Shown: positions 1 to 64,000 of the stretch, piece after piece
Layout of the letters: every line of letters begins with the position of its first letter
How positions within the stretch are numbered: the first letter of the stretch is position 1
From: Arthrobacter sp. U41
Lineage (GTDB): Bacteria > Actinomycetota > Actinomycetes > Actinomycetales > Micrococcaceae
Length of the DNA stretch: 64,000 nt
Direction: 5' to 3'
NCBI RefSeq assembly: GCF_007679325.1
Contig: NZ_VEGI01000001.1
Span: forward strand, 1,798,001 to 1,862,000
Program-made: the position numbers and the translations under genes
The notes under the pieces: generated by a model
The model's database searches: none
Told to the model about the DNA's origin: nothing
The model's input: the letters and a program-made list of their open reading frames with translations, nothing else

Positions 1-1366
1 CGATGTCGAAGGTGACCTCGACCTGTGGGACGCCGCGGGGGGCGGGCGCGATGCCGGTCAGCTCGAAGGTGCCCAGCGGCTTGTTGTCGCGGGTGAACTC
101 GCGTTCGCCCTGGAAGACCTGGATGGCCACGGACGGCTGGTTGTCATCCGCCGTGGTGAAGGTCTCGGACCGCTTGGTGGGGATGGCCGTGTTGCGCTCG
201 ATCAGGTGCGTCATGATGCCGCCCTTGGTTTCGATGCCGAGGGACAGCGGGGTGACGTCGATCAGGAGGACGTCCTTGCGCTCACCCTTCAGGACACCGG
301 CCTGCAGGGCGGCGCCGACGGCGACGACCTCATCCGGGTTCACGCCCTTGTTCGGCTCCTTGCCGCCGGCGAGTTCCTTGACCAGGTCGTAGACGGCTGG
401 CATACGGGTGGAACCGCCGACGAGCACGATGTGGTCGATCTGGGAAAGCTGGATGCCGGCTTCCTTGATGACGTCGTGGAACGGCTTCTTGGTGCGCTCC
501 AGCAGGTCCTTGGTGAGGTCCTGGAACTTGGCGCGGGTCAGCTGCTCGTCCAGGTGCACCGGGCCGTCGGGGGTGACGGAGAGGTACTGCAGGGAAACAT
601 TGGTGCTGGTGGAGGAGGAGAGTTCCTTCTTGGCCTGCTCGGCTGCCTCGCGGAGGCGCTGGAGGGCGATCTTGTCCTTGGAGAGGTCGATGCCCTTGAC
701 CTTGAGCTGGTTCAGCAGGTAGTCGACAACGCGCTGGTCCCAGTCGTCGCCGCCGAGGCGGTTGTCGCCTGCGGTGGAGCGGACCTGGATGGTGGAGAAG
801 TCGTCCTCGTCCTTGCCCACCTCGAGGAGGGAGACGTCGAAGGTTCCGCCGCCGAGGTCGAAGACGAGAATGAGTTCATCTTCCTTGCCCTTGTCCAGGC
901 CGTAGGCCAGGGCAGCTGCGGTGGGCTCGTTGACGATGCGCAGCACCTTGAGGCCTGCGATTTCGCCGGCTTCCTTGGTGGCCTGGCGCTCGGCGTCGTT
1001 GAAGTACGCGGGGACGGTGATCACGGCGTCCGTGACCTTTTCACCCAGGTAGGACTCGGCGTCGTTCTTGAGCTTCATGAGGATACGGGCGGAGATTTCC
1101 TGCGCCGTGTACTTCTTGTCGTCGACGGCGACGTTCCAGTCGGTGCCCATGTGGCGCTTGACGGAGGCAATGGTGCGGTCGATGTTGTTGACGGCCTGGC
1201 GCTTGGCGATCTCGCCGACCAGCACTTCGCCGGACTTGGAGAAGGCAACAACCGACGGCGTGGTGCGGCCACCCTCGGCGTTGGCAATGACGGTGGGCTC
1301 GCCGCCTTCGAGAACGGAGACGACGGAGTTGGTGGTTCCGAGGTCGATACCTACTGCACGTGACAT
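1..1366 (-). CDS. dnaK: Molecular chaperone DnaK (Hsp70), 3' end beyond the window
   Basis: ATP-dependent cytosolic Hsp70 chaperone that works with DnaJ and GrpE. About 455 N-terminal residues are visible: the whole nucleotide-binding domain, with IDLGTTNS near residues 7-14, [10 protein letters not shown] near 116-125 and LGGGTFDVS near 171-179, then the linker [12 protein letters not shown] and the first part of the beta substrate-binding domain. The C-terminal part of the usual ~620 residues lies left of base 1. The ATG at 1366-1364 is preceded by AGGAAG at good spacing. A promoter and two HspR-type inverted repeats lie upstream, so heat-shock derepression through HspR is likely. grpE, dnaJ and hspR would be expected downstream, out of view. 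Confidence 0.98.
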
Positions 1367-1433
1367 GTGTTGCTTCCTTCTTTCCTTGGAAACTTACTGA
1401 GATGGATGCGGACCGCGAGCGGTCCACACGGTA

Positions 1434-1452
1434 TTGAGTGATCTGCACTCAA
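1434..1452. promoter_or_regulatory. HAIR box 1 (HspR operator) upstream of dnaK
   Basis: TTGAGT-N7-ACTCAA inverted repeat, matching the actinobacterial HspR consensus CTTGAGT-N7-ACTCAAG apart from the outermost base. It overlaps the -10 hexamer and start region of the dnaK promoter, so bound HspR would block initiation. Confidence 0.85.
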
Positions 1453-1479
1453 CTTTACTCAGGGCCGTTTCAAAGTCAA
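1452..1479 (-). promoter_or_regulatory. dnaK promoter
   Basis: On the minus strand TTGACT (1479-1474) is separated by 16 bp from TAAAGT (1457-1452). This is a plausible sigma-A promoter lying between the two HspR operator-like repeats. The leader before the ATG would be about 80 nt. Confidence 0.6.
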
Positions 1480-1481
1480 TT

Positions 1482-1510
1482 CAAAGTTGAGCGAGATAGA
1501 CTCAACTTTG
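1482..1510. promoter_or_regulatory. HAIR box 2, extended inverted repeat
   Basis: CAAAGTTGAG-N9-CTCAACTTTG is a perfect 10-bp-arm inverted repeat. Its core TTGAGC-N7-ACTCAA resembles the HspR consensus. It lies just upstream of the dnaK -35 hexamer, giving a two-operator arrangement around the promoter. Confidence 0.8.
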
Positions 1511-1623
1511 AATTTCGGACGTCACGTAACACTCTCGGAGAGGCATTCTTTCCCGGAATTCCGGGCGTGGCAGGGCGGCAACCGGCGGGATGCCGCCCTG
1601 TTCGCTGTGCGCGAAGTCCGCTG

Positions 1624-1947
1624 CTAGCGGTCGGTTCCGGCGGCCCCGGCGGTGCCGTAGTCGCCTTCGGGGTACTCCCCTTCTTCTGCGGCAGCCGGCG
1701 GCGCGTTGGTGCCGCCTGCCGCCCCGTAGTCACCCTCGGGGTAGTCGCCCTCTTCGGCGCCGACGGCGGTGGCGCCGGCCGTGCCTGCCGCGCCGTAGTC
1801 ACCGGTAGGGTATTCGCCTTCCACGGCTTCTGCCGGATTCTCCCCTGCAGTGCCCGCCGCGCCGTAGTCTCCCTCGACATACTGGCCCTCGGCGGGTTCG
1901 ACGTCGGCTTCCGCCGCCTTGCGATCAAACTCGTTGTTTTCGGACAT
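1624..1947 (-). CDS. Acidic Gly/Tyr-rich tandem-repeat small protein, unknown function
   Basis: A 107-residue protein starting at the ATG at 1947, preceded by AGGAAGGATCC. After a ~17-residue acidic leader (MSENNEFDRKAAEADVEPA) it is four imperfect copies of the pattern E-G-x-Y-x-x-G-D-Y-G-x-A-G, separated by short Ala/Glu/Pro-rich spacers, beginning near residues 20, 43, 66 and 89. It has no Cys, no Trp, no signal peptide and no membrane segment. It is probably intrinsically disordered and very acidic. The gene sits directly upstream of the dnaK control region on the same strand but has its own ribosome binding site, and its transcript would run towards dnaK. I recognise no family. The regular repeat and good ribosome binding site argue that it is a real gene. 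Confidence 0.7.
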   Translation of the reverse strand: MSENNEFDRKAAEADVEPAEGQYVEGDYGAAGTAGENPAEAVEGEYPTGDYGAAGTAGATAVGAEEGDYPEGDYGAAGGTNAPPAAAEEGEYPEGDYGTAGAAGTDR

Positions 1948-2088
1948 GTTTGGATCCTTCCTGGAAGCCTCGTCGCGCCCAGGCAGGCGCAGTGGCAGTC
2001 TATCGAGCACCGGCGGGAGGCAACAGGGGGGCGGACAAAGCCCGCCCGGGCCATTTTGGGGCATCTATCGGGGCCCTATTCCGGGCGG

Positions 2089-2850
2089 CTATTCCGGGCG
2101 GCGGCCGGCAGGGTCCGCCGAGGGGTCCAGGCCCGCGAGGTCCGCCAGCGCGGCCAGGTGGTGGGCGAAAAGCTCTTCCGGAGCGGCGAAGGTGTCTGCA
2201 CCGTACTGGCCGAACACCTCAAAGCTGATGGCTCCGAACAGTGAGGTCCACACGAGCGCACCGCGCGCCAGCAACCCGTCGGGCACGGCGAGCCCCATGC
2301 CGGCCCGGATGCGTTCCAGGTCGGCAGCCAGCGGTACGGCGACGGCGGCCCGCCCGCCGGGCGCTGCCAGCCGGCCCGCACGGTAGGCGCCGTCGAGGAG
2401 CGCCATCAACGCGTAAATGACCCGCGTGCCCGGGCCGGTGGTCCGCTCGGCCGGCGCACGGTATCCGGGCACAGGGCTGCCGAAGAGGAGACCGTAGCGG
2501 GCCGGTTCGCGCAGCGCCCAGCGCCGCACCGCAGAGCCGAGGGCGTTGAACCGGCCGGAAAAGTCAGCCTCGGGAAGGGCTGCCACCGCCGCGTCCACTT
2601 CATCACCCAGTTCGTTGTAGGCGTCGATGAGCAGCAGGGTCAATAGCTCCTCCCGGTTCTCCACATAGCGGTAGACCGCCGAAGAGACGACGCCGAGATC
2701 CCTGGCCACGGCGCGGAGCGACAATGCGGCAGCCCCGTGCAGGGCCAGATGTTCCCGGCCGAGGCGCACAATGTCCTCGATGGTCCGGGCCCGGGCCCGC
2801 TCGCGGGGCGTGGGCGGCTTCGTGGACGGGAGGCTGGGGTTCTGTGGCAC
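2089..2850 (-). CDS. TetR/AcrR family transcriptional repressor
   Basis: A 253-residue regulator. The TetR helix-turn-helix lies at about residues 22-75 (TIEDIVRLGREHLA, then LSLRAVARDLGVVSSAVYRYVENREELL). The C-terminal ligand domain is of the WHG-like type (REPARYGLLFGSPVPGY, LVWTSLFGAISFEVFGQ). It is transcribed divergently from an NAD(P)-dependent oxidoreductase, and the intergenic DNA carries three copies of a GAGCACTGCTC-type half or full site, so it very likely represses both itself and that neighbour. The C-terminal end overlaps a 13-bp tandem duplication (2077-2102). The ligand is unknown. Confidence 0.9.
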   Translation of the reverse strand: MPQNPSLPSTKPPTPRERARARTIEDIVRLGREHLALHGAAALSLRAVARDLGVVSSAVYRYVENREELLTLLLIDAYNELGDEVDAAVAALPEADFSGRFNALGSAVRRWALREPARYGLLFGSPVPGYRAPAERTTGPGTRVIYALMALLDGAYRAGRLAAPGGRAAVAVPLAADLERIRAGMGLAVPDGLLARGALVWTSLFGAISFEVFGQYGADTFAAPEELFAHHLAALADLAGLDPSADPAGRRPE

Positions 2851-2871
2851 TGACCCAGTTTTTCACGAAAC

Positions 2872-2951
2872 AGAGCAGTGTCAACAAATGTGAGCACTGC
2901 TCTTGACTTTCCGCGGCGCAGGCCCCATCCTGTATTCAGAGAGCACTGCTC
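2872..2951. promoter_or_regulatory. Triple TetR operator region with overlapping promoters
   Basis: Palindromes GAGCA-C-TGCTC occur at 2892-2902 and 2941-2951, and the related arm AGAGCAGTG at 2872-2880 pairs with CACTGCTCT at 2895-2903. A minus-strand TTGACA (2884-2879) and a plus-strand TTGACT (2903-2908) lie inside this block, so repressor binding could shut both divergent genes. The link to the TetR gene is inferred from position. Confidence 0.65.
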
Positions 2952-3039
2952 TCAAGCCGATCTTCGGCTCCCGGCGAGGGCAGAACGTTCCCGGACAGAC
3001 CGTGCCGACGCCCCACTGACCCGCGAAAGTGAGAACACC

Positions 3040-4002
3040 GTGTCCCAGTTCAAATCCCCGGAACCGCAGACCCCGGGCCTGTTTGTTGTCAACGGAGCCG
3101 GACCGGTGGGCTGGACGGTTGCCGAACAGCTCGCTGCGGCGGGCCACCGGGTGCGGGTGCTCACCCGATCAGGCAGCGGGCCCGATCACCCGCTGATCGA
3201 GAAGCAGGCAGTGGACGTGTCCGATCCCGCGCAGCTCGGCGGGCTGTTCCGCGGTGCCACGGCCGTGTTCCACTGCATCCACGGCTCGCAGTACAGCGCG
3301 AAGGTCTGGGCGGCGGAACTGCCCGGCGCCGAGCAGGCCGTCCTGGCCGCGGCAGGCGAGGCAGGCGCCGTCGTCGTCTTCCCGGAGAGTCTGTATTCGT
3401 ACAGCGAGCCTGGCCGGCCGATGACGGAAGAGGGTCCGCGCGAGGCGCAGGGCGGAAAGCGGGGTGTCCGCACCGCGCTGCTGAAGGCCCGGGCGGCGTC
3501 CGCAACGGACACCGTGAGCGTGGCGGCGGGCGATTTCTTCGGGCCCAGGGTCCGTAATTCGCACGCCGGCGAGCGGATGGTGAAGCCCGTGGTGGCGGGC
3601 AAGTCCCTGATGGTGATCGGCAACGCGGGAATGCCGCACTCTTTCACGTACGTGCCGGACCTGGCCGCGGCCATGATCGTGGCCGCACAGGACCACACCT
3701 TGTGGAACACGGTGTGGCACGCGCCCACCGGCCCCGCGCTGAGCCAGCGGGAGATCGCGGCGGCGTTCGCAGCGGCCGCCGGGGCCCGGGCACCGCGTGT
3801 GGCCGCCGTCCCGGGCTGGGTGCTGCGGACCATGGGTATGTTCTCCCCCGGAACACGGGAACTGGCGGAGACCCTGTACCAGTTCGAGCGCCCGTTTGTG
3901 ATGGATTCCCGGGCCAGCGAAGCCGCCCTGGGGCTGCAGCCCACCCCGCTCACGGAGGCAGCCGCCGCCACGGTCGCCTGGTGGGGGGACCAGGAACGGT
4001 GA
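3040..4002 (+). CDS. NAD(P)-dependent epimerase/reductase-like protein (extended SDR / NmrA-like)
   Basis: A 320-residue Rossmann protein. GTG at 3040 is chosen because the dinucleotide-binding motif NGAGPVG then falls at residues 18-24, as usual, and the region before it is operator DNA. The next strand (VRVLTRSGSG) suggests NADP preference. The C-terminal half (PHSFTYVPDLAAAMIVAA) matches NAD-dependent epimerase/dehydratase-type proteins. An obvious YxxxK is not conserved at the standard position (SLYSYSEPG), so the substrate and even catalysis are uncertain. It is divergent from, and probably repressed by, the adjacent TetR protein, as typical of an electrophile- or drug-induced reductase. 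Confidence 0.8.
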   Translation: MSQFKSPEPQTPGLFVVNGAGPVGWTVAEQLAAAGHRVRVLTRSGSGPDHPLIEKQAVDVSDPAQLGGLFRGATAVFHCIHGSQYSAKVWAAELPGAEQAVLAAAGEAGAVVVFPESLYSYSEPGRPMTEEGPREAQGGKRGVRTALLKARAASATDTVSVAAGDFFGPRVRNSHAGERMVKPVVAGKSLMVIGNAGMPHSFTYVPDLAAAMIVAAQDHTLWNTVWHAPTGPALSQREIAAAFAAAAGARAPRVAAVPGWVLRTMGMFSPGTRELAETLYQFERPFVMDSRASEAALGLQPTPLTEAAAATVAWWGDQER

Positions 4003-4023
4003 CGGCGGCTGCCGCGTGAGTTC

Positions 4024-4048
4024 CCGCTGGCACGCTTCCGGCCAGCGG
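4024..4048. terminator. Hairpin between convergent genes
   Basis: CCGCTGGC (4024-4031) pairs with GCCAGCGG (4041-4048) around a 9-nt loop, in the short gap between the reductase and the converging MMPL gene. There is no good U-tract on either strand, so this is a weak terminator call. Confidence 0.4.
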
Positions 4049-4054
4049 AGTTAG

Positions 4055-6274
4055 CTAGCGGATTCCTGCCTCCGCGGCTTCCGGCTCCGCGGCGGGCAGG
4101 GTGCGGGCGGCAGCATCCGCCTCGGGGCGTCCCAGCTTGCTGGGCCACCAGATCCGGGGGCCGATGTCGTAGGCCAAGGCCGGGACCAGCAGGGACCGGA
4201 CCAGGACGGTGTCCAGCAGAACGCCGAAGGCCACGATGAAGGCCAGCTGCACCAGGAACATGATGGGGATGACGCCCAGTGCCGCGAAGGTGGCCGCGAG
4301 CACCACACCGGCGGACGTGATCACGCCGCCCGTGACGCCCAACCCGCGCAGGACGCCGGCCCGGGTGCCGTGCTTCAGGGACTCCTCCCGGACCCGGCTC
4401 ATCAGGAAGATGTTGTAGTCCACGCCGAGGGCGACGAGGAAGACGAACCCGAAGAGCGGAACCGTGGCGTCCGCTCCCGGGAAGCCGAAGACGTTGTTGA
4501 ACACGATGGCGGAGACGCCCATCGCAGCGCCGTAGGAAAGCACCACCGAGGCCACCAGCAGCACCGGCGCCAGCACCGAGCGCAGCAGCAGCATCAGGAT
4601 GACCAGGATGACCGCGAGCACCACCGGGATGATGGTGACGAGGTCGCGCTGGGCGGTGGTGTTCGTGTCCAGGGCGGTGGCGGTCACGCCGCCCACCAGT
4701 GCGCCGTCGTCGATCTTCTTGAGGTCCTCGCGGAGGGCCACCACTACGTCTTCCGCCTCGTTGGAGTCCGCGGCGAAGTTCAGCGTGGCGTTGATCAGGA
4801 CCTTTCCGTCCCGCACCGCCGGTTCCGTGGGAGCCGCGGGAGCGCCGGGAGCAGCCGGCGCGCCGGTGATCGGCACGCCGCCGTCGGCCAGCAGGTAGGC
4901 GTCCCCGACGCCGTCGGTCGCCTTGGTCTGTTCCAGCACTTCCTGCGCCTTCGCTTCGTCGGCGACGATCACGGCGGGGCTGCCGGAGCCGGCGTCGAAG
5001 TGCCGGGCCAGGGCGTCCTGGCCGTCGACGGCATTGGAGGCGGTGAGGATGACATCGGTCTGCGGGACGCCGTTGGCCTTGAGCTGCAGGACGCCGGCCG
5101 AGGCCACGAGGAGCAGCAGGACGGAGGCGATCCAGACGGTCCGGGGCCGGCGGGACACGAGGGAACCGGTGGCGCGCCATACGCCCTTCTGCCCTTCAAG
5201 GCCGGTGACGAGTTCAGGCTCGCGCTCGGTCTCCGGGAGCAGCTTGGGCACGAAGGGCCAGAACGCGGCGCGGCCCAGCAGCGCCATCAGCGCCGGCAGC
5301 AGGGTCAACGCGGCGAAGAGCGAGCAGAGGATGCCCGCGGCGGCCACCGGTCCGAGGGCCTTGTTGGAGTTGAGGTCGGAGAACAGCAGGCAGAGCAGGG
5401 CGATGATGACCGTCGCGCCGGAGGCAACGATAGGTTCCCAGGAATTTTTCCATGCGGTGAGTACGGCTGCCGTGCGGTTGGTGGTGTGCGTCAGGGCTTC
5501 CCGGAACCGTGCCACGTAGAGCAGCGCGTAGTCCGTGGCGGCGCCGATCACCAGGATGGACAGGATGCCCTGGCTCTGGCCATTGAGCTGGATCCAGCCC
5601 AGTTTCGCCATGCCGAAAACCAGCAGGATGGCGGCGCAAAGGGCGAAGACGGACGTGAACAGCACAGCGATCGGCAGCAGCAACGAGCGGTAGACAATCA
5701 GCAGGATCAGGAACACGGCGCCCAGGGCCACCAGCAGCAGGATGCCGTCAATGCCGGCGAAGGCGCTGACCAGATCAGCGGTCAGCCCGGCCGGGCCGGT
5801 CACAAAGGTCTGCATGCCCTCCGGGGCGGACGCCTGCACCTCCTCGCGGAGTTCCGCAACCATTTCCTTCACTTCGCCGGCCGAATCGATCGGCACAACG
5901 AACTGCACGGCCTTGCCGTCCTCGGACGGGATGGGGCCGATGACAGTACTGCCGGCACCGACGGCCTCAAGATCTCCCTTGAGGGCTGCCACCTCACCAA
6001 GCTGCGCCGGGGTGAAGGCGGAGTCACTCTCGATGACAATGACGGCGGGGATCTCATCAGTGTCCCGGAACTTGGCCTGCCAGTCCTGGGCCGCCGTGGC
6101 CTCGGCCCCTGCCGGGAGGAAGGACGCCTGGTCGTTCGAGGAGACCTCCTCCAGCCGGCCGAAGGTGGGTCCGCCGATCCCGGCGATGGCCAGCCACGTG
6201 AAAACCAGCAGCACGGGAACCAGCCAGCGCAGCCAGAAGGGGACGCGGGCACCGGATCGTGGAGTCTTGTTCAT
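4055..6274 (-). CDS. MMPL/RND-family membrane transporter
   Basis: A 739-residue inner-membrane exporter of the MMPL branch of the RND superfamily, with about 12 transmembrane segments. TM1 is at residues ~10-35, then a periplasmic domain, a block of TMs, a second large extracytoplasmic loop containing an Ala/Pro-rich insert (GAPAAPGAPAAPTEP), and the final TM block. The motif GAATDYALLYVARFRE in the first TM block and GVDYNIFLMSRVREE in the second are the conserved Asp-Tyr signature of the family. The ATG at 6274 is preceded by AGAAGGAACC. It is divergent from a MarR regulator across a palindromic operator, typical of an inducible drug or lipid exporter. The substrate is not deducible. Confidence 0.92.
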   Translation of the reverse strand: MNKTPRSGARVPFWLRWLVPVLLVFTWLAIAGIGGPTFGRLEEVSSNDQASFLPAGAEATAAQDWQAKFRDTDEIPAVIVIESDSAFTPAQLGEVAALKGDLEAVGAGSTVIGPIPSEDGKAVQFVVPIDSAGEVKEMVAELREEVQASAPEGMQTFVTGPAGLTADLVSAFAGIDGILLLVALGAVFLILLIVYRSLLLPIAVLFTSVFALCAAILLVFGMAKLGWIQLNGQSQGILSILVIGAATDYALLYVARFREALTHTTNRTAAVLTAWKNSWEPIVASGATVIIALLCLLFSDLNSNKALGPVAAAGILCSLFAALTLLPALMALLGRAAFWPFVPKLLPETEREPELVTGLEGQKGVWRATGSLVSRRPRTVWIASVLLLLVASAGVLQLKANGVPQTDVILTASNAVDGQDALARHFDAGSGSPAVIVADEAKAQEVLEQTKATDGVGDAYLLADGGVPITGAPAAPGAPAAPTEPAVRDGKVLINATLNFAADSNEAEDVVVALREDLKKIDDGALVGGVTATALDTNTTAQRDLVTIIPVVLAVILVILMLLLRSVLAPVLLVASVVLSYGAAMGVSAIVFNNVFGFPGADATVPLFGFVFLVALGVDYNIFLMSRVREESLKHGTRAGVLRGLGVTGGVITSAGVVLAATFAALGVIPIMFLVQLAFIVAFGVLLDTVLVRSLLVPALAYDIGPRIWWPSKLGRPEADAAARTLPAAEPEAAEAGIR

Positions 6275-6317
6275 GGTTCCTTCTGGTGTTTGCCTGGGAG
6301 GAGTAGAATTGAGTCCA

Positions 6318-6346
6318 TCATAGACTATCTCCACTATGGAGAGATA
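6318..6346. promoter_or_regulatory. MarR-type operator between MMPL and marR genes
   Basis: TCTCC-ACTAT-GGAGA (6328-6342) is a perfect inverted repeat with further partial symmetry outside. On the minus strand TATGAT (6323-6318) is a plausible -10 for the MMPL gene, so the operator would cover that promoter. Binding by the adjacent MarR protein is inferred. Confidence 0.55.
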
Positions 6347-6524
6347 TAGCCGAAGAGTTTTTATGAACGCAGGAATATCGACGCGGAGGTGACCCGCGGA
6401 TGCGATCTTTGGAGCATTGCGGGGGTGCCTCCGGGTCCGATGCCCCGTGCTGCTGAAGTAAACTCCGGAAGGCGCCGCCAACTGCGGAGCGGGCGTCGCC
6501 GGCGACAGGAAGAGGAGGTGCACC

Positions 6525-7052
6525 GTGACAGCTGATCCGTCGGGCCGCCCCGACTCGTCCGGGCCGCCGCCGCTGGTCCGCCTGCTCCAGGAGTTCAGCC
6601 TCGAAGCCAACCGCTATGTGGATTCCGCCGGCGGCCGCAACGACATGCACCGCACGGACCTCAACGCCCTGGCCGTGATCATGCAGCACACCGCGCGGAA
6701 CCAGATCGTCACGCCCGGGGTGCTGCGCAAGGAACTCCACCTCAGCTCCCCCGCCACCACGGCGCTGATCGACCGGCTGTATAAGTCCGGACATGTGGTC
6801 CGGGAACGGCTTGGCACGGACCGCCGCCAGGTCCAGCTGCGGATGACCCCCAAGGCCTACCGCGACGGCGGCGCCATGTTCCTTCCACTGGCCCGCCACA
6901 TGGACGCCGCCATGGCCGAATTCACCCCGGAGGAGCAGGAGATTGCCACCCGGTTCATGACGTCGATGATCGAGGCGACGGTCAGGGCCGGGCAGGAGGC
7001 GGCGCAGCGGCCGTCACCCCAGACGGTACAGCCTCCAGCTGAACCGCAGTAA
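6525..7052 (+). CDS. MarR family transcriptional regulator
   Basis: A 175-residue winged-helix regulator with a perfect Shine-Dalgarno (AGGAGG) before the GTG at 6525. The DNA-binding region is VTPGVLRKELHLSSPATTALIDRLYKSGHVVRERLGTDRRQVQLRMTP at roughly residues 64-112, including the wing (ERLGTDRRQVQL) typical of MarR. It is divergent from the MMPL exporter, which it presumably represses. Its last 71 bp overlap the 3' end of the convergent permease gene, and both reading frames look genuine there. Confidence 0.9.
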   Translation: MTADPSGRPDSSGPPPLVRLLQEFSLEANRYVDSAGGRNDMHRTDLNALAVIMQHTARNQIVTPGVLRKELHLSSPATTALIDRLYKSGHVVRERLGTDRRQVQLRMTPKAYRDGGAMFLPLARHMDAAMAEFTPEEQEIATRFMTSMIEATVRAGQEAAQRPSPQTVQPPAEPQ

Positions 7053-8346
7053 CCACCGTTTCCGGTCGCCCCGCGGGCGGTCTCCTCCGGTCCGCCCGGG
7101 CCGCCCAGACTGCCCCCGCGGCCAGGCCCAGGGGGACCACAAGCGCCCAGCCGCTGAAGAGCAGCACGGCCAGCATCACCACGGCGGCCACAATAACGCC
7201 GTACCAGGCCGGCGTCCGGGCGGGCAGCAGACGGATCCCGGCCACCAGGCCGAACGCCGTCACGGCGGTGAAGCAGGCCGATGCCGCCCCGATCTGGAAC
7301 TGCATGTTGCTCAGCCCGGCCGCGGCCGCCCCGAAGGACAGGAACGTCATCGCAGCCAGCAGCCCAAGGCTGGCTCCGGGCACCCGGCCCGGCCCGGCGC
7401 CCCGCGCCAGGGCCCGCGGCAGCACGCCGTCGGACGCCAGGCTGGCGCCCAGCCGGCTGGCACCGGCAACGAAGGTGTTGATCGGGCCGAACGTCAGCAC
7501 CGCGGCGGCGACGGCGGTCAGCGGGGCGGCGAGTCCGCCGAGTCCCTTTTCGAGCAGTTGCGCGATGGGCACGTCGCTGCCGGGGAGGGCCGGTCCCAGT
7601 ACGGCGACCGAGGCCGCGACGACGCCGATGTACACCACGCCCACCACGATCAGGGTGAGCCAGGTGGCGCGCTTGAGGTCGCGTTCCGGGTTGCGGAATT
7701 CGCCGGCAAGGTGTGTGACCGCCTCCCAGCCGGCGAAGCAGAAGAAGAGCAGGCTGGCCACCCCGCCCACGGCCCAGTAGCCGTGCGGCGCGAACGGCGT
7801 GAAGTTTTCGGCTCTAGCGAACGGCGCGGCGAGGGCGACCGCCAGCGCCAGCAGCCCGACCAGCAGCACCATCAGCACCAGCTGGATGCCGCTGGACATC
7901 CGGATCCCGACGGCGTTGGATCCGAACGCGGCGGCCAGCAGCAGCGCCGCCGCCAGCAGCGCCGTCCCGCGGCCGCCGCCCAGGGCGTGGGCGATGTAGT
8001 TGCCGCCGATGACGGCCGTCGCGGGAGCGCCGAAGGGAATGGCGAAGTAGAAGAGGTAGCCGGCCACGGCCGAGGCGCGCCGTCCGTAGGCGCGCGTCAC
8101 AAAGTGGGCGATTCCGCCGGCGTCGGGCTGCTGGCGGCTCATCTCCGCGAAGCTGAAGGCAACGGGGGTGCAGAACACCAGCAGCAGGGTCCACGCCAGG
8201 AGCGACGCGGGGCCGGCCTCTTTGGCGGCGATCGCCGGGAGGACCAGGATGCCGGAGCCCAGGATCGCCCCGACATAGATACCGGTCGCCCGGAACAGCC
8301 CGAGCCCTGCCTGCTTGCTGCTGTTGATGTTCACTCCTCTAATCAT
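6982..8346 (-). CDS. APC-family amino acid permease
   Basis: A membrane transporter of ~454 residues with 12 predicted TM segments. The N-terminal signature IYVGAILGSGILVLPAIAAKEAGP is that of amino acid/polyamine/organocation (APC) carriers, and LLFFCFAGWEAVTHLAGEFRNPERD is the conserved TM6/loop region. The start is uncertain: ATG 8346 is used, GTG 8334 is also possible, and AGAGGAG lies too close to the latter. The hydrophilic Pro/Ala-rich C-terminal tail overlaps the end of marR by 71 bp. The substrate is unknown. Confidence 0.87.
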   Translation of the reverse strand: MIRGVNINSSKQAGLGLFRATGIYVGAILGSGILVLPAIAAKEAGPASLLAWTLLLVFCTPVAFSFAEMSRQQPDAGGIAHFVTRAYGRRASAVAGYLFYFAIPFGAPATAVIGGNYIAHALGGGRGTALLAAALLLAAAFGSNAVGIRMSSGIQLVLMVLLVGLLALAVALAAPFARAENFTPFAPHGYWAVGGVASLLFFCFAGWEAVTHLAGEFRNPERDLKRATWLTLIVVGVVYIGVVAASVAVLGPALPGSDVPIAQLLEKGLGGLAAPLTAVAAAVLTFGPINTFVAGASRLGASLASDGVLPRALARGAGPGRVPGASLGLLAAMTFLSFGAAAAGLSNMQFQIGAASACFTAVTAFGLVAGIRLLPARTPAWYGVIVAAVVMLAVLLFSGWALVVPLGLAAGAVWAARADRRRPPAGRPETVVTAVQLEAVPSGVTAAAPPPARP

Positions 8347-8457
8347 CCGCACCATGGCCCCGGGCAGAAGCAGCAAAACAGACGGGCAGGCATGAATTCC
8401 TGCCGTCTTCCTTCCGGCTGTTTCCCCCGGTTCCGCGGATTTTCCGGCGCGCGGCGG

Positions 8458-8469
8458 TAGCGTTTCATT
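8458..8469 (+). promoter_or_regulatory. Leaderless -10 element of the methyltransferase gene
   Basis: TAGCGT followed by exactly 6 nt and then ATG at 8470, with no Shine-Dalgarno. This is the TANNNT-N6-start arrangement of actinobacterial leaderless mRNAs. Confidence 0.5.
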
Positions 8470-9285
8470 ATGAGTGCGCAGCAGCCTGAAGATGTGTACA
8501 GCCACGGCCACCACGAGTCGGTGGTCCGCGCCCACGCCTCGCGGACGGCGGAGAACTCCGCGGCCTTTGTGATCCCGCACCTCATCCCCGGAGCCTCACT
8601 GCTCGACGTCGGCTGCGGACCGGGCAGCATCACATGCGATTTCGCCGGGCTCGTCTCCCCCGGGAAAGTCACCGGCCTGGACCGCTCGCCTGAGGTGATC
8701 AGCCACGCGACTGCCCTCGCGGCGGAGCGCGGCGTGCCGAATGTCGAGTTTGTGGCCGGCAACATCTACGACCTCGACTTCGCGGATGAAACCTTCGACG
8801 TCGTGCACGCCCACCAAGTGCTGCAGCACCTCACGGACCCGGTCGCCGCCCTCCGGGAAATGCGCCGCGTCGCCAAACCCGGCGGGATCGTGGCGGTGCG
8901 CGACGCCGATTTCCACGGCATGAGCTGGTTCCCGGCCGTCCCCGAGCTGGATGAATGGATGGAGCTCTACCAGCGCATTGCACGCCGCAACGGGGCCGAG
9001 CCCGACGCCGGCCGCCGCCTGGTTTCCTGGGCCCAGTCCGCCGGATTCACCGACGTCGCACCCTCCAGCAGCAACTGGCTCTACGCCACCGGCCAGCAGC
9101 GCCGTTGGCAGGCGCGGGTGTGGGGCGAACGGGTGCTGCACTCGGCCTTCGCGGACCAGGCGCTCGAGTACGGTTTCGCCAACGCCGCCGATCTGGCCCG
9201 GATATCGGCCGGCTGGCACCGCTGGGGCTCCACGGAAGACGGCTGGTTCCTGATCCCCAACGGCGAGGTCATCGCCCGGGCCTGA
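8470..9285 (+). CDS. Class I SAM-dependent methyltransferase (UbiE/Methyltransf_11-like)
   Basis: A 271-residue soluble enzyme. The SAM-binding motif I is LLDVGCGPGSIT (~residues 43-54), motif II is GKVTGLDRSPEVI, and motif III/post-I is FDVVHAHQVLQHLTDP. The C-terminal part (from WFPAVPELDEWMELYQRIAR) resembles ubiquinone/menaquinone-type and small-molecule methyltransferases, but not well enough to name a substrate. It stands alone between an oppositely oriented permease and a LysE exporter, and probably has a leaderless transcript. Confidence 0.88.
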   Translation: MSAQQPEDVYSHGHHESVVRAHASRTAENSAAFVIPHLIPGASLLDVGCGPGSITCDFAGLVSPGKVTGLDRSPEVISHATALAAERGVPNVEFVAGNIYDLDFADETFDVVHAHQVLQHLTDPVAALREMRRVAKPGGIVAVRDADFHGMSWFPAVPELDEWMELYQRIARRNGAEPDAGRRLVSWAQSAGFTDVAPSSSNWLYATGQQRRWQARVWGERVLHSAFADQALEYGFANAADLARISAGWHRWGSTEDGWFLIPNGEVIARA

Positions 9286-9383
9286 GCTGCCACCCCGGCC
9301 AGCCCGGCGGTGCCGCCCGGAATGTGACGCGACTATGTCCCTCCTGCCGGAACTCCCTGCCGCCGCAGGCGCTGAACTCGCCG

Positions 9384-9395
9384 TAAACTGGCTCC
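9384..9395 (+). promoter_or_regulatory. Leaderless -10 element of the LysE-family gene
   Basis: TAAACT (9384-9389), then 6 nt, then GTG 9396. There is no Shine-Dalgarno. Confidence 0.5.
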
Positions 9396-10019
9396 GTGCA
9401 ACCCTCCCTTTGGCTGGCCCTGGCGGGCGCCGGCGTCCTGATCAGCTTCACGCCCGGCGCGGGCGCCATCAACACCATGAGCAACTCGCTGAACTCCGGT
9501 TTCCGGCGTGCCATCTGGGGAATCCTGGGGCAGCAGGCGGCACTGATCGTGCACGTTGTGATCGTCGCCTTGGGCGTCGGCGTCCTGGTGGCCAGCTCGC
9601 CGTTCGCCTTCAACGCGATCCGCTACGCCGGCGCGGCCTACCTCGTCTACCTAGGCATCCAGCAGTTCCGGCGCAAACCCGACCTGGACCAGGAGAAGGC
9701 CGCCGCGCTGCGCAATGAGCCGGGCCTCTCCATGTTCCGCCGCGGCCTGTGGGTCAACCTGCTGAACCCCAAGGCGATCGTGTTCTTCCTGGCTTTTATG
9801 CCCCAGTTCATCCGCCCGGAGGAACCGCTGCTGCCGCAGTACCTGGTCCTGTCAGCCACCGTGGTGGTGATCGACATCCTGGTGATGTGGTTCTTCTTCG
9901 CAGCCGCGGCCAAGTCCTTCCAGCGTTTCACACACGATGCCCGCGGACAGCGGATCCTCAACCGGACGTTCGGCGTGCTGTTTATGGCCGTCGGCGTGAT
10001 GCTGGCCCTCATCCACTGA
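9396..10019 (+). CDS. LysE/RhtB family amino acid exporter
   Basis: A 207-residue protein with six predicted TM segments. The family signature ISFTPGAGAINTMSNSLNSG (residues ~17-36) matches the LysE/RhtB translocator motif, followed by GILGQQAALIVHVVIVALGVG. Length is normal for the family. Its function is efflux of an amino acid or homoserine-lactone-like compound. The GTG start follows a -10 element at leaderless spacing. It is monocistronic in appearance. Confidence 0.92.
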   Translation: MQPSLWLALAGAGVLISFTPGAGAINTMSNSLNSGFRRAIWGILGQQAALIVHVVIVALGVGVLVASSPFAFNAIRYAGAAYLVYLGIQQFRRKPDLDQEKAAALRNEPGLSMFRRGLWVNLLNPKAIVFFLAFMPQFIRPEEPLLPQYLVLSATVVVIDILVMWFFFAAAAKSFQRFTHDARGQRILNRTFGVLFMAVGVMLALIH

Positions 10020-10113
10020 CGCCCCCGGCCGCAGCCCCGCGTGACAGGCCCGGAATATAAGTGTGACAAGCTTGTAATGTTCACGGTCCGGAAACTAGCC
10101 AAGGGGAAACCGC

Positions 10114-10755
10114 ATGATTCATGATTGCACTATGACATCACCGCCGAGGACCCCAGCGCCGGGGACCTCACGGCCGAACCAGTACCGGATCATCGCGGTC
10201 TGCACCGGCAACATCTGCCGGTCGCCGATGGCTGAATTGATGCTGGCGGAGGCCCTGGCCGCCGCAGGCCTGGCCGGCGCCGTCGTGGATTCAGCCGGAA
10301 CCACTTCCTACGAGGTGGGCCGGCCGATTGATCCGCGGGCCGCCCGCAAGCTCACCGCCCACAGCATCCCCTCGGACCACCATGTGGCGCGCGAGTGGCG
10401 CACGGAATGGTTCCACAACCGCGACCTCATCCTCGCCCTGGACGTGGACCACTTCGGCTGGCTGCAGCAGGCGGCGCCGGACCGCGCATGCCTGTCCAAG
10501 ATCAGGATGCTGCGCAGCTTCGATCCGGCCGTCGCCGGCAAGGACGCACTCGACCAGGGCATCGAAGACCCCTGGTACGGCGGCCACGCGGACTTCGACG
10601 TCACGTGGAACCTGATCCACGCGGCGCTTCCCGGGATCGTGGCGCACGTCCGGGCCGAGCTCGCCGTGCTCCGGCGGCCGGACGGGCAACATCCCGGCAG
10701 TGATCAAGCCCATGATCAACCCAATGCAGGGCAGCCGGTACGCTCTACTTCATGA
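10114..10755 (+). CDS. Low-molecular-weight protein-tyrosine phosphatase-like protein
   Basis: A 213-residue cytosolic phosphatase of the LMW-PTP/arsenate-reductase fold. The P-loop VCTGNICRSP places C30 and R36 in a correct CX5R motif, and EDPWYGG near residue 150 supplies the general-acid Asp-Pro. It is longer than the ~150-160-residue norm because of a disordered leader and a hydrophilic tail. AAGGGG before ATG 10114 supports this start. Its stop overlaps the ATG of the next gene (ATGA at 10752-10755), indicating translational coupling to the kinase-PabB fusion. Substrates could be phosphotyrosine proteins or a small phosphorylated molecule. Confidence 0.88.
   Translation: MIHDCTMTSPPRTPAPGTSRPNQYRIIAVCTGNICRSPMAELMLAEALAAAGLAGAVVDSAGTTSYEVGRPIDPRAARKLTAHSIPSDHHVAREWRTEWFHNRDLILALDVDHFGWLQQAAPDRACLSKIRMLRSFDPAVAGKDALDQGIEDPWYGGHADFDVTWNLIHAALPGIVAHVRAELAVLRRPDGQHPGSDQAHDQPNAGQPVRSTS
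10739..10751 (+). promoter_or_regulatory. Possible internal leaderless -10 for the kinase-PabB gene
   Basis: TACGCT (10739-10744), then 7 nt before ATG 10752, inside the end of the phosphatase gene. This could give a separate leaderless transcript besides coupling by ATGA overlap. Confidence 0.35.
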
Positions 10756-12809
10756 GTCCTGCACCCGTCATCATCGCCATCGACGGACGCTCCGGCGCAG
10801 GCAAGACCACCCTGGCGATCGAACTGGCGGCACGGCTCCGCGAGCACCACAAGGTGTCCCTGTTTCACCTCGAGGACATCTACCCCGGCTGGAACGGGCT
10901 CGCCGCCGGCATCGAACGCTACGCCTCGACCGTCCTGGCCCCGCTGCACCGTGGCGAGCCGGCCGAATGGGTCAGCTGGGACTGGGCCGCGCATTACGAC
11001 GGCGATACCCGCACCACCCGGCCCGCCGAAATCGTCCTGGTGGAAGGTGTTGGCGCGGCCGCAGCGGCCGCCCGTCCCTACCTGTCCGCGGTCATCTGGG
11101 CCGATTCCCCCGAACAGGACCGGCGCAGCAGGGCCCTGGCCCGGGACGGCGACAGCTACGCACCCTACTGGGAAGAGTGGGCCGCCCAGGAAGAGGAGTG
11201 GCTGGCCGTGGACGACGTTCCGGCCCGGGCCGATGTCCGGGTGCTTAACCTGGCCGACGGCGCCGCCCCGGCGGAAGTGCTCCAGGCCCTCCAGTACCTC
11301 CCGGCTTTGTCCACGGTGATGCTCCCGGAACTCGCCGCCCGCCGCGGCCTGGAGGTCCGCGCCGAACGGATCACAGCCGCGCCGGACCCTGCCCGGCTGT
11401 TCGAGTCCCTCTACGGCCGCTCAGCCAACGCCGTCTGGCTCGATTCGTCCCTGCCGCCGGACGCCGGCGCCGCAGCGGAACGGAGCCGGTTCAGCATCCT
11501 GGCCGACGACGGCGGCCCGTTCGGCCAGTCGGTCCGGCACGCTGCGGGCAGCACCCAGGTGACGGTCGGCAACGCCGCTGTCACGACGGAGGAGCCGTTC
11601 TTCCGGTGGCTCGACGGCGTCTGGGGCGGCCGCACCGTCCACGGCCCCGAGGGGTACCCCTGCGAGTTCACCCTGGGCTGGATCGGTTATCTCGGCTACG
11701 AGCTCAAACGCGAGACCGGCGGCAGCGACGTCGCGGCTGAATCCCCTGACGCCTGCCTGCTGTTCGCCGGGCGCGCCGTGGTGCTGGACCATGTGGACCA
11801 GACGGTCTGGCTGCTGGCGCTGGACACGCCCGACGCCGGGAACTGGCTCGCGGCCGCCCGTACCGCCGTCACCGGGGCCTGCGTCAGCGCCGGCGTCGGC
11901 GTCGAACCGTCCGAATCTTCCGGGCCGGGCACGGGCGCTCGTACTGGCCCGGACTTCACCGCGCGGGACTCGGAGGTCGCCTACAAGGCCAAAATCAGCG
12001 AGGCCCAGTACCAGATTGCCGAAGGCAACACCTACGAGGTTTGCCTGACCACCGCACTGACGGCAGAACTTCCGGCCGCGGCCCTGGACCCCCGGCAGGC
12101 CTATCTGGCGCTGCGCCGGAGGAATCCGGCCCCGTTCGCCAGCTATCTGCGCTTCGGGGACCTGACGGTGGCGAGCACCTCGCCCGAGCGGTTCCTGCGG
12201 ATCGCGTCCGACGGCGGGATGCGCGCCGAGCCGATCAAGGGCACCCGGCACCGGGATTCGGACCCCGCGCGGGACGCGCAGCTGCGGCAGGACCTCGAGT
12301 CCTCCCCCAAGGACCGGGCCGAGAACATCATGATTGTGGACCTGCTGCGCAACGACCTCAGTCACTTCGCCGTGCCCGGATCGGTGTCCGTCAGCCGGCT
12401 CTGCGCGATCGAAAGCTACGCGACTGTCCACCAGATGGTGAGCACCATCGACGCCCGGCTCCGGCCGGGGATGCCGCGGGCCGAGGCCGTCGCGGCATGC
12501 TTCCCCGCCGGCTCCATGACCGGCGCCCCCAAGGTCAGCACCATGGCCATCCTGGACCGGCTGGAGGGCGCGCCGCGGGGGGTGTACTCCGGCGCGATCG
12601 GCTATTTTTCGCTCAACGGCGCCACCGACCTCGCCGTCGCAATCCGGACCCTGGTGCTCAGGCAGCGGGCCGGCGGCGGCACCGGGCTCAGCCTCGGCGT
12701 GGGCGGGGCGATTACGGCAGATTCCTCGCCGCAGGAGGAGTACGAGGAGATCCGGACCAAGGCCTTCGGGGTCCTCTCGGCGCTCGGCGCGGAGTTCCCG
12801 CCCGGCTGA
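10752..12809 (+). CDS. pabB: P-loop kinase-like domain fused to aminodeoxychorismate synthase component I (PabB)
   Basis: A 685-residue two-part protein. Residues 1-~185 are a uridine-kinase-like P-loop domain: Walker A GRSGAGKT at 12-19, then LEDIYPGWNGL and a Walker B-like EIVLVEGVG. Residues ~190-685 are an anthranilate synthase/PabB chorismate-utilising domain. PIKGTRHRDSDP carries the PIKGT lysine that marks PabB rather than TrpE (PIAGT). AENIMIVDLLRNDL and FPAGSMTGAPKVSTM are further active-site motifs. The PabB part should make 4-amino-4-deoxychorismate with a glutaminase (PabA) encoded elsewhere, and pabC lies nearby at 14427. The role of the N-terminal kinase is unknown. It follows the LMW-PTP gene with an ATGA overlap. 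Confidence 0.9.
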   Translation: MSPAPVIIAIDGRSGAGKTTLAIELAARLREHHKVSLFHLEDIYPGWNGLAAGIERYASTVLAPLHRGEPAEWVSWDWAAHYDGDTRTTRPAEIVLVEGVGAAAAAARPYLSAVIWADSPEQDRRSRALARDGDSYAPYWEEWAAQEEEWLAVDDVPARADVRVLNLADGAAPAEVLQALQYLPALSTVMLPELAARRGLEVRAERITAAPDPARLFESLYGRSANAVWLDSSLPPDAGAAAERSRFSILADDGGPFGQSVRHAAGSTQVTVGNAAVTTEEPFFRWLDGVWGGRTVHGPEGYPCEFTLGWIGYLGYELKRETGGSDVAAESPDACLLFAGRAVVLDHVDQTVWLLALDTPDAGNWLAAARTAVTGACVSAGVGVEPSESSGPGTGARTGPDFTARDSEVAYKAKISEAQYQIAEGNTYEVCLTTALTAELPAAALDPRQAYLALRRRNPAPFASYLRFGDLTVASTSPERFLRIASDGGMRAEPIKGTRHRDSDPARDAQLRQDLESSPKDRAENIMIVDLLRNDLSHFAVPGSVSVSRLCAIESYATVHQMVSTIDARLRPGMPRAEAVAACFPAGSMTGAPKVSTMAILDRLEGAPRGVYSGAIGYFSLNGATDLAVAIRTLVLRQRAGGGTGLSLGVGGAITADSSPQEEYEEIRTKAFGVLSALGAEFPPG

Positions 12810-12857
12810 CGGCAACCCCGTCACCGGGCTGACCAGTGCAGCGCGGGCGCAGCGCGG

Positions 12858-14333
12858 CTACTGCAAGGTGGCCGTCAGCCGGGCCACGTTGTCCACGTAT
12901 TTGACCCCCATGGGCCGTTTCATCCAGTCCTCGAGGGTCAGTTCACGCGAAATGCCCCGGTAGGTGTCCTCCACCGCGCTGATCCGCCGCACGATGTCCT
13001 CCCCCAGGAGCATCACCGAGACCTCGAGGTTCAGCGAAAAGGAGCGCATGTCCATGTTGCTGGACCCCAGCACCGCCACCTCGTTGTCGATGGTGAAGTG
13101 TTTGGCGTGCAGCACAGACGGGGCCTTGTACAGGTAGATCCGGACCCCGGCCTCGAGGAGCGCCTCGTAGTACGACTGCTGGGCGTGGTGGACCAGGAAC
13201 TGGTCGCCTTTTTCCGAGACGAAGAGTTCGACGTCGACGCCGCGCTGCGCCGCCGTCGTCACCGCGTACAGCAGCGAGTCATCCGGGACGAAGTAGGGGC
13301 TGCAGATCGAGATCTTGTGCTGCGCCGAGTAGATGAGCGTGTTGAAGAGCCGCAGGTTGTTTTCCGTGATGAAGCCCGGGCCGCTGGGCACCACCTGGGC
13401 CGTGATGTTGCCGGCGTGCAGTTCGGGACGGTGCGCCAGCTGCTCCTCAAGCGACTCGTCGGTCTCGCTGAGCCAGTCCGTGGCGAACACGACGTTGAGC
13501 GTGGTGACGATCGGCCCCCGCAGGCAGGCCATCAGCTCGACCCATTCGCGGCCCACTTTGCGGTGCCGCGGGTTGTTGTAGGAGGGCTCGATCAGGTTCT
13601 GCGAACCGGTGAAGGCCACCTCGCCGTCGATCACCATGATCTTGCGGTGGTTGCGCAGGTCCGGCCGGCGCCACTGCCCGTGCACGGGCCGCAGCGGCAG
13701 CATGGGACGCCAGCGGATCTTGCCGGCCTTGAGCCGGGCGATCAGCTTGCTGTAGCCCTGGATGCGCAGGGTCCCCAGGTGGTCGAACAGGAGGCGGACC
13801 TCGACGCCGCGCTCGGCGGCCTCTTCCATTGCGGTCAGCAGATCGTCCGTGATGTGGTCCGAGCTCAGGATGTAGAACTCGGCGTTGACGAAAGACTTTG
13901 CGTCACGGACTGCCGCCGCCATCGCCTTGATCGAGTCCGGGTACCCGGGCAGGAGCTCCACGGAGTTGCCGTCCACCATCGGCAGCGAGCCGAGCGTCTT
14001 GTTCAGTTCCGCCGCGGAGCCCACCCACTCCGGGCCGTCGTAGCGGCTCTCCAGCATGGCGAGGTCGGAGGTGCCGGCGCGCACGCGGGTGTTCACTGCG
14101 TCCTGCTGCGCCCGGCGCTTGCGGGAGAGGCGGAAATTGCCGAAGAGCAGGAACAGGACCAGGCCTACGGCCGGGACGAAGAAGATGATCAGCAGCCAGG
14201 CCATGGCCGTGGTGGGACGGCGGTTTCCCGGGATGATGCCGAGGGCCAGCACCCGGATGGCGAGGTCCACCACGGTCAGGATCATGATCACCCAGGACGG
14301 CAGCGTTTCCGCCAGCGAAAATGGCCACAGCAC
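12858..14333 (-). CDS. cls: Cardiolipin synthase (phospholipase D superfamily)
   Basis: A 491-residue membrane enzyme making cardiolipin from two phosphatidylglycerols or an equivalent donor. Two N-terminal TM segments (LPSWVIMILTVVDLAIRVLA and TAMAWLLIIFFVPAVGLVLF) are followed by two HKD motifs: HRKIMVIDGEVAFTGSQN in the middle and HAKHFTIDNEVAVLGSSN near the C-terminus. GTG at 14333 is chosen because GAGGGG lies 7 nt upstream. The upstream in-frame TTG at 14390 lacks correct spacing. It lies between pabB and pabC but on the opposite strand. Confidence 0.93.
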   Translation of the reverse strand: MLWPFSLAETLPSWVIMILTVVDLAIRVLALGIIPGNRRPTTAMAWLLIIFFVPAVGLVLFLLFGNFRLSRKRRAQQDAVNTRVRAGTSDLAMLESRYDGPEWVGSAAELNKTLGSLPMVDGNSVELLPGYPDSIKAMAAAVRDAKSFVNAEFYILSSDHITDDLLTAMEEAAERGVEVRLLFDHLGTLRIQGYSKLIARLKAGKIRWRPMLPLRPVHGQWRRPDLRNHRKIMVIDGEVAFTGSQNLIEPSYNNPRHRKVGREWVELMACLRGPIVTTLNVVFATDWLSETDESLEEQLAHRPELHAGNITAQVVPSGPGFITENNLRLFNTLIYSAQHKISICSPYFVPDDSLLYAVTTAAQRGVDVELFVSEKGDQFLVHHAQQSYYEALLEAGVRIYLYKAPSVLHAKHFTIDNEVAVLGSSNMDMRSFSLNLEVSVMLLGEDIVRRISAVEDTYRGISRELTLEDWMKRPMGVKYVDNVARLTATLQ

Positions 14334-14414
14334 AGGCGAACCCCTCAAGCTCCAGACCCGCGGAACAGTTCCGGAACGGGCAACCGTCAAATCCTAACCC
14401 GTTGCCCGCCGCAC

Positions 14415-14426
14415 TAAGCTGAAGCC
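14415..14426 (+). promoter_or_regulatory. Leaderless -10 element of pabC
   Basis: TAAGCT (14415-14420) is followed by 6 nt and ATG 14427, with no Shine-Dalgarno in a useful position. Confidence 0.5.
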
Positions 14427-15383
14427 ATGACTTCTCCTGCTGCCGCTTCCTCCCCCGCCACGGTGCTGGTCTTCCTCGACCCCGCGTTCCAGGACGGCCG
14501 GCTGGCCGATGCGTCCAAGCCGCAGCTGATGGCGACGGACCAGGGCGCCACCCGCGGCGATGGTGTTTTCGAGTCGCTACTGGCGGTGGGCGGGCAGCCC
14601 CGCAAGCTCCAGGCGCACCTGAACCGCCTGGCCGGGTCCGCCCGGCTGCTGGAGCTGGACATCCCGGCGGAGGAGTCCTGGCGCCGCGCCATCACAACGG
14701 CCATCAGCGAATACCGCGGCCAGCACGTGCCGGGGTCCGTTGAGAACGACGAACTCGTGGTGAAGCTGCTGGTGACCCGCGGCGTCGAAGGATCCGCCGC
14801 GCCCACCTGCTGGGTCCAGACGTCCGCCCCCGGCCCCGCCGGGCGACGCCAGCGCGAGACCGGCGTCGATGTCATCCTGCTGGACCGCGGCTACGACAGC
14901 GAAGTGGGCGAGCGGGCGCCGTGGCTGCTCCTGGGCGCCAAGACCCTTTCCTACGCGGTCAATATGGCGGCACTGCGGTACGCGCGTGCCCAGGGTGCGG
15001 ACGACGTCATCTTCACCTCCGCGGACGGCCGGGTCCTGGAGGGTCCGACGTCGACCGTGCTGCTCGCGCACCTGGAGACCACCGACGACGGCGCCGGCGG
15101 GGTCCGCACCATCCGGCGCCTCATCACCCCCCAGCTCGACAGCGGGATCCTGCCCGGCACCTCGCAGGGTGCCCTGTTCACCGCGGCCAAGGCCGCTGGC
15201 TGGGAGCTGGGCTACGGCCCGCTGGAACCCCGCGACCTCTACGACGCCGACGCCGTCTGGCTGATCTCAAGCATCCGGCTGCTGGCGCCCGTCAACCACA
15301 TCGACGGCAAGGAAATCGGCACCCCGGAGCTGCGTCGTCAGCTCACCGCCGAGCTCAACGCGCTCTACGCCACGATCGAGTAG
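14427..15383 (+). CDS. pabC: Aminodeoxychorismate lyase (PLP fold-type IV)
   Basis: A 318-residue PLP enzyme that splits 4-amino-4-deoxychorismate into p-aminobenzoate and pyruvate for folate. The motif GAKTLSYAVNMAALRYARAQGADDVIF contains the Schiff-base lysine (GAKTLSY) and the class IV pattern, and ADGRVLEGPTSTVLL is the cofactor phosphate region. Branched-chain aminotransferases and D-amino-acid transaminases share this fold, but the proximity to pabB supports the lyase. The probable leaderless start is described separately. Confidence 0.88.
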   Translation: MTSPAAASSPATVLVFLDPAFQDGRLADASKPQLMATDQGATRGDGVFESLLAVGGQPRKLQAHLNRLAGSARLLELDIPAEESWRRAITTAISEYRGQHVPGSVENDELVVKLLVTRGVEGSAAPTCWVQTSAPGPAGRRQRETGVDVILLDRGYDSEVGERAPWLLLGAKTLSYAVNMAALRYARAQGADDVIFTSADGRVLEGPTSTVLLAHLETTDDGAGGVRTIRRLITPQLDSGILPGTSQGALFTAAKAAGWELGYGPLEPRDLYDADAVWLISSIRLLAPVNHIDGKEIGTPELRRQLTAELNALYATIE

Positions 15384-15399
15384 CCCCGCGACCCGGGTG

Positions 15400-16152
15400 T
15401 CAGCCCTTGGCGAGTGCTTCGTCCACGAGACGGGCCAGGTCCTCTGACGCATCCGCGGTGAGCCCGGTGCCCGACGCCACGGCCGAGGCGGACAACGTCC
15501 CCTTGGTTCCCATGACCACTACTGTCTTCATCGTCTGCCCGGAGGGCAGCGTCTGGGTGGACAGGGAGCTGAACGAATTGTCTCCGGCTGTTTGCACGTC
15601 CAGGACTTCGGTCTTGGTGGTGATTTTCTGGCCCTGGAGCTCCAACGTGAAGTTGGAACACTTCGCGCTGTTCATCTGGGAGGCCTCGACGTTGCTGCTC
15701 AAGAGCTCCGGGTCGGTGACCGCCACGAGGGTGAGCACTGTGATGGCTTCCTCCTTGGCCGATTCGGAGCCGCCGGCGGCGTAGGTGCTGCCCTCGGGAA
15801 TCTGCGCGCTGCTGTCGGCAAGGGCGCCGCATTCCGCCGGAGTGATCTTGGCGGCGGCCATCATCTCGCGGGCCGATTCAATGCCCTGGTCCAGCTCGCT
15901 TGCCGGAACGGCAGCCAGCGGCTGCCCTGCGGCGTCTTTCAGCCCGGCGATGATCGCGGCCAGCTCCTTCTCCGCGTACGCCTTCGGCGTGGGAGTCGGT
16001 GTGGCGGAGGGGCTCGCGGCCGGCGAGGCCGCCAGCGATTCCCCCGAAGCCGGCGAGGACGAGCCCCCGGCGGCAGACGGCGAGCCGCAACCGGCGAGCG
16101 CCAGCGTTGTCGCGAGAAGGAGCGCGGCCGGTGTGATGCTTCGAAGATTCAT
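15400..16152 (-). CDS. Secreted lipoprotein of unknown function
   Basis: A 250-residue protein with a classic lipoprotein signal: MNLRS, a hydrophobic stretch, and lipobox L19-A-G-C22. A Ser/Ala/Pro/Thr-rich linker follows (residues ~24-58), and then a globular domain with two internal Cys residues (AECGALA and SAKCSNF) that may form a disulphide. No family is recognised. The start is the ATG at 16152, preceded by GGGGACCTCC-type sequence with GGACC. It converges with pabC and lies downstream of the glycan operon on the same strand, 124 bp after its last gene, so it may or may not belong to it. Confidence 0.75.
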   Translation of the reverse strand: MNLRSITPAALLLATTLALAGCGSPSAAGGSSSPASGESLAASPAASPSATPTPTPKAYAEKELAAIIAGLKDAAGQPLAAVPASELDQGIESAREMMAAAKITPAECGALADSSAQIPEGSTYAAGGSESAKEEAITVLTLVAVTDPELLSSNVEASQMNSAKCSNFTLELQGQKITTKTEVLDVQTAGDNSFSSLSTQTLPSGQTMKTVVVMGTKGTLSASAVASGTGLTADASEDLARLVDEALAKG

Positions 16153-16276
16153 GGAGGTCCCCAATTCCTGTGTGATGTGGTGGTGCACCGCTCCCAGACG
16201 CGATAGGCGAGAGCCTACGACATCCGTTGCGGGAAGGGAAAGACAAACGCCAGCAACGACACGCCCGTCGGGCCGG

Positions 16277-17362
16277 CTAGCCCCACGCCGTCCGGAGTGC
16301 CGCCCAGGCGTCGTCGTCGAGCATGCTGGACGGAGTGACCGCGACGGCGGTCGCCCCGCCTGAGACGGACGCCGCCAGCCCGGCGGCCAGGTCCTCGGCG
16401 GAGATGCTGCCCGTCGTCGCCCACATGCCGACGGACATAACGAACTCGGGAGAGCGCTTCGCCATCGCCCGGGCCACTTCGGCGGAGTATCCGGGTTCCT
16501 TGCCGTTGAGCCCGAAGTAGTTCCACACCACCAGCCGGTCCGCGGCCGAGGCCAGGAGGCCGTAGTCATGGCCGCTCTCCCGGCGGTCGCCGGCCGGATC
16601 GTCCCACGGAGCCCGGACGTCCATGTCCAGGGTGGCCCCGTTTTGATGTGCCGCCGCCGCGGCCTTCGCCACCACGGAGGCCAGCGCCCCGGAGCGCCAC
16701 GCCGCGATGCTCGGATGTCCGGCGTCGATGTCCCCGTTCGCCAGCCGGGGCCAGTCGGTGGTGCCGCTGGCCAGCATGTAAGAATCCCGGTCGTCGCCCC
16801 CGTAGGTGTTGTTGTCGAACATCAGCTCGGTCAGGGCCACGGCGTCCGGCCGGTAGCGTTTGGTCACCTCGGCCACGAACTCCACCAGCCGTTCCCCGAC
16901 GGGCCCGGTGGTGAGGGCGGTGACGCTGGCAAAGTCCGTGGACCGGGTGCCGTCGAAGTTGATGCCCGCCAGGCCGGGGCTCGTGCTGATCCAGCCCGGG
17001 ATCAGCAGGTCCACGGTTAGGGTGACTTTCCGCTTACTGCCGTCGCTGCCGGTTCCGAGGGCTTTGATCGCCTCGGCGACGTGGTCCCGGCCCGGGACCG
17101 CCTCCAACTCCGGGTGGACGGCCCAGGGGAAGGCCGTCCAGTCCAGCCGTCCGACGCTGATGGTCACGCTGTTGGCGTTGACCTCGTCGAGCCTCGTGGC
17201 CAGCGCCGGCAGGGTGTGGGCGGCATCGACGACGGTCTCGTAACCGACGCCGACGGTCCGTTCCGCGGCGGGCGAGGCGACCGCCGCCGGCTGCTCCTGC
17301 GGCCCGGAACACGAGGTCACGGCGAGCGCCAGCACGGACAGGAGACCCACAACCCCTCTCAA
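16277..17362 (-). CDS. Lipoprotein with glycoside-hydrolase-like TIM-barrel domain
   Basis: A ~361-residue exported protein, last gene of a four-gene operon. TTG at 17362 overlaps the stop of the upstream glycosyltransferase (TTGA). GTG further in is possible. The leader ends in a lipobox-like AVTSC (Cys ~18). The body has features of a (beta/alpha)8 hydrolase: VEFVAEVTKRYRPDAVALTELMFD with a candidate catalytic Glu at the end of a strand, LDMDVRAPWDDP, and DRLVVWNYFGLNGKEPGYS. This resembles GH18-like or GHL-type barrels but I cannot assign a family. Given its partners it may trim or remodel a surface polysaccharide, analogous to the C-terminal domain of PgaB. That analogy is inference. Confidence 0.65.
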   Translation of the reverse strand: MRGVVGLLSVLALAVTSCSGPQEQPAAVASPAAERTVGVGYETVVDAAHTLPALATRLDEVNANSVTISVGRLDWTAFPWAVHPELEAVPGRDHVAEAIKALGTGSDGSKRKVTLTVDLLIPGWISTSPGLAGINFDGTRSTDFASVTALTTGPVGERLVEFVAEVTKRYRPDAVALTELMFDNNTYGGDDRDSYMLASGTTDWPRLANGDIDAGHPSIAAWRSGALASVVAKAAAAAHQNGATLDMDVRAPWDDPAGDRRESGHDYGLLASAADRLVVWNYFGLNGKEPGYSAEVARAMAKRSPEFVMSVGMWATTGSISAEDLAAGLAASVSGGATAVAVTPSSMLDDDAWAALRTAWG

Positions 17363-18654
17363 GCCCGGACTTTCGCGCGTGGCGCCGGGACGTTCACGCT
17401 GACAATCCCGGTCCGGGTGAGCTTGTTCCAGCGGGCTTCCTTCCTGCGCAGTTCCTGGCTGAGGGCGGCGACCATCGTCAGGCTGGTGAACACGGAATAC
17501 AACGGGATCAGCGGCAACACCCAGAAGTGCCGCAGGTCTTTCCACGCCCGGTTCATGCCCAGGGCGCAGACCGACAGGACGAGTGTCACAATCAAGCCGA
17601 GCCAGCCCAGGAACGCCCAGGCATCGCCGCCGAGCGGGCTGTAGCCCAGGGCGAGGAGGAACGTCAGGTCCAGGAGGACCAGGATCTGGACCACGGGCAG
17701 GACCACCATGGTGATGGCGTTGAACAGCAGGTAGGCGCCGAACCTGCCGTGCCGGAGATTGCCGATCATGCCCTTGTGGAGAGCCATGGTCTGCAGCAGG
17801 CCGCGGGCCCACCGGACCCGCTGCCGCCACAGCGCTCCGATGGTCGACGGGGATTCGGCATAGACCAGTGCCCGCGGCGTGAAGACAACGCGGTAGCCCG
17901 CCTTGTGCACCCGCCAGGTCAGTTCCAGGTCCTCGCCCACGGTGTCTTCGCGGAACGGCCCGATTTCCTCCACAACCCTGCGCGGGAATGCACCAATGTT
18001 GCCGGAGACGATGGGCAGGCATCCGATGACGGTCAGTGCGCGCCGGACCATACCGGTGCCGATGTGGCTGATGAAGGCCAGCATCCGGGTCTGGGCCCGG
18101 TTCAGGTTCACCGGCCGGTCATCGCCGCAGACGGCCCCGGTGCGCCCGTCCTCAAAACCCTGGAGCATTTTCTCTACGGTGTACCGGGAGAAGATGCCGT
18201 CCGCGTCCACGAACATCAGGACGTCGCCCGATGCGTTGCGGATGCCCAGATTCAGGGCCGCTCCCTTGCCTGCGTTGGCCTGGGTGAGGACCCTGATCCG
18301 GTAATCCCCGGCGGCGAGGCCTGCCATCAGCTCTGCCGTGTTGTCGGTTGAGCCGTCGTCCACCAGGATCACCTCGTAACGGTCATACCGGGTGAGCTGG
18401 ATCGATCGGACGCAGTTCTCGATCACGGTTGCCTCATTGTAGGCGGGCACGATGATTGACACGCTGGGCCATTCATCGTGCAGTGTGGGGGCTTCCCGCC
18501 GCCGCCGCCTGGCGGCACGGATTTCAAACCAGACGGAGAGCGGCAGCACCAGCAGTTTGACGAGTCCGAAGAACAGGATAGGCAGGCCCAGCACCAGGAG
18601 CAGGAGCTGCGCCCCGGGGAGGGCTGGCCCGAAGGATGATTCAAACCAGGACAT
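17359..18654 (-). CDS. Processive family 2 glycosyltransferase (PgaC/IcaA/hyaluronan-synthase-like)
   Basis: A 431-residue polytopic enzyme: N-terminal TMs at ~15-45, a cytosolic GT-A domain, and three or four C-terminal TMs. Catalytic motifs: VDDGSTDNT at ~98-106, DAD at 150-152, GEDLELTWR, and QRVRWARG (the QxxRW-type motif of processive beta-glycosyltransferases). ATG 18654 has AGGAGCG upstream and overlaps the ATP-grasp gene by 14 bp. It likely polymerises and extrudes a beta-linked polymer such as an N-acetylhexosamine homopolymer, which the PIG-L deacetylase in the same operon could modify. Confidence 0.9.
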   Translation of the reverse strand: MSWFESSFGPALPGAQLLLLVLGLPILFFGLVKLLVLPLSVWFEIRAARRRRREAPTLHDEWPSVSIIVPAYNEATVIENCVRSIQLTRYDRYEVILVDDGSTDNTAELMAGLAAGDYRIRVLTQANAGKGAALNLGIRNASGDVLMFVDADGIFSRYTVEKMLQGFEDGRTGAVCGDDRPVNLNRAQTRMLAFISHIGTGMVRRALTVIGCLPIVSGNIGAFPRRVVEEIGPFREDTVGEDLELTWRVHKAGYRVVFTPRALVYAESPSTIGALWRQRVRWARGLLQTMALHKGMIGNLRHGRFGAYLLFNAITMVVLPVVQILVLLDLTFLLALGYSPLGGDAWAFLGWLGLIVTLVLSVCALGMNRAWKDLRHFWVLPLIPLYSVFTSLTMVAALSQELRRKEARWNKLTRTGIVSVNVPAPRAKVRA

Positions 18655-19585
18655 TGGCGTACGCTCCTGTGCTTTGCCGGAAGGATGCCGGATTGAAGGA
18701 TGGGAGGGCGAAGGACGCCAGCACGGCGTCAAGCAGTTCGGGGGCGCGCGCGCTGTTCGCGCCGAACCGGGCGTTCACCTCCAGCACCACGGGGGTCCCG
18801 TCCGCGCGGCGGCGAACGTCCACGTCCACCGGGCCGGTGAGGCCCAGTGCGCGGACGGCGGCGAGCGCCACATTGCCGACGTCGACCGCTTCGCCGGCGT
18901 CGGCCCGGCGGGTGGCTACGGCGTTCCCGACGTTGCCTTGCGCCAACTCCGTTTTCTCGACCACGACGACGAACGGTGCGGCGCCGTTATGCGCCGGCGT
19001 GCCGAACACCATGGGTCCGTACTCGGCCCCGGGGATGAACTCCTGAACGATCTGCCCGGCCGGGAGACGGTGCCAGTCCACCTCCGTGCCGGCGTCGATG
19101 ACGGCCACGCCGCGCCCGCCACGGGACACCCGGGGCTTGACGACCACGGGTCCCCCCAGCGCGGCCATGGCTGCCTTCGCGTCGGCATAGTCGCCGGGCA
19201 CCCCGAAACGGGGCACCGGGACTCCGGCCGAGTGCAGCTGCCAGGCGGTGAACAGCTTGTCGTCGGCGAGCGCCACCGGACCGGGGTCCCCGATGATCAC
19301 GCGGACCTCCGCCCCGAACGCCGCCCGGTACGCCGCAAGCTGAGGGAGTTCCTCGCTCACGGTGGGAATGATCATGTTGATGCCCTCCTGCACGACGATC
19401 CTGCGGAGCGCCGAAACCAGGTCCGGGTCCGAGGCGGGAGGGACGGGAACGACCGTCAGGCCTGCGCCGGCGGGAAGCTCGCGGATGTCGGTGCCGAGGA
19501 CGGGGATGCCGCGGTCTTTCAGCTGGGCGGCAATGGCGCGGCCCGCGGGCCCTCCCGCGCCGGTGACCAGGACGCGGGGTTTCAC
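18641..19585 (-). CDS. ATP-grasp ligase (carbamoyl-phosphate-synthase-like)
   Basis: A 314-residue cytosolic enzyme. The N-terminal Rossmann-like pre-ATP-grasp domain starts VLVTGAGGPAGRAIAAQL. The ATP-grasp core has PVVVKPRVSRGGRGV (ATP-binding lysine) and VVLEVNARFGANSARAPELL (metal-binding Glu/Asn). Members ligate an amino acid, carboxylate or ammonia through an acyl-phosphate. GTG 19585 overlaps the upstream stop (GTGA), so it is translated with the PIG-L gene. Its place between a deacetylase and a glycosyltransferase suggests it acylates a sugar amine or carboxylate of the operon's product. The substrate cannot be read from the sequence. Confidence 0.85.
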   Translation of the reverse strand: MKPRVLVTGAGGPAGRAIAAQLKDRGIPVLGTDIRELPAGAGLTVVPVPPASDPDLVSALRRIVVQEGINMIIPTVSEELPQLAAYRAAFGAEVRVIIGDPGPVALADDKLFTAWQLHSAGVPVPRFGVPGDYADAKAAMAALGGPVVVKPRVSRGGRGVAVIDAGTEVDWHRLPAGQIVQEFIPGAEYGPMVFGTPAHNGAAPFVVVVEKTELAQGNVGNAVATRRADAGEAVDVGNVALAAVRALGLTGPVDVDVRRRADGTPVVLEVNARFGANSARAPELLDAVLASFALPSFNPASFRQSTGAYANVLV

Positions 19586-20487
19586 AGCTTCTCCAGTTCC
19601 GTGTTCAGCAGACGGATGGGCTCATAGGCTTCGGCGACCCTGCGGCGGGCCTGCCCGCCGCGGAAGGAGGCGATGCCCCGGACCCGTTCGGGGGTCATGT
19701 ACGGCTTGGCCAGCTGGTCGCTGTGCATCTTGACCGCCTGGACCTTGGCATCCATGTAGTCGTCAATGTCGACGAAAACGCTCGGATTGAATTCGCGCGT
19801 CGCTGAAGGGCTTTCGTAGCAGAGAATCGAGTGATGCTGGCGGGCTGCCCGGAGTGTGGCCTGGTGGACGGCCTGGTGGTCCTGGTGCTGGTCATGGTTG
19901 GAGTGAGTCAGGATGATGTCGGGGTTATAGCGGGCGATCGCCGCCTCGATGACACCAACCATCTCCTGGCTGTGCCGGGTCAGTTCCGTGTCGGTGAAAT
20001 TGTGGTGGGCCATCCCGGTGAGGCCCATGAACTCCGCGCCGCGCTGCGCATCCAGCGAGCGCTCCAGGGCGTCACCGCCGCGCTTGCCGTCGCTCATGAC
20101 GAGTCCCTGGACCTCGTGCCCGGAGTCCACGAATTTTGCCAGGGTTCCCCCGCAGGCCAGTTCAAGGTCGTCCGGATGGGCGCCGATTGCCAGGACACGG
20201 CGGGGCTGGCGGGCCGGGACTCCCCCGGTGCGCAGGGCCGTCATGACCACGCCCAGTGCCGCGAGGCCGCCGACGGTTGCAGTGAAGTTCGCGGTCCGCC
20301 AGAACTGCGATGCCTCGAGGAGGAAGCAGGCAAGATTCGTCATGAGCAACGTGCCGCCCACAACGAGCGAAACCTGCCGCAGCAACTCGGGCCGGCGCAG
20401 CCGGCGGTGGAACCAGGAGCGGCCGACGGCGGCAGCGACCAGGAATGTGATCAGAAAAACAATCAGCAAAACATATATCGAGACCAT
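19582..20487 (-). CDS. Membrane-anchored PIG-L family deacetylase
   Basis: A 301-residue protein. Residues 1-~88 hold three predicted membrane segments (VSIYVLLIVFLITFLVAAAV, VSLVVGGTLLMTNLACFLL, TATVGGLAALGVVMTAL). The rest is a PIG-L/LmbE zinc deacetylase domain: AHPDD at 103-107 and the second zinc motif THSNHDQHQDHQAVH. Known members remove acetyl from N-acetylglucosamine in GPI, mycothiol or bacillithiol precursors. MshB-type proteins lack TMs, so a membrane-linked substrate is likely here. It is the first gene of a coupled four-gene operon. Confidence 0.9.
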   Translation of the reverse strand: MVSIYVLLIVFLITFLVAAAVGRSWFHRRLRRPELLRQVSLVVGGTLLMTNLACFLLEASQFWRTANFTATVGGLAALGVVMTALRTGGVPARQPRRVLAIGAHPDDLELACGGTLAKFVDSGHEVQGLVMSDGKRGGDALERSLDAQRGAEFMGLTGMAHHNFTDTELTRHSQEMVGVIEAAIARYNPDIILTHSNHDQHQDHQAVHQATLRAARQHHSILCYESPSATREFNPSVFVDIDDYMDAKVQAVKMHSDQLAKPYMTPERVRGIASFRGGQARRRVAEAYEPIRLLNTELEKL

Positions 20488-20810
20488 GGAAATCCAATTC
20501 CTTCGTAGAAGTACCGGCAGCCCTCAGCGCTGACCGGGAATAAAGCGACAGAACGTCAGATAAGGCCGCGGGAAAGAGCCGGGCATGGGTGCGGAAGGTG
20601 GACCGTTCGTGGAGCAAGTCCAGGGCGTCTCCGGCAGGGCGCAGGCCGGCAATCAGCGCAGCCGCAATCGGCGGCACTTGCACTTCTGGGCGTTGACCAT
20701 CGCTTATGTTGCACAGCGCGATTGCCCCCCGGCATGTTGCGTGGCATGTGAGACTTTCTGGAGACCTTGGACCTGCTCATCAGTAAAGTCGAGTCCTCTA
20801 TCAGTAGGCC
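20488..20810. other. Gene-free upstream region of the glycan operon
   Basis: No convincing gene. The short open frames here lack ribosome binding sites and codon bias. AT-richer than its surroundings near 20690-20830, consistent with promoter DNA for the PIG-L operon (minus strand). Palindromes lie just beyond it. Confidence 0.5.
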
Positions 20811-20827
20811 CGAGTAGGCGCTACTCG
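20811..20827. promoter_or_regulatory. Palindrome CGAGTAG-N3-CTACTCG
   Basis: A perfect 7-bp-arm inverted repeat with GCG centre. Related half-sites (GAGTCC, GAGTA, TACTCG) occur at 20790-20895. It is in the long divergent intergenic region between the PIG-L operon and the methionine operon and looks like a regulator binding site. Confidence 0.55.
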
Positions 20828-20858
20828 AAACTTTTTGGTTTTGAATTCAACAAGTGGA

Positions 20859-20893
20859 CGGGTAGTACTCGCATTCATTAATTCGACTACCCG
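20859..20893. promoter_or_regulatory. Inverted repeat CGGGTAGT-N19-ACTACCCG
   Basis: Perfect 8-bp arms around an AT-rich 19-bp centre that also contains TACTCG. It could be a second site for the same regulator as the 20811 palindrome. Confidence 0.5.
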
Positions 20894-21022
20894 GAGTGCC
20901 CTATTCCTGCCCCAATTCCCTGCCGGGGGCGCCGTGTAAGTCCCTGCGATGCGGCGGATCCCGTTACCCCACATGACGTCCGCGGCGGTGCGGGCCGGCG
21001 TTCCAGGTGTTACGTTTTTTGT

Positions 21023-21104
21023 GAGTAATGAGAACCGGCACCAAGCCCTGACTGGCCGGTCGGCAACCCTCCCTTTCGCGGCGGGGTGCCTCAGGTGAAT
21101 ACTC
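21023..21104 (+). ncRNA. SAM-IV riboswitch
   Basis: The segment reproduces the actinomycete SAM-IV pattern. Closing helix GAGTA/TACTC (21023-21027 with 21100-21104), then CCGGCACCAAGCCCTG, GGCCGGTCGGCAACCCTCC, and the GGGGTGCC-TCAGGTGA 3' part. S-adenosylmethionine binding would repress the downstream DUF1737-rhodanese-metZ operon. The call is from sequence similarity to the known class, and its position before metZ fits exactly. Confidence 0.88.
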
Positions 21105-21151
21105 GGCATATCGACCATTCGAGCTGCAAGCGTGAAAGAAGGAGTTCCGTC

Positions 21152-21475
21152 GTGCCTGACGCGTCCGCACCCGCTGTCCCCACCACAGCACCCACTACAG
21201 CACCCGCCCCATCCCCCGCCGGTGCCGACGGTGCCGCCGAAGAGAGACTGGCGTACCGCCTGTTCACCGGCCCCGATGACCGGGCCTTCTGCGAGCGGGT
21301 CTCGGCCGCCCTCGCCGAGGGCTACGTGCTGCACGGCAGCCCGTCCGCCACGTACAACGGCATCAACGTCATCGTGGCCCAGGCCGTGGTGCTGCCGGCC
21401 GCGGTGGCCAGCGCCGATGCCGCCGTCGCCAACGCCGTGGATGACCTTGAGTTCGACGGCGAGGGCCACGCGTGA
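21152..21475 (+). CDS. DUF1737 domain protein
   Basis: A 107-residue cytosolic protein. AAGGAG is 7 nt before GTG 21152. The first ~30 residues are a low-complexity Ala/Pro/Thr tail. The rest, LAYRLFTGPDDRAFCERVSAALAEG...LHGSPSATYNG...VIVAQAVVLP, is a DUF1737 domain. Its function is unknown. It is the first gene after a SAM-IV riboswitch and its stop overlaps the rhodanese start (GTGA), so it belongs to methionine/sulfur assimilation by context. Confidence 0.8.
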   Translation: MPDASAPAVPTTAPTTAPAPSPAGADGAAEERLAYRLFTGPDDRAFCERVSAALAEGYVLHGSPSATYNGINVIVAQAVVLPAAVASADAAVANAVDDLEFDGEGHA

Positions 21476-21891
21476 GCTACGCCGGGGACCTTAGCCCGCA
21501 CGAGGCCTGGGCCAAGCTGGAGGACGGCGCCATCCTGGTGGACGTCCGCACCGAAGGCGAATGGGCCCACATTGGCATCCCGGAAACCCCGGCCGCGGGC
21601 AGCACGCGGAACGAGCCGCTTTTCATCCAGTGGAACCTGGCCGGCGGCGTCCCCAATGCGCGGTTCATCGAACAGCTGAAGCAGCAGGCCCCCGCCGGCG
21701 AAGGCACCGAACTGGTTTTCCTGTGCCGTTCCGGCGCCCGGTCCATCGCCGCCGCGATCGCCGCAACGGACGCCGGTTTCACGTCCTACAACGTTTTGGA
21801 GGGCTTCGAGGGCGAGCCGGACCGGCACGGCGGGCGCACCGTTAACGGGTGGAAGAACCGCGGCCTGCCCACCAACACCGGAAAGCACTAA
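21472..21891 (+). CDS. Rhodanese-like sulfurtransferase
   Basis: A 139-residue single-domain rhodanese. DVRTEGEWAHIG is the N-terminal family motif and CRSGARS is the active-site loop with the persulfide-forming Cys. It lies between DUF1737 and metZ genes in a SAM-riboswitch operon, with overlapping start and stop. A plausible role is delivering sulfane sulfur to the homocysteine-forming step (inference). GTG start at 21472. Confidence 0.9.
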   Translation: MSYAGDLSPHEAWAKLEDGAILVDVRTEGEWAHIGIPETPAAGSTRNEPLFIQWNLAGGVPNARFIEQLKQQAPAGEGTELVFLCRSGARSIAAAIAATDAGFTSYNVLEGFEGEPDRHGGRTVNGWKNRGLPTNTGKH

Positions 21892-23100
21892 GTGACCTTC
21901 AACCCTGACGCCGCCGGCTGGAGCGCCGACACCCAGGCCGTCCGCGGCGGACTCGACCGCACCGGCTTCCAGGAAACGTCCGAGCCCGTGTTCCTGAACT
22001 CCGGCTTCGTCTACGAATCCGCGGCCGCCGCCGAGCGCGCCTTCACCGGCGAGGACGAACGCTTCGTTTACTCCCGCTACGGCAACCCGTCGGTGGCCAC
22101 GTTCCAGGAACGGCTCCGGCTGCTCGAAGGCACGGAGGCTTGCTTCGCCACTGCCTCGGGCATGTCCGCCGTCTTCACCGCTCTCGGCGCCCTGCTGGCC
22201 GCCGGGGACCGGGTAGTCGCGGCCCGCTCGCTGTTCGGCTCGTGCTTCGTGATCCTCAATGAGATCCTGCCCCGGTGGGGCGTGGAGACAGTCTTTGTGG
22301 ACGGACCGGACCTGGCGCAGTGGCGGTCCGCGCTGTCGGAACCCACGACGGCGGTCTTCTTCGAGTCGCCGTCGAACCCGATGCAGGAAATCGTGGACAT
22401 CGCCGCCGTGAGCGAACTGGCGCACGCCGCCGGGGCGACGGTGGTCGTCGACAACGTCTTTGCCACGCCCCTGCTGCAGCGTTGCGGGGAACTCGGCGCG
22501 GACGTGGTGGTCTACTCCGGCACCAAGCACATCGACGGCCAGGGCCGGGTGCTCGGCGGCGCGATCCTGGGCACCAAGGAGTTCATCGAGGGCCCGGTCA
22601 AGCAGCTTATGCGCCACACCGGCCCGGCGCTCTCGGCCTTCAACGCGTGGGTGCTGACCAAGGGCCTGGAGACGATGGCCCTGCGCGTCAACCATTCCTC
22701 CGCCTCCGCGCTGCGGCTGGCGGAATGGCTCCAGGAGCAGCCCGCGGTGGGCTGGGTGAAGTACCCGCTGCTGCCCTCCCATCCGCAGTACGAACTTGCC
22801 GCCCGGCAGATGAAGGCCGGCGGAACCGTGCTGACCTTCGAGCTCGCCCCGTCCGCCGGGCGGTCCGCGAAAGAGGCCGCCTTCGCGCTGCTGGATGCCC
22901 TGCGGATCATCGACATCTCCAACAACCTGGGCGATTCGAAGTCCCTCATCACCCATCCCGCCACCACAACGCACCGCGCCATGGGGCCGGAGGGCCGCGC
23001 GGCGATCGGGCTCAGCGACGGCGTGGTGCGACTGTCCGTGGGACTCGAGGACATCGATGACCTCATCCGCGATCTGGGCCAGGCGCTCAAGCAGGTCTAG
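21892..23100 (+). CDS. metZ: O-succinylhomoserine (O-acylhomoserine) sulfhydrylase
   Basis: A 402-residue PLP enzyme of the Cys/Met metabolism family that makes homocysteine from an O-acylhomoserine and sulfide. [17 protein letters not shown] holds the Schiff-base lysine (K212), [16 protein letters not shown] and [17 protein letters not shown] are the MetZ-type N-terminal regions, and [33 protein letters not shown] is the C-terminal signature. The GTG follows the rhodanese stop directly. It is third in the SAM-IV-controlled operon. Its stop overlaps the convergent YbdK gene by 3 bp. Confidence 0.93.
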
Positions 23101-24281
23101 GCGCGGCTGGCCCCGCCCAGGGACGCATCCTGGCCGGCCTCCACGGCGGCACTTCCCTCCGTGGTCACCTCGACGGCCCGTTCGACGACGGCGGCCAGCC
23201 CGCCTGCGTGGAATGGCTCCCGCTGCAGGTGCGAACCTGTGCCCTCCGCCAGGATCCGGCCGACGCCCTCGCGGACCAGTTCCAGCTCGCCCTGCTCCTC
23301 CAGCACGGGTGCCACGAAGTCCACGAGGGCATGGACCACGTCGGCGGCCGGGGCCGGGGTGAAGGTTCCGAAGTCCAGCAGTTCCCCGCGCAGACCGCAG
23401 TTGCTGGCCTGCCAGGCAGCCATCCGCAGCAGCAGCGTGGGCACGGGGGCGGGATCGACGCCGTCGTTCCATTCCCGGGACGCCGACTCGACGAGCGCGC
23501 GGACCAGCACCGCGATGAGCGCCGCGTCCTCGGCCCGCAGGCAGACGTCGGCGACGCGGATCTCCACGGTGGGATGCTGCCGGGCCAGCCGCGCGTCGAA
23601 GTAGATCATTCCCTCGTCCATGAGGACGCCGCTTTCCACGAGCCGGGTCACCAGCCGCCGGTAGGCGGGCAGGCTGCCGAAGATCATGGTGGGCCCGGAC
23701 CCGGGCCAGCGGTTCCAGGCCTGCGTCCGGTAGCTTTCGAATCCTGTTTCGGCGCCGTTCCAGTACGGGGAGTTCGCGCTGAGGGCTATCAGCACGGCCA
23801 GCTTGTCCCGGATCCGGTCCATCACGGCCACCCCTTCCTCCGGCGAGTCCACCAGGGTGTGGACGTGGAGGCCGCAGGTCAACTGGTTCCGGACTGTGAG
23901 CCCGAAGCGCTGCTGCATGGTCATGTAGCGGGGATTGGGTGTCAGGTGCGTGGCGGCGCCCTGGGGGGACGTGGCGAGCGCCGCGACGCGGCCGCCGTGC
24001 GCGCGGGCGGCGTCGTCCGCCCGCGCCCGGCCCTGCCTGAGCTGCCGGAGGAGTTCCGGGTAATCCAGGCAAGGCCGTGTCTGGGTTTCAATTTGCTCGA
24101 GCTTGAGCTCGTAACTGAAGTCCGCTCCGCCGTCGTGGACCGGTTGCTGCCCCGGGAGCAACAGGGCGGCGTCCTGCTTCGGCGGCACCAGGCCGGGCAG
24201 CATAACGTCGGCGAGGGCAAGCAGCATCCCTGTTTCGGGATCCACAATGAGCAGTTCTTCTTCCACGCCGAAAGTGCGCAT
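23097..24281 (-). CDS. Carboxylate-amine ligase, glutamate-cysteine ligase type 2 family (YbdK-like)
   Basis: A 394-residue ATP-dependent ligase. It begins [18 protein letters not shown], the conserved start of the YbdK/GCS2 family (Glu residues for Mg-ATP). [12 protein letters not shown] and [24 protein letters not shown] are further signatures. E. coli YbdK has weak gamma-glutamylcysteine ligase activity. Actinobacteria usually use mycothiol, so the physiological substrate is open. It converges on metZ with overlapping stops. Confidence 0.85.
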
Positions 24282-24371
24282 GACTCTATTGTGCGGCAGG
24301 ATCGGGCGAAACGCCCGTGGTCATTTGACCCGGTCGGATGCGGAAGGACCCCGGGGCGTCATTCAGCGCAT

Positions 24372-25895
24372 TCAGTCTTGGAAATACTCGATCTTCGCGC
24401 CGATGGTGTTGAGCCGCTCGGCCAGGTCCTCGTAGCCGCGCTCGATCACGTAGATGTTGCGCAGTTCCGAGACGCCTCGCGCCGCGAGCATCGCCAGCAG
24501 CAGGCAGGCCGCCGGGCGGAGTGCCGGCGGGCAGCCGACCTCGGCCGCACGCCACTTGGTGGGTCCGTTGACGTAGATCCGGTGCGGGTCCAGCAGCTGC
24601 ACCCGGGCGCCCAGCTTGTTCAGCTCGGTGAGATAGATCGCGCGGTTGTCGTAGACCCAGTCGTGGATCATCGTCTGGCCCTGGGCATTGGCGGCGATGA
24701 CGGCGAAGAAGGGCAGGTTGTCGATGTTCAGCCCGGGGAAGGGCATCGGGTGGATCTTGTCTTCCGGGGCGCGCAGCGCGGAGGGCTTTGTGGTGACGTC
24801 CACCAGCCGGGTGCGCCCGTTGCGGGCCAGGTATTCACCGGACACTTCGAGCCGCTGGCCCATCTGTTCCAGCGTCGCAAGTTCGATCTCCATGAATTCA
24901 ATCGGGACGCGGCGGATGGTGACTTCCGAGTCCGTGACGATCCCGGCGGTGATCAGGCTCATCGCCTCGATCGGGTCCTCGGAAGGGAAGTACTCGATAT
25001 CGGCGTCGACCGCGGGGCGGCCGGTGATCTTCAGCGTGGTGGTTCCAACGCCCTGGATCCCGACGCCGAGCATCTGCAGGTAGAAGCAGAGGTCCTGCAC
25101 CATGTAGTTGGGGCTGGCGTTGCGGATGATGGTGGTGCCGCTGCGGTGGGCGGCGGCCATGATGGCGTTTTCGGTGACGGTGTCCCCGCGTTCGCTGAGC
25201 ACGAAGGAACGGTCGTGCCCGTCCGACGGCGGCGCCTTCACGGCGTAGTAGCCGGACTTCGCGTCGACGCTGAGGCCGAACTGGCGCAGCGCCTGCATGT
25301 GCGGCTGCACGGTACGGGTGCCGAGGTCGCAGCCGCCTGCGTAGGGCAGCCGGTATTCGCTGGATTCGTCCAGGAGCGGGCCCAGCAGCATGATGACGCT
25401 GCGGGTCCGGCGGGCGGCCTCGACGTCCATCGAGTCCAGGTCCAGCACGGCGGGGCGGCGGATCTGCAGGTCGTTGGCGTTAAGCCAGGTGCACTCGACG
25501 CCGATGCTGGTCAGCACCTCGACGATCCGGTTAACCTCTTCGATCCGGGCGAGCCGCCGCAGCGTGGTGGTGCCGCGGTTGATCAGGCTGGCGCACAGCA
25601 GGGCGACGCCGGCGTTCTTGCTGCTGTTCACATCGACGGCGCCGGACAGGGTGCGGCCGCCCTCGACCCGGAGGTGCGTCATGGCGGGCCGGCCCACTTT
25701 GACGATGCTCCGGCCGAAGATGGACTCCAGTCGCTGGATCATTTTCAGGCTCAAATTCTGCTTGCCTTGTTCCATCCGGGCGATGGCGCTCTGGCTGGTT
25801 CCCAGCTCGGCAGCGAGCTGCCCCTGGGTCCAGCCCTTCTGGCCGCGGGCGTCGCGGAGCAGGGCGCCGACGTGTTCAGCAGTCTCTTGAGTCAT
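24372..25895 (-). CDS. XRE helix-turn-helix domain fused to a MurA-type enolpyruvyl transferase
   Basis: A 507-residue fusion. Residues 6-65 are an XRE/Cro HTH (TQGQLAAELGTSQSAIARMEQGKQNLSLKMI), and residues ~72-505 are a UDP-N-acetylglucosamine 1-carboxyvinyltransferase domain. The catalytic residues appear intact: SSKNAG (K93-N94), the loop AGGCDLGTR with Cys189 and Arg193, DNR for the Arg331 equivalent, and VIERGYE for the Arg397 equivalent of E. coli MurA. A normal murA is expected elsewhere in the chromosome, so this paralogue may act as a substrate-sensing regulator, an alternative MurA, or both. It is monocistronic. Confidence 0.9.
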   Translation of the reverse strand: MTQETAEHVGALLRDARGQKGWTQGQLAAELGTSQSAIARMEQGKQNLSLKMIQRLESIFGRSIVKVGRPAMTHLRVEGGRTLSGAVDVNSSKNAGVALLCASLINRGTTTLRRLARIEEVNRIVEVLTSIGVECTWLNANDLQIRRPAVLDLDSMDVEAARRTRSVIMLLGPLLDESSEYRLPYAGGCDLGTRTVQPHMQALRQFGLSVDAKSGYYAVKAPPSDGHDRSFVLSERGDTVTENAIMAAAHRSGTTIIRNASPNYMVQDLCFYLQMLGVGIQGVGTTTLKITGRPAVDADIEYFPSEDPIEAMSLITAGIVTDSEVTIRRVPIEFMEIELATLEQMGQRLEVSGEYLARNGRTRLVDVTTKPSALRAPEDKIHPMPFPGLNIDNLPFFAVIAANAQGQTMIHDWVYDNRAIYLTELNKLGARVQLLDPHRIYVNGPTKWRAAEVGCPPALRPAACLLLAMLAARGVSELRNIYVIERGYEDLAERLNTIGAKIEYFQD

Positions 25896-26000
25896 CCCAA
25901 GAAAATATCACGCATGATTTATTAACCCCGGGATTCCCGCCGGAATGCCGTTAATCTCACACAAATACCCGCACCGTGCGATAAGGGCCGCTGCTGCCGG

Positions 26001-26795
26001 TCAGTTCCAGACCATGTTCCAGGTCCCCGCCGCCAGGGCAGCAGCCACTGCGGCGCCGGCTATCAGCAGCCCGCCCAGGAACACCCACACGTCCAGGCCG
26101 CTGAAGACCGACGTCCGGGCCCACGTGCGGGGACCCCCGCCGAAGCCGCGCGCTTCCATGGTGACCGCCAGCCGGGAGGCCCGCCGGACGGCCTGCACCA
26201 GCAGCCCGAAGCTCTGCCCCAGGGTGGCCCGCATCCGCTGCAGCGGGTTCCCGTGGGACCCCACGCCGCGGGCGCGCCGGGCCATGCCGATGGTCTGCCA
26301 CTCCTCGGCCATCAGGCCCACCAGCCGCATCGCGGCCAGCGTCCCCAGGACAAAGCGGTGCGGAAGCTTCGCTTTCTGCGCGAGGGCGTCGGCCAGGTCC
26401 GTGGGATCCGTGCAGCTCATCAGCAGCACGGCCGGCAGCGCGATCGCCAGGCCGCGGAGCATAAAGCCGAGCCCGAGTTCCAGGGAACCCTCGCTGATGG
26501 ACCAGATCCTGGCGTCGAACAGGATGGCCCCGCTGTCCGGGGCAAGAATGGTGGTGCTCCAGCCGCCCAGGGCAGCGGCGAGGATCAGCGGCCAGCCGCG
26601 GTGCCAGAGCAGTCCGACGGTCAGTCCGGCCAGCGGAAGTAGCGCCAGCTCGAAGGCGAGCGCCACGGAGGCGGACACCCAGTCGATGGACAACGCCAGC
26701 ACCATCGTGATGAGCATAACGGCGGCGAATTTCGCCAGCGGGTTGGCGCGGGTCAGGACGGCATCGTTGCCGCGCAGGGTCAGTTCCTGCCTCAT
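26001..26795 (-). CDS. ECF transporter transmembrane T component (CbiQ/EcfT family)
   Basis: A 264-residue protein with about six hydrophobic segments. ARRARGVGS is the first conserved Ala-Arg-Gly coupling helix of EcfT, and MEARGFGGGPR is the second. ATG 26795 overlaps the stop of the ATPase gene (ATGA), so it is the last gene of the S-AA'-T operon under a TPP riboswitch. This corresponds to the YkoC role in the YkoEDC thiamine-precursor transporter. Confidence 0.9.
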   Translation of the reverse strand: MRQELTLRGNDAVLTRANPLAKFAAVMLITMVLALSIDWVSASVALAFELALLPLAGLTVGLLWHRGWPLILAAALGGWSTTILAPDSGAILFDARIWSISEGSLELGLGFMLRGLAIALPAVLLMSCTDPTDLADALAQKAKLPHRFVLGTLAAMRLVGLMAEEWQTIGMARRARGVGSHGNPLQRMRATLGQSFGLLVQAVRRASRLAVTMEARGFGGGPRTWARTSVFSGLDVWVFLGGLLIAGAAVAAALAAGTWNMVWN

Positions 26796-28456
26796 GGTGC
26801 TGTGACCTTGCCAGGTTCCGGTTGTTCCCGGTCCCGGTGGCCCGGGGCGCGGAAGCTCAGCTCGGTGCCGCCCAGGACCTCGCTGAATTCGGCGTCGTGT
26901 GTCACCGACACGACGGCGGTGCCGTCGTCGAGCAGTTCCGAGAGGAAGGAGGCGAGCTCCGCCCACGTGTTGGCGTCCTGGCCGAAGGTGGGTTCGTCCA
27001 GGACCAGGACCCGGGGGTGGGCGGCGAGCACGGTGGCCACGGACAGGCGCCGCTTTTCCCCGCCGGAAAGGGTGTAGGGGTTGGCGTCCACCAGCTCCGT
27101 CAGCCGGAGCCGTTCCAGGAGTTCGTCGACGCGTTCCTCGCCGCGGCCCAAGTGCCGGGGACCGAACATCAGCTCGTCCAGGACGCGTCCGGTGACGAAC
27201 TGGTGCTCGGGTTCCTGGAAGACGGTGCCGATTCTGGCGATCAGCTGCTGCGCCTTCCACCGGTAGGGATCGATGCCGGCGCCCGCGCTCAGGTCCAGGG
27301 TGGCGGACACCTTTCCGGAGACCGGCGCGAGCAGGCCGGCGAGGGTCAGCGCGAAGGTGGACTTCCCCGAACCGTTGGGGCCAGTGATGGTCAGCGCCTC
27401 GCCGGCGCGGACCCGGGCGGTAATTCCGGACTGGACGGGCTCCGGTGGAACGGGACGGAAGCCGCCGCGGAGACCGGCCCGGCGCGGCCGCTCGCGTGAG
27501 ACAGCTAAGTCCTCGGCGGCGAGCAGCAGCTGGCCGGCGGGGCCAGCCACGGTGCCGGCGGCGGAAGCCGGGCCTGCGGACCGTGCGCCGCGCGCCCGGG
27601 TAACCGGCACGTAGCCGGGAACCCAGACGCCGGCCGCGGTGAGCATGTCCCGTGCCTGCGCCAGGACCTGGTCCGGCGGCCCGTCGACCAGTACGGCGGA
27701 GTCCGTGGCGGATCCCGGCTGCAGCACCACGATGCGGTCCACGAGGTCCTTCCAGACCGCGACCCGGTGCTCGACCACCACCAGGGTGGCCCCCGTCTTC
27801 TCCAGGCAGCGGCCGACGGCGTCCCGGACCTCCAGGACACCGGCGGGGTCCAAATTGGCCGTGGGCTCGTCGAGCAGGATCAGGCCCGGCCGCATCGCGA
27901 GGATGCCGGCGAGCGCCAGCCGCTGCTTCTGCCCGCCGGAGAGCGCCGACGTTGGGTGGTCCAGCGGCAGCTGTCCCAGCCCGACGTCGTCGAGCGCTTC
28001 GGCCACGCGGGACCAGATCTCCGCCGGGGGAACAGAGAGGTTTTCCGCGCCGAACGCGACGTCGTCGCCGAGGCGCGAGAGCACTACCTGGGTCTCCGGG
28101 TCCTGCTGCACCAGCCCGGCACGGCCGCGCCGGGCCCGGGGCGGGGCGCCGTCGATCAGCAGGCTGCCGGTCTGGTCCGAGTCCTCAGGAGAGCCGCCGG
28201 CAGCACGGTCAGCGCCGCCGCCCGCAGCGTCGGCGCCGTCCGCGGAGCTGTCGCCCAGCACCCCGGCCAGGGCGTGGAGCAGCGTGGACTTGCCGGCGCC
28301 CGAAGGTCCCAGGAGCAGCACACGCTCCCCGGGCCGGATGTCCAGGTCCAGTCCGCTGACCGCGGGCCGGGGCCGGCCGGCATGCCGCCAGCCCCAGCCG
28401 CGTGCGGTGATCGCGGCCGGGCGGACGCTGCCGGCGGACGTGTTGAAGGCAGGCAT
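26792..28456 (-). CDS. ECF transporter duplicated ATP-binding protein
   Basis: A 554-residue tandem ABC ATPase. Domain 1 has GPSGAGKST, LSGGQKQRLALAG and LILLDEPT. Domain 2 has GPNGSGKST, LSGGEKRRLSVAT and VLVLDEPT. A Gly/Ala-rich insert follows the first Walker A region (GDSSADGADAAGGGADRAAGG), and a linker of ~80 residues joins the domains. It powers uptake together with the adjacent S and T components, corresponding to YkoD. Confidence 0.93.
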   Translation of the reverse strand: MPAFNTSAGSVRPAAITARGWGWRHAGRPRPAVSGLDLDIRPGERVLLLGPSGAGKSTLLHALAGVLGDSSADGADAAGGGADRAAGGSPEDSDQTGSLLIDGAPPRARRGRAGLVQQDPETQVVLSRLGDDVAFGAENLSVPPAEIWSRVAEALDDVGLGQLPLDHPTSALSGGQKQRLALAGILAMRPGLILLDEPTANLDPAGVLEVRDAVGRCLEKTGATLVVVEHRVAVWKDLVDRIVVLQPGSATDSAVLVDGPPDQVLAQARDMLTAAGVWVPGYVPVTRARGARSAGPASAAGTVAGPAGQLLLAAEDLAVSRERPRRAGLRGGFRPVPPEPVQSGITARVRAGEALTITGPNGSGKSTFALTLAGLLAPVSGKVSATLDLSAGAGIDPYRWKAQQLIARIGTVFQEPEHQFVTGRVLDELMFGPRHLGRGEERVDELLERLRLTELVDANPYTLSGGEKRRLSVATVLAAHPRVLVLDEPTFGQDANTWAELASFLSELLDDGTAVVSVTHDAEFSEVLGGTELSFRAPGHRDREQPEPGKVTAP

Positions 28457-29100
28457 CAGGAGAAGACGGGCTCCGTGGCCGCCTTGCGGGAGGCGAAGGA
28501 ACTCAGCACACCGGTCCTGGCCAGGCCCCGGGTGGCGAGCCAGGACAGCCCTCCGGCGATCACAGCGCCGGAGATGGCAGTGAAGATGATGTACGCCAGC
28601 TTGTCGCCGCCGGCGTAGGCGATGTTCCAGCCCCAGGGCATATATGAATCGTTCAGCCCGCAGAACAGGCCTGCGCCGGCCCCGGCCAATAGGGATACGG
28701 GCAGGTTGAACTTCTTGTACATAAATGCGGCGAAGACCAGTTCAGCGCCCAGTCCCTGCAGGATCCCGGAAAGGAGCACCGTGGTGCCGTACTGCGAGCC
28801 CATGATCAGCTCGCCGGTGGCGGCGACGGTTTCGCAGAACAGTGCGGCGCCCGGTTTGCGGATGATGAGCATGCCCAGCACCGCCGGGATCATCCAGCCG
28901 CCGGCGTACAGTCCGGTGAGCGGCGGGTAGAAAGCATTAACGGGAGCGGAAATCAGGTTGGCGCCCTGGGACCAGGCCCAGAAGATCACGCCGCCGGCCA
29001 CCGCGATCAACGCGGCCACCACAATGTCCACCACACGCCAGTTGTAGCTGCGTTTGGTGCGTGCCTGCCGGGCAGCAGATGCAGCAGATGTATCAGTCAT
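28456..29100 (-). CDS. ECF transporter substrate-binding S component, YkoE family
   Basis: A 214-residue membrane protein with five or six TM segments. The pattern FYPPLTGLYAGGWMIPAVLGMLIIRKPGAALFCETVAATGELIMGSQYG is typical of YkoE, the S component for thiamine or its hydroxymethylpyrimidine precursor. ATG 29100 has AGGAGG upstream. The preceding leader is a TPP riboswitch, so the substrate is very probably a thiamine-related pyrimidine. Confidence 0.9.
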   Translation of the reverse strand: MTDTSAASAARQARTKRSYNWRVVDIVVAALIAVAGGVIFWAWSQGANLISAPVNAFYPPLTGLYAGGWMIPAVLGMLIIRKPGAALFCETVAATGELIMGSQYGTTVLLSGILQGLGAELVFAAFMYKKFNLPVSLLAGAGAGLFCGLNDSYMPWGWNIAYAGGDKLAYIIFTAISGAVIAGGLSWLATRGLARTGVLSSFASRKAATEPVFS

Positions 29101-29176
29101 GTCGTCCTCCTGAGGAACAGGAGGGGAGAGTGCCCGCCGGCCGCGGCTTCCGCCGTCGCTCCGGGCACTCTGAGAA

Positions 29177-29265
29177 CTCGACTCCCTTGCGCCGGTACTA
29201 ACCGGATCAGGTTCGAGGGTCTGCGGCTGTCCGCACTCTCAGCGCCCACCTGTGGTTCCCCCGGA
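29177..29265 (-). ncRNA. TPP riboswitch (THI-box)
   Basis: On the minus strand GCGCTGAGAGTGC contains the invariant CTGAGA (29242-29237), and ACCTGATCCGGTTAGTACCG followed by GCGCAAGGGAG (29212-29182) is the second conserved half. It lies about 80 nt before the YkoE-type gene, giving repression of the ECF operon by thiamine pyrophosphate. Outer helix borders are approximate. Confidence 0.93.
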
Positions 29266-29504
29266 TTCCTCCGGTGAGGCCCGACGGCGGCGCTCCCCTG
29301 TCGTATCTAAATGTCGCCCTTATGGGCGTGGCCCAGTTTACACCCGTGGGGACCGTCATCTCCGGGTCCGGTCGTCACAATCCGTCGGTTCCGGCGCCGG
29401 TGACCTGGGACGTCCTGCTTGATAGAGTCGGCAACGCAGGGAAAACGCCGGAGGCCGCCGTGTGCCGGCCGCCCGGCGGCGGCCACTAACGGAAGCTGAA
29501 TGAC
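29266..29504. other. Intergenic region upstream of riboswitch and UPF0303 gene
   Basis: Must hold divergent promoters for the thiamine-precursor ECF operon (minus) and the UPF0303 gene (plus). I see no gene here. The open frame across it has no ribosome binding site. Confidence 0.4.
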
Positions 29505-30071
29505 TTGACCACTTCACCGGTGTCTTCCCCCGACTTCGATCCGGACTCCGCCGAACCGCAGCCGCACGGATCCCTGGCGGCGCTCATCGGCCGCATCCTG
29601 GCCGAGATGGACGAACTGCAGTTCCCGTCTTTCAGCAAGGACGATGCCCTGGACCTGGGGCTCCGCCTGGTTGAACTCGGCAGGCAACGCTCCCACCCCA
29701 TCGCCATCGACATCACCAAGGGTGAACAGGTGCTCTTCCACGCCGCGCTGGAGGGCGCCACCCCGGACAACGAACGCTGGATCAGGGCCAAGCAGCGGAC
29801 GGCCGTGCGGTACGAGGTCCCGTCCCTGCTGGTGGGGCTCCGGGCCCGGGCCGCCGGGCGGCGGATCGAGGACAACGCCTGGTTCGACGAGACGGAGTTT
29901 GCCGCGCACGGCGGCGCCTTCCCCATCTACGTACGCGGAACCGGAATGGTCGCCACCGTCACGGTGTCTGGCCTGCCGCAGAGAGCCGACCACGAACTGG
30001 TGGTCGAGGCTCTGACGGACACCCTCGGCCGCACCGCCTCCCTGGCTGGACCGCCGGTCCAGGACCGCTAG
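29505..30071 (+). CDS. UPF0303 / heme-degrading (DUF336) domain protein
   Basis: A 188-residue cytosolic protein of the UPF0303 family (GlcG/HbpS-like DUF336 fold). DALDLGLRLVELGRQRSHPIAIDITKGEQVLFHAALEGATPDNERWIRAKQRTAVRYEVPSLLVG is the family core, and GGAFPIYVRGTGMVATVTVSGLPQRADHELVVEAL the C-terminal motif. TTG 29505 is used because GGAAGC lies 8 nt upstream; the GTG at 29520 is an alternative. The N-terminal 20 residues are acidic and disordered. The biochemical role is unclear. Confidence 0.85.
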   Translation: MTTSPVSSPDFDPDSAEPQPHGSLAALIGRILAEMDELQFPSFSKDDALDLGLRLVELGRQRSHPIAIDITKGEQVLFHAALEGATPDNERWIRAKQRTAVRYEVPSLLVGLRARAAGRRIEDNAWFDETEFAAHGGAFPIYVRGTGMVATVTVSGLPQRADHELVVEALTDTLGRTASLAGPPVQDR

Positions 30072-30112
30072 GCTAGGGGAAGCCCTGTTTCCGCCCGCAA
30101 GGAGTCCGAAGT

Positions 30113-30376
30113 ATGAACCTCTTCATCAAACTGTTCGGCGCCGGCATCAGCCTGCTCGCCGGCTACGTCGGCACCAAGCTCGTTGACACCATCTGGGAGA
30201 AGTCCACGGGCAGCAAGCCGCCCAAGGGCGACGACGAGGACGTTCCCACCACGCTGCACTCGGCCCTGACCTTCGCGCTGATCTCGGCGTCCGTCAGCGC
30301 CATCATCCAGGTCCTTGCCAACCGCGGCACCCAGCGCGCGATCACGCGTTACGCCAAGTCCCAAGACATCGTTTAA
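30113..30376 (+). CDS. DUF4235 small membrane protein
   Basis: An 87-residue protein with two hydrophobic segments (residues ~4-22 and 50-68) around a Lys/Asp-rich loop (SKPPKGDDED). It matches the actinobacterial DUF4235 family. AAGGAGTCC precedes ATG 30113. Function unknown. The stop codon lies inside the first copy of a 28-bp tandem duplication. Confidence 0.8.
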   Translation: MNLFIKLFGAGISLLAGYVGTKLVDTIWEKSTGSKPPKGDDEDVPTTLHSALTFALISASVSAIIQVLANRGTQRAITRYAKSQDIV

Positions 30377-30422
30377 GGCGTCTGGTTTCAAGCGCATCGT
30401 TTAGGGCGTCTGGTTTAGGGCA
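30367..30422. repeat. 28-bp tandem duplication at the 3' end of the DUF4235 gene
   Basis: CATCGTTTAAGGCGTCTGG continuing TTT (30367-30388) recurs with one change at 30395-30416, a period of 28 bp. The first copy encodes Ile-Val-stop and the second would encode the same with TAG. This looks like a recent local duplication of the gene end. Confidence 0.75.
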
Positions 30423-30434
30423 CCTCGCCAGCCG

Positions 30435-30851
30435 CTACCGCCTGCCGGCAGCGGCGTCGCCGTCGTCCTCGGTAAACCCGCTTTTCCCCGCCGCTTGCTG
30501 CACCACGGCTTCCAGTTCGTCGGTGCTGAGCAGCTCCGGGTGCAGGTGCTTGGTGCGGTAGCCGGCCCGGCCCACCATGTGCGCCGATACGGGTACTGTC
30601 AGCAGCTGGAAGATCCAGGCCACCACCAGCACCGGCCAGACCCACCAGGTGCGCATTTGAAGGCCCAGCGCGAAGAGCAGCAGGAACAGTCCCAGCACCT
30701 GCGGTTTGGTGGCGGCGTGCATCCGGGTCATAAGGTCCGGGAAGCGCAGCAGCCCCACCGCCGCGGCGAGGGACATCAGCGCGCCGACCACCATAAAGAC
30801 CGCCGAGACGGCGTCGATCACGGCATCGCCGGAGAATGTTTCAGGATTCAC
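30435..30851 (-). CDS. mnhG: Na+/H+ antiporter subunit G
   Basis: A 138-residue membrane protein. AVFMVVGALMSLAAAVGLLRFPDLMTRMHAATKPQVLGL is the MrpG/MnhG signature. It is the last gene of the Mrp operon. GTG 30851 overlaps the end of mnhF by 11 bp. A ~35-residue charged C-terminal tail is longer than usual. Confidence 0.93.
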   Translation of the reverse strand: MNPETFSGDAVIDAVSAVFMVVGALMSLAAAVGLLRFPDLMTRMHAATKPQVLGLFLLLFALGLQMRTWWVWPVLVVAWIFQLLTVPVSAHMVGRAGYRTKHLHPELLSTDELEAVVQQAAGKSGFTEDDGDAAAGRR

Positions 30852-31119
30852 GGGGCAGCTCCCTTCGGTCGGCCACGAACCGGGCCACCGTCACCGAGCC
30901 GACGAATCCGATCAAGGACACCGCCACCAGCAGCATGAGGTTGTTCAGGTGCCGGTTTACGGCCATGTCAATGCACAGCGCCGCCCCCACGATCGCCAGC
31001 AGCACGTCCGCGGCGAGCACCCTGTCCAGCAGCGAGGGGCCCCTCGCGATCCGGATGATTGCTCCTCCGGCGGCCAGGGACAGCACCACCGCGGTCACGG
31101 TCAGGACAATCTGCATCAT
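30841..31119 (-). CDS. mnhF: Na+/H+ antiporter subunit F
   Basis: A 92-residue protein with three TM segments. IARGPSLLDRVLAADVLLAIVGAALCIDMAVNRHL is the MrpF signature. The start overlaps mnhE by 4 bp (ATGA), part of the tightly coupled Mrp operon. Confidence 0.93.
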   Translation of the reverse strand: MMQIVLTVTAVVLSLAAGGAIIRIARGPSLLDRVLAADVLLAIVGAALCIDMAVNRHLNNLMLLVAVSLIGFVGSVTVARFVADRRELPRES

Positions 31120-31661
31120 GAGCCCAGCTCCTGGTTGAGGGCGGACAGTTCGGCTTTGGTGCCCATGATCCTGATCAACCCGGCCTCAGTGTTGCGGACA
31201 TCTCTGCGCACCTGCGCGGCGTCCTCGGCGTTGCGGACGTTGATGCCGTGAATGTAGAGCGTGGACGTGGAGCGGTCCACCTCCACCACCAGCGACCCGG
31301 GGATCAGCGCGGTCACGTGGCCCGTGGCGGTGACCAGGAGGTCGGAGTGGCTCCGCAGCGGGACGGCGACGACGGCGCTGATCACCTTGGGGCCTTTTGC
31401 CACGGCCAGGAACAGGACCTGGAAGCTCGCTGCCACGACTCTGGTCAGGAAGTGCAGGCCGAAGGGAATGGCGCGCAGCACGTTGAAACGCCCGCCGAGT
31501 TCCACCGGCGGGAGGTAGAAGAGCCGGGCCACCAGCACGGCGATGAGGGCGCCGAAGAGCAGGTTGCCCGGACTGAAGTTCTGCCACAAGGCGGCCCAGA
31601 CAATCACAAGCCACACCAGGAGCGGAAGTTCCTGGCGCAGGGATATGCGTCTCCGGCTCAT
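31116..31661 (-). CDS. mnhE: Na+/H+ antiporter subunit E
   Basis: A 181-residue protein. Two N-terminal TMs (LLVWLVIVWAALWQNFSPGNLLFGALIAVLVARLFYLPP) are followed by a soluble domain with TALIPGSLVVEVDRSTSTLYIHGINV, typical of MrpE. It starts with ATGA overlap on mnhD. Confidence 0.93.
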   Translation of the reverse strand: MSRRRISLRQELPLLVWLVIVWAALWQNFSPGNLLFGALIAVLVARLFYLPPVELGGRFNVLRAIPFGLHFLTRVVAASFQVLFLAVAKGPKVISAVVAVPLRSHSDLLVTATGHVTALIPGSLVVEVDRSTSTLYIHGINVRNAEDAAQVRRDVRNTEAGLIRIMGTKAELSALNQELGS

Positions 31662-33304
31662 TTGCGCTCCTGCCCGTCGGCCGGCTGATCACCGGCGGGG
31701 TCCGGCCCCGGCGTCGGCTGGGAGAGCGCAGGAACCGCCGCGTCCTCGCCGAGGACAGCGTGGATATAGGAGGTGCGGTCCAGCATCACGAGGGCGGACT
31801 GGTCCGCCACCCGGAACAGCGGCCCGGCGAAAACCGTCAGCCCGACGCCGAAGATGACCAGGCCCAGGGTGGAACCCACCATGGTCCGCGGAAGGAGGGT
31901 CACGTTGGCCTTTCCTGCCCTGTCGCCGGTGGCCGACTCCGCGGGATCGGCCAGCAGCACCGGGTCGGGGTGCTCGGCGTCCTCGGGCTTGCGCCAGAAG
32001 GCACGGTTCCAGACCCTTGCGATGGCCAGCAGGGTCAGCAGGCTGGTCAGCACACCGCCGATCACCAGGGCATAGGCCAGCGGTGTGCCCAGCTGGACCC
32101 CCGCCTGCAGGAGGCCGAGTTTGCCCAGGAAGCCGGAGAACGGCGGGATCCCGGCCAGGTTCATGGCCGGGACGAAGAACAGCACCGCCAGCACCGGTGA
32201 CAGCTTGGCAAGACCGGCAACACGGTCCATGGAGGAACTGCCGCCGCGGCGTTCGATCAGGCCCGTCACCAGGAACAGGCTGGTCTGGATGGTGATGTGG
32301 TGGGCGACGTAGAAGACCGCGGCGCCCAGCCCGGCCACCGAGGACATCGCCAGGCCGAACACCATATAGCCGATGTGGCTGACCAGGGTGAAAGACAGGA
32401 GACGCTTGATGTCGCTCTGGGCCAGGGCACCCAGGATCCCCACCACCATGGTCAGCAGGGCGGCGACCATCAGTGGCGTATTGAAGGTGTCGCCGGGGAA
32501 GAGCAGCGTTTCGGTCCGCACCATGGCGTACACGCCCACCTTGGTCAGCAGGCCGGCGAACACGGCCGTCACCGGGGCCGGCGCCGTCGGGTAGGAGTCC
32601 GGCAGCCAGAAGGACAGCGGGAACACGGCAGCCTTGATCCCGAAGGCCACGAGCAGCATGACGTGCAGCAGGTTCCGCGTGCCCGGATCCAGCTCGGCGA
32701 GCTTGAGGGCGAGGTCGGCCATGTTGATGGTTCCGGTGGCCCCGTAGACCATGGCGATCGCAATCAGGAAGAGCACGGAAGACACCACCGAGACCACCAC
32801 GTAGGTCACTCCGGCCCGGATCCGCGGACCCGTCCCGCCGAGTGTCATCAGCACGTAGCTCGCCGTCAGGAGGATTTCGAAGCCCACATAGAGGTTGAAC
32901 AGGTCCCCGGAGAGGAAGGCGTTGGACACGCCCGCCACCAGGATCAGGTAGGTGGGGTGGAAGATCGAGACCGGCGCGTCCCGGTCGCCGTCGGCCATGC
33001 CCTGCCCGGTGGCGTAGACCAGCACGGCGAGGCTCACGGAGGAGGACACCACCAGCATCAGGGAGGAGAACTGATCCACCACCATAACGATGCCCCAGGG
33101 CGGGAGCCAGCCGCCGATGTTGACCGCGGACGTGCCGCCGTCCCAGACGGAGGCCAGCAGCCAGCACTCGAGCAGCAGGGTTAAGGACAGGACCACGATG
33201 CTCACGGTCCGCTGCGCCTTCGAGTGCCGGATCAGCAGGAAGGTCAGGGCGGCGCCGAGGATGGGAAGGAGGACGGCGAGCGGGGCGAAACTGGCAATGT
33301 TCAT
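31658..33304 (-). CDS. mnhD: Na+/H+ antiporter subunit D
   Basis: A 548-residue polytopic protein of the complex-I NuoL/M/N family with ~14 TMs. It carries the proton-channel elements LFNLYVGFEILLTASYVLMTLGG and ALAQSDIKRLLSFTLVSHIGYMVFG (conserved Glu and Lys). A charged, Pro-rich C-terminal tail follows the last TM. It works in the hetero-oligomeric Mrp complex exchanging Na+ for H+. Confidence 0.95.
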   Translation of the reverse strand: MNIASFAPLAVLLPILGAALTFLLIRHSKAQRTVSIVVLSLTLLLECWLLASVWDGGTSAVNIGGWLPPWGIVMVVDQFSSLMLVVSSSVSLAVLVYATGQGMADGDRDAPVSIFHPTYLILVAGVSNAFLSGDLFNLYVGFEILLTASYVLMTLGGTGPRIRAGVTYVVVSVVSSVLFLIAIAMVYGATGTINMADLALKLAELDPGTRNLLHVMLLVAFGIKAAVFPLSFWLPDSYPTAPAPVTAVFAGLLTKVGVYAMVRTETLLFPGDTFNTPLMVAALLTMVVGILGALAQSDIKRLLSFTLVSHIGYMVFGLAMSSVAGLGAAVFYVAHHITIQTSLFLVTGLIERRGGSSSMDRVAGLAKLSPVLAVLFFVPAMNLAGIPPFSGFLGKLGLLQAGVQLGTPLAYALVIGGVLTSLLTLLAIARVWNRAFWRKPEDAEHPDPVLLADPAESATGDRAGKANVTLLPRTMVGSTLGLVIFGVGLTVFAGPLFRVADQSALVMLDRTSYIHAVLGEDAAVPALSQPTPGPDPAGDQPADGQERK

Positions 33305-33879
33305 TGTCCGCCTCCTTCCTTGTTGGGTGGTGTGATGTTGAGGGAGCCGGGTTGTTCCTCCGAGGCGGCTACCTCGGCGTCCAGCTTGCGGTCGGCCACC
33401 TTGACCGTGGCGTCGGCGCCGTCGGGGGTATCAGAAACGGACTGGCCGTCCGAGCCGAGCATCGTCAACGGGAATTCGGACGTTTCGACCGGGATCACGG
33501 AGTCGTCCTCGACGTCGAAGCTGGGGGTCTTGGCGACGCGCCGGTCCTCGGCGTCATCCTGGATCTCATCCTCGCGGGCCAGCACCCAGGTGCGGTAGAT
33601 GATGCCGAGCATAAACGCCGTGACGGCGAAGGAGATCACAATCGAGGTGAGGATCAGGGCCTGCGGCAGCGGATCGTTGTAGTCGCCGGGAGCGGTGTCC
33701 TTGCTGAACAGCGGCGCCAGGCCCGCGTAGCCGCCCGTGGTGAGGATCAGCAGGTTGGTGGCGTTCGTCAGCATCATCAGGCCCAGCAGGACCCGGGTGA
33801 GGCTGCGTTCCAGGATGAGGTAGATGCCGCAGGCATACAGAGCCCCCATGACCGTCAGCAGGGTCAGGTTGACGCTCAT
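33301..33879 (-). CDS. mnhC: Na+/H+ antiporter subunit C with extended C-terminal tail
   Basis: A 192-residue NuoK-like subunit. Residues 1-~105 hold three TMs (TLLTVMGALYACGIYLILERSLTRVLLGLMMLTNATNLLI, and ALILTSIVISFAVTAFMLGIIYRTW). A hydrophilic, acidic tail of ~85 residues follows, whereas ordinary MrpC ends near 115. The tail probably faces the cytosol. ATGA overlaps with both neighbours. Confidence 0.93.
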   Translation of the reverse strand: MSVNLTLLTVMGALYACGIYLILERSLTRVLLGLMMLTNATNLLILTTGGYAGLAPLFSKDTAPGDYNDPLPQALILTSIVISFAVTAFMLGIIYRTWVLAREDEIQDDAEDRRVAKTPSFDVEDDSVIPVETSEFPLTMLGSDGQSVSDTPDGADATVKVADRKLDAEVAASEEQPGSLNITPPNKEGGGQ

Positions 33880-36800
33880 GCTTTCCCCTTGGCTGTGGTT
33901 TCGGCCGGGATTGCGCCGGGCTCCTGGTTGTCGGACGGCTCTTCTGGATGTTCCTCGAAGTGCTCCTCGAAGTGCTCATCGATCTCGGCGCCCAGGCTGC
34001 GCAGCACATCCAGCGCCAGGCCCACGACGACGATGTACACGCCGATGTCGAAGATGGTGGAGGTGACGAATTTGATGTCGCCAAAGACCGGCAGCCAGAA
34101 CTCAAGGATGGCGGTCTGGAACACCTGGCCGCCCAGCAGAAGCGGCACGACGCCGGAGGCCGCCGCGGTGGCGAGGCCAATGCCCAGCAGGGCGCCGGCA
34201 CTGACCGGGGTGGCTTCGCGCAGCTCGAACCGGCCGCCGGCCAGGTAGCGGATGGTGAGGGCCAGCCCGGCGGTGAGACCGCCGGCAAAGCCGCCGCCGG
34301 GGAGATTGTGGCCCGCCAGCAGGAGGTAGATCGAGAAGACGATCAGCGAGTGGAAGATCAACCGGGTGACAACCTCGAAGATGATCGAGCGGCGTTCCGG
34401 CGCCAGGGTCCGCCCCGCCACGAGCCACGCATCGCGGCTGGAGGCGGCAAACCGGCGGCTCATGGCCAGCGCGGCGTCGTCGCGGGTGCTGCCGCGGCCG
34501 GTGCCGCGGGGCTTCCGGCGCCCGACAGTGCCCTCGGCGACGCTCGCCGACGCCGGGCTGCGGTCGCCCCGGCCCCGGACGAAGATGAGGCTGGCCACGC
34601 CGGTAGCTGCCAGGGCCAGCACGGCGATCTCGCCGAAGGTGTCCCAGGCCCGGATGTCCACGAGTGTTACGTTGACGATGTTCAGTCCGCCGCCGCCCTC
34701 GTAGGCCAGCTGCGGGAATTCGAGCGAGACGGGCGCGGCCACGCGGGCGCCCAAGGCGTAGATGGCGGCGAAGACCATCGTGATGCCGAAGGCCGCCCCG
34801 ATGATGACGCGGACCACCCGGTATCTTCCGCCCGTGCGGTCCCGCAGCTCCGCGGGGAGGCTGCGCATGGCCAGGACGAACGCCACCAGAATGATGGTTT
34901 CCACCAGCATCTGGGTCAGCGCTAGGTCCGGGGCGCCCTGCAGCGCGAACATCAAGGCGATTCCGTAGCCGGTCACGGACACCATGAGGACTGCCAGGAA
35001 GCGCTTGTTGGCCCGCACCGCGGCAAGTGCGCCGATCACGATGCCGGCGCCCACCACAATCTGCAGCGGGGAGTTGGGGTCAATGAAGTAGAGGTCTGCG
35101 GGCAGCGGTTTGTTGGCCAGCAGCAGGGCCGTGAGCGGCAGTGCGAACGCCACGGACAGGATCACGGACAGGTAGAAGTACAGCGAACCGCGCTGGGTCC
35201 GTCCGGTGATCCAGACTGCTATGTCGTCGAGGGCGCCGATGGTCAGCTGGTAGGTGCGGTCGCCGTCGATCCACCCCGGCACCAGGCCCTGCAGCCGTGC
35301 GACGGCGTCACGGCCGTAGAACATGACCAGGCCGAGCGCGAAGGTGATGGCGGTCAGCCCCAGGGCGGGGGTCACGCCGTGCCACAGCGCCAAGTGTCCG
35401 GCGGCAGCGGCCGGGTCCTCGCCCGCAGGTACGAACAGTGCCGCGTACGGCTGGATCCAGCCGTCCACCGGCACCGGCCACAGGCCGTAGGCGATGGTCA
35501 GCAGGCTCAGGATGGCGGGGGCCGCCAGGAAAGCCGGTTTGATCGGTTTGAACGGGGTGGGATCCACGCCGGGCTTGACCGCGAAGGCGCCCCACATGAA
35601 CCGTGCACTGTAGGCGAAGGTCAAGATCGACCCCAGGACCACACCGATCAGGATGACCGGCCCCCACAAGCCGGCTGCGGGCTCCGAGGCGTAATGGACA
35701 AAAGCTTCGAAGACCGATTCCTTCGCGACGAAGCCGGCCAGCGGCGGGATGCCGGCCATCGAGGCGGCGCCGATTGCGGCCACGATCGCGAGGGCGCGTG
35801 AGGACCTGAAGACGCCGGAGAGCTTGCGGATGTCGCGGGTTCCGGCTTGGTGGTCAATGATGCCCACCACCAGGAAGAGAGTGGCCTTGAAGAGCCCGTG
35901 CGCCAGGAGCAGGGCGAGGCCGGCGAGGGCGGCGTCGGGTTCGCCAAGGCCCACCACCATGGTCAGGAAGCCCAACTGGCTGACCGTCCCATACGCCAGG
36001 ATGAGCTTGATATCCGTCTGCCGCAGCGCCCGGTAGCCGCCCACCAGCATGGTGGCCAGGCCCAGGCCGAGCACCACCGGCAGCCAGTACGGGGTTTCCG
36101 CGAATCCGGGGGCCAGCCGCGCCACCAGGTAAATACCGGCCTTCACCATGGCCGCGGCGTGCAGGTAGGCGCTCACCGGGGTGGGGGCGGCCATGGCGCC
36201 GGGCAGCCAGAAGTGGAAGGGGACCAGCGCCGATTTGGTGATGGCACCCACCAGGATGAGAACGACGGCGGCGGCCACGGCACCGGCGGCGGGCCCGGAA
36301 ATGAGGGCGGGCGCCTGTTCGAGGATGGCGGAAAGCCGGTAGGTGCCGGCGTTGAAGCCCAGAACGATCAGGCCGACCAGCATGGTCAGTCCGCCGGCAG
36401 TGGTCACGATCAGGGCCTGCAGCGCGGAGCGACGTGCTGAGAGCCTGGTCCGGGCGTAGCCGATCAGCAGGTAGGACAGGACCGTGGTCAGTTCCCAGAA
36501 AATGAACATCAGGAGCAGGTCATCGGCCGTCACCAGGCCGAACATGGCGCCCGCGAAGGCCAGCAGCTGGGCGCCAAATCCGCCGAGGTAGTCGTCCTTG
36601 TCCTTGAAGTACCGGGCGCAGTAGACCAGCACCAGCGCGCCCACGCCGAGGACCAGCAAGGACATGACCCAGGCCAGGGCGTCCATCCGGAAGGCGAACT
36701 CAATCTTCAGCTCGGGGATCCACGGCAGGACCTCGGACACGCCGGGTGCAGCGCCGCCGGCCTGTGGTGCTTCGGAATAGACCGCGCCGTGCTGGAGGAT

Positions 36801-36923
36801 CAGCCAGACGAACGAGGCGGTGGGCACCGCCGCGAGGGCGTAAAACGAATTCCGGCCGAATTTCCGGAAGAGAAACGGGGCCACAGCAGCCACCGCAAAG
36901 TGCACGGCAAGAACTGTGATCAC
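33876..36923 (-). CDS. mnhA: Na+/H+ antiporter subunit A fused to subunit B
   Basis: A ~1015-residue giant membrane subunit. The NuoL-like region (LLLMFIFWELTTVLSYLLIGYARTRLSARRSALQAL, HLWLPGAM-type helix PFHFWLPGAMAAPTPVSAYLHAAAMVKAGIYLVAR) occupies about residues 1-750. The MrpB-like domain (FHSLIVFSIYLLLAGHNLPGGGFAGGLTAGLALTIRYLAGG) is at the C-terminus after a Ser/Arg/Gly-rich linker. GTG 36923 has GGAG 6 nt upstream; the ATG at 36980 is in frame but lacks a site. The tail contains an EHFEEHFEEHPEE repeat. First gene of the operon, so separate mnhB is absent. Confidence 0.93.
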   Translation of the reverse strand: MITVLAVHFAVAAVAPFLFRKFGRNSFYALAAVPTASFVWLILQHGAVYSEAPQAGGAAPGVSEVLPWIPELKIEFAFRMDALAWVMSLLVLGVGALVLVYCARYFKDKDDYLGGFGAQLLAFAGAMFGLVTADDLLLMFIFWELTTVLSYLLIGYARTRLSARRSALQALIVTTAGGLTMLVGLIVLGFNAGTYRLSAILEQAPALISGPAAGAVAAAVVLILVGAITKSALVPFHFWLPGAMAAPTPVSAYLHAAAMVKAGIYLVARLAPGFAETPYWLPVVLGLGLATMLVGGYRALRQTDIKLILAYGTVSQLGFLTMVVGLGEPDAALAGLALLLAHGLFKATLFLVVGIIDHQAGTRDIRKLSGVFRSSRALAIVAAIGAASMAGIPPLAGFVAKESVFEAFVHYASEPAAGLWGPVILIGVVLGSILTFAYSARFMWGAFAVKPGVDPTPFKPIKPAFLAAPAILSLLTIAYGLWPVPVDGWIQPYAALFVPAGEDPAAAAGHLALWHGVTPALGLTAITFALGLVMFYGRDAVARLQGLVPGWIDGDRTYQLTIGALDDIAVWITGRTQRGSLYFYLSVILSVAFALPLTALLLANKPLPADLYFIDPNSPLQIVVGAGIVIGALAAVRANKRFLAVLMVSVTGYGIALMFALQGAPDLALTQMLVETIILVAFVLAMRSLPAELRDRTGGRYRVVRVIIGAAFGITMVFAAIYALGARVAAPVSLEFPQLAYEGGGGLNIVNVTLVDIRAWDTFGEIAVLALAATGVASLIFVRGRGDRSPASASVAEGTVGRRKPRGTGRGSTRDDAALAMSRRFAASSRDAWLVAGRTLAPERRSIIFEVVTRLIFHSLIVFSIYLLLAGHNLPGGGFAGGLTAGLALTIRYLAGGRFELREATPVSAGALLGIGLATAAASGVVPLLLGGQVFQTAILEFWLPVFGDIKFVTSTIFDIGVYIVVVGLALDVLRSLGAEIDEHFEEHFEEHPEEPSDNQEPGAIPAETTAKGKA

Positions 36924-37090
36924 TGGTATCTCCGCAACGTCAGGAATTCGATTGTCAAAAAGTTGGAGCAGGCGGGGCATTCGTTAGGTTCAGTCCGGAC
37001 AGTTTACCAAGCGTGGACAAATTCTTTTCTCACGGTTTCGTGTGGCACGGTGCGCCGGGCCGTGCACCCGCTGCGGATAATATTCCTGCT

Positions 37091-38494
37091 ATGAACTCAG
37101 CCGCTGCCCCCGAGGCCACGCATCCCGCCTCGGATCTGGAATCCGGGAGCCAGGTCACCAACAAGGGCCGCATCCTCGCCTGGGCGGCCTGGGACTGGGG
37201 ATCGGCGGCCTTCAACGCGGTCATGACCACCTTCGTCTTCACCGTGTACCTGACTTCCAATGCCTTCGGCGGCGAGGACCAGGCGTCCGCCGTGCTGGGC
37301 GGCGCCCTCGCCATCGCGGGAGCCGCCATCGCCCTGTTGGCGCCCGTCACCGGGCAGCGTTCCGATACGGGCGGGCACCGGAAGCTGTGGCTGGGAGTCA
37401 ACACCGCAGTGGTGGCGCTCCTGACCGCGCTGTGCTTCTTTGTGTTCCCCCGGCCGGAATTCCTGCTGCTCGGGGTCACCCTGATTGCCCTGGCGAATGT
37501 GTTCTTCGAGTTTGCCGGCGTGAACTACAACGCCATGCTCACCCAGATCTCCACCCCGCGGAACATCGGCAAAGTCAGCGGCTTCGGGTGGGGCATGGGA
37601 TACCTCGGCGGGATCGTGGCGCTGCTGGCCGTGCTCCAGCTCTTTGTCCAGCCAACCTTCGAGTGGTTCGGCGCTTCAACGGCGGACAGCCTGAACATCC
37701 GCCTGGTGGCGGTGTTCTCGGCCCTGTGGTTCTTCATTTTCGCGCTGCCCGTCCTGTTCGCCGTCCCGGAGCTGCCTAGGTCCAAGCAGGGCGCCGGCCT
37801 GGGGTTCCTGGCGTCCTACGGCCTGCTGGTGCGGCGGATCAAGGCGATCTACCGAACCAGCCCGCACACCATCTACTTCCTGCTCGCCAGCGCCGTGTTC
37901 CGCGACGGGCTGGCCGCAGTGTTCACCTTCGGCGGCATCATCGCGGCGGGCACGTTCGGCTTTGAACTCAAGGACGTCATCTTCTTCGCGATCTTCGGGA
38001 ACGTCGTTGCCGCGGTGGGCGCCGTCATAGGCGGTTTCCTCGACGACCGGATCGGACCCAAGGCGGTGATCACCGGCTCGCTGATCGGCCTGCTGGTCTC
38101 CGGCACCGCGATCCTGGTCCTCGGCAACGACAACCATTCCTTCCTGGGCATGGAGTGGTCCGGCGCCACCACCTTCTGGATCTTCGGTTTGTTCCTGTGC
38201 CTCTTCGTGGGGCCCGCGCAGTCCTCCTCCCGGGCTTACCTGGCCCGGCTTGCGCCGGCGGGCGAATCCGGCGAGCTGTTTGGTCTGTACGCCACCACCG
38301 GCCGGGCCGTCAGCTTCCTCGCCCCGGCTCTCTTTACGCTGTGCATCGCCATTGCCGCCCCGCTGGTGGAGCCCGGCGAGGCGCAGCGCTGGGGCATCCT
38401 CGGCATTATGGCGGTACTGCTGGCCGGCCTGCTGCTGCTCCTCCCGGTGAAGGCTCCGGACAAGACGGAAATCGCGGTCGTCCCCGCGGTCTGA
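37091..38494 (+). CDS. MFS transporter, UMF1/Atg22-like family
   Basis: A 467-residue carrier with ~12 TMs. WAAWDWGSAAFNAVMTTFVFTVYLTS is the N-terminal signature of the UMF1/Atg22-like family of bacterial major facilitator proteins. GPAQSSSRAYLARLAPAGESGELFGLYATTGRAVSFLAP is the matching TM11 region. Start at ATG 37091, the first residue before a hydrophilic leader, with GATAAT 9 nt upstream. It is divergent from the Mrp operon. The substrate is unknown. Confidence 0.88.
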   Translation: MNSAAAPEATHPASDLESGSQVTNKGRILAWAAWDWGSAAFNAVMTTFVFTVYLTSNAFGGEDQASAVLGGALAIAGAAIALLAPVTGQRSDTGGHRKLWLGVNTAVVALLTALCFFVFPRPEFLLLGVTLIALANVFFEFAGVNYNAMLTQISTPRNIGKVSGFGWGMGYLGGIVALLAVLQLFVQPTFEWFGASTADSLNIRLVAVFSALWFFIFALPVLFAVPELPRSKQGAGLGFLASYGLLVRRIKAIYRTSPHTIYFLLASAVFRDGLAAVFTFGGIIAAGTFGFELKDVIFFAIFGNVVAAVGAVIGGFLDDRIGPKAVITGSLIGLLVSGTAILVLGNDNHSFLGMEWSGATTFWIFGLFLCLFVGPAQSSSRAYLARLAPAGESGELFGLYATTGRAVSFLAPALFTLCIAIAAPLVEPGEAQRWGILGIMAVLLAGLLLLLPVKAPDKTEIAVVPAV

Positions 38495-38521
38495 CGCCGC
38501 CCGAAAAGCCGCGGGGCGCAC

Positions 38522-38533
38522 TAGGCTGGAGGA
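38522..38533 (+). promoter_or_regulatory. Leaderless -10 element of the antiporter regulatory subunit gene
   Basis: TAGGCT (38522-38527), then 6 nt, then ATG 38534. GGAGGA directly touches the ATG and is too close to serve as a Shine-Dalgarno for it, which supports a leaderless start. GTG 38540 would be the alternative with a spaced site. Confidence 0.45.
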
Positions 38534-39016
38534 ATGAACGTGGATGAAACTGACCTCCCGGGACTGGGCCGGCGCAAGGACTTCATGACCGCCTCCGGGC
38601 GGCGGATCGGCGTCGTGGAATACCGCGAAGGCCAGACCGAACTGATCGTCTCCGCCTGGGATGATCCGGACACCTGCCAGGCGTCCATCCCGCTGACTGC
38701 GGATGAGGCCGCGGCGCTGGGAAACCTGCTGGGCGGGCAGCGGCTGGCCATGCAGCTCTCCGAAGCCCACCGCGAGGTTCCGGGGATCGTCACCCGGCAG
38801 TTCTCCATCGCCGCCGGTTCGCCGTTCCACAACCAGCCGATGGGCAAGGCCGCCATCCGGACCCGGAGTGGCGCCTCGATCGTCGCCATCATGCGTGAGG
38901 GCGAGGTGCTCCCCTCCCCGGGGCCCGACGTCGTCCTGCACCCGGGCGATCTCCTCGTTGCGGTAGGAACGCAAGAAGGACTCGACACGGCGGCCGGCAT
39001 TCTGCGCAACGGCTGA
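38534..39016 (+). CDS. Cation:proton antiporter regulatory subunit (TrkA-C domain)
   Basis: A 160-residue cytosolic protein. The C-terminal ~80 residues (IAAGSPFHNQPMGKAAIRTRSGASIVAIMREGEVLPSPGPDVVLHPGDLLVAVGTQEGLD) are a TrkA-C/RCK_C ligand-binding domain, and the N-terminal part resembles the KhtT-type regulatory module. It is followed 4 bp later by a CPA2 antiporter, forming a two-gene K+(Na+)/H+ antiporter. GTG 38540 is an alternative start. Confidence 0.9.
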   Translation: MNVDETDLPGLGRRKDFMTASGRRIGVVEYREGQTELIVSAWDDPDTCQASIPLTADEAAALGNLLGGQRLAMQLSEAHREVPGIVTRQFSIAAGSPFHNQPMGKAAIRTRSGASIVAIMREGEVLPSPGPDVVLHPGDLLVAVGTQEGLDTAAGILRNG

Positions 39017-39020
39017 CGGC

Positions 39021-40217
39021 ATGGACCCGATCGCACTGACCCTAATTGAACTCGGGGCCGTCGTCTTTTGCCTCGGCATGCTGGCGAGGCTGGCCGGGCG
39101 GATCGGCATGTCCCCCATCCCGCTGTACCTCCTCGGCGGCCTGTTCTTCGGAGCCGGCGGTGTTATCAAGCTCGAAGGTATGCACGAGTTTGCACATCTC
39201 TCCAGTGAGATCGGCGTCATCCTCCTCCTTCTTATGCTCGGATTGGAATATACGGCCGCCGAGCTGGTCACGGGGCTCCGCCGCTCATGGCAGGCGGGTG
39301 TTCTGGACCTCGTCCTAAACTTCCTGCCAGGGGCCATCCTGGCGGTCCTGCTGGGTTGGGGAGTGGTGGGGGCCATGGTGATGGGCGGTGTTACCTATAT
39401 TTCGTCGTCGGGCATCGCGGCGAAGGTGATCACGGACCTGGGCCGGATCGGCAACCGCGAGACACCGGTGGTGCTCTCGATCCTCGTGTTCGAGGACCTG
39501 GCCATGGCCATCTACCTGCCGGTCCTGACGGCCACCCTGGCCGGGGTCAGCTTCGCCGTGGGGCTGCAGACCGTAGGGATCTCACTGGCCGTCGTCACGG
39601 TGGTCCTGCTGGTGGCGCTGCGGCACGGGCACCACGTGTCCAAGGCCGTGCACAGCGAGAACTCAGAGGTGTTCCTCCTGAACCTGCTGGGGGCCGCGCT
39701 GCTGGTGGCCGGCCTGGCCGCGGCCATGCAGGTCTCCGCGGCGGTGGGCGCTTTTATGCTGGGAATCGCCATTTCGGGGGCCACGGCGCATAACGCCACG
39801 CGGATCTTGGAGCCGTTGCGGGATCTCTTCGCGGCCATCTTCTTTGTGGTCTTCGGCCTCAATACGGACCCCTCCACCATCCCGCCCGTGCTCGGCTGGG
39901 CCCTTCTGCTGGCCATCGCCACGGCGGCCACCAAGATGCTCACCGGAATCTGGGCGGCTAAGCGTGCCGGGATCGGCGTGCCGGGCCGCTTCCGCGCAGG
40001 CGCCGCGCTGATCGCCCGCGGGGAGTTCTCGATCGTCATTGCCGGCCTCGCCGTCGCCTCCGGCGTGGTGCCCGCGGACCTCGCGGCCATGGCGACCGCC
40101 TACGTGCTGATTATGGCCGTGACCGGCCCGCTCGCCGCCAGGTACGTGGAGCCGATTGTGGCGATGCTGCGCCGCCCGGCGAAGCCGCCGGCGGTGCGGA
40201 CTGCGGACGGGATCTAA
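39021..40217 (+). CDS. Cation:proton antiporter (CPA2, Kef/KhtU-like)
   Basis: A 398-residue membrane antiporter with ~12-13 TMs. GVILLLLMLGLEYTAAEL, SSSGIAAKVITDLGRIGNRETPVVLSILVFEDLAMAIYLPVL (the family's acidic pair region) and GAALIARGEFSIVIAGLA are CPA2 signatures. It lacks a C-terminal TrkA-N domain, which is supplied instead by the upstream regulatory subunit. Likely role is K+ efflux/pH homeostasis. Confidence 0.92.
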   Translation: MDPIALTLIELGAVVFCLGMLARLAGRIGMSPIPLYLLGGLFFGAGGVIKLEGMHEFAHLSSEIGVILLLLMLGLEYTAAELVTGLRRSWQAGVLDLVLNFLPGAILAVLLGWGVVGAMVMGGVTYISSSGIAAKVITDLGRIGNRETPVVLSILVFEDLAMAIYLPVLTATLAGVSFAVGLQTVGISLAVVTVVLLVALRHGHHVSKAVHSENSEVFLLNLLGAALLVAGLAAAMQVSAAVGAFMLGIAISGATAHNATRILEPLRDLFAAIFFVVFGLNTDPSTIPPVLGWALLLAIATAATKMLTGIWAAKRAGIGVPGRFRAGAALIARGEFSIVIAGLAVASGVVPADLAAMATAYVLIMAVTGPLAARYVEPIVAMLRRPAKPPAVRTADGI

Positions 40218-40282
40218 ACCGAAGGCACGGCAGTAACGGCGCCCGCGGAGTCAGGCCGCGAGGGGCGCGCAGGGCGCGTGGG

Positions 40283-40858
40283 TCAGATGTCCGTGCGGTG
40301 GAAGTTCAGGTGGCTGCGGCTCGCCGTCGGTCCGCGCTGGCCCTGGTAACGGTTGCCGTATTCGCCGGAGCCGTAGGGGTGTTCGGCGGCCGAGGTCAGC
40401 CGGAAGAAGCACAGCTGGCCGATCTTCATGCCCGGCCACAGCTTGATCGGGAGGGTGGCCATGTTGGACAGCTCCAGGGTGACATGGCCGGAAAAGCCCG
40501 GATCGATGAAACCCGCGGTGGAGTGCGTGAGCAGGCCCAGCCGGCCCAGCGAGGACTTGCCCTCGAGCCGGGCAGCGATGTCGTCCGGGAGCGTCACGGT
40601 CTCGTAGGTGGAGCCCAGCACGAATTCCCCGGGGTGGAGGATAAAGGGTTCGCCTGTCTCGACTTCCACCAGCCGCGTCAACTCGGGCTGGTCCTCGGCC
40701 GGGTCGATGTGGGCGTACTTGTGGTTATCGAACAGACGGAAGAACTTGTCGATCCGGACGTCCACCGACGATGGCTGAACCATGGCGGGGTCGAACGGCT
40801 CCAGAACGATCCGTTGGGAGTCAATTTCGGCACGAATGTCGCGGTCGGAGATCAGCAC
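40283..40858 (-). CDS. dcd: dCTP deaminase
   Basis: A 191-residue trimeric nucleotide enzyme. [33 protein letters not shown] contains the catalytic Ser/Arg and Glu-type motifs of Dcd, and [17 protein letters not shown] the C-terminal region. Start is GTG 40858. In many actinobacteria this is the bifunctional dCTP deaminase/dUTPase (dCTP to dUMP), and the [18 protein letters not shown] sequence is compatible, although I cannot separate the two activities here. Confidence 0.95.
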
Positions 40859-40921
40859 AGTCTCAAATTACCGTACTCGCCGGGAGGAGATGTGCGCGGC
40901 CCCAGTGTTACAGCGCTGCTG

Positions 40922-41365
40922 TTACAGCCCTGCCTGTTCTTCCAGCACCGACTTGAGCTGTTCCAGCTGGCAGACTTCAGCTTTCATCCGCCGGCGGAAG
41001 GCGGACTTCAGCCGCGCCAGGATCCCCCGCGGCTCGCATTCCAGGGCGAAACGGACGCGGGTGCTGCCGCCTTCGGTGCTCAGGTAGTAGCCGCCGTGCG
41101 TGCGCTCCGGCCCGGCCAGTGCCCGGTACTGGATTTCGGCCCCCGGCCGCGCCTCGGTGATCTCGAAATCGCCGCAGACGGCCCGCCCGCCGGTGCCCGC
41201 GATGGTCTGCCGGTAAACGGCGCCCTTGGTCCCGGCAGCGCCGGCCTCCAGTTCAATGCTGCGGACATCGGCACGCCAGCTGGGCAGGTTGCGGGCGTCG
41301 AGCAGGAAGTCATACACGCTCATGGCATCCCGTTGGATGACGACGTCGTACTCTGCAATTGCCAC
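40922..41365 (-). CDS. SRPBCC family (START-like) lipid/cofactor-binding protein
   Basis: A 147-residue helix-grip protein: the N-terminal strand DVVIQRDAMSVYDFLLDARNLPSWRADV is the polyketide_cyc2/SRPBCC signature. The C-terminal ~30 residues form a basic amphipathic helix with many Arg/Lys (RLKSAFRRRMKAEV). AAGGA lies 5 nt before the GTG 41365. Function unknown. Confidence 0.85.
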   Translation of the reverse strand: MAIAEYDVVIQRDAMSVYDFLLDARNLPSWRADVRSIELEAGAAGTKGAVYRQTIAGTGGRAVCGDFEITEARPGAEIQYRALAGPERTHGGYYLSTEGGSTRVRFALECEPRGILARLKSAFRRRMKAEVCQLEQLKSVLEEQAGL

Positions 41366-41445
41366 GAAAATCCTTGTTCGGCGGACAGCTGATGGGCGTA
41401 GCCCGCTTCCCCTGAACTGCAGCTAACCTCTTCAGGATAGACAGC

Positions 41446-41479
41446 AAGGCCCGTCCCGCGCGGCTGCGGGACGGGCCTT
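41446..41479. terminator. Strong hairpin downstream of the aromatic-acid MFS gene
   Basis: AAGGCCCGTCCCGC (41446-41459) pairs perfectly with GCGGGACGGGCCTT (41466-41479) around a 6-nt loop, followed by TTT on the plus strand. It likely ends transcription from the MFS gene that stops at 41560. Confidence 0.8.
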
Positions 41480-41559
41480 TATCGAAGAGTTATGGGCTTC
41501 CGGACTGTGCACCGACCGTGTAGTGTTCCGCGGCTCCTTTGCAGGGCCGGCTGCGGCGG

Positions 41560-42870
41560 CTACTTGTCGGTGATTTTCGGCACCGAGAACACCACAATGG
41601 CGCCCACCACCGCGAACGCCGCGAACATGTAGAAGTTCAGCTGCCAGCCGAAGGCCATGCCGGCGATCAGCCCGCCGATCAGCGGTCCGCAGATGGCGCC
41701 GATGCGCCCGATGCCCAGGGACCAGCTCAGGGCCGTGGCACTCAGGGACTGCGGGTAGTGGGTGGCGCAGTAGCCGCCCACCAGAATCTGGGTTCCCACG
41801 GAGCCGAGGCCGGCGAAGGCGACGATCACCAGCAGCATCGCCAGCGGGAGCTGGAGGCTGAGCATGAGGATGGCTACGAAGGCCAGGAGGAAGGACGCCG
41901 TCACCACCTTGCGGATCCCGATCTTGTCCGCCAGCACCGAGGCGCTGATGGAACCGACGATCGCACCCGCGTTGAGGACCAGCAGGAACGTCAGGGCATC
42001 CCCGAGCTGGAAGCCGGCCTGGCGCATGATCTGCGGGAGCCAGGTGTTCAACCCGTAGACCAGCAGCAGCCCGCAGAAGTTTGCGAGTGCGAACAGGATC
42101 GTGGAGCGGACCCACTTGCGGGTGAACAGGGTCTTCATGGCTGATTTGGGCGCCTCGGCGCCGGTCTTGACGTCCTCGGCGGTGACGATGTCCGAGTAGA
42201 CCAGGCCGTAGCGGTCCGCGGTGGCTTTGGCTTCGTCGATGCGCTGCTTGCGGGCCAGGTAGGCCACCGATTCGGGGAGGAGCTTCCAGGCGATGGGGAG
42301 CAGGGTGACCAGCGGCAGGGCGCCGATCGCATACATCCAGCGGAAGTCGATGTGCTGCAGGAGGTTGATGGCGAGCAGCGACGCGCCGACGCCGCCCACC
42401 GAGTAGCCGCTGAACATCACGGCGTTGGCGATCTGGCGGCGCTCCTTGCGGGCGTATTCGACCGTCAGCGCGATGCAGGTCGGCACAATGCCGCCCAGGC
42501 CCAGCCCGGTCAGGAACCGCAGGAAGCCGAAGACCTCGGCGGACGGCGCGAAGGCCGTCAGCAGCATGCACGTGGAGAACCACGCGATGCAGGCAAGCAT
42601 GATGCGGCGGCGGCCCAGTTTGTCGGTCAGGATGCCGACGGAGAGCGTGCCGACCAGCATCCCGACCAGGGCGAGGCTGCCGATCAGGCCGGCCTGCCCG
42701 GGGGTGACGCCCCATTCCTCGAACTTCAGGATCGTGGGAACGGTGGAACCGTAGACCACCAGGTCATAGCCATCAAAAACTATGGCCACGAAGCATAGGA
42801 CGAGGACCGCATGGCCCTTCCAGCGAGGTGTGGCCTCGTTGTGCAACTCAGTCGACATTGACTGCGTCAT
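41560..42870 (-). CDS. Aromatic acid/H+ symporter, MFS (AAHS-like)
   Basis: A 436-residue transporter with 12 TMs. LVLCFVAIVFDGYDLVVYGSTVPTIL is the AAHS/benzoate-type TM1 motif containing the conserved FDGYD. IGSLALVGMLVGTLSVGILTDKLGRRRIML is the loop 2-3 MFS motif. ATG 42870 with AGAGGTACATCC upstream. It heads the aryl-CoA catabolic island and presumably imports its aromatic acid. Confidence 0.9.
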   Translation of the reverse strand: MTQSMSTELHNEATPRWKGHAVLVLCFVAIVFDGYDLVVYGSTVPTILKFEEWGVTPGQAGLIGSLALVGMLVGTLSVGILTDKLGRRRIMLACIAWFSTCMLLTAFAPSAEVFGFLRFLTGLGLGGIVPTCIALTVEYARKERRQIANAVMFSGYSVGGVGASLLAINLLQHIDFRWMYAIGALPLVTLLPIAWKLLPESVAYLARKQRIDEAKATADRYGLVYSDIVTAEDVKTGAEAPKSAMKTLFTRKWVRSTILFALANFCGLLLVYGLNTWLPQIMRQAGFQLGDALTFLLVLNAGAIVGSISASVLADKIGIRKVVTASFLLAFVAILMLSLQLPLAMLLVIVAFAGLGSVGTQILVGGYCATHYPQSLSATALSWSLGIGRIGAICGPLIGGLIAGMAFGWQLNFYMFAAFAVVGAIVVFSVPKITDK

Positions 42871-42970
42871 GGATGTACCTCTCGTTGAGATGTCATGGGA
42901 TTGTGTGGTAGCTCACATGCTGTGCCCACTGTGTCACGCTTCCGTTCCGACAGTAAACAAATCAGCATAT

Positions 42971-42987
42971 ATCGTTTGCGTAACGAT
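42971..42987. promoter_or_regulatory. Palindrome ATCGTT-N5-AACGAT upstream of the MFS gene
   Basis: A perfect 6-bp-arm inverted repeat at the promoter region of the aromatic-acid MFS gene, about 100 bp before its start. It is immediately followed by the decamer ACGATCGTCA, which recurs as ACGGTCGTCA before the FAH gene. It may be bound by the PaaX-type regulator encoded at 52322 (inferred). Confidence 0.5.
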
Positions 42988-43008
42988 CGTCAGGCTTTGC
43001 GGCCGACG

Positions 43009-44760
43009 TCAGTGGCCCTTGAAGGCCTCCGCAAGCCACCAGGCGCCGCCGTCGGACGCGATCTTGGCGTCGATGACCAGCGGACGGGAGGGACGCTCCC
43101 CCACCCAGGCGCGGACCGCCTCGAGGTCTGCCACGCCGCGGACCGTCACGGCGTCCGCACCGAACCCCCGGGCGATCGCGGCGATGTCCGTGTCCGGGAA
43201 GGTGACCGTACTGAGATCGACGGGCTCGACGGCGGGCTCGACGTCGTGCGCGGCGCCGAAGTGGTGGACTTCCGCACCGTAGCCGGCGTCGTTGTAGATG
43301 ATGCACACCAGCGGCAGTCCCAGCCGGACCGCGGTCTCCAGTTCGCTGATGCCCATCAGGAACCCGCCGTCGCCGGCGCCGAGCACCGGCAGCCGGTCCG
43401 GCCGGGCCACTGCAGCGCCAATCGCCGTGGACAGCCCCAGCCCGATCGACTGGAAGGCCTGGGTGAAACAGAAGCCGAACTCGTCCGGGACCTTCAGGTA
43501 GGTGCTGGGATAGCCCATGAAGTTGCCGGAGTCGATCGAGACGATCCGGTCCGCGGGCAGGATGGCGTCCAGTTCGCGGCTCAGCACGCGGGGGTCGATC
43601 CTTGCCTCCCCGGAGAGGTCCGGCGTTTCGACGTCGTTCCAGCGCGAGCGTTCCGCGATGGCCGCGGCGTTCCGCGGGGTGCGGTACCGCTCGGCCGGGT
43701 CCGGCTGGAGCATCCGCAGCTCCGCGAGGACATCCGCAGCGGTCAGCGCGGCATCCCCCACCACCCCCAGGTCGACGTGCCGGTTGGCGCCGAGCGCGGA
43801 ATCCTCGACGTCGACCTGCACCACGGCCGTCCCGTCCGAGATGAGGTGGCCGTGCCGCATTGTCCACATGTTCAGGGCGCAGCCCCATCCGACAATCAGG
43901 TCGGCGCCGTGGATCAGCTCGGCGCTGAGCGGTGAGGAGAATCCGCCGGAAATACCCAGGTTGAACTCCTCGTCATGGAACAGACCGTTGGCCACGGCGG
44001 AGGTGGCCACCAGCGCACCGGCGTGGGCGGCAAGGCCCAGCAGTTCCTCGCGCGCGTTCCGCGCCCCGCGGCCTGCCACAAAGACCGGCCGCTCCGCGGC
44101 GTTGATCAGGTGCGCCAGGCGCCGGACGCTGGTGGCCGCGGGGCGGACCGGCTGGGCGCCGGCGGCCTCCGCGGGGTGCGCGGCCGGTTCCGGTGCCGGA
44201 GCGGACTGGACATCGAGCGGGAGGTTGAGCACCACGGTGCGGCGTTCATTCCGTGCGGTGCGGAACGCCCGGAGGGTGTCCGCGACGGCGGTTGCCGGGG
44301 AGTGGATGCGCTCGCTCACGGCTCCGACGCTCCGGGCGAGGGCGTCCTGGTCGATCTTGAAGTTGGAACGGACCGCGGAGGCCTGGGTGTCGGCCGTAAG
44401 CACGATCAGCGGGGTACGGCTCTTGGCGGCTTCCCCGATCCCTGTCACGGCATTGCTCAGCCCGCAGCCCTGGTGTGTGCTCACCACCCCCACCCGCCCC
44501 GACATCCGGGCGTAGGCGTCGGCCATTGTGGCGGCACCGCCCTCGTGCCGCGCGGCGGTGAACGGCACTCCTGCCTCGCGCAGGGCGTTGGTTACCTCGA
44601 AGTTGCCGCTGCCGACCACGCCGAAGACGTGCCCGACGCCGAGGCCCGCCAGGGTCCGGCCGACGAGCTGGGCGACGGTCCCGGCCACCTGCTGGACCGT
44701 CCCGGAGGGCTCCCGGGGCGCCTCCACGGCTCCGGGGGAAACGGATGAAGCTACTACCAT
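43009..44760 (-). CDS. Thiamine pyrophosphate-dependent enzyme (acetolactate synthase/benzoylformate decarboxylase-like)
   Basis: A 583-residue ThDP enzyme with the usual three domains. N-terminal PYR domain with GVPFTAARHEGGAATMADAYARMSGRVGV (catalytic Glu context VGSGNFEV is less typical), a middle domain with RPVFVAGRGARNAREELLGLA, and a PP domain with GDGGFLMGISELETAVRLGLPLVCIIYNDAGYG (GDG...N ThDP-binding motif). ATG 44760 has AAGG upstream. In the aryl-CoA island it may decarboxylate a 2-oxo acid from ring cleavage or work on an aldehyde. I cannot fix the substrate. Confidence 0.85.
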   Translation of the reverse strand: MVVASSVSPGAVEAPREPSGTVQQVAGTVAQLVGRTLAGLGVGHVFGVVGSGNFEVTNALREAGVPFTAARHEGGAATMADAYARMSGRVGVVSTHQGCGLSNAVTGIGEAAKSRTPLIVLTADTQASAVRSNFKIDQDALARSVGAVSERIHSPATAVADTLRAFRTARNERRTVVLNLPLDVQSAPAPEPAAHPAEAAGAQPVRPAATSVRRLAHLINAAERPVFVAGRGARNAREELLGLAAHAGALVATSAVANGLFHDEEFNLGISGGFSSPLSAELIHGADLIVGWGCALNMWTMRHGHLISDGTAVVQVDVEDSALGANRHVDLGVVGDAALTAADVLAELRMLQPDPAERYRTPRNAAAIAERSRWNDVETPDLSGEARIDPRVLSRELDAILPADRIVSIDSGNFMGYPSTYLKVPDEFGFCFTQAFQSIGLGLSTAIGAAVARPDRLPVLGAGDGGFLMGISELETAVRLGLPLVCIIYNDAGYGAEVHHFGAAHDVEPAVEPVDLSTVTFPDTDIAAIARGFGADAVTVRGVADLEAVRAWVGERPSRPLVIDAKIASDGGAWWLAEAFKGH

Positions 44761-44805
44761 GGACTTACCTTCCATTGAGTAATGCACCGGTTGGGTACTG
44801 CGCTG

Positions 44806-44880
44806 TTGCTGACTGCAAAGTTGTTGACTGCACTGTTTCTGCTTGCCGTGTTGCTGACTTGCTCTGTTGCTGACGTGCCC
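44806..44880. repeat. Five tandem ~15-bp imperfect repeats in a divergent promoter region
   Basis: Consecutive units starting TTGCTGACTGC (44806), TTGTTGACTGC (44821), TTTCTGCTTGC (44836), TTGCTGACTTGC (44851) and TTGCTGACGTGC (44867). It fills most of the 142-bp gap between the ThDP enzyme (minus) and the thioesterase (plus). This looks like a direct-repeat operator or a slippage-derived tandem repeat. Confidence 0.7.
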
Positions 44881-44902
44881 TTCAAACTTCCAGGCGGCCC
44901 CT

Positions 44903-45340
44903 ATGAACTCCACCCAGTCACTCCCCCGCGCCGCCGCGACGGCCACCCTGGTCCGGACCATCGAATGGGTGGATACGGATGCCGCGGGGCACCAGCACAA
45001 TTCGGCGGTACTCCGCTTTGTCGAGGCCTGCGAGGCCAAGTTGTTCCGGGACCTGGAGCTGCCGGAGTACTTCCCGTTGGCGCCGCGGGTTCGCCACGAG
45101 CTCAACTACCGGGCGAAGTTGTACTTCGGCCAGCAGGTCACCACCACCGTAGTGGTGGAAAAAATTGGCCGCACGTCCATGACGTTCAGCTTTGAAGTGT
45201 GGGGCGAGGAGTTCCAAGGCGACCCCCGGGTCCTCGCCGCCCACGGATCGTTCGTCACGGCCCACGTGGCCCGGGGCGGCACGATGGCCACCCCGTGGCC
45301 GGCGGAATTTACGGCCAAAATCACCGCCCCCGAAGGCTAG
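44903..45340 (+). CDS. Acyl-CoA thioesterase, 4-hydroxybenzoyl-CoA thioesterase-like hotdog protein
   Basis: A 145-residue single-hotdog protein. TIEWVDTDAAGHQHNSAVLRFVEACEAKLFRDL has the DxD/A-G-x-x-H-N motif of YbgC/4HBT-type thioesterases, where the Asp is catalytic. RFVEACE provides further active-site residues. ATG 44903 is chosen because it starts the conserved domain. It could release free 5-hydroxylated acid from the monooxygenase product. It is transcribed opposite to the rest of the island. Confidence 0.85.
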   Translation: MNSTQSLPRAAATATLVRTIEWVDTDAAGHQHNSAVLRFVEACEAKLFRDLELPEYFPLAPRVRHELNYRAKLYFGQQVTTTVVVEKIGRTSMTFSFEVWGEEFQGDPRVLAAHGSFVTAHVARGGTMATPWPAEFTAKITAPEG

Positions 45341-45344
45341 CCGC

Positions 45345-47726
45345 CTACACCGACGCCGGCACTTTCGCCGGCGTCCAGCGCAGGTGGGTGGGCAGCTCGG
45401 CGATCTCCGGTTCCCGCACCAGCGCCAGCCGGGGCCGGACCGCGTCCGTGCGGGCTGCCGGCGGCTTCCGGCTGCCGGCCCGGAACTGCTGCGGCCAGTC
45501 GGCGCCGGGCCCGCGGTAGTCCTGCTCGATCGCCGCATGCAGGGTCCACTGCGGGTCAAACAGGTGCGTGCGGCCGAGGGCGCAGAGGTCCGCGCGGCCT
45601 GCCAGCAGGATCGAGTTGACGTCGTCGTAGGAGGACACCGCCCCGACGGCGATCACCGCCACGCCTGCCTTATGGGCCACCTCCTGCCGGATGCGGTCCG
45701 CGAACGGGGTCTGGTAGCTGCGGCCGTAGGCGGGTTTCTCCTCCTTGACCACCTGGCCGGAGGAGACGTCCACGCCGTCGGCGCCGTGCTCCACGAACGC
45801 CCGGGCAATCGCGACGGCGTCGTGCTCGTCGTTGCCGCCGGGCGCCCAGTCCGTCGCCGAAAGCCGGACGGTGAGCGGCTTGTCAGCGGGCCACGCCGCG
45901 CGGACGGCGTCGAACACCTCCAGCGGGTAACGCAGCCGGTTCTCGAGCGATCCGCCGTATTCGTCGCTGCGCCGGTTGGCCAGGGGCGTAAGGAACGACG
46001 AAAGCAGGTAGCCGTGCGCGCAGTGCAGCTCCAGCAGGTCGAACCCGGCGGCGGCCGCACGCACGGTCGCGGCGACGAACTCGTCCCGGACCTGGTCCAT
46101 CTCGGCGCGGCTGATTTCGCGCGGCGCCGGGCTGCCCGGGCCGTAAGGGATGGCTGAGGGGCCCACCGGCTCCCACCCGCCCTCGGGGAGCGGCTCGTCA
46201 ATGCCCTCCCACATGAGTTTGGTGGAGCCCTTCCGGCCGGAGTGCCCCAGCTGGGCGCCGATCGCCGCCGTCGAACGGCTGTGCACGAAGTCGACGATCT
46301 CGCGCCAGCTCTCCTGCTGGGCGTCGGTGTAAAGGCCGCTGCAGCCCGGCGTGATGCGGCCGGTCTCCGACACGCAGACCATCTCGGTCATCACCAGGCC
46401 GGCCCCGCCGAGGGCCTTGCTCCCGAGGTGGACCAGGTGGAAGTTGCCCGGGACGCCGTCCGTGGCGGAGTACATGTCCATCGGCGAGACGACGATCCGG
46501 TTCTTCAGTTCCAGCCCGCCGATCCGGTACGGCTGGAACATGGCGGGGGCGCGGCCGGCGATGCCCTGCGTGCGGGCGAATTCCTCATCCACCCGGGCGG
46601 CGAACTCGGGGTCGCGCAGTTTGAGGTTGTCGTACGTGATCCGCCGGCTGCGGGTGAGCAGGTTGAAGCAGAACTGCACAGGGTTCTGGTCCTTGTACAT
46701 GCCGATGTTCTCGAACCATTCCAGCGAGGCCTGCGCGGCACGCTGGGTGGATTCGACCACCGGCCGGCGCTCCGTTTCGTACGCCTCCAGCGCGGCTTCC
46801 AGCTCGGAGTGCTCGTGCAGGCAGGCCGCCAGGGCGAGGGAGTCCTCCATGGCCAGCTTGGTGCCGGACCCGATGGAGAAGTGCGCGGTGTGGGCGGCGT
46901 CGCCCAGGAGCACGATGTTGCCGTGCCGCCAGGACTCGTTGCGGACCGTGGTGAAGTTGATCCACTTGGAGTTGTTGACCAGGACCTCGTGGCCCTCGAG
47001 CTCCTCGGCGAAAATGGTGCGGATGGCGTCCACGGCCGCCTCGTCGCTTTCGCCGGGCCGGAACGCCTGGTGCTCGGTGGCGTCGAAACCGGCGTTGCGC
47101 CAGACGTCCTCATGCATTTCGACGATGAAGGTGCTGCCCTCGTCCGAGTACGGGTAGCCGTGGATCTGCATCACACCGTGCTCGGTGTCCTTGACGAAGA
47201 ACTTGAACGCCTCGAAGACAAGGTCGGTGCCAAGCCACATGTACTTGGACTTGCGGACGTCCAGGCTGGGCCGGAAGACCTCGGCGAAGCGGGAGCGGAC
47301 GGCGGAATTCAGGCCGTCCGCAGCGAGCACCAGATCGTAGTCCCGGCTGAGCTCCTCGACGTCGGGCGCCAGCGTGCTGAAGCGCAGGTCGACGCCGAGT
47401 TCGGCGCACCGCCGCTGCAGCAGCTCAAGCAGCTCCTTGCGGCTCATGGCGGCGAAGCCTTGGCCGCCGACAGTGTGCTGCTGGCCCTGGAAGTGGATGT
47501 CGATGTCGGTCCAGCGGGCGAAGCGCTCGGACATGTACTCGGCGATCACGGTGTCCGCGTTGCCGATTCCGCCGAGGGTCTCGTCGCTGAAGACGACGCC
47601 GAAGCCGAAGGTGTCGCTCGCGGCGTTGCGTTCCCAGACAGTGACCTCGTGGTTCGGGTCCAGCTGCTTCATGAGGGCGGCGAAGTACAGTCCGCCCGGA
47701 CCGCCGCCGATGATTGCAATTTTCAT
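45345..47726 (-). CDS. Bifunctional salicylyl-CoA 5-hydroxylase / 2-aminobenzoyl-CoA monooxygenase-like FAD protein with Old Yellow Enzyme domain
   Basis: A 793-residue fusion. Residues 1-~385 are a class A FAD monooxygenase: GGGPGG at 7-12, the Asp-Gly motif near VLAADGLNSAVR, and LLGDAAHTAHFSIGSGTKLAMEDSLALA. Residues ~390-793 are an Old Yellow Enzyme/NADH:flavin oxidoreductase: RIGGLELKNRIVVSPMDMYSATDG and FDLLELHCAHGYLLSSFLTPLANRRSDEYGGSLENR. This architecture matches annotated salicylyl-CoA 5-hydroxylase/oxidoreductase and 2-aminobenzoyl-CoA monooxygenase/reductase (ACMR). ATG 47726 follows the ligase gene closely. It should hydroxylate the CoA-activated aromatic acid at C5 using NAD(P)H and O2. 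Confidence 0.9.
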   Translation of the reverse strand: MKIAIIGGGPGGLYFAALMKQLDPNHEVTVWERNAASDTFGFGVVFSDETLGGIGNADTVIAEYMSERFARWTDIDIHFQGQQHTVGGQGFAAMSRKELLELLQRRCAELGVDLRFSTLAPDVEELSRDYDLVLAADGLNSAVRSRFAEVFRPSLDVRKSKYMWLGTDLVFEAFKFFVKDTEHGVMQIHGYPYSDEGSTFIVEMHEDVWRNAGFDATEHQAFRPGESDEAAVDAIRTIFAEELEGHEVLVNNSKWINFTTVRNESWRHGNIVLLGDAAHTAHFSIGSGTKLAMEDSLALAACLHEHSELEAALEAYETERRPVVESTQRAAQASLEWFENIGMYKDQNPVQFCFNLLTRSRRITYDNLKLRDPEFAARVDEEFARTQGIAGRAPAMFQPYRIGGLELKNRIVVSPMDMYSATDGVPGNFHLVHLGSKALGGAGLVMTEMVCVSETGRITPGCSGLYTDAQQESWREIVDFVHSRSTAAIGAQLGHSGRKGSTKLMWEGIDEPLPEGGWEPVGPSAIPYGPGSPAPREISRAEMDQVRDEFVAATVRAAAAGFDLLELHCAHGYLLSSFLTPLANRRSDEYGGSLENRLRYPLEVFDAVRAAWPADKPLTVRLSATDWAPGGNDEHDAVAIARAFVEHGADGVDVSSGQVVKEEKPAYGRSYQTPFADRIRQEVAHKAGVAVIAVGAVSSYDDVNSILLAGRADLCALGRTHLFDPQWTLHAAIEQDYRGPGADWPQQFRAGSRKPPAARTDAVRPRLALVREPEIAELPTHLRWTPAKVPASV

Positions 47727-47736
47727 GTGGTGCCTC

Positions 47737-49386
47737 TCAGGCGTTCTGGTGTTCGGGGGCGGCGGTGTCAGCGGCCAGCTGCTCGCGCAGCCGGAAGTGC
47801 TGGAGTTTGCCGCTGGGGTTGCGGGGCAGGCCGTCAACGAAATTCACCTGGCGCGGGTACTTGTACGGCGCGATGGCCTGCTTGACGAAGTCCTGGATTT
47901 CCTTGCGTTTGGCCTCATCGGCCTCGACGCCCTCGCGCAGCACGATGAAGGCGCAGACGATGCTGCCCCGCTCCGCGTCGGGCCGGCCGACGACGGCGTT
48001 TTCCATCACATCCGGGTGCTGGTCAATCGCCGCCTCCACCTCCGGGGCGCCGATGTTGTAGCCGGAGGACACGATCATGTTGTCGGAGCGTGCCTGGTAG
48101 TAGAAGTAGCCGTCGTCGTCCCGGCTGAAGGTGTCCCCGGTGACGTTCCAGCCGTTGACGACGTAATCCGCCTGGCGGGAGTCGTTGAGGTAGCGGCAGC
48201 CGGTGGGGCCGATGACGGCGAGACGTCCGACGGCGTTCGGGCCAAGTTCCCGGCCGTCCTCGTCCAGGATCGTGGCCCGGTAGCCGGGGACGGCCGTGCC
48301 GGTGGCGCCGGCGCGGATCGCGTCCCCCGCGGCGGAGATGAAGACGTGCAGCATTTCGGTGGCGCCGATGCCGTTGACCAGCTTCAGCCCGGTGCGTTCG
48401 TGGACGGCGCGCCAGGTTTCGGCCGGCAGGTGCTCGCCCGCCGAAACAGCGGTGCGGAGGCTGGCGAGCAGCCCCTCGGCGCCTTCCTTGAGGATGGCTT
48501 TGTAGGCGGTCGGGGCGGTGAACAGGATGGTGGCCTGCGCCGCGTGCACGGCCTGCGCCAGCTCAAGCGGGGTGGCGCGTTCGGTCAGCAGCGCGGCGGC
48601 GCCGAAGCGCAGCGGGAAAACCACCAGGCCGCCCAGGCCGAACGTGAAAGCCAGTGGCGGGGAGCCCGCGAAGACGTCGTCCGGCGTCGGCGCCAGGACG
48701 TGCCGCGCGAACGTGTCCGCGTTGGCCAGGATGTCCCGGTGGAAGTGCATCGTGATCTTCGGCGTTCCGGTGGTGCCCGACGTCGGGCCCAGCAGCGCGA
48801 CGTCGTCCGCCGCCGTCGCGACGTCGGTGAAGTCGCCGCTCTTGGCGGCGCAGCGTGCGGCGAGATCCGTGCTCGTGCTGCCCCCAATGGCCAGCACCGG
48901 CACGTCGTTTCCGGCAGCCTCGGCCAGGTCATCGAGGAACCGGCTGTCGCACAGGGCGGCGGCCGGGCGGGTCAGTTCCAGCAGGGTCCGGATCTCGCTG
49001 GCGCGCAGGGCCGGCATGATGGTGACCACCACCGCGCCGGCCTTGAGCACCCCGAGCCACGCCGCGACGAGCCACGGGTTGTTCGGCGAGCGCAGCATCA
49101 CGCGGTTCCCGGGGACGATCCCGAAATCCTCTACGAGGACCTGGGCCACCTGGTTGGCGCGGCGGTGCAGTTCCCCGTAGCTCCAGGACCCGCCGTCAGG
49201 GGTGAGCAGGGCCGGACGATCGGCACCGAAGCTGCGGACGGCGTCGTCAATCAGCGCGGTGGCGGCGTTGAGCTGCTGGGGGTACTGCAGTTCCGGGAGG
49301 GTGAACTCCAGCGCGGGCCACTGCTCCGCCGGGGGCAGATTGTCGCGCGCAAAGGTGTCCAGGTGCGCCGAGGGCGTCAGTTCCAT
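47737..49386 (-). CDS. Benzoate/salicylate/2-aminobenzoate-CoA ligase-like AMP-forming enzyme
   Basis: A 549-residue ANL-superfamily ligase. LLGPTSGTTGTPKITMHFHRD is the AMP-binding P-loop, GWNVTGDTFSRDDDGYFYYQAR the hinge region, and LPRNPSGKLQ contains the catalytic C-terminal lysine. The N-terminal LRSPNNPWLVAAWLGVLKAG pattern fits benzoate-CoA ligase-type members. ATG 49386 has AAAGG upstream. It supplies the CoA thioester to the downstream monooxygenase, 10 bp away. Confidence 0.9.
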   Translation of the reverse strand: MELTPSAHLDTFARDNLPPAEQWPALEFTLPELQYPQQLNAATALIDDAVRSFGADRPALLTPDGGSWSYGELHRRANQVAQVLVEDFGIVPGNRVMLRSPNNPWLVAAWLGVLKAGAVVVTIMPALRASEIRTLLELTRPAAALCDSRFLDDLAEAAGNDVPVLAIGGSTSTDLAARCAAKSGDFTDVATAADDVALLGPTSGTTGTPKITMHFHRDILANADTFARHVLAPTPDDVFAGSPPLAFTFGLGGLVVFPLRFGAAALLTERATPLELAQAVHAAQATILFTAPTAYKAILKEGAEGLLASLRTAVSAGEHLPAETWRAVHERTGLKLVNGIGATEMLHVFISAAGDAIRAGATGTAVPGYRATILDEDGRELGPNAVGRLAVIGPTGCRYLNDSRQADYVVNGWNVTGDTFSRDDDGYFYYQARSDNMIVSSGYNIGAPEVEAAIDQHPDVMENAVVGRPDAERGSIVCAFIVLREGVEADEAKRKEIQDFVKQAIAPYKYPRQVNFVDGLPRNPSGKLQHFRLREQLAADTAAPEHQNA

Positions 49387-49431
49387 TGCAGACCTTTCAT
49401 ATCGTCATTGATAGGAGGGGGACGAGCTCAT

Positions 49432-49486
49432 CGATTGCTCCGAAACGGCCGTTTGGGCGGCCCAAAAGGGCACTTACGGAGCATCG
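49432..49486. terminator. Nested hairpin between thioesterase and ligase genes
   Basis: CGATTGCTCCG (49432-49442) can pair with CGGAGCATCG (49477-49486), with an inner palindrome AAACGGCCGTTT (49443-49454). Overlaps the stop codon of the thioesterase at 49474. Possible attenuator or partial terminator within the cluster, with no U-tract. Confidence 0.35.
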
Positions 49487-50346
49487 GACATCCGGATCAT
49501 GCCTTCCTGGACCACCGTGGCGAGGAGCCTGCCCTGCCGGTCGTAGAAGTGTCCTTGCGCCAGGCCGCGGCTGGCCTGGGCAGAGACGGCCTCCTGGACG
49601 TACAGCAGCCAATCGTCCACCCGGCCTTCGCGGTGGAACCACATGGCGTGGTCCAGGCTGGCCGTGACCAGGCCCGGGTCGCCCCAGGCGTAGCCGTGCA
49701 CCCGGAGCACCGGTTCCAGGATGGTGTAGTCACAGACGTACGCCAGGGCGGCACGCTGCAGGTCCGGGTCATCCGGCAGCCGGTCGAAGGCTTTCACCCA
49801 CACGGCCTGATGCGGCACCTGCTCCCCCTCGACGCTGAGGTAGACGGCCCCCGGAACGTGCCGCATGTCGAAGCTGCGGCCGCCGGACCAGTAGGCCGCG
49901 GCGTCGCCCTCGATGCCGTCGAGCACGTCGGCCGACGACGGCAGCGACTCCGGATCCGGGATCCCGGCCGGCATGGCCCGGGCGAATTCCTCGCCGGCCT
50001 CCTCCGCATGGAAGGAGGCCATGGCCACGTAGACGGTCTTGCCGCCCTGGTAGGCGCGGACCTGCCGGGTGGAGTAGCCCCGCCCGTCGCGGAGCCGCTC
50101 CACCTCGTAGCGGACCTCGGCACCGATGTCCGCGGGCCGCATGAAGTAGCTGTGCATCGAGTGCAGCGAGCGGTCGTCCCCCACCGAGCGCATCGCCGCG
50201 GCGGCGGCCTGGGCCACCATGTCCCCGCCGTACGCCTTGGGCCACGGCACGTACTGTGTGGTGGCGGTGTAGGCCTCGTCGAGGAAGTCCGGCTCAACCG
50301 GCGTCAGCTCGAGGGCGGACAGGAGGATTTCCGAAGTGGGAGTCAT
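49474..50346 (-). CDS. Acyl-CoA thioesterase II (TesB-like double hotdog)
   Basis: A 290-residue protein of two hotdog halves. TTQYVPWPKAYGGDMVAQAAAAAMRSVGDDRSLHSMHSYFMRPAD is the first half and DDWLLYVQEAVSAQASRGLAQGHFYDRQGRLLATVVQEGMIR the second, with the TesB-type LASLDH-equivalent VTASLDHAMWFH. ATG 50346 overlaps the cupin stop (ATGA). In the island it would hydrolyse an aryl-CoA intermediate after 5-hydroxylation, or salvage CoA. Confidence 0.9.
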   Translation of the reverse strand: MTPTSEILLSALELTPVEPDFLDEAYTATTQYVPWPKAYGGDMVAQAAAAAMRSVGDDRSLHSMHSYFMRPADIGAEVRYEVERLRDGRGYSTRQVRAYQGGKTVYVAMASFHAEEAGEEFARAMPAGIPDPESLPSSADVLDGIEGDAAAYWSGGRSFDMRHVPGAVYLSVEGEQVPHQAVWVKAFDRLPDDPDLQRAALAYVCDYTILEPVLRVHGYAWGDPGLVTASLDHAMWFHREGRVDDWLLYVQEAVSAQASRGLAQGHFYDRQGRLLATVVQEGMIRMSDAP

Positions 50347-50780
50347 ACCCGGCGGTACCCTTCGAGGGTGGAGTCGTCGACGTCGTCGAGGTTCACCACG
50401 ATGTTCTCCGGGGTGCGTGCGGTGAGCCAGACGAGTTCCTCGGTGACGCTCATGTTGGCCTCGACGTGCGGCATGTACGGCGGGACGAACACCCAGTCGC
50501 CCTCGGTCATGTCGATGAATTCCTTGTAGTCCTCGCCGAAGTAGATCCGGCCGTGGCCGCGGAGCACGTAGCCGCCGGTCTCGGCTTCGCCGTGGTGATG
50601 CGGGAAGGAGCGGTAGCCGGGTTCGTTGCTGACCTGGCCGTACCAAATCTTTGTAGCAGGGGTGTGCTGCGTGCTGACGCCGGAGATGCGGACGGCGCCG
50701 CCGGACTGGCCGGTGTCGCGGTGCTCGGCGCCCTTGCGGGTCACGACGGGGACAACCTGGTCTGTGATCTGTTCAGTCAT
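50343..50780 (-). CDS. Single-domain cupin, putative ring-cleavage dioxygenase or isomerase
   Basis: A 145-residue small cupin. Motif 1 is SFPHHHGEAETGGYVLRG (metal His/His/Glu) and motif 2 GDWVFVPPYMPHVEAN (third His), so the metal site is intact. It is far shorter than bicupin gentisate 1,2-dioxygenase (~350 residues). Its position between thioesterase and FAH hydrolase suggests it opens the ring of a 5-hydroxylated product. AGAGGTATCACC precedes ATG 50780. Confidence 0.8.
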   Translation of the reverse strand: MTEQITDQVVPVVTRKGAEHRDTGQSGGAVRISGVSTQHTPATKIWYGQVSNEPGYRSFPHHHGEAETGGYVLRGHGRIYFGEDYKEFIDMTEGDWVFVPPYMPHVEANMSVTEELVWLTARTPENIVVNLDDVDDSTLEGYRRV

Positions 50781-50826
50781 GGTGATACCTCTCTATAGGG
50801 CGGTCGGTTTGGTGGCTCGTGGCGGC

Positions 50827-51693
50827 TTAGAGACGGACGGTATTGGTGAGCGTGCCGATGCCCTCCACCTCGGTGGTGACCACGTCGCCGTCGTGCAGGA
50901 AGCGCGGCGGGTTGGCCCCCATGCCGACGCCGCCCGGGGTGCCGGTGAGGACGACGTCACCGGGGCTCAGCCGGGTGAAGGTGGAGATGTAGGACAGCAG
51001 CGCGGCCGCGGTGAAGACCAGCGTCTTGGTGTTGCCGTTCTGGACCTCTTCGCCGTTGACCAGGCAGCGGACCCGGACGCCGGCTTCGGGGTCGCATTCA
51101 TCCGGGGTCACCAGCACGGGCCCCAGCGGGGTGGTGCGGTCGAAGGCCTTGCCCTGGAACCACTGCAGGGTGCGGCTCTGCCAGTCCCGCATGGAGATGT
51201 CGTTCGCCACGGTGTAGCCGGCGATCGCGGCCGCGGCTTCCTCCGGCGAGGCGTCCTTGAGCGGGGCGCCGACGACGACGGCCAGTTCCGCTTCCCAGTC
51301 CAGCCGGGCGCCATGCCCGGCGGCGTCGATGACCTCGCCGTCGCCGATCAGCGTGTCCGCGTACTTGGCGAACAGCGTGGGGTATTCCGGCAGCTCCCGG
51401 CCCATCTCCGCAATGTGGTCCGCGTAGTTCAGTCCGCAGCAGATGACCTTGGACGGACGCGGCAGCACGGTGGCAAACCGGGCGGCGCCGGCGGGGATGG
51501 ACTCGTGCGGGGCGCCGCCGGCGGCTTCCGCCACGGCGGCCTCCGCCTGTTCACGCCAGCCGGCACGTCCCAGCAGTTCGCTGAGGTCCTCTGCGGGCAG
51601 GAGTACAAAACGGTCCCCGGACTGGACGGCGGCACGGGTGGCCAGGCCATCCTTGTCGTCGCGGGCTGCCGTAATGACGGTCGCAAGGCGCAT
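50827..51693 (-). CDS. Fumarylacetoacetate hydrolase family protein
   Basis: A 288-residue FAH-fold enzyme. VICCGLNYADHIAEMG is the start of the catalytic domain, LDWEAELAVVVGAPLKDAS carries the metal-binding Glu, and SPGDVVLTGTPGGVGMG is the C-terminal signature. Members cleave fumaryl-/maleyl-pyruvate or hydrate 2-oxo acids. It should act directly after ring cleavage. First gene of the minus-strand operon, divergent from the RidA gene. ATG 51693 follows GGAAGTGAAG. Confidence 0.9.
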   Translation of the reverse strand: MRLATVITAARDDKDGLATRAAVQSGDRFVLLPAEDLSELLGRAGWREQAEAAVAEAAGGAPHESIPAGAARFATVLPRPSKVICCGLNYADHIAEMGRELPEYPTLFAKYADTLIGDGEVIDAAGHGARLDWEAELAVVVGAPLKDASPEEAAAAIAGYTVANDISMRDWQSRTLQWFQGKAFDRTTPLGPVLVTPDECDPEAGVRVRCLVNGEEVQNGNTKTLVFTAAALLSYISTFTRLSPGDVVLTGTPGGVGMGANPPRFLHDGDVVTTEVEGIGTLTNTVRL

Positions 51694-51790
51694 GATTTCT
51701 TCACTTCCGGTTCGACGGCGGGACCGGCTCCTTTGCCGGTCCCGGTGACGTGTCCGCTGCGCCATCCCCAGTGGGTATGTCGACATTTTT

Positions 51791-51800
51791 ACGGTCGTCA
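51791..51800. promoter_or_regulatory. ACGGTCGTCA motif in the FAH/RidA divergent promoter
   Basis: The decamer matches ACGATCGTCA at 42983-42992 in front of the aromatic-acid MFS gene (one difference). It lies in a ~200-bp divergent promoter region and may be a half-site for the island regulator. Two occurrences only, so tentative. Confidence 0.35.
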
Positions 51801-51894
51801 CATATGCTCAAGTTAACACGGATTCACCGGTTTGGGTAGACCGTTTTTCAGAACCCCGCCCGCTCGATTACCGCCGACTCAATGAGGAGCCACC

Positions 51895-52296
51895 ATGAAC
51901 CACAAGGTCATCAACCCCGCAGCGTTGGCCAAGCCCTCCGGCTTCGCCCACGGCATCCTGGCCGGCAACACGGTGTACCTGGGCGGCCAGACGGCCATGG
52001 ACAGCAACGGGGACATTGTTCCCGGCGGCATCGTGGAGCAGTTCCGCCAGTGTTTCTCCAATGTCCTCACCACCCTGGCCGAAGCCGGGGGCATGCCTTC
52101 TGACCTGGTCAACGTCACGATCTACCTGACCGACGTCGAGGACTACCAGAAGAACGGCCGCGAAATCGGGCGGATCTGGCGCGAGATGGCAGGCACCGAC
52201 TATCCCGCGATGGCCGGCGTCGGCGTTACGCGGCTCTGGCAGGCCGAGGCGCTGATCGAGATCCAGGCGATCGCCGTTGTGTCTGGCCAGGGCTAG
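51895..52296 (+). CDS. RidA/YjgF family protein lacking the canonical arginine
   Basis: A 133-residue trimeric Rid-fold protein. VYLGGQTAMDSNGDIVPGGIVEQFRQCFSNVLTTLAEAGGMPSDLVNVTIYLTDVEDY is standard. Where E. coli RidA has FPARSCVEVARL (Arg105 needed for imine/enamine hydrolysis), this protein has YPAMAGVGVTRL, so the arginine appears replaced by Met. ATG 51895 has GAGGAG upstream. In the cluster it probably handles an enamine or imine intermediate, but by another mechanism than archetypal RidA, or it is a binding protein. Confidence 0.88.
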   Translation: MNHKVINPAALAKPSGFAHGILAGNTVYLGGQTAMDSNGDIVPGGIVEQFRQCFSNVLTTLAEAGGMPSDLVNVTIYLTDVEDYQKNGREIGRIWREMAGTDYPAMAGVGVTRLWQAEALIEIQAIAVVSGQG

Positions 52297-52321
52297 GACG
52301 GGTTAGGACTCCGACTGAGGG

Positions 52322-53308
52322 CTACGCCTGGGCGGAACCGGACCCGCCTGCGGCCCCCAGCAGCCGCTCGGCATGCTGGCGGGCCGGGCCGTTCAGGATG
52401 CGGTGCAGTTCGGCGAAGATCCGCTCCGCGGTTAGCCCGTGCCAGCCCGGCGGCAGGAACTCCTCCGGCAGTCCCGGATCCAGGTACGGCAGCCGGCGCC
52501 ACTGGGTGAGCAGCTGGACGTAGTCCGCGAAGGCGGCCCGGTCGGCGTCGGACCCGGACGGCGGCGCGCCCGGTGATTCCCAGCGCTCCAGCACGGGAGC
52601 GAAGCGTTCGATAAATTCCGCGTAGAGCGATTCAAGGGCGGGCAGGTCCCACCAGCGGGAGACCTTGTCCTTGACGTCCCCGGCGGTCAGGTGCTCGGCT
52701 TTGAAGAACTCCACGTATTCGGTCAGCCCTGCCCGCTCCAGCTGGTGGCTGATGTCCTCATAGGTGTTCCCCGGGGCAATCCAGAGCCCGGGCGTCACGG
52801 AGCCGAAGCCCATCCGCGTCAGCGTACTGCGCAGCTGGTGGCGGAGGTGGCGTTGGGATTCCGGGACGGAGAAGGCGATGAGGAGCCAGCGGTCGGCCGC
52901 CGTCGCCCGCCGCGGCGAAAAGATGCGGCGGTCGCCCTCCTGGAAAACATCCTCCAGGTTGGGGGCCAGCCGGTAGGCGGCCACTCCGCCCTGCCTGACA
53001 CTTTCCAGCACGCCGCGGCGTTTGAGCCGCGACACGGAGGACCGCACCCCGGAAGATTCGACGCCGAGATCGTCCAGCATGGAAATCAGCGCCGAGACAG
53101 GCAGCGCGCCGCCGTTGGAGCGTCCGTAAAGGCCGTAGATCGTGACGATCAGCTGCTGGTGCCGCGGGGTCGGCCGGGGAACGGCGCCTCCGCCGGCCTG
53201 GCCGGCGTCCGTTTCGGCGTCCGTTTCGGGATCCACTTCTGGGCCCGTTTCGGGGCCCGTTTCGACGGCCACTTCGGGGTCCAGCGGCAGCGCGGGGTTA
53301 TTTACCAC
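52322..53308 (-). CDS. PaaX-type transcriptional regulator with N-terminal repetitive acidic tail
   Basis: A 328-residue regulator. The N-terminal ~45 residues are a Thr/Glu/Asp/Pro-rich tail built from four-residue repeats (TGPE, TGPE, VDPE, TDAE). The PaaX-like winged-helix domain follows: GGALPVSALISMLDDLGVESSGVRSSVSRLKRRGVLESVRQGG, then the long C-terminal domain (RWLLIAFSVPESQRHLRHQLRSTLTRMGFG). PaaX proteins sense aryl-CoA esters, matching the island next to it. GTG 53308 has GGAAGG upstream. It likely represses the operons at 44.8-51.7 kb. Confidence 0.87.
   Translation of the reverse strand: MVNNPALPLDPEVAVETGPETGPEVDPETDAETDAGQAGGGAVPRPTPRHQQLIVTIYGLYGRSNGGALPVSALISMLDDLGVESSGVRSSVSRLKRRGVLESVRQGGVAAYRLAPNLEDVFQEGDRRIFSPRRATAADRWLLIAFSVPESQRHLRHQLRSTLTRMGFGSVTPGLWIAPGNTYEDISHQLERAGLTEYVEFFKAEHLTAGDVKDKVSRWWDLPALESLYAEFIERFAPVLERWESPGAPPSGSDADRAAFADYVQLLTQWRRLPYLDPGLPEEFLPPGWHGLTAERIFAELHRILNGPARQHAERLLGAAGGSGSAQA
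53204..53275. repeat. Six 12-bp in-frame tandem repeats in the PaaX gene
   Basis: Units start GGCGTCCGTTTC (53204), GGCGTCCGTTTC (53216), GGGATCCACTTC (53228), TGGGCCCGTTTC (53240), GGGGCCCGTTTC (53252) and GACGGCCACTTC (53264). In the minus frame each encodes four acidic/Pro/Thr residues, so copy-number change would alter only tail length. Confidence 0.8.
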
Positions 53309-53585
53309 CGTCGGCCTTCCCTTGGGAGAACATTCATGGATCTAGGCTATAGAGGTCCGGGCGCCCCTGCGGCCAAGACGCTCCGCTGGCTGACGCGGGC
53401 AGGTCCGGCGAGAGGTACGGCTGGTGGAGCCCTGCCGTGGTTCAGCCCGGGCAGCCCCGCCCGTTCGGAGGAGTGTGCGGCCCGCGGTTTCCACCGCGTG
53501 ACCTGTTCGGAGAACGCCCGCGGCTGGGGTAAGGTAAATCTCGTTGTTCCCCGGGACCAGGTCCAGTATTCCGGCCAGTCCCACT

Positions 53586-53659
53586 GCGGCTGTAGCTCAA
53601 TGGTAGAGCGCTAGCTTCCCAAGCTTGATACGCGGGTTCGATTCCCGTCAGCCGCTCCA
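53586..53659 (+). tRNA. tRNA-Gly(CCC)
   Basis: Acceptor stem GCGGCTG/CAGCCGC, D arm GCTC-AATGGTA-GAGC, anticodon loop TTCCCAA (anticodon CCC), T arm GCGGGTTCGATTCCCGT, discriminator T and genomically encoded CCA. The anticodon stem CTAGC/GCTTG has one apparent U-U pair (positions 28-42). Everything else folds well, so it is functional or nearly so. Confidence 0.93.
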
Positions 53660-53808
53660 ACTCCCCCGCAGGACGTCACCCTGCAGCACCTGACCGGGTA
53701 GCCCTTCCCCCTGCACAACCCCGTCCTGCGGAGCTCTCCCGGGCCGTTAGGTCACTACCTGTATCGTTCGAAGTCAGGAACCTCTTCGGTTCCGCTACAG
53801 GAGCGATC

Positions 53809-53958
53809 ATGGCTGACAAGTCCCCCCGTCAAGCAGCATCCAAAAAATCCGGCAAGTCCATCAAGGAAAAGCGCGCCGACAAGAGGAACGCCGCAGCGCC
53901 GCCCAGCTCCCTGGAAAAGGCCACCAGCTCCAAGCCGGCGAGTCCCAAAAAGAAGTGA
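53809..53958 (+). CDS. Small Lys/Ser-rich basic protein, 49 residues
   Basis: ATG 53809 is preceded by CAGGAGCGATC (good Shine-Dalgarno). The 49-residue product is strongly basic and low-complexity (MADKSPRQAASKKSGKSIKE, ending PASPKKK) with no hydrophobic stretch. The Ala/Ser/Lys composition resembles other small cytosolic Lys-rich proteins of actinobacteria, possibly DNA- or RNA-binding, but nothing is known. The stop overlaps the GTG at 53955 of the next frame (GTGA), suggesting coupling to the dehydrogenase gene. Confidence 0.7.
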   Translation: MADKSPRQAASKKSGKSIKEKRADKRNAAAPPSSLEKATSSKPASPKKK

Positions 53959-53966
53959 GCGGCACC

Positions 53967-55115
53967 GTGAACCTTCTCACTCTGGGAGTCCTGGCCAGCA
54001 CGCGGAAGCCTGACGAGCGGCGCCTCCCGATCCATCCCCTCCACCTGGACCGCATCGCCCCGGAGCTCCGGCAGCAGATGATGCTGGAGGAGGGCTACGG
54101 CGAGCGTTTCGGCGTCGCGGACGCCCAGTTGGCCCCGCTGGTGGGCCGTATCGTCCCCCGCGCGCAGCTGCTGGCCGAGGCCGACGTCGTCCTCCTGCCC
54201 AAACCGCAGCCCGAAGACCTCGCCGAACTGCGGGACGGGCAGGTCCTCTGGGGCTGGCCGCACTGTGTCCAGGACCGGGCCGTGACCCAGCTGGCGATCG
54301 ACAAGAAGCTCACCCTTATCGCCTTCGAGGCGATGAACCATTGGGCCAGCGACGGCGGCTTCGGCCTGCACGTGTTCCACAAGAACAACGAGCTGGCCGG
54401 CTACTGCTCGGTCCTGCACGCCCTGGCGTTGACCGGTTCCACCGGCGACTACGGCCGGCGCCTCAGCGCCGTTGTGATCGGCTTCGGGGCAACGGCCCGC
54501 GGCGCGGTGACGGCCCTCAACGCCCACGGCATCCACGACGTCCAGGTGCTGACCAACCGCGGCGTCGCTGCGGTGGGCTCCCCCATCCACTCGGTACGGA
54601 TCGCGCAGTTCGACCACGCCGACAAAGCGCCGTTCCTCAGCGAGGTCATCACCGAGCGCGGCCGCGTGCCGCTCGCCCCGTTCCTCGCCGAGCGCGACAT
54701 CGTGGTCAATTGCACCCTGCAGGACCCGAACGCGCCGCTGACGTACCTGCGCACCGAGGACCTGAACGCGTTCCGGCCCGGCAGCCTGATTGTGGATGTC
54801 TCCTGCGACGAGGGCATGGGCTTCAGCTGGGCGAAAACCACCACGTTTGCCGAGCCCATGTTCAAGGTGGGGGACCACATCGACTACTACGCGGTGGACC
54901 ACAGCCCGTCCTACCTGTGGAACTCGTCCAGCTGGGAGATCAGCGAAGCGCTGCTGCCGTTCCTGGAAACCGTGATCACCGGCCCCGACGCATGGACCGC
55001 GAACGAGACCATCCGCCGCGCGATCGAAATCCGCGACGGCGTGGTCCTCAACCCGGATGTGCTGCAGTTCCAGCAGCGGGGAGCGGAGTACCCGCACGTG
55101 CCGCTGACGCTCTAG
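53967..55115 (+). CDS. N5-(carboxyethyl)ornithine synthase-like dehydrogenase
   Basis: A ~382-residue NAD(P) enzyme of the alanine dehydrogenase/PNT N-terminal superfamily. GVLASTRKPDERRLPIHPLHLDRIAPEL is the family N-terminus and VVIGFGATARGAVTALNAHG is the Rossmann fingerprint. It would reductively couple pyruvate to the side chain of ornithine or lysine. GTG 53967 (giving MNLLTLGVLAS) is preferred because it matches the expected N-terminus; GTG 53955 overlaps the previous stop. Confidence 0.75.
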   Translation: MNLLTLGVLASTRKPDERRLPIHPLHLDRIAPELRQQMMLEEGYGERFGVADAQLAPLVGRIVPRAQLLAEADVVLLPKPQPEDLAELRDGQVLWGWPHCVQDRAVTQLAIDKKLTLIAFEAMNHWASDGGFGLHVFHKNNELAGYCSVLHALALTGSTGDYGRRLSAVVIGFGATARGAVTALNAHGIHDVQVLTNRGVAAVGSPIHSVRIAQFDHADKAPFLSEVITERGRVPLAPFLAERDIVVNCTLQDPNAPLTYLRTEDLNAFRPGSLIVDVSCDEGMGFSWAKTTTFAEPMFKVGDHIDYYAVDHSPSYLWNSSSWEISEALLPFLETVITGPDAWTANETIRRAIEIRDGVVLNPDVLQFQQRGAEYPHVPLTL

Positions 55116-55132
55116 TTTGGGTTTTCCGCGAC

Positions 55133-55180
55133 GAATTAGGACAGCCGCTGCGTGGATCCACGCAGCGGCTGTCCTAATTC
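55133..55180. terminator. 48-bp perfect palindrome between convergent genes
   Basis: Two 24-bp arms, GAATTAGGACAGCCGCTGCG continuing TGGA, reading identically on both strands about the centre at 55156/55157. It lies between the convergent stops of the dehydrogenase and the MFS gene. Without a U-tract, but the RNA hairpin would be extremely stable, so it is likely a bidirectional terminator. Confidence 0.75.
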
Positions 55181-55215
55181 GGTGCAGAATCCGGTGCGGA
55201 AACCGGCGTCGAAAG

Positions 55216-56589
55216 CTATGGCGTGGCAGCCGCCCCCGGCCGGCCCTGGGTCCGGACAATCTTCAGCAGCCTGCGCCGGTCTTTCAGGTCCACCTTGAGC
55301 ATCAGCTGATCCTTGCGTGCCAGCACGACGGCGACCGTCGCCGCTGCGAGTGCCGGCACCCCGCCGGAGACCAGGATGGCTGTGTGCGGATCCACATGCT
55401 CGGCCAGCCAGCCGATCATCGGCCCGCCAATGGCCTGCCCACCGATCAGAACCATGATGTACAGGCTCATAACGCGTCCGCGGATGGCCATGTTGGAGCT
55501 GATCTGGACCAGCTGGTTGGCCGCGGTCAGGAACATGAGGCACCAGAACCCGGCCAGCACCATGGCCGCCCCGAACCACAGCATGGAGTGTGCCAGCGAG
55601 GCCAGGCACAGCATCAGCCCGTACATACCGGCCCCCAGCATCACCGAGCGCAGGCGCAGTTCGCGCCGTCGGGCGGAGGTAATCGCCCCGGCCAGCGCAC
55701 CGAGGGCCACGAGTGCGTTGAGCAGGCCGTAGCCGCCGGCGCCGGCGTCGTACACGCGGTCCGCGAAGGCGGCCAGCAGCACCGGCAGGCTCATTGCGAA
55801 CACCGCAACAAAACCGGCCATCAGCCACGGCCAGTAGATGGTGGGTTTGCTCAGCGCATAGTCCAGGCCTTCCCGCAGCATGCCCTTGCGCTTGGGTGCC
55901 GGGGCGCTGATGTAAAGCTGGTCCTTCCGCAGCGTGAGCAGCATCGCAACGGTGGAGCAGCAGGCGGCGGCGTTGGCGGCGAACGCCCAGCCGGCGCCCA
56001 CAGCCGTGAGCAGCAGCCCGGCGAGCGCAGGACCGATCAGGCCGCCGAGCTGGAACGTTGTGGAGTTCACGCTGATGGCGTTCCGGAGGTAGGCCGGCCC
56101 CACCAGCTCGTTGACGAAGACCTGCCGGGCGGGCTGGTCCAGCACCGTGACCAGGCCCAGGGCCAGGGCGATCACGTAGACGTGCCAGACCTCGATCCGC
56201 TGGGTGAGCGCCAGCACCGCGAGGATGGCCGCCAGCACCGCGGCCACTGACTGGCACAGCAGCAGGATCTTGCGCTTCGCGAAGCGGTCCGCCATCATGC
56301 CTGCCCACGGGCCAAGGATCAGCGAGGGCAGGAACTGCAGTGCCACCGTAATCCCGACGGCGGTGACGGAACCGGAGAGCTGGAGCACCAGCCAGTCCTG
56401 GGCAATCCGCTGCATCCACAGGGCGATGACTGCAATGAAGTGCCCGATCGCAAAGATGCGGAAATTGCGGACCTTCAACGAAATGAAGGTGTGCCGCCAC
56501 GGCAGCGGCTGGTTGACGACGGCGATCGGGGCGGTGTTGGTGTCCGGCAGTGAAATGACGTTGGCCTCTAACGGCGGAGGGGGTGCCAC
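55216..56589 (-). CDS. MFS exporter (EntS/MFS_3-like)
   Basis: A 457-residue transporter with ~11-12 TMs. FAIGHFIAVIALWMQRIAQDWLVLQLSGSVTAVGITVALQFLPSLILGPWAGMMADRFAKRKIL is typical of the MFS_3/enterobactin-exporter group, and AYLRNAISVNSTTFQLGGLIGPALAG is the TM5 region. GTG 56589 is preceded by GAGGA. It is divergent from a LysR regulator with an intervening inverted repeat. Substrate unknown. Confidence 0.87.
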   Translation of the reverse strand: MAPPPPLEANVISLPDTNTAPIAVVNQPLPWRHTFISLKVRNFRIFAIGHFIAVIALWMQRIAQDWLVLQLSGSVTAVGITVALQFLPSLILGPWAGMMADRFAKRKILLLCQSVAAVLAAILAVLALTQRIEVWHVYVIALALGLVTVLDQPARQVFVNELVGPAYLRNAISVNSTTFQLGGLIGPALAGLLLTAVGAGWAFAANAAACCSTVAMLLTLRKDQLYISAPAPKRKGMLREGLDYALSKPTIYWPWLMAGFVAVFAMSLPVLLAAFADRVYDAGAGGYGLLNALVALGALAGAITSARRRELRLRSVMLGAGMYGLMLCLASLAHSMLWFGAAMVLAGFWCLMFLTAANQLVQISSNMAIRGRVMSLYIMVLIGGQAIGGPMIGWLAEHVDPHTAILVSGGVPALAAATVAVVLARKDQLMLKVDLKDRRRLLKIVRTQGRPGAAATP

Positions 56590-56677
56590 GAAAAAGTCCT
56601 CAAGGAGCGGGTGAGTGGGATGCCTTAACGCTAGGCTGGCCGCAGCGGATTATGGAAGATTATCCACCGCATAACTA

Positions 56678-56696
56678 GCATTACGGAACGCAATGC
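56678..56696. promoter_or_regulatory. LysR-type box between MFS and LysR genes
   Basis: GCATT-N9-AATGC, an interrupted palindrome with the T-N11-A character of LysR sites, placed 30 bp before the LysR start and ~90 bp from the MFS start. Regulation of both is inferred. Confidence 0.5.
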
Positions 56697-56727
56697 GGCG
56701 CCAGTTCGCCGCAGGTCAGGAGCCCGC

Positions 56728-57582
56728 ATGTTCGAACCAGCACAGCTGCGATCCTTCCTGGCAGTGGCCGAAACGCTGAGCTTTACCAAGGCCGCCGAGC
56801 GCCTTGGCCTCGCGCAGCCGACGGTCAGCCAGCATGTGCGCAAGCTTGAGACCGCAGCCAAGCGGATCCTGGTGGCCCGGGACACCCGGGATGTGCGCCT
56901 GACCGACAACGGGGATGCGATGGCCGGCTTCGCCCGCAGCATCCTCTCCGCCCACGACGCCGCCTCCCGTTACTTCTCCGGATCGGCCATGCGCGGCCGG
57001 CTGCGCTTCGGCACGGCGGACGACCTTGCCATCACGGGCCTGCCGAGGATCCTGCGGGAGTTCCGGCAGGTCTACCCGCAGATCAACCTGGAACTCACCG
57101 TGGGCCAGAGCGACCAGCTCTACAAGCGGCTCAACGCCGGCCAACTGGACCTCGTTTTCGTCAAGTGGGTGGCCGGGGCCAAGGACGGCACGGTGGTGCA
57201 GCAGGACTCCTTCGCCTGGGTGGGCCTGGAACAGACCTCGCTGGACCCGGCCGAGTCCGTGCCGCTGATTGCCTACCCCTCCCCCAGCCTGAGCCGGAAA
57301 CTGGCCATCGACGCCCTCGAATCCGCCGGCCGGACCTGGCGCATCACCTGCACCACGCGGCAGATCAGCGGCGTGCTGGCCGCGGTCCGGGCCGGCATCG
57401 GAGTGGCGGTCATGCCGGCCTCGCTGGTGCCGGAGGACCTGAAAATCATCACCCGGCGCTTCGATCTGCCGCCGGTGGGCGACGTCGATTTCACCTTGAT
57501 CCGCAACCCGCTGGCCAATACTGAGGTGATCGAAGCCCTGACCCAGACGATCGCGGGCCGGACCCTGAAACGCCCTGCGTGA
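56728..57582 (+). CDS. LysR family transcriptional regulator
   Basis: A 284-residue regulator. Residues 1-60 are the winged HTH (LRSFLAVAETLSFTKAAERLGLAQPTVSQHVRKLE), and the rest is a periplasmic-binding-like effector domain (LRFGTADDLAITGLPRILREFRQVYPQINLEL). AGGAG precedes ATG 56728. Divergent from the MFS exporter, which it probably controls. Confidence 0.93.
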   Translation: MFEPAQLRSFLAVAETLSFTKAAERLGLAQPTVSQHVRKLETAAKRILVARDTRDVRLTDNGDAMAGFARSILSAHDAASRYFSGSAMRGRLRFGTADDLAITGLPRILREFRQVYPQINLELTVGQSDQLYKRLNAGQLDLVFVKWVAGAKDGTVVQQDSFAWVGLEQTSLDPAESVPLIAYPSPSLSRKLAIDALESAGRTWRITCTTRQISGVLAAVRAGIGVAVMPASLVPEDLKIITRRFDLPPVGDVDFTLIRNPLANTEVIEALTQTIAGRTLKRPA

Positions 57583-57815
57583 GCCCCGCGGGGCGTCGAT
57601 GCAGCCGGGACGCTACTCTCCGCGGCCTGCGTACTCGCCGATGTACCTACTCGGATTGCGTACTTACGCATACCATTGATCCACTCGGATTCCTGGCATA
57701 TCCTTGGGGTGTTGAAGGTCAAGCAGAGGCCTAATGACAACGATTCGAGTAACGAACGCTGTCCTGTGTGCCTGCCGTGCGGCGGCCCTCCGGAAGCGTT
57801 CGGGATAGGCCGACA

Positions 57816-58175
57816 ATGACGCCAGCCATAAACCGACCCCACACTCCGGCAACATCCACAGCCCGCAGCCTCAAGCCCGTGGGCAAATTCACTCAGGCAG
57901 TACACCGCGGCAACGCCGCCCAACACCCCAGCCTGGGACGCCTTGACCCGCATCCCACCACGCTGGTCGAGGCCGAGTACGTCGGCAGCCCGTATTGCGA
58001 GCGTTGCGGGACCGACGAGTTCATCTTCCTTGAGACTTTTGTCCCGGCAACCCACCACAGGGACGGCTCCATCAACAAACTGGGCGAAGTCACGTACTTC
58101 TGCTCCGGTTGCGACGACTTCTCCGCGCACGCGGTGCCCGCCTCGTGGGTTCCGCCCGGCTGGTATTTCGGCTGA
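57816..58175 (+). CDS. Small putative zinc-ribbon protein (two CxxC)
   Basis: A 119-residue protein with YCERCGTDEFIFLETFV and YFCSGCDDFSAHAVP, two CxxC pairs about 35 residues apart that likely bind zinc. The N-terminal half is Thr/Pro/His-rich. No family recognised. A 19-bp-stem hairpin follows. Start ATG 57816 is the first with plausible context (GGATAGGC upstream), and a longer in-frame ATG upstream has no ribosome binding site. Confidence 0.7.
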   Translation: MTPAINRPHTPATSTARSLKPVGKFTQAVHRGNAAQHPSLGRLDPHPTTLVEAEYVGSPYCERCGTDEFIFLETFVPATHHRDGSINKLGEVTYFCSGCDDFSAHAVPASWVPPGWYFG

Positions 58176-58220
58176 GGACGCGGGCGACGAACTCCCGCGG
58201 GCAAACGAGCTCCCACAGAC

Positions 58221-58265
58221 AACGAGCCGGGCGGCCACCATTGGAGGGTGGCCGCCCGGCTCGTT
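58221..58265. terminator. Bidirectional terminator, 19-bp perfect stem
   Basis: AACGAGCCGGGCGGCCACC (58221-58239) and its exact complement GGTGGCCGCCCGGCTCGTT (58247-58265) flank a 7-nt loop. It separates the CxxC gene from the convergent putA. A competing hairpin can form from GCAAACGAGC (58201-58210) with GCTCGTTTGC (58259-58268). Confidence 0.85.
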
Positions 58266-58303
58266 TGCGTCTCCCCGTGAGGATTCAGAACAGCGGGCCT
58301 GTC

Positions 58304-61300
58304 CTAGATCAGGCCGTCCGAGATGAAGTTGGGCGTACCAAAGCGGTGCGCCGTGATGCTGATGGCCTGCTCGTGCAGGAACGGCAGCAGCTCAACGCGG
58401 CCGGCTTCGGTGACCGGGTGGAAGTAGACCGCCAGGTCGGGACGTCCGCCGGTTGCCTCGGCCAGGGCCTTGGCGTCACCGCCGATCAGCCGGATCCGTG
58501 AAGGGGCAAGCCTGGCCGTGCCGGCGAGCCTGCCCGCGGAGGCCAGCCAGTCGGCGTCGTTCTCCACGGTGGCATCGATGCCAAGTCCGGAGAGCACGGT
58601 GCGCAGCCGGGCCGGGAGTTCGATGGCGGAGGACACCGTCAGCGCGGAGCCCGCCAGGACACCGGCAGAGACCGTACGGACCAACCGGGCGAGGGGCTCG
58701 CCCTCGGAAAGCCGCACCGCGACCGGCAGTGCGCGGTAGCGGAAAACGTTCCGTTCGGCGCTCAGCCCGGAGACGTCTTTGGCCGTGCCGAATTCCTCGG
58801 TCCAGGCAAGGGCGTCGGATGCCAGGGCGCGCTCCAGCGATTCCAGCTCGACGGCGTCCAGGAAGTCCCGGGCCGCCTGTTCGATCCGGCGGACACCCGC
58901 GTGAGCGGGGGCTCCGGTCGCGGTGCTGGGCGCGCTGACCCAGTCGCCGAGGCCGACGAGGTAGTTGGGCCCGCCGGCCTTGGTGCCGGCGCCGACGGCG
59001 GACTTCTTCCAGCCGCCGAAGGGCTGGCGCTGCACAATGGCGCCGGTGATGCCGCGGTTGACGTACAGGTTGCCGGCCTGGACGGTGTCCAGCCAGAGGC
59101 CCACTTCCTCCGGGCTCAGCGAGTGCAGCCCGGAGGTGAGCCCGTACTCGATCTGGTTCTGGATGGCGATGGCCTCCTCAAGGGTTTCCGCGGTCATCAC
59201 GCCCAGGACGGGGCCGAAGAACTCGGTGAGGTGGAAGTAGGACCCGCGGCGGACGCCGGAGCGGACGCCCGGGCTCCAGAGCTTGCCCGTGCCGTCCAGT
59301 TTCCGGGGCTCGACGGCCCAGCTTTCGCCTTCGCCCAGGGTGGTGAGTGCGTTGAGGAGCTTGCCGTTGGCGGGTTCGATGATCGGGCCCATCTGGCTCG
59401 CGGGATCCTCGGGGTAGCCCACCTTGAGCGAGGTGACGGCGTCGATCAGCTGGTTGTGGAAGCGCCTGGACTTGGCCACCGATCCCACCAGGATCACCAG
59501 CGAGGCCGCGGAGCACTTCTGCCCGGCGTGGCCGAAGGCGGAGTACGCCACATCCTTGGCCGCGAGGTCAAGGTCGGCGCTCGGGGTGACGATGATGGCG
59601 TTCTTGCCGCTGGTCTCGGCCAGCAGCGGCAGGTCCGGGCGGAAGGAACGGAACAGTTCCGCCGTCTCGTAGCCGCCGGTGAGGATCACGCGGTCCACCG
59701 CCGGGTGGGAGATCAGCTGCCGGCCCAGCTCACGCTCGCCCAGCTGGACCATGGTGAGCACGTCGCGCGGGACGCCGGCTTCCCAAAGCGCTTCGATCAT
59801 CACGGCACCGCTGCGCCGCGCCTGCTTGGCGGGCTTGATGACGACGGCGGACCCGGCGGCGAGGGCCGCCAGGGTGGACCCGGCCGGGATCGCCACCGGG
59901 AAGTTCCAAGGCGGCGTCACCACAGTGAGCTTGGCGGGGACGAACGTGGCGCCGTCGACGTGGTCGAGCTTGCGGGCCGATTCGGCATAGTAGTGCGCGA
60001 AGTCGACAGCCTCGCTGACTTCCGGGTCGCCCTGATCGATGGTCTTGCCGGTTTCGCTGGCCATGACCTCGAGGAGGTCGGCGCGGCGGGCCTCCAGGAC
60101 ATCGCCGACGCGGTGCAGGATCGCCGCACGCTCGTCACCGGAGAGCGCGCCCCAGGCCTTGCCCTTCTCGATGGCGGTGTCGATGACCGCGTTGAGGGTG
60201 GCCTCGTCGTTGATCGTGGCGGCCTCGACGGCGGCATTGCCGAGGGTGGAGGACGGGACCCGCTCCAGGATGGCGCGGCCCCAGTCGCGGTTGGCCGGCA
60301 GCGAGGGGTCGGTGTCCGGTGTGTTCCTGAACGAGTCGTGCGGCATCGGCTCGGCCGGCAGGCTGCGGTTCTGCCGGCGGTTGGGCGGCGGAACCTCGTC
60401 GTCGAGCTTGGCCAGGGAGGCGAGGAAACGCTGCTTCTCGCGCTCAAACAATGCTTCGTTCTCGCTGAGTTCGAAAACCGCGGACATGAAGTTGTCCTGG
60501 CTGGCGCCTTCCTCCAGCCGGCGGATCAGGTAGGCGATCGCGACGTCGAACTCGGCCGGGTGGACCACGGGGGTGTAGAGCAGCAGCGAGCCGACGTCCT
60601 TCTTGACGGCTTCGGCCTGACCCTGGGCCATGCCCAGCAGCATCTCGAATTCGATACCCTGCTGTGCGGTATCCGCGATGCCGCGCTGCTTGGCGAGCAG
60701 CCAGGCGAAGGCGATGTCGAAGAGGTTGTGGCCGGCGACGCCAATCCGGATGTTGCGGATCCGGTCCGGGTGCAGCGAGTAGTTGATAACCCGCTTGTAG
60801 TTGGTGTCCGAGTCCTGCTTGGTGTTCCAGGTGGCCAGCGGCCAGTCGTGCAGGGATGCCTCGACCTGTTCCATCGGCAGGTTGGCGCCCTTGACCACGC
60901 GGACCTTGATCGCGGCGCCGCCGTTGGCGCGGCGGGCGGCGGCCCAGTCCTGCAGGCGGATCATGGCGGCGAGCGCGTCCGGCAGGTAGGCCTGCAGCAC
61001 GATGCCGGCCTCGAGGTCCTTGAATTCGGGCTTGTCCAGGATCCGGGTGAAGACCGCGATGGTCATGTCCAGGTCCTTGTACTCCTCCATGTCCAGGTTG
61101 ATGAACTTGGCCTGCCCACCGCTGGCGAAGGAGGCTGCGCGCTCGAAGAGCGGCGTGAGCTTCTCCACGACGTGCTCCACGGCCTCATCGAAGGCCCACG
61201 CCGAGTGCGGGGCAACGGTGGAGGAGACCTTGATGGAGACGTAGTCGACGTCGGGCCGGGACAGGAGCTTGTGGGTTCCCTCGAGACGGCGGGAGGCCTC

Positions 61301-61831
61301 GTGTTCGCCCAGCACGGCCTCGCCCAGGAGATTGACGTTGAGCTTGATGCCGTCCTTGCGGATCTTCGCGATGGCGGGGCCCAGCTTGGCATCGGTGGCA
61401 TCGACGATGAGGTGGCCCACCATTTCACGGAGCACACGGCGGGCGATCGGGATGACCACCTGCGGCAGCACCGGAGCCACGGTGCCGCCAAGCCGGACGG
61501 CGCTGCGCATGTACCAGGGCAGGAAGGCCGGGACTTTCGGGGCCAGTGCGGCGAGGTTCCGGGCGGCGACCTGCAGGTCCTCGGGGCGGACGACCCCGTC
61601 GACGAACCCGACTGTGAAGTCCAGTCCGTTGGGATCCTTCAACACACCGGCGAGCTGCTCGGCGGAGGCGTCGACCGGGACCTTCGCCGCCTCGGTGAGC
61701 CAGCGGCGTACCAGCCCGATGGTCTCCTCGGCGAGGGCCGCGGCCTCAAGGACCGGCGAGCCTTCCGAAACGGGTGCGTGTCCGGCCCCGTTGCCAGGGT
61801 GCACGCCGGACTCCGTTGAAATCTTGGTCAT
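58304..61831 (-). CDS. putA: Bifunctional proline dehydrogenase / L-glutamate gamma-semialdehyde dehydrogenase
   Basis: A 1175-residue enzyme catabolising proline to glutamate. The PRODH barrel lies at about residues 110-500 (VDYVSIKVSSTVAPHSAWAFDEAVEHVVEKL, RLQDWAAARRANGGAAIKVRVVKGANLP). The ALDH domain (LLAETSGKNAIIV, GHAGQKCSAASLVI with catalytic Cys, QPFGGWKKSAVG) follows from ~residue 560. A C-terminal domain of ~200 residues completes it. ATG 61831. It has no N-terminal ribbon-helix-helix, so it does not repress itself. It shares promoter sequence with the neighbouring permease. Confidence 0.96.
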   Translation of the reverse strand: MTKISTESGVHPGNGAGHAPVSEGSPVLEAAALAEETIGLVRRWLTEAAKVPVDASAEQLAGVLKDPNGLDFTVGFVDGVVRPEDLQVAARNLAALAPKVPAFLPWYMRSAVRLGGTVAPVLPQVVIPIARRVLREMVGHLIVDATDAKLGPAIAKIRKDGIKLNVNLLGEAVLGEHEASRRLEGTHKLLSRPDVDYVSIKVSSTVAPHSAWAFDEAVEHVVEKLTPLFERAASFASGGQAKFINLDMEEYKDLDMTIAVFTRILDKPEFKDLEAGIVLQAYLPDALAAMIRLQDWAAARRANGGAAIKVRVVKGANLPMEQVEASLHDWPLATWNTKQDSDTNYKRVINYSLHPDRIRNIRIGVAGHNLFDIAFAWLLAKQRGIADTAQQGIEFEMLLGMAQGQAEAVKKDVGSLLLYTPVVHPAEFDVAIAYLIRRLEEGASQDNFMSAVFELSENEALFEREKQRFLASLAKLDDEVPPPNRRQNRSLPAEPMPHDSFRNTPDTDPSLPANRDWGRAILERVPSSTLGNAAVEAATINDEATLNAVIDTAIEKGKAWGALSGDERAAILHRVGDVLEARRADLLEVMASETGKTIDQGDPEVSEAVDFAHYYAESARKLDHVDGATFVPAKLTVVTPPWNFPVAIPAGSTLAALAAGSAVVIKPAKQARRSGAVMIEALWEAGVPRDVLTMVQLGERELGRQLISHPAVDRVILTGGYETAELFRSFRPDLPLLAETSGKNAIIVTPSADLDLAAKDVAYSAFGHAGQKCSAASLVILVGSVAKSRRFHNQLIDAVTSLKVGYPEDPASQMGPIIEPANGKLLNALTTLGEGESWAVEPRKLDGTGKLWSPGVRSGVRRGSYFHLTEFFGPVLGVMTAETLEEAIAIQNQIEYGLTSGLHSLSPEEVGLWLDTVQAGNLYVNRGITGAIVQRQPFGGWKKSAVGAGTKAGGPNYLVGLGDWVSAPSTATGAPAHAGVRRIEQAARDFLDAVELESLERALASDALAWTEEFGTAKDVSGLSAERNVFRYRALPVAVRLSEGEPLARLVRTVSAGVLAGSALTVSSAIELPARLRTVLSGLGIDATVENDADWLASAGRLAGTARLAPSRIRLIGGDAKALAEATGGRPDLAVYFHPVTEAGRVELLPFLHEQAISITAHRFGTPNFISDGLI

Positions 61832-61874
61832 GGCTGGTACTCGTTCTTTCTCAAAATGTGGACCGTTCAAGATT

Positions 61875-61924
61875 CAGTATGCGACCGGATTTTCATAAGA
61901 TAAAGCGATGTTTTCCGAGCAATA
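61875..61924 (-). promoter_or_regulatory. putA promoter with element conserved at the permease promoter
   Basis: On the minus strand TTTATC (61904-61899), 17 bp, then CATACT (61881-61876). The plus-strand stretch from CAGTATGCGACC through CATAAGATAAAGCGA to CAATA closely matches 63586-63635. Likely sigma-A promoter plus operator for a common regulator. Confidence 0.65.
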
Positions 61925-61978
61925 CTGGTTAGCAAAATCGAACTTTCACGGAGCGGCCTCAACCGCCCCAAACACACG

Positions 61979-62039
61979 GATGCGCTATCACTTTTGGCTC
62001 CCAAAAGTCCTGAATGGGAACCAAAGGTGATAGCGCATC
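61979..62039. terminator. 25-bp imperfect palindrome at the permease 3' end
   Basis: Arms 61979-62003 (GATGCGCTATCACTTTTGGC...) and 62015-62039 match over 25 bp with two differences, both of G-U-compatible type, around an 11-nt loop. Placed after the permease stop (62055) on the same strand, so it likely terminates that transcript before putA. Confidence 0.75.
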
Positions 62040-62054
62040 TCGGGTGGTACGCGG

Positions 62055-63518
62055 CTACTTGAGGGGGCGGTGCATCTCCACGAGCTCCTCGTGCCGCGGG
62101 CTGTCCGGGTTCATCAGGGAATGCTTGCGGCCGTAGCCGAAGTAGATGACCAGGCCGATGATCAGCCAGACGCCGAAGCGGGCCCAGGTCTCCCAGTGAA
62201 GCTGGAGCATCAGGAACGCCGAGGCCAGCACACCAAACGCCGGAACCAGCGGCATCAGGGGAAGCCGGAAAGTGCGCGGGGCATCGGGCTTCCTGTAGCG
62301 GAACACGATGACCGCGGTGCAGACGACGACGAACGCGGCCAGGATGCCGATGTTGGTGAGGTCGGCGACGGCCTTGATCGGGAACACGCCGGCCAGCAGG
62401 GCGGAGCCGATCCCGGCGATCCAGGTGACGCGCTGCGGTGTGCCGTGGCTGTCCGTCTTGGCAAACCAGCCGGGGAGCAGCCCGTCGCGGCTCATCGAGA
62501 ACCAGACGCGGGTGACGCCGAGCAGGAAGGTGAGCATCACGGTCAGGATGGACAGCACGGCAAAGACCGAGATGATGGTGGCGATGACCGGCAGGCCCAC
62601 GCTGTTGAATGCGGAGGCGAAGCCGGCCTTGGGGTCGATCTCCTGGTAGTTCTGCATGCCGGTGAGCACCAGGGTGGCAGCGACGTACAGGAGCATCGCG
62701 ATGATGAGGGACATGATGATGGCCTTCGGCATGTGCTTCTTGCCGTCCTTCGCCTCTTCCGCGGCGGTGCTCATCGCGTCATACCCGAACACGGCGAAGA
62801 ACACCGTGGCGGCTCCCGCCACCACCGGACCGAAGCCGCTGGGCATAAACGGGTTGTAGTTTCCGGTATCGATGTAGAAGACGCCAAGACCAATGATGAA
62901 CAGGATCAGAATGACCTTGATCGCGACGGCGATGAGCTCGAACCGTCCGAAGGTCTTGGTGCCGCGGGAAAGTATCCAGGTCACGAGCAGGCAGACGGCG
63001 ATCGCCGGGATGTTGACGATGCCGCCGAGCCCTTCATCCGGCGTCGACGTCATCCAGACAGGCATGTTGATGCCGATGCCGGACAGGAAAGCGTCGAAGT
63101 AGCCGGAAATGCCGATCGCCACGACGGCCACGATCGCGATGTACTCCAGCAGAAGGTCCCAGCCGATGAACCAGCCGATGATTTCGCCGAGCGCCACGTA
63201 ACCATAGGTGTAGGCGGATCCCGCCCGCGGGATCATGCCGGCGAATTCCGCGTAGGACAGGGCGGCCGCCGCGGAGGCGAGGCCCGCGATCAGGAAGGAA
63301 AACAGCACTGCTGGGCCGACGCCGGGTTCGGTCTCGCTGCCGTGGGCCACGAGGCCCGCCAGGGAGAAAATGCCGACGCCGATAATGCCGCCGACGCCGA
63401 TGGCCGTCAGCTGCCAGAACCCCAGGCTCTTCATCAGGCCGCTGTGCAGGCTCTCTTCCTCGATGTCGTCGATGGGCTTGCGCCGCATGACCGACCTGTC
63501 TATGTCTTTCGTTGCCAT
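62055..63518 (-). CDS. APC-family amino acid permease (cationic amino acid transporter-like)
   Basis: A 487-residue carrier with ~12-13 TMs. GFWQLTAIGVGGIIGVGIFSLAG is the APC TM1 motif, ALSYAEFAGMIPRAGSAYTYGYVALGE the TM3 region, and FFAVFGYDAMSTAAEEAKDGKKHMPKAI the conserved TM6 region of the CAT/YfnA group. ATG 63518. It is on the same strand as putA, 224 bp upstream of it, and has a near-identical promoter, so proline (or a related amino acid) is a candidate substrate by inference. Confidence 0.92.
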   Translation of the reverse strand: MATKDIDRSVMRRKPIDDIEEESLHSGLMKSLGFWQLTAIGVGGIIGVGIFSLAGLVAHGSETEPGVGPAVLFSFLIAGLASAAAALSYAEFAGMIPRAGSAYTYGYVALGEIIGWFIGWDLLLEYIAIVAVVAIGISGYFDAFLSGIGINMPVWMTSTPDEGLGGIVNIPAIAVCLLVTWILSRGTKTFGRFELIAVAIKVILILFIIGLGVFYIDTGNYNPFMPSGFGPVVAGAATVFFAVFGYDAMSTAAEEAKDGKKHMPKAIIMSLIIAMLLYVAATLVLTGMQNYQEIDPKAGFASAFNSVGLPVIATIISVFAVLSILTVMLTFLLGVTRVWFSMSRDGLLPGWFAKTDSHGTPQRVTWIAGIGSALLAGVFPIKAVADLTNIGILAAFVVVCTAVIVFRYRKPDAPRTFRLPLMPLVPAFGVLASAFLMLQLHWETWARFGVWLIIGLVIYFGYGRKHSLMNPDSPRHEELVEMHRPLK

Positions 63519-63585
63519 CTGGGTCTCCCGCGTATAGGTGTGGCGCCCATCAATCCACCCTGTGATGGGGGTAACTTAACGACAA

Positions 63586-63635
63586 CAGTATGCAACCAGG
63601 ATTGCATTAGATAAAGTGAATTCTCCTAATCAATA
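63586..63635 (-). promoter_or_regulatory. Permease promoter with element conserved at putA
   Basis: TTTATC (63615-63610), 17 bp, CATACT (63592-63587) on the minus strand. CAGTATGCAACCAGG, CATTAGATAAAGTGA and CAATA align with the putA promoter in order and spacing. Confidence 0.65.
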
Positions 63636-63650
63636 AGCATTAGAATTCAC
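63616..63650. promoter_or_regulatory. Inverted repeat GTGAATTCT-N17-AGAATTCAC
   Basis: Perfect 9-bp arms, with further inner complementarity (CTAAT/ATTAG), between the permease promoter and the LysR start. Likely binding site for the divergent LysR protein. Confidence 0.55.
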
Positions 63651-63662
63651 AAAGGAATAGCG

Positions 63663-64000
63663 ATGCTGGATGTCCGTCGGTTGCGCCTGCTGCGCGAACT
63701 GAAGATCAGGGGCACCCTTGCCGAGGTCGCCGAGGCGCTCCAGTACAGCCCCTCCTCGGTCTCCCAGCAGCTGGCCCTCCTGGAAAAGGAGGCCGGCGTC
63801 GAACTGCTTCGCAAGACCGGGCGCCGGGTGCAGCTCACCCCGCAGGCCGAAGTCCTGGTGGCCCATACGGCCCAGCTCCTGGAAACGCTGGAACAGGCCG
63901 AGGCGGATCTGGCAGCGTCCCTGACCACTGTGACGGGCACGGTCCGCATCGCCGTCTTCCAGTCCGCGGCGCTGGCCCTGATGCCGGACGCCCTGACCCG
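63663..64000 (+). CDS. LysR family transcriptional regulator, N-terminal part (runs off the right edge)
   Basis: ATG 63663 with AAAGGAATAGCG upstream opens 112 codons without stop to the end of the window. MLDVRRLRLLRELKIRGTLAEVAEALQYSPSSVSQQLALLEKEAGVELLRKTGRRVQLT is a LysR winged HTH, followed by the start of the effector domain (GTVRIAVFQSAALALMPDAL). It is divergent from the amino-acid permease and near a perfect inverted repeat, so it probably regulates the permease and perhaps putA. Confidence 0.93.
   Translation, partial: MLDVRRLRLLRELKIRGTLAEVAEALQYSPSSVSQQLALLEKEAGVELLRKTGRRVQLTPQAEVLVAHTAQLLETLEQAEADLAASLTTVTGTVRIAVFQSAALALMPDALT

Follow-up and report, generated by a model that had tools for sequence, protein, structure and literature searches.

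Known biofilm polysaccharides, PNAG for example, undergo modification once they have been exported, and in the pgaABCD and icaADBC systems the N-deacetylase is an extracytoplasmic CE4 enzyme (PgaB or IcaB). A precedent for deacetylation followed by amide formation on GlcN is provided by mycothiol and bacillithiol (MshB-MshC and BshB-BshC), in which a PIG-L enzyme frees the amine and a ligase then attaches an amino acid, but these pathways make soluble compounds of low molecular mass, with a ligase from outside the ATP-grasp superfamily and without a polysaccharide synthase. The PIG-L of the GPI pathway is anchored in the membrane with its catalytic side in the cytosol and acts on GlcNAc-PI in eukaryotes, with neither an ATP-grasp enzyme nor a polymer involved. 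Streptomyces MatAB, an actinobacterial system in which an amino-sugar polymer is made by a GT2 enzyme, has to our knowledge no PIG-L or ATP-grasp component. MatAB is a case of PNAG in actinomycetes (PMC5972031), and the MshC step of the mycothiol pathway has been described (PMC9736012). An ATP-grasp amino-acyl ligase has also been annotated in a surface-carbohydrate cluster and proposed to acylate surface sugars (PMC4000134), although such clusters are multi-gene, with nucleotide-sugar and export genes, and a PIG-L/synthase triad is not reported from them.

The window, a stretch of 64,000 nucleotides from the 3.9 Mb genome of the soil bacterium Arthrobacter sp. U41, has four overlapping genes on the minus strand at 16277-20487, in the order PIG-L, ATP-grasp, GT2, lipoprotein, with two symmetrical elements upstream:

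19582..20487, minus strand: membrane-anchored PIG-L (PF02585) N-deacetylase; ATG start, 301 aa, three N-terminal transmembrane (TM) helices and a catalytic domain predicted to be cytoplasmic
18641..19585, minus strand: ATP-grasp ligase, PF02655/PRK12767-like; GTG start, 314 aa, fold nearest 2pn1, L-amino-acid ligase 3vot and PylC
17359..18654, minus strand: GT2 polysaccharide synthase, PgaC/IcaA-like; ATG start, 431 aa, QRVRW motif, one N-terminal and three C-terminal TM segments
16277..17362, minus strand: lipoprotein, a predicted (beta/alpha)8 barrel akin to the GH153 domain of PgaB; TTG start, 361 aa, lipobox VTSC, invariant Glu179
20812..20826, no strand assigned: perfect palindrome GAGTAG-GCG-CTACTC, upstream of the operon
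20859..20893, no strand assigned: inverted repeat CGGGTAGT/ACTACCCG with 8-nt arms, in the upstream region shared with the palindrome

All four reading frames, and with them the operon proposed in a preliminary description of this DNA, were confirmed; the overlaps, put there at 3-14 bp, measure 4 bp (GTGA) between PIG-L and ATP-grasp, 14 bp between ATP-grasp and GT2 and 4 bp (TTGA) between GT2 and the lipoprotein, a range of 4-14 bp. The same order is present in seven other Arthrobacter genomes at 74-97% identity, the four proteins being 91-97% identical to those of the nearest named relative, Arthrobacter sp. Leaf69. It is also found on an Arthrobacter megaplasmid (L009) and in L010 and, at 35-60% protein identity, in distant Micrococcales, including two genomes of another family (L016 and L018; 37-60%). 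As the order is kept at such distance, in a second family of the order and mostly with overlapping or abutting junctions, it is not a chance arrangement. The four-gene set is a real and conserved variant of synthase-dependent exopolysaccharide operons and, as far as searched, an undescribed one, as had been suspected; the open-licence papers searched contain no description of PIG-L with ATP-grasp in one operon, or of PIG-L linked to exopolysaccharides with such a gene set.

The cluster is rare. Barrel matches were obtained in 4 of 151 genomes sampled from the family, 5 of 297 from the order, 4 of 395 from the class and 1 of 397 from the phylum, the last being the genome studied here. Within the family sample this ATP-grasp is present in 7 genomes and a close GT2 in 5, all of which are among the 7. 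One cluster (L011) has a single ATP-grasp gene plus two tandem PIG-L-GT2-barrel sets, and L020-L023 have a second ATP-grasp copy without the E-x-N metal motif. PIG-L, ATP-grasp and GT2 are intact in L067 and L068, from which the barrel is absent; the conserved core is therefore three genes, rather than the four originally taken as the unit. Elsewhere, ATP-grasp is left alone beside PEP carboxylase (L069, L070) or nothing persists but a broken barrel gene (L071), so the cluster also decays. There is no sign that it is phage cargo, since scans of viral contigs with the ATP-grasp and barrel profiles found no homologue and annotated phages gave no match. A small lipoprotein gene downstream (15400-16053) was rejected as part of the operon, as it does not accompany the cluster in relatives, and the cardiolipin synthase and PEP carboxylase that adjoin some clusters likewise do not travel with it. 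When the neighbourhoods of relatives were compared, no sugar-nucleotide or amino-acid supply gene was found to do so.

The GT2 protein matches PF00535 (125 bits), and its best NCBIfam model is TIGR03937 (PgaC_IcaA), at 202.4 bits, below the equivalog cut-off of 422.3; it is 34% identical to E. coli PgaC across 267 residues of the catalytic core. The motifs DDG, DxD, GED and QRVRW are invariant in eleven homologues, in agreement with the complete set of polysaccharide-synthase motifs, QxxRW included, first reported. These features support a PNAG-type polysaccharide synthase, which is not the same as a synthase of PNAG itself. A gene for a small PgaD/IcaD membrane subunit is found neither within the operon nor immediately next to it, and the operon has no CE4 polysaccharide deacetylase, its deacetylase being PIG-L (PF02585). 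Since the PgaC_IcaA score, the deacetylase family and the missing subunit gene all depart from pga/ica, the operon, which would work like the PNAG systems, is not a member of that family. What is shared is a PgaC/IcaA-like GT2, an N-deacetylase and an exported barrel predicted to fold like the C-terminal GH153 domain of PgaB. What differs is a PIG-L enzyme, predicted to be cytoplasmic, in place of the extracytoplasmic CE4 enzyme, the addition of ATP-grasp, and a barrel that is a separate lipoprotein without recognisable GH153 sequence. The comparison with PNAG systems made at the outset thus holds for the GT2 and the barrel fold, and has been corrected for the side on which the deacetylase lies and for the number of core genes.

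PIG-L scores 91.8 bits against PF02585 (cut-off 28.2), consistent with the N-deacetylase family first assigned to it, and has the three TM helices noted there. Its metal-site motifs, AHPDD and HQDH (HxxDH), are invariant across homologues, with H104-D107 and H201-H204 conserved. The NCBIfam equivalog models identify it neither as MshB of mycothiol synthesis (21.2, cut-off 224.35) nor as BshB1 of bacillithiol synthesis (88.2, cut-off 182.5). In most homologues, the Arg and Lys counts, read by the positive-inside rule, assign the TM1-TM2 loop and the beginning of the catalytic domain to the cytoplasmic side and the TM2-TM3 loop to the outer side. In four clusters (L017, L030, L031, L032), the ATP-grasp, GT2 and barrel genes occur without a membrane PIG-L and are adjoined by a fusion of a receiver domain to PIG-L (REC-PIG-L) that has no membrane helices and lies beside a histidine kinase; the fusion was assigned by Pfam for L017, L030 and L032 and from the receiver sequence for L031. 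In a tree of PIG-L domains these four group with the REC-PIG-L of a second, sister cluster type and are separated from the membrane form (100/100). The sister cluster, made up of REC-PIG-L, ATP-grasp (PF15632), PHP and GT2, is present in L036, L037 and most of L041-L048 and occurs in other families; in L044 a histidine-kinase-like sequence lies upstream, and genome G222 has both cluster types. A PIG-L with a receiver domain or response regulator is not described in the open-licence literature searched. Topology and the REC-PIG-L replacement together predict that the catalytic domain faces the cytoplasm, an arrangement that resembles the GPI enzyme. The preliminary description set PIG-L, as a different family, against the PgaB deacetylase; because its catalytic domain is predicted to be cytoplasmic, it is no drop-in for PgaB or IcaB, which work outside the cytoplasm on exported polymer. 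Such polymer is beyond the reach of a deacetylase in the cytosol and of a ligase that uses ATP, so that the substrate should be an activated sugar or an intracellular chain end, and deacetylation and ligation probably take place on one of these.

The ATP-grasp protein scores 53.7 bits against PF02655 (cut-off 23.2), and its ATP and Mg residues K110, K150, E269 and N271 (the Lys pair and E-x-N) are invariant across homologues. The folds closest to its AlphaFold2 model (pLDDT 86.7) are those of 2pn1 (uncharacterised), the L-amino-acid ligase 3vot, PylC and D-Ala-D-Ala ligases (Ddl), in keeping with the amino-acid-ligase-like character originally noted. Members of the ATP-grasp superfamily also make thioesters, esters and carboxylates; the simplest reading, plausible by parallel with mycothiol and bacillithiol, is that this enzyme would form an amide with the amine freed by PIG-L.

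The lipoprotein belongs to no Pfam or NCBIfam family. Its AlphaFold2 model, obtained with twelve natural homologues, has a mean pLDDT of 90.9 and is a clean (beta/alpha)8 barrel with eight strands (34-39, 65-72, 112-118, 174-178, 244-250, 276-281, 307-312 and 339-343), so that the TIM barrel first suggested is borne out by prediction. Foldseek searches of the PDB placed beta-amylases and the GH153 domain of PgaB/BpsB at the top by E-value, with matches also to GH20, and the highest TM-scores were to PgaB/BpsB GH153 (4p7o, 0.68/0.71; 6au1, 0.66/0.67). Among viral models, the top-ranked protein comes from a phage contig and bears the name 'PgaB glycoside hydrolase'; the barrel is 29% identical to it, with TM 0.86 relative to it. 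The GH153 family model PF14883 matched none of 15 barrel members at E <= 1, and none of three ways of profile comparison with GH153 was significant, including hhalign with six PgaB domains, whose alignment nonetheless spans end to end; the likeness therefore rests on fold. The exported glycan hydrolase of GH153 type that had been envisaged is accordingly supported by the fold (TM 0.68-0.71 to PgaB) and not by the sequence tests. Three acids are invariant, E179, D118 and D248. Glu179 sits directly after strand 4, and the catalytic Asp of GH153, D474 in B. bronchiseptica, is at the strand 4 end (PMC5933820), a correspondence by strand order only. In L030-L032 the barrel proteins have an N-terminal membrane anchor in place of the lipobox.

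The explanation we prefer, tentatively and at a little under an even chance, is that the operon produces, by a synthase-dependent route, an amino-sugar polymer for the cell surface, and that a different acyl group takes the place of the N-acetyls before the polymer is exported. Inside the cell, PIG-L would strip the N-acetyl from a GlcNAc-type precursor (a UDP-sugar, a starter attached to lipid or the chain end on the cytoplasmic side), and the ATP-grasp enzyme would form an amide between the exposed amine and a carboxylic acid, with an amino acid the likeliest. The GT2 would then polymerise the modified sugar, or extend the modified chain end, and extrude the polymer, which the lipid-anchored GH153-like barrel would bind and cut outside. 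The re-acylation step, the acylation of free amines first proposed, is plausible; we know of no precedent for a processive synthase that accepts an N-aminoacyl UDP-sugar, which counts against this explanation, as do the wider chemistry of the ATP-grasp superfamily, the failure of the sequence tests for GH153 and the lack of a supply gene that accompanies the cluster.

A PNAG-type polymer, partly deacetylated by a GT2-complexed PIG-L at the chain end or as UDP-GlcNAc to give a dPNAG-like product, with ATP-grasp acting elsewhere on a terminal cap or linker, would suit the PgaC/IcaA-like GT2 and a barrel resembling PgaB GH153, which cuts partly deacetylated PNAG (PMC5933820). In almost every intact cluster of the present type (type A), three-gene forms included, PIG-L and GT2 flank the ATP-grasp gene, and an ATP-grasp also accompanies REC-PIG-L in the sister cluster; ATP-grasp therefore looks central, and we regard such a polymer as unlikely. 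Somewhat less likely again, the barrel could lack hydrolase activity and serve to bind the glycan for its export or retention, the other steps remaining as in the preferred explanation. It is dispensable, given its absence from L067 and L068 and the relic in L071, and it fails GH153 membership by sequence, but its invariant acids (Glu179 after strand 4, D118 and D248) are placed like active-site residues. A glycolipid pathway, in which a membrane lipid receives GlcNAc from GT2, the product is deacetylated by PIG-L at the cytoplasmic leaflet after the GPI pattern, ATP-grasp adds an amino acid and the lipoprotein acts on the flipped glycolipid, is improbable even though the membrane-anchored, cytoplasm-facing PIG-L matches that arrangement and QxxRW GT2s are not exclusively polymerases (HpnI, whose model is among the GT2 matches, works with a deacetylase), because the GT2 reaches 202 bits with the PgaC_IcaA model but no more than 34 with that of HpnI, and a long-groove GH153-like barrel suits a chain.

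Should pre-export exchange of acyl groups be correct, deacetylation and re-acylation of an amino sugar would give rise to polymers whose charges and side groups are new, and REC-PIG-L beside a histidine kinase would place glycan composition under the direct control of a signal, bypassing transcription. The combination of a probable cytoplasmic deacetylase and ligase with a surface-glycan synthase was not found among the biofilm-polysaccharide systems described in the papers searched. It is conceivable, with less assurance than we give the mechanism itself, that these clusters represent a class of actinobacterial exopolysaccharides in which an acyl group of another kind, such as an amino acid, replaces the N-acetyl while the sugar is still in the cytoplasm and not yet polymerised, and in which, in some lineages, deacetylation is under two-component control with PIG-L as the output domain of a response regulator.

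No riboswitch was found 5' of the operon, and a SAM-IV riboswitch at 21024-21138 was rejected as an operon element, as it belongs to the divergent methionine genes. The palindrome at 20812..20826 is the only such site in the genome, is partly conserved in Arthrobacter relatives and is a possible operator of the operon.

In four of the loci compared from other genomes, the membrane PIG-L is replaced by a receiver domain fused to a PIG-L deacetylase domain (REC-PIG-L), which, as read from its sequence, is a response regulator with a carbohydrate deacetylase as output:

L017:6763-7854 (+), REC-PIG-L, adjoining PAS-HisKA-HATPase histidine kinase at 7851-9590
L030:12163-13269 (-), REC-PIG-L, histidine kinase adjoining
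L031:12444-13523 (-), REC-PIG-L, histidine kinase adjoining
L032:12570-13634 (-), REC-PIG-L, histidine kinase adjoining

The L017 kinase identity was confirmed with Pfam, and those in L030, L031 and L032 were recognised as ORFs homologous to it. REC-PIG-L also occurs in a sister cluster, spread over several Micrococcales families, with a PF15632 ATP-grasp (the family of the Ter-operon ATP-grasp), a PHP protein and a GT2 bearing QRLRW:

L036:248-4525, sister cluster
L037:8609-12838, sister cluster
L041-L045, L047 and L048, sister cluster

L046 has only its REC-PIG-L and ATP-grasp, with a histidine kinase adjoining instead of PHP and GT2.

Other loci carry duplicated, additional, lone or broken genes:

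L011:5004-14490, tandem PIG-L-GT2-barrel duplication, one intact ATP-grasp ahead
L020:11486-12454, second ATP-grasp
L021:11509-12465, second ATP-grasp
L022:11474-12427, second ATP-grasp
L023:11441-12397, second ATP-grasp
L069:6417-7364, orphan ATP-grasp, PEP carboxylase adjoining
L070:6405-7328, orphan ATP-grasp, PEP carboxylase adjoining
L071:6106-6817, broken barrel-gene remnant, without PIG-L, ATP-grasp or GT2

Upstream in L011, the ORF at 5004-5978 appears to be a second ATP-grasp gene that has decayed. In L020-L023 the additional copy, ~2.4 kb downstream of the cluster, has the E-x-N metal motif replaced (EVNARFG to GVCAT(L/M)G) and is possibly a non-catalytic paralogue. The PEP carboxylase locus holds the full cluster in L010, and the lone ATP-grasp genes in L069 and L070 are apparent remnants after loss of the rest.

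The nearest structural relative of the barrel is a phage-contig protein (BFVD A0A8S5Q971, Siphoviridae sp. ctjOC2; 29% identity), itself absent from the collections searched; phages may carry such a relative as a depolymerase.

Two elements lie upstream of PIG-L in the window:

20812-20826, perfect palindrome, single occurrence genome-wide
20859-20893, second inverted repeat

The block holding both is kept in Arthrobacter relatives, even with a different divergent neighbour. The window also has a SAM-IV riboswitch (21024-21138, +), preceding rhodanese and O-succinylhomoserine sulfhydrylase-like genes, and, on the opposite strand, a TPP riboswitch (29166-29309, -).
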